The notes under the pieces are model-generated. The model searched no databases, was not told the origin of the DNA, and saw only the letters and a list, made by a program, of their open reading frames with translations. A stretch of 6,746 bases of DNA from Candidatus Desantisiibacteriota bacterium (lineage in GTDB: Bacteria; JACRDZ01): assembly GCA_016209155.1 (NCBI GenBank), contig JACQWU010000203.1:1-6746 (forward strand), given 5' to 3'. This document shows, in pieces, positions 1 to 6,746 of this stretch. Position 1 is the stretch's first letter; each line of letters begins with the position of its first letter. The position numbers and the translations under genes were made by a program.

Positions 1-1305
1 CTTACCGGTGAGCTTGATCTTGATTCAATGCCATGGGCAAAAAGGAGTATCTCTATTTCTAATTTTTCGCAGGGCAACGCTTCTTCCGAAGCTGTTAGAG
101 TGTCTATACGTAAAGTTTCAGATATTATAAAAAAAGATGATCTGGTAAGAGTTACCAAAAGAAAAAGCAAAAAAAATCCCCTGGCATTAAACTTAATCCA
201 GGAACAGCTTGTGCAGGGGGCTTTATTATGTATTGATGCGCAGACCGGATATATTAAAGCTATGGTAGGAGGATATGATTTCCGGATGACACCTTTTAAC
301 AGAGCATATCAGGCATGGCGTCAGCCGGGTTCTGCTTTTAAACCTTTTATTTATACTGCGGCCATTGATAATAAAATAATTACACCTTCCAGTATTATTT
401 TTGACGCGCCTGTTTCCTATGTTCAGTTTAGAACATGGAAAAAGAAAAAGCTTGTTAATGTTTTATGGACTCCTGCCAATTATCATAAAACTTATAACGG
501 TGATGTTACCGCAAGATACGCTCTGGCATATTCCTTAAATATTCCGGCTATAAAAGTTTTAGAAAGAACCGGAGCGGATAAAGTAATTAGTTATGCTCAT
601 AAAGCAGGACTTACTTCTATAAATAATAAAAATTTATCGCTTGCACTTGGAACCTCAGAAGTAACACTCTTGAGTTTAACCTCAGCTTTTAGCATTTTTG
701 CAAATCAGGGGATTAAAGTTACACCTATCGCAATCCGTTATATAGAAGGAAATAATGGCAGTGTACTTGCGCAATATACTCCCGTAGAAACACCGGTTTT
801 AAATGAAAATACCGCATATATTATGGCAAGCATGATGGAAAGTGTGGTAAAATTTGGTACGGCCAAAAAAGTCAAAGCATTAAACCGTCCTGTTGCAGGC
901 AAAACAGGAACTACTGACCGTGCTGTAGATGCATGGTTTATAGGTTTTACTCCTGAAATAATAACAGGTATGTATGTCGGCCTTGATGACCGCACATCAA
1001 TGGGACAGCATGCATCAGGAGAAGAGCTGGTGGTACCTTACTGGACAGAATTTATGCTCGAAGCTGTAAAAGATATGCCTTACAGTTCTTTTACTGCTCC
1101 GGACGGACTCACTTTTGCCGATGTCGACCCTCAAACAGGTCTTATAGCCGCATCAGCATGCAATACTGTTAATCCGGAAGTGTTTTTAAAAGGGACAGAA
1201 CCTAAAACATTATGCCGCCATAAGGAACGCAATCTGCTGGATAATAAAACAAAATTTACTCTTTCTTCTTTTAAAAAAAATACCGAGGAAAAAGAAAATA
1301 ATTGA
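1..1305 (+). CDS. Class A penicillin-binding protein (PBP1A-like), 3' part with complete transpeptidase domain; 5' end outside window
   Basis: This is the C-terminal part of a bifunctional peptidoglycan synthase. Such proteins polymerise glycan strands and cross-link stem peptides on the outer face of the inner membrane. The reading frame is open from base 1, so the ATG at 28 is internal; the glycosyltransferase domain and membrane anchor must lie upstream. Bases 1 to about 200 encode a linker/OB-like segment, followed by the penicillin-binding transpeptidase domain. All three active-site motifs are visible: SAFK (catalytic serine, bases 331-342) in the context RQPGSAFKPF, SLN at 532-540 and KTGTT from 901. 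Other family hallmarks are MVGGYDF and FNRAYQ before the serine, LALGTSEVTLL, and DAWFIGFTP after KTG. The tail has two cysteines (codons near 1159 and 1213) in the region where PBP1A proteins often carry a cysteine pair, then a Lys/Glu-rich end. The gene ends in TGA 12 bases before the recombinase gene, which suggests co-transcription. I see no defect. PBP1A versus another class A PBP cannot be settled without the N-terminus. Confidence 0.96.
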   Translation, partial: LTGELDLDSMPWAKRSISISNFSQGNASSEAVRVSIRKVSDIIKKDDLVRVTKRKSKKNPLALNLIQEQLVQGALLCIDAQTGYIKAMVGGYDFRMTPFNRAYQAWRQPGSAFKPFIYTAAIDNKIITPSSIIFDAPVSYVQFRTWKKKKLVNVLWTPANYHKTYNGDVTARYALAYSLNIPAIKVLERTGADKVISYAHKAGLTSINNKNLSLALGTSEVTLLSLTSAFSIFANQGIKVTPIAIRYIEGNNGSVLAQYTPVETPVLNENTAYIMASMMESVVKFGTAKKVKALNRPVAGKTGTTDRAVDAWFIGFTPEIITGMYVGLDDRTSMGQHASGEELVVPYWTEFMLEAVKDMPYSSFTAPDGLTFADVDPQTGLIAASACNTVNPEVFLKGTEPKTLCRHKERNLLDNKTKFTLSSFKKNTEEKENN

Positions 1306-1317
1306 AGGTATAAAAAA

Positions 1318-2175
1318 ATGAATCTTATCACTGCGATAGATAATTTTTTAATATGCTTAAAGGTTGAACGTAACGCTTCTCCCAATACTATTTCGAGTTA
1401 TGCTATTGATCTAAAGCAGTTTTACGGATGGATCGGCAAAGAAAAAAATATTGAAGATATTGAAACGGAAGATATAAGAAATTATATGGAATTTTTATAT
1501 AATAGAAACATTAAAGAAACTTCCATGCGCCGTAAAATTGCCTGTTTACAGTCTTTTTTTACTTTTCTTATTAAAAGAGACAGAGCTATTATTGAATTAT
1601 TTTTTGCGACCGGCATCCGCATAAGTGAATTATGTAATTTATCCCTCCATGATATTCAAATGGGGGAAAAAGTTATAAAAGTTATGGGCAAAGGATCAAA
1701 AGAAAGAATTATTTCTTTTGATAACAAAAAAACTGTACTTGCGATAGAAAATTATCTTGAGTTGCGCAGTAAGATTAATACTGCAAGTAAAAATATTTTT
1801 TTGAACAGATTCCATAAGGGTATCAGTCCGCGTGCTATACAAAAATTATTTCAAGTTTATCTTAAAAAAGCCGGGATAGACAAACATGCAACTCCGCATT
1901 CGCTTCGTCATACTATGGCTACAATGCTTCTTGAAAATGGAGCGGATATCAGGTCGGTACAGGAAATATTGGGACACAGGTCAGTTGCGACAACACAAAT
2001 TTATACCGAAGTATCTATCTTAAGACAAAAAGAAGTAATAAAAAAACACCATCAGAGAGATCATTTGAGCGCATGTTTTATACCTGCGGATTTTATTGGT
2101 CCAAATTTATCAATAAAAAATAAAAATGGAGGAAAATCGTATCATGATAAAAGAAAGTATAAAAAAAGTAGTTGA
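1318..2175 (+). CDS. XerC/XerD-like tyrosine recombinase with an internal deletion between its two domains and an extended C-terminus (possibly non-functional)
   Basis: Xer recombinases resolve chromosome dimers at dif sites. Residues 1-86 match the N-terminal SAM-like DNA-binding domain (NTISSYAIDL; RRKIACLQSFFTFLIK). Residues 87-245 match the catalytic domain: R101 in ATGIRISEL, K125 in MGKGSKER, H194 and R197 in HSLRH, H220 in LGH, and Y229 in TQIYTEV, which is the complete R-K-H-R-H-Y set with near-normal spacing. Measured against E. coli XerD as I recall it (298 residues, first catalytic Arg at 148), about 45 residues are missing at the junction near residues 86-87 (base 1576). These are the interdomain linker and the first catalytic-domain helix. 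The frame is kept, so the ORF is 285 residues. The C-terminus runs about 37 residues past the usual end and overlaps trpD by 32 bases. The start has a GAAGG Shine-Dalgarno element (1304-1308) nine bases upstream, overlapping the PBP stop. XerC versus XerD is not resolved. The family assignment is firm; activity is doubtful. Confidence 0.9.
   Translation: MNLITAIDNFLICLKVERNASPNTISSYAIDLKQFYGWIGKEKNIEDIETEDIRNYMEFLYNRNIKETSMRRKIACLQSFFTFLIKRDRAIIELFFATGIRISELCNLSLHDIQMGEKVIKVMGKGSKERIISFDNKKTVLAIENYLELRSKINTASKNIFLNRFHKGISPRAIQKLFQVYLKKAGIDKHATPHSLRHTMATMLLENGADIRSVQEILGHRSVATTQIYTEVSILRQKEVIKKHHQRDHLSACFIPADFIGPNLSIKNKNGGKSYHDKRKYKKSS
2128..2133 (+). promoter_or_regulatory. Shine-Dalgarno sequence of trpD
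   Basis: GGAGGA lies ten bases before the ATG at 2144 and inside the 3' end of the recombinase ORF. It decides the start of trpD. An earlier in-frame ATG at 2126 shares its G with this element and would have no ribosome binding site of its own at a proper distance. Confidence 0.75.
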
Positions 2176-3172
2176 AAGACTGGATTTAACAAGAGAAGAA
2201 GCCCATTCAACAATGTTGTCTATTATGAATGGAGAAGCAACCCCTGCTCAAATCGCAAGTTTTATTACCGCACTGCGTATGAAAGGTGAAACTATTGATG
2301 AAATTACAGGTTGTGCTTTTGCCATGCGCGAAAAATCAGTTCATATAAAAGTTATAAGAAAAACGCTTGTGGATACATGCGGCACGGGCGGGGACGGCGG
2401 AAAAACCTTTAATATTTCAACAGCAAGCGCACTGGTAGTTGCCGGTTGCGAGCTTACTGTCGCTAAACACGGGAATAAGGCAGTATCCAGCGAATGCGGT
2501 AGTGCTGATGTATTGGAAGCTCTCGGTGTTAATATAAAAATTGAACCTCAAAAAGTTGAACAATGTATAAATACAATTGGTATAGGATTTATGTTTGCGC
2601 CATCCTTTCACAGTGCGATGAAGCATGCGGTACTACCAAGAAAGGAAATAGGTATCCGAACTGTTTTCAATATTTTAGGGCCCTTAACCAATCCGGCCGG
2701 GGCAAGCGCGCAAGTAGTGGGAGTATATGACGGTGATCTCACTGAAAAACTATGCGGAGTATTAAATAATCTTGGTGTTAATCATGCTTTTGTTGTTCAT
2801 GGAGAAGATGGATTGGATGAAATCAGTATCTGCGCAAATACAAAAATTTCAGAATTAAAAGACAGCATGATAAACACATATTCTTTTAATCCTGAAGATT
2901 TTGGTATTAAAAAAGTACTTCTCTCTCAAATAAACGGTGGTACACCACAGCAAAATAAAGAAATTATTAAAAGTATACTCGACGGTAAAAAAGGCCCTCA
3001 CAGAAATATTGTTGTTTTAAATGCTGCTTTTGCTCTGGTGGCAGGGGATGCAGCAAAAGACATAAAAAATGGAATTAAACTGGCTGAAGAAAGCATTGAT
3101 TCAGGTAATGCAAAACGTAAACTCGATGAGATTGTGAAATTTAGTAATGAGATTGCACTTAATGATGATTAG
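2144..3172 (+). CDS. trpD: Anthranilate phosphoribosyltransferase
   Basis: TrpD transfers the phosphoribosyl group of PRPP to anthranilate, the second step of tryptophan synthesis from chorismate, in the cytoplasm. The 342-residue product has the usual family length. The N-terminal helical domain contains GEATPAQIASF and LRMKGET. The PRPP/Mg-binding glycine loop GTGGD is at residues 80-84 (bases 2381-2395), followed by TFNIST. KHGNKAVSS is at 108-116, then CGSADVLEALG. The anthranilate-site region includes GFMFAPSFHSAMKHA and the conserved Arg of PRKEIGIRT, followed by FNILGPLTNPAG. The acidic metal-binding pair is in DGLDE at 222-226. I see no frameshift or missing key residue. The ATG at 2144 is chosen because it follows GGAGGA and because MIKESIKKV matches typical TrpD starts; the ATG at 2126 would add six unconserved residues. 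The gene starts inside the recombinase ORF in another frame, so translational coupling is possible. No other trp gene is in the window. Confidence 0.97.
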   Translation: MIKESIKKVVERLDLTREEAHSTMLSIMNGEATPAQIASFITALRMKGETIDEITGCAFAMREKSVHIKVIRKTLVDTCGTGGDGGKTFNISTASALVVAGCELTVAKHGNKAVSSECGSADVLEALGVNIKIEPQKVEQCINTIGIGFMFAPSFHSAMKHAVLPRKEIGIRTVFNILGPLTNPAGASAQVVGVYDGDLTEKLCGVLNNLGVNHAFVVHGEDGLDEISICANTKISELKDSMINTYSFNPEDFGIKKVLLSQINGGTPQQNKEIIKSILDGKKGPHRNIVVLNAAFALVAGDAAKDIKNGIKLAEESIDSGNAKRKLDEIVKFSNEIALNDD

Positions 3173-3268
3173 TTTTACATATTCCAGGGCGCGTATATAA
3201 TCATCAATCTATAGCAGAATCTCTATTTATTTTTTAAGATGGGAATTTTCTATTTAAAATACATATTT

Positions 3269-6200
3269 TCACCATACTGTCTCCGATAAAACTTTGAAAT
3301 ATTTTTCTGTAATTTCTCGATATTCGACAGGGATATATTCAAGCTGTATATCTGGTTTTTCATCAAAAATTTTCTTTTTTATTGTTGTTAAATCTTTTGG
3401 TAATTCCTGCGGGTATGTTGTTTTTTCATATTCTTTAGCTTTTTCCGCCTGGCGGTTTTTATCATATTCATCTTTATTCTGAAGAGATTTCTGCGCGTCC
3501 AATAAACGCGAAAGAATTTTATTTTGTTTTTTAGTTAATTCTACCCCTATATCTTTATTTTTTATTTTTTCCCCTGCTTCTTCCATCAGATTTTTAACAT
3601 CATCTAATTTCCCCATCATACTACTCATATTATTATATTCGTTTATCAACTGGTCCAGCATTTCTCCCAATTTTTTTTGTTCATATGCCATTTTTTCCAG
3701 TTGCGCCATCTGCTCCGATGAAATAGTTCCCTGCTTTTCAATTTGCTTACGGAGCATTTCCGTTAAATCGTTCAAATTCTGCTGCTCATTAGTTAAATTC
3801 TCCAGCTGATCCATTATTTCTGATGCCTGTCCCTTTGACATTTCTTTTTTCATCATTTCTGAGGTTTTTAAAAATTCAGCAATTATTATATTTAATTCCG
3901 TCAAAACTTCCTGTGTTTCGGGGATAGCCTTAAATAGATCATTAGCACCTATGGTTATTTTAAGGTCAGACATTTTTTTCGAGATATCTTCAAGTTTTAA
4001 TCCCGAATTAATTTTAACCTTTGGTGATATTTTTGCAATAGCGATCAGGACTTGAGCAAGATTATTTACCCCTTCACTTAAATACATTTCTTTCACAGCA
4101 TATTCGTCTAAAATATTTTCTTCATCCAATGTAAAAACTTTGCCCTGATTTGCTTTTTGCTGTATTCCAAGCAGGATTTGTTCTTCCTGATGAGAAATGA
4201 AAAGACCGTTATAAATCACAGATTGAATCATACTTAACAATTCTTTATTAGTATTTTTTCTCATTTTATTTTTCAATTTAATCAGCTGGCTTGCTGCTTC
4301 GGATAGATTTTTAGATGCCTTTTTTGATTCCTCCTGCGCATTATCAAACTTTTTTTTATCCATCGAATTTTCAACATTTTTCATATTACTTATAGTGCCG
4401 CTGTCTTTAAGTTTATGGCTTATTTCTTCAAGATCTTTACTTATCTCAGGATTATTCTTTTTCATATTTTCAGCAAGCTCTGAAATATCTTCCGTGAGCT
4501 TCTCTGTTTCTCTCCTGATTTGCTCCTGTTTTACCAATATATCATTCATTTCAGTTTTATTTAAATCTTTAGCATCCTTATTGCTATTTTTTTCCAATTC
4601 ATCTGTTAATTTCCTCTGCCTTTCTTCAAGCTCTTTAGCTTCAGAGCTCAGCGCTTCAAGCTTCCGCTGGTCGCGTGTACGTTTTAAAAGTTCTATTGTG
4701 TAATCAAGTTTTTTTATTAATTTATCTTGAGTGAATTCTGCATCCAATAAATCCTTTTTCTTCTCGTCAATATCTATTTTTTTTATACTTTCATTTAATT
4801 TCTGTAAAATATTTTTCATTTCCTCCGTCATGACTTCATTTAATAATTTCTGTATCTCTATAACTTTTTCTGCCATCTCCTGCTTTACAAGCAAATTTTT
4901 TTCCAGTTCTTTTGTGTTTTTTTCGATTTCCTGAATTACGGATTTCATTTTCTCCATGCTGTTTTTATGCAAATTTTTAATCTGATTTATTTCATTATCT
5001 TTATTCCAATCAGATTTATTTCCCTGTTCAATATTTTTATTTGCCTCCTCCATTCGCATACGCAGATGTTCACTCTCTTCCTTAATACTCTCAAGTTCAT
5101 TAATTTTTTTGTCATGTTCCTGCTCTTTTTCCTGATATATCTCATAAAGAGAAGGGAAGCTTATATAATGAACTTCTGATAATCCCTGTTTAGGCCCATT
5201 TACAGTATCATTATCCCATGCTTCAAGATAATACTGAATCATATATCCGGGTAATAATTTTTCCGGATTAAGGTCCCATAAATAATCATAAAAAATAGAT
5301 GTCTTTGTTGTATTAAATTGAGCCAGCAGAACAGTCTTTTCTCCTGTCCGTCCAATTGTAAAATATTTCAATAAAAGCTTTTTTACTCCATAGTCATCTG
5401 CTGCGCTTATGGATAAGTTCACTTTCATATCATTTGAAATTTTTTCATTTGTTCCGGGCAGAAGAATATCCACTTTTGGCGGAAAATCCTTATCAATCTC
5501 AATATTGTATTTTGCAGGATTTATATTTTTCCCCCCGCCGCTTGTAGTTAACGAAAAAAAATACCTGTCAGGTTTATTGATCTTTATATTTCCGCTAATT
5601 TTTGTCGATTCAAATATCCTCATTAAAATATTCTCCTTACCTGAATCAAACATAAGCTTTGCGTCTTTTAAAGGTTTGTCGGAATTAGCTTCTATTTTTA
5701 CCAAAGTCCCTGGTAATGCTTTAATATCTCCCAAATTATCATTTACTACTCTTGGACTTTGCCCGGTATATGAAGGATAATAATAGGTCTTTTTTATATC
5801 ACTTATTATGGGTTCCTGTGTAATGCTTATAATGCCCGTCTTTGAACGGAATTGGGAAGCTTCAACATAAAAATAAGTATCCATCTGAACATTTTTAAAA
5901 GTATAATCTGTCTGCCCGAAAGATGGGACTGAAATTTTTTCCAGCGCATAAAGAAAATCAGGTTTTACTCCTGTAAAGATGACTGCCTCCTGCGGTATTT
6001 TTCCATAAAAAACAATATTTATTGTTATAGAAGAATTTTTATTCACCTGAATTTTTTGAGGCATAATTCGAATCATAGTCCTGTCCTGAAAATATCGATT
6101 GGATTTAAATTCATAAAAATTAATCATTGTATTAGCCAATGAATCGGGGAAAAAAGCTGTCCATAAAAGAAAAAATATTAAAAAAACCGTAAAAACATAA

Positions 6201-6670
6201 AATTTCTTTTTAAGCAAATATGTATCTAAAATTTTAGCCGGATTAATTTTATCCAAAACATTACTGGTATTCAAAAGAAGAGAATGAATTAAATCCTCAG
6301 AATAACCATATGTTTTTGTATAAAGATTATAATCCATACAAAATTCAAGACTGCTTACCAGCTGATTATGAGTAAATGGAATTTGACCTTCAATATAAAC
6401 TGCAAGTTTTCTAAAATTTTTTGTTTTGCTCCATATGCTAAATATTGTTAATATAAAAGAAATAGTATTTAAACTTAAAAGAATCCAAAAAGAATGCTTT
6501 TTATAATCAAAGAAAAAATAATCTATAAAAACATATGTCAGAATGGAAATTATTAAAATTGTTCCCTGCTGACATAGTCCTTCAATCAGAATAAGAGACT
6601 GCTGATAAAGCCTGAATCGCTTTATCCACCTGTTAATATTCAAATATAAATTTTCTATTATGGCTGACAT
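3269..6670 (-). CDS. Large membrane-anchored coiled-coil protein of DUF4175 type
   Basis: The function is unknown. The 1133-residue protein resembles, from memory, the long DUF4175-like proteins of Planctomycetes, Bacteroidetes and candidate diderm phyla, often encoded near MoxR ATPase, DUF58 and BatA-like genes. Hydrophobic segments at about 34-54, 60-80 and 157-174 are likely membrane helices; with the N-terminus inside, the remainder would face the periplasm. Residues 175-505 look beta-rich, with YYYPSYTG near 296-302, DDYGVKKL near 425-432 and YYLEAWDNDTVNGPK near 480-494. From 508 to about 800 runs a Lys/Glu-rich heptad-like coiled coil. A helical region (820-940) and a Gln/Met-rich C-terminal module follow, with ILSRLLDAQKS at 1052-1062 and the ending EYREITEKYFKVLSE. 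The ATG is preceded by AGGA (6680-6683 on the minus strand) with nine bases of spacing, and overlaps the stop of the upstream gene as TAATG. The frame is uninterrupted. The gene converges with trpD. Existence of the gene is near certain; the family name is moderately certain. Confidence 0.88.
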   Translation of the reverse strand: MSAIIENLYLNINRWIKRFRLYQQSLILIEGLCQQGTILIISILTYVFIDYFFFDYKKHSFWILLSLNTISFILTIFSIWSKTKNFRKLAVYIEGQIPFTHNQLVSSLEFCMDYNLYTKTYGYSEDLIHSLLLNTSNVLDKINPAKILDTYLLKKKFYVFTVFLIFFLLWTAFFPDSLANTMINFYEFKSNRYFQDRTMIRIMPQKIQVNKNSSITINIVFYGKIPQEAVIFTGVKPDFLYALEKISVPSFGQTDYTFKNVQMDTYFYVEASQFRSKTGIISITQEPIISDIKKTYYYPSYTGQSPRVVNDNLGDIKALPGTLVKIEANSDKPLKDAKLMFDSGKENILMRIFESTKISGNIKINKPDRYFFSLTTSGGGKNINPAKYNIEIDKDFPPKVDILLPGTNEKISNDMKVNLSISAADDYGVKKLLLKYFTIGRTGEKTVLLAQFNTTKTSIFYDYLWDLNPEKLLPGYMIQYYLEAWDNDTVNGPKQGLSEVHYISFPSLYEIYQEKEQEHDKKINELESIKEESEHLRMRMEEANKNIEQGNKSDWNKDNEINQIKNLHKNSMEKMKSVIQEIEKNTKELEKNLLVKQEMAEKVIEIQKLLNEVMTEEMKNILQKLNESIKKIDIDEKKKDLLDAEFTQDKLIKKLDYTIELLKRTRDQRKLEALSSEAKELEERQRKLTDELEKNSNKDAKDLNKTEMNDILVKQEQIRRETEKLTEDISELAENMKKNNPEISKDLEEISHKLKDSGTISNMKNVENSMDKKKFDNAQEESKKASKNLSEAASQLIKLKNKMRKNTNKELLSMIQSVIYNGLFISHQEEQILLGIQQKANQGKVFTLDEENILDEYAVKEMYLSEGVNNLAQVLIAIAKISPKVKINSGLKLEDISKKMSDLKITIGANDLFKAIPETQEVLTELNIIIAEFLKTSEMMKKEMSKGQASEIMDQLENLTNEQQNLNDLTEMLRKQIEKQGTISSEQMAQLEKMAYEQKKLGEMLDQLINEYNNMSSMMGKLDDVKNLMEEAGEKIKNKDIGVELTKKQNKILSRLLDAQKSLQNKDEYDKNRQAEKAKEYEKTTYPQELPKDLTTIKKKIFDEKPDIQLEYIPVEYREITEKYFKVLSETVW

Positions 6671-6746
6671 TATGACAATTCCTGTTTCTTTATAAGCCCC
6701 ATTTTACATGAAAAATCTTCGGCTTCAAATGAACTTCTGACAAGCG
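6670..6746 (-). CDS. 3' end of an upstream minus-strand gene, product unknown
   Basis: On the minus strand one frame is open from the window edge to a TAA at 6672-6670, giving 24 visible residues that begin LVRSSFEAEDF and end KKQELS. The last A of the stop is the first A of the ATG of the large coiled-coil gene, a TAATG junction typical of translationally coupled operon genes. Another frame is also open from the edge and stops at TAA further from the ATG (ending KWGL), so the choice rests mainly on the overlap. The tail is too short to identify. By analogy with other DUF4175-type loci it could be a BatA-like/VWA or DUF58 protein, but that is inference. Confidence 0.5.
   Translation of the reverse strand, partial: LVRSSFEAEDFSCKMGLIKKQELS

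Follow-up and report, generated by a model that had tools for sequence, protein, structure and literature searches.

An in-frame 198-nt deletion in a XerC/D-type recombinase gene, probably an error of a draft assembly

Xer recombinases clamp DNA between two domains, and rotation of the N-terminal domain about the linker that joins them is thought to open this clamp (PMC5241119, PMC3646895). The linker of Xer proteins in general comprises about 15–20 residues (PMC3646895), and that of XerH comprises 7 residues (PMC5241119). In the gene described here, the assembled sequence lacks the linker altogether, together with part of what surrounds it. As judged from the sequence, such a compact Xer is most likely not real, and the reading that we prefer, to which a probability of about 0.8 can be assigned, is that of an ordinary XerC/D-type gene from which 198 bp were lost by assembly error.

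The Xer gene and its domain junction

The window, that is, the whole stretch of DNA that was analysed (6746 bp), is an entire contig (C56) of a draft genome of 3.08 Mb, which is distributed over 352 contigs and has a completeness estimate of 78.8%. The features of the window, including the parts of the Xer open reading frame, are the following:

1..1305, plus strand: PBP1A-family penicillin-binding protein, truncated at the contig start, with a continuous transpeptidase part
1318..2175, plus strand: XerC/D-type tyrosine recombinase open reading frame, 285 aa as assembled, 198 nt shorter than in relatives
1318..1575, plus strand: N-terminal DNA-binding (SAM-like) domain of Xer, complete, ending in SFFTFLIK (PF02899; TIGR02225 positions 2-79)
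1573..1578, plus strand: junction, 198 nt (66 codons) missing relative to all four relatives (alignments, TIGR02225)
1576..2061, plus strand: catalytic domain from the RDRAI helix onward, first helix absent (Pfam, TIGR02225, alignment of the relatives)
2062..2175, plus strand: C-terminal extension of about 35 residues, absent from relatives, overlapping the trpD start by 32 nt (alignment, list of open reading frames)
2144..3172, plus strand: trpD, anthranilate phosphoribosyltransferase, covering TIGR01245 in full
3269-6670, minus strand: protein of 1133 residues without a Pfam or NCBIfam match

The product of 3269-6670 recurs at nearly full length, with 25-32% identity, in the nearest relatives from the same phylum (G001 and G002) and in G003, and is a protein conserved in this phylum. 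The extension at 2062-2175, which runs past the end of the relatives' Xer, possibly represents another sequence error or a lost stop.

The Pfam search assigned residues 7-87 to Phage_int_SAM_1 (PF02899, profile 1-82 of 83, E 1.4e-17), and the match to Phage_integrase opens at profile position 22, corresponding to residue 86. The residues R101, K125, H194, R197, H220 and Y229 are all retained, without variation in the four-sequence alignment, and are spaced by 24, 69, 3, 23 and 9 residues in the order R-K-H-R-H-Y. Both this order and spacing and the N-terminal SAM-like domain are those of XerC/XerD-type recombinases; the linker and the first catalytic-domain helix that lie between the two domains in this type are absent, probably through loss in the assembly. 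The scores obtained with TIGR02224 (239.2 bits) and TIGR02225 (228.3 bits) are below the curated cut-offs of 335.15 and 329.6, respectively.

At the junction, the end of the N-terminal domain (1575) directly abuts RDRAIIELFFATGIRISEL. The XerD profile TIGR02225 matches 1342-1575 with its positions 2-79 and 1576-2058 with its positions 125-289, 45 profile positions (80-124) being skipped between adjacent bases. Compared with the Xer proteins of G001 (C119) and G002 (C14) and of the MAGs JAKQBV010000378.1 and MWCD01000121.1 (L035 and L036), the gap measures exactly 66 residues (198 nt) in all four cases. The gap relative to these proteins is larger than that relative to the profile because, in this clade, about 20 extra residues that are not found in XerD separate the first catalytic helix from RDRAI. 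The missing 66 residues comprise the terminal part of the last N-domain helix, then the linker and the first catalytic helix (in G001, for instance, LSIQEIEALLKIP, which is absent from the window ORF), and also the clade-typical loop of about 20 residues; the loss therefore exceeds a hinge alone. The sequence continues across the junction without an N-run. At the right edge of the gap, the relatives encode IRNRA, VRDKA or IRDKA, and no KRD is found at the left edge.

The junction had been described correctly in the initial annotation, which stated that the N-terminal domain runs directly into the RDRAI motif, that about 45 residues are missing, that all catalytic residues are kept and that the reading frame is preserved; the profile and the catalytic residues bear this out, 198 nt being 66 codons, and the alignment with the closest relatives that it had proposed extends the loss to 66 residues. 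The same alignment revealed no linker displaced elsewhere inside the protein. When the missing piece of G001 was used as a query, neither a second copy nor a detached linker piece was detected in the rest of the assembly, and the second Xer that had also been suggested as worth seeking was not found, since the assembly yielded no XerC/D-like gene beyond the mobile-element recombinases of C294 and other integrases. The C294 locus (L121, 421-3476, minus strand) contains three tyrosine recombinases in a row, resembling a recombinase-in-trio arrangement, two of which are split between frames.

On one further reading, the gene encodes a working compact Xer, restricted to one lineage, in which the N-terminal domain is joined directly to a catalytic domain that has no first helix, with no linker in between; such a protein, if real, would call into question whether hinging of the two domains is required for clamping DNA. 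The retention of the frame and of every catalytic residue is compatible with this reading, as is the variation in linker length among known Xer proteins (PMC5241119, PMC3646895). It is nevertheless highly improbable, given that the first catalytic-domain helix, present in four of four relatives, is gone as well. Moreover, when 386 genomes were searched with a 67-residue query, no other compact variant was matched end to end across the junction among the matches listed: only this genome gave such a match, and the others, which lie in reading frames of ordinary length, were one-sided or extended slightly into the first catalytic helix. The structure prediction called for in the initial annotation, run with the four-sequence alignment, gave a low-confidence model (pLDDT 61.2, pTM 0.41) that draws a single helix through the junction at residues 67-98, which would leave no hinge; at this confidence, the model does not discriminate between the readings.

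Sharp deletions in other conserved genes

A control sample of 81 stretches including the window (719 kb, about 23% of the genome) was compared with 498 kb of the relative G001, proteins being aligned with DNA in both directions. At least seven unrelated conserved genes besides Xer showed the same sharp loss between well-conserved flanks. Five of them (P-type ATPase, PorA-like, PpiC-like, MutL and RimO) carry presumptive names taken from our reading of the sequence, which is not the case for SecA, pyruvate phosphate dikinase or the window genes. The affected contigs (C3, C11, C32, C48, C50, C73 and C77) were sampled as L084, L092, L113, L129, L131, L193 and L197, and the deletions are these:

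C3, about 13839: presumed P-type ATPase, 140 nt, frameshift, flanks 77-78% identical
C50, about 3627: presumed pyruvate-ferredoxin oxidoreductase alpha (PorA-like), 140 nt, frameshift, flanks 84% and 58% identical
C77, about 9851: presumed PpiC-like isomerase, 113 nt, frameshift
C32, about 3760: presumed MutL, about 236-245 nt, frameshift, with a further 8 nt at 2934-2942 that change the frame
C73, about 1800: presumed RimO, about 90-100 nt, frameshift
C48: SecA, 39 nt, in frame, removing 13 residues (TGKGVHIITVNDY) of a conserved motif present in G001
C11, base 1548: pyruvate phosphate dikinase (ppdK), about 360 nt, profile positions 530 to 651 skipped, frame change

The frame is lost in six of the eight affected genes when Xer is counted, a share close to the two thirds that would be expected without selection, and no other decay was seen in these genes. 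Loss of SecA function would be expected to be lethal. The cut in pyruvate phosphate dikinase came from a separate family search, in which the gene was whole in G001, G002 and G003 and no second full copy was found. In the reverse comparison, the 498 kb of G001 yielded no frame-breaking deletion, and a single in-frame difference in length (L086/L159) is perhaps due to an insertion on the side of this genome; counted symmetrically, the comparison gives five affected genes against none in G001, which is a small count.

Some candidates were set aside. A 40-residue gap in SecA was dropped as a deletion because G002 is also without these residues; this gap is natural, and not every gap is therefore an error. 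A 28-nt frame change in an AAA-ATPase was left out as too divergent. RpoC, which was used as a control, showed no deletion at profile level, though its gene is split over two contigs.

Sharp, frame-blind deletions, as an artefact would produce them, were thus found in unrelated conserved genes, and they are rarer in the assembly of the relative. Ranging from about 8 to 360 nt, they suggest that the assembly is faulty in a systematic way. It is because such unrelated genes, secA, mutL and ppdK among them, show the same sharp cuts, mostly out of frame, that the deletion in Xer is read as an assembly error. The deletions in the other genes would then be joining errors arising in assembly or scaffolding, and that in Xer would belong to the third of frame-blind errors that happen to stay in frame.

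Reliability of the joins

The assembly is a scaffolded one, and short N-runs number 19 in 712 kb of it, versus one in 498 kb of G001. Several of them are flanked by identical residues (KKTP/KKTP, IIA/IIA, FISFSVI/FISFSVI), and since such repetition across the Ns means that overlapping ends were set apart, these joins are wrongly sized, which makes joins in this assembly unreliable. Examples of N-runs with repeated sides, where the true gap is an overlap, are L092:3102-3183, L101:1769-1874 and L110:2303-2313. The size errors, judged by eye from known protein motifs, are mostly of tens of bases and not of 200, so that they do not explain the exact joining error. Simple negative-gap scaffolding was therefore rejected as the full cause, accounting for the wrong joins only in part. 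A literature search on amplification chimeras returned nothing.

Evolved loss or assembly error, and comparison with known systems

Among the points against an assembly error are that the Xer deletion is in frame and that it carries no N-run. The main alternative is a real deletion in the organism or strain, which removed 198 bp, perhaps from between two short direct repeats, leaving a dead or dying Xer without linker and first catalytic helix; a true deletion would most likely give a dead enzyme. This was the leading idea of the initial annotation, which also listed an assembly collapse among its three alternatives. The continuity of the sequence, a break at RD/RD-like codons, and an assembly offering neither an intact copy or separate linker piece nor a XerC/D-like substitute are all in line with it, and a short repeat at the deletion edge, proposed in the initial annotation as AGAGA-like, would fit a real slippage deletion equally well. 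However, the rest of the catalytic domain is undecayed, with 64% identity to G001, and the equally sharp frame-breaking cuts in mutL, ppdK, porA and rimO, as well as the cut in the SecA motif, would all need to be real. An evolved loss and a non-recombining product are therefore considered unlikely, and of the earlier interpretation it is the assembly collapse that is retained.

With the deletion attributed to the assembly, the Xer of the cell is probably full-length and ordinary, and would work like other Xer proteins: the two domains would clamp DNA, the tyrosine would attack, and strand exchange would follow at a dif-like site. Enzymes of the XerC/XerD type act at a chromosomal dif site upon activation by FtsK. 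More generally, short deletions, both in-frame and frame-breaking, appear to be numerous in this assembly, and where one of its genes seems to have lost a domain or to be a pseudogene, this should not be taken for evolution without the reads.

For isolate genomes, it is well documented that assembly can give rise to spurious interrupted genes (PMC11017572). That study dealt with frameshifts and internal stops in isolates, its assessment extending neither to metagenome assemblies nor to deletions as large as these, and the present case is alike in that interrupted or shortened conserved genes would reflect assembly quality and not biology. As regards the protein, the best family scores are those against the XerC/XerD chromosome-dimer recombinases (TIGR02224 and TIGR02225), with which the window ORF has in common the SAM-like N-terminal domain and the R-K-H-R-H-Y catalytic domain, whereas it is without the 45 profile positions at the domain junction. 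Likewise, the Xer proteins of G001, G002 and both MAGs carry the 66 residues that the window ORF is without. Outside this segment, the N-terminal domain is 40-46% identical to those of the four relatives, and the catalytic domain is 57-64% identical to that of the G001 and G002 proteins and 42-47% identical to that of the MAG proteins.
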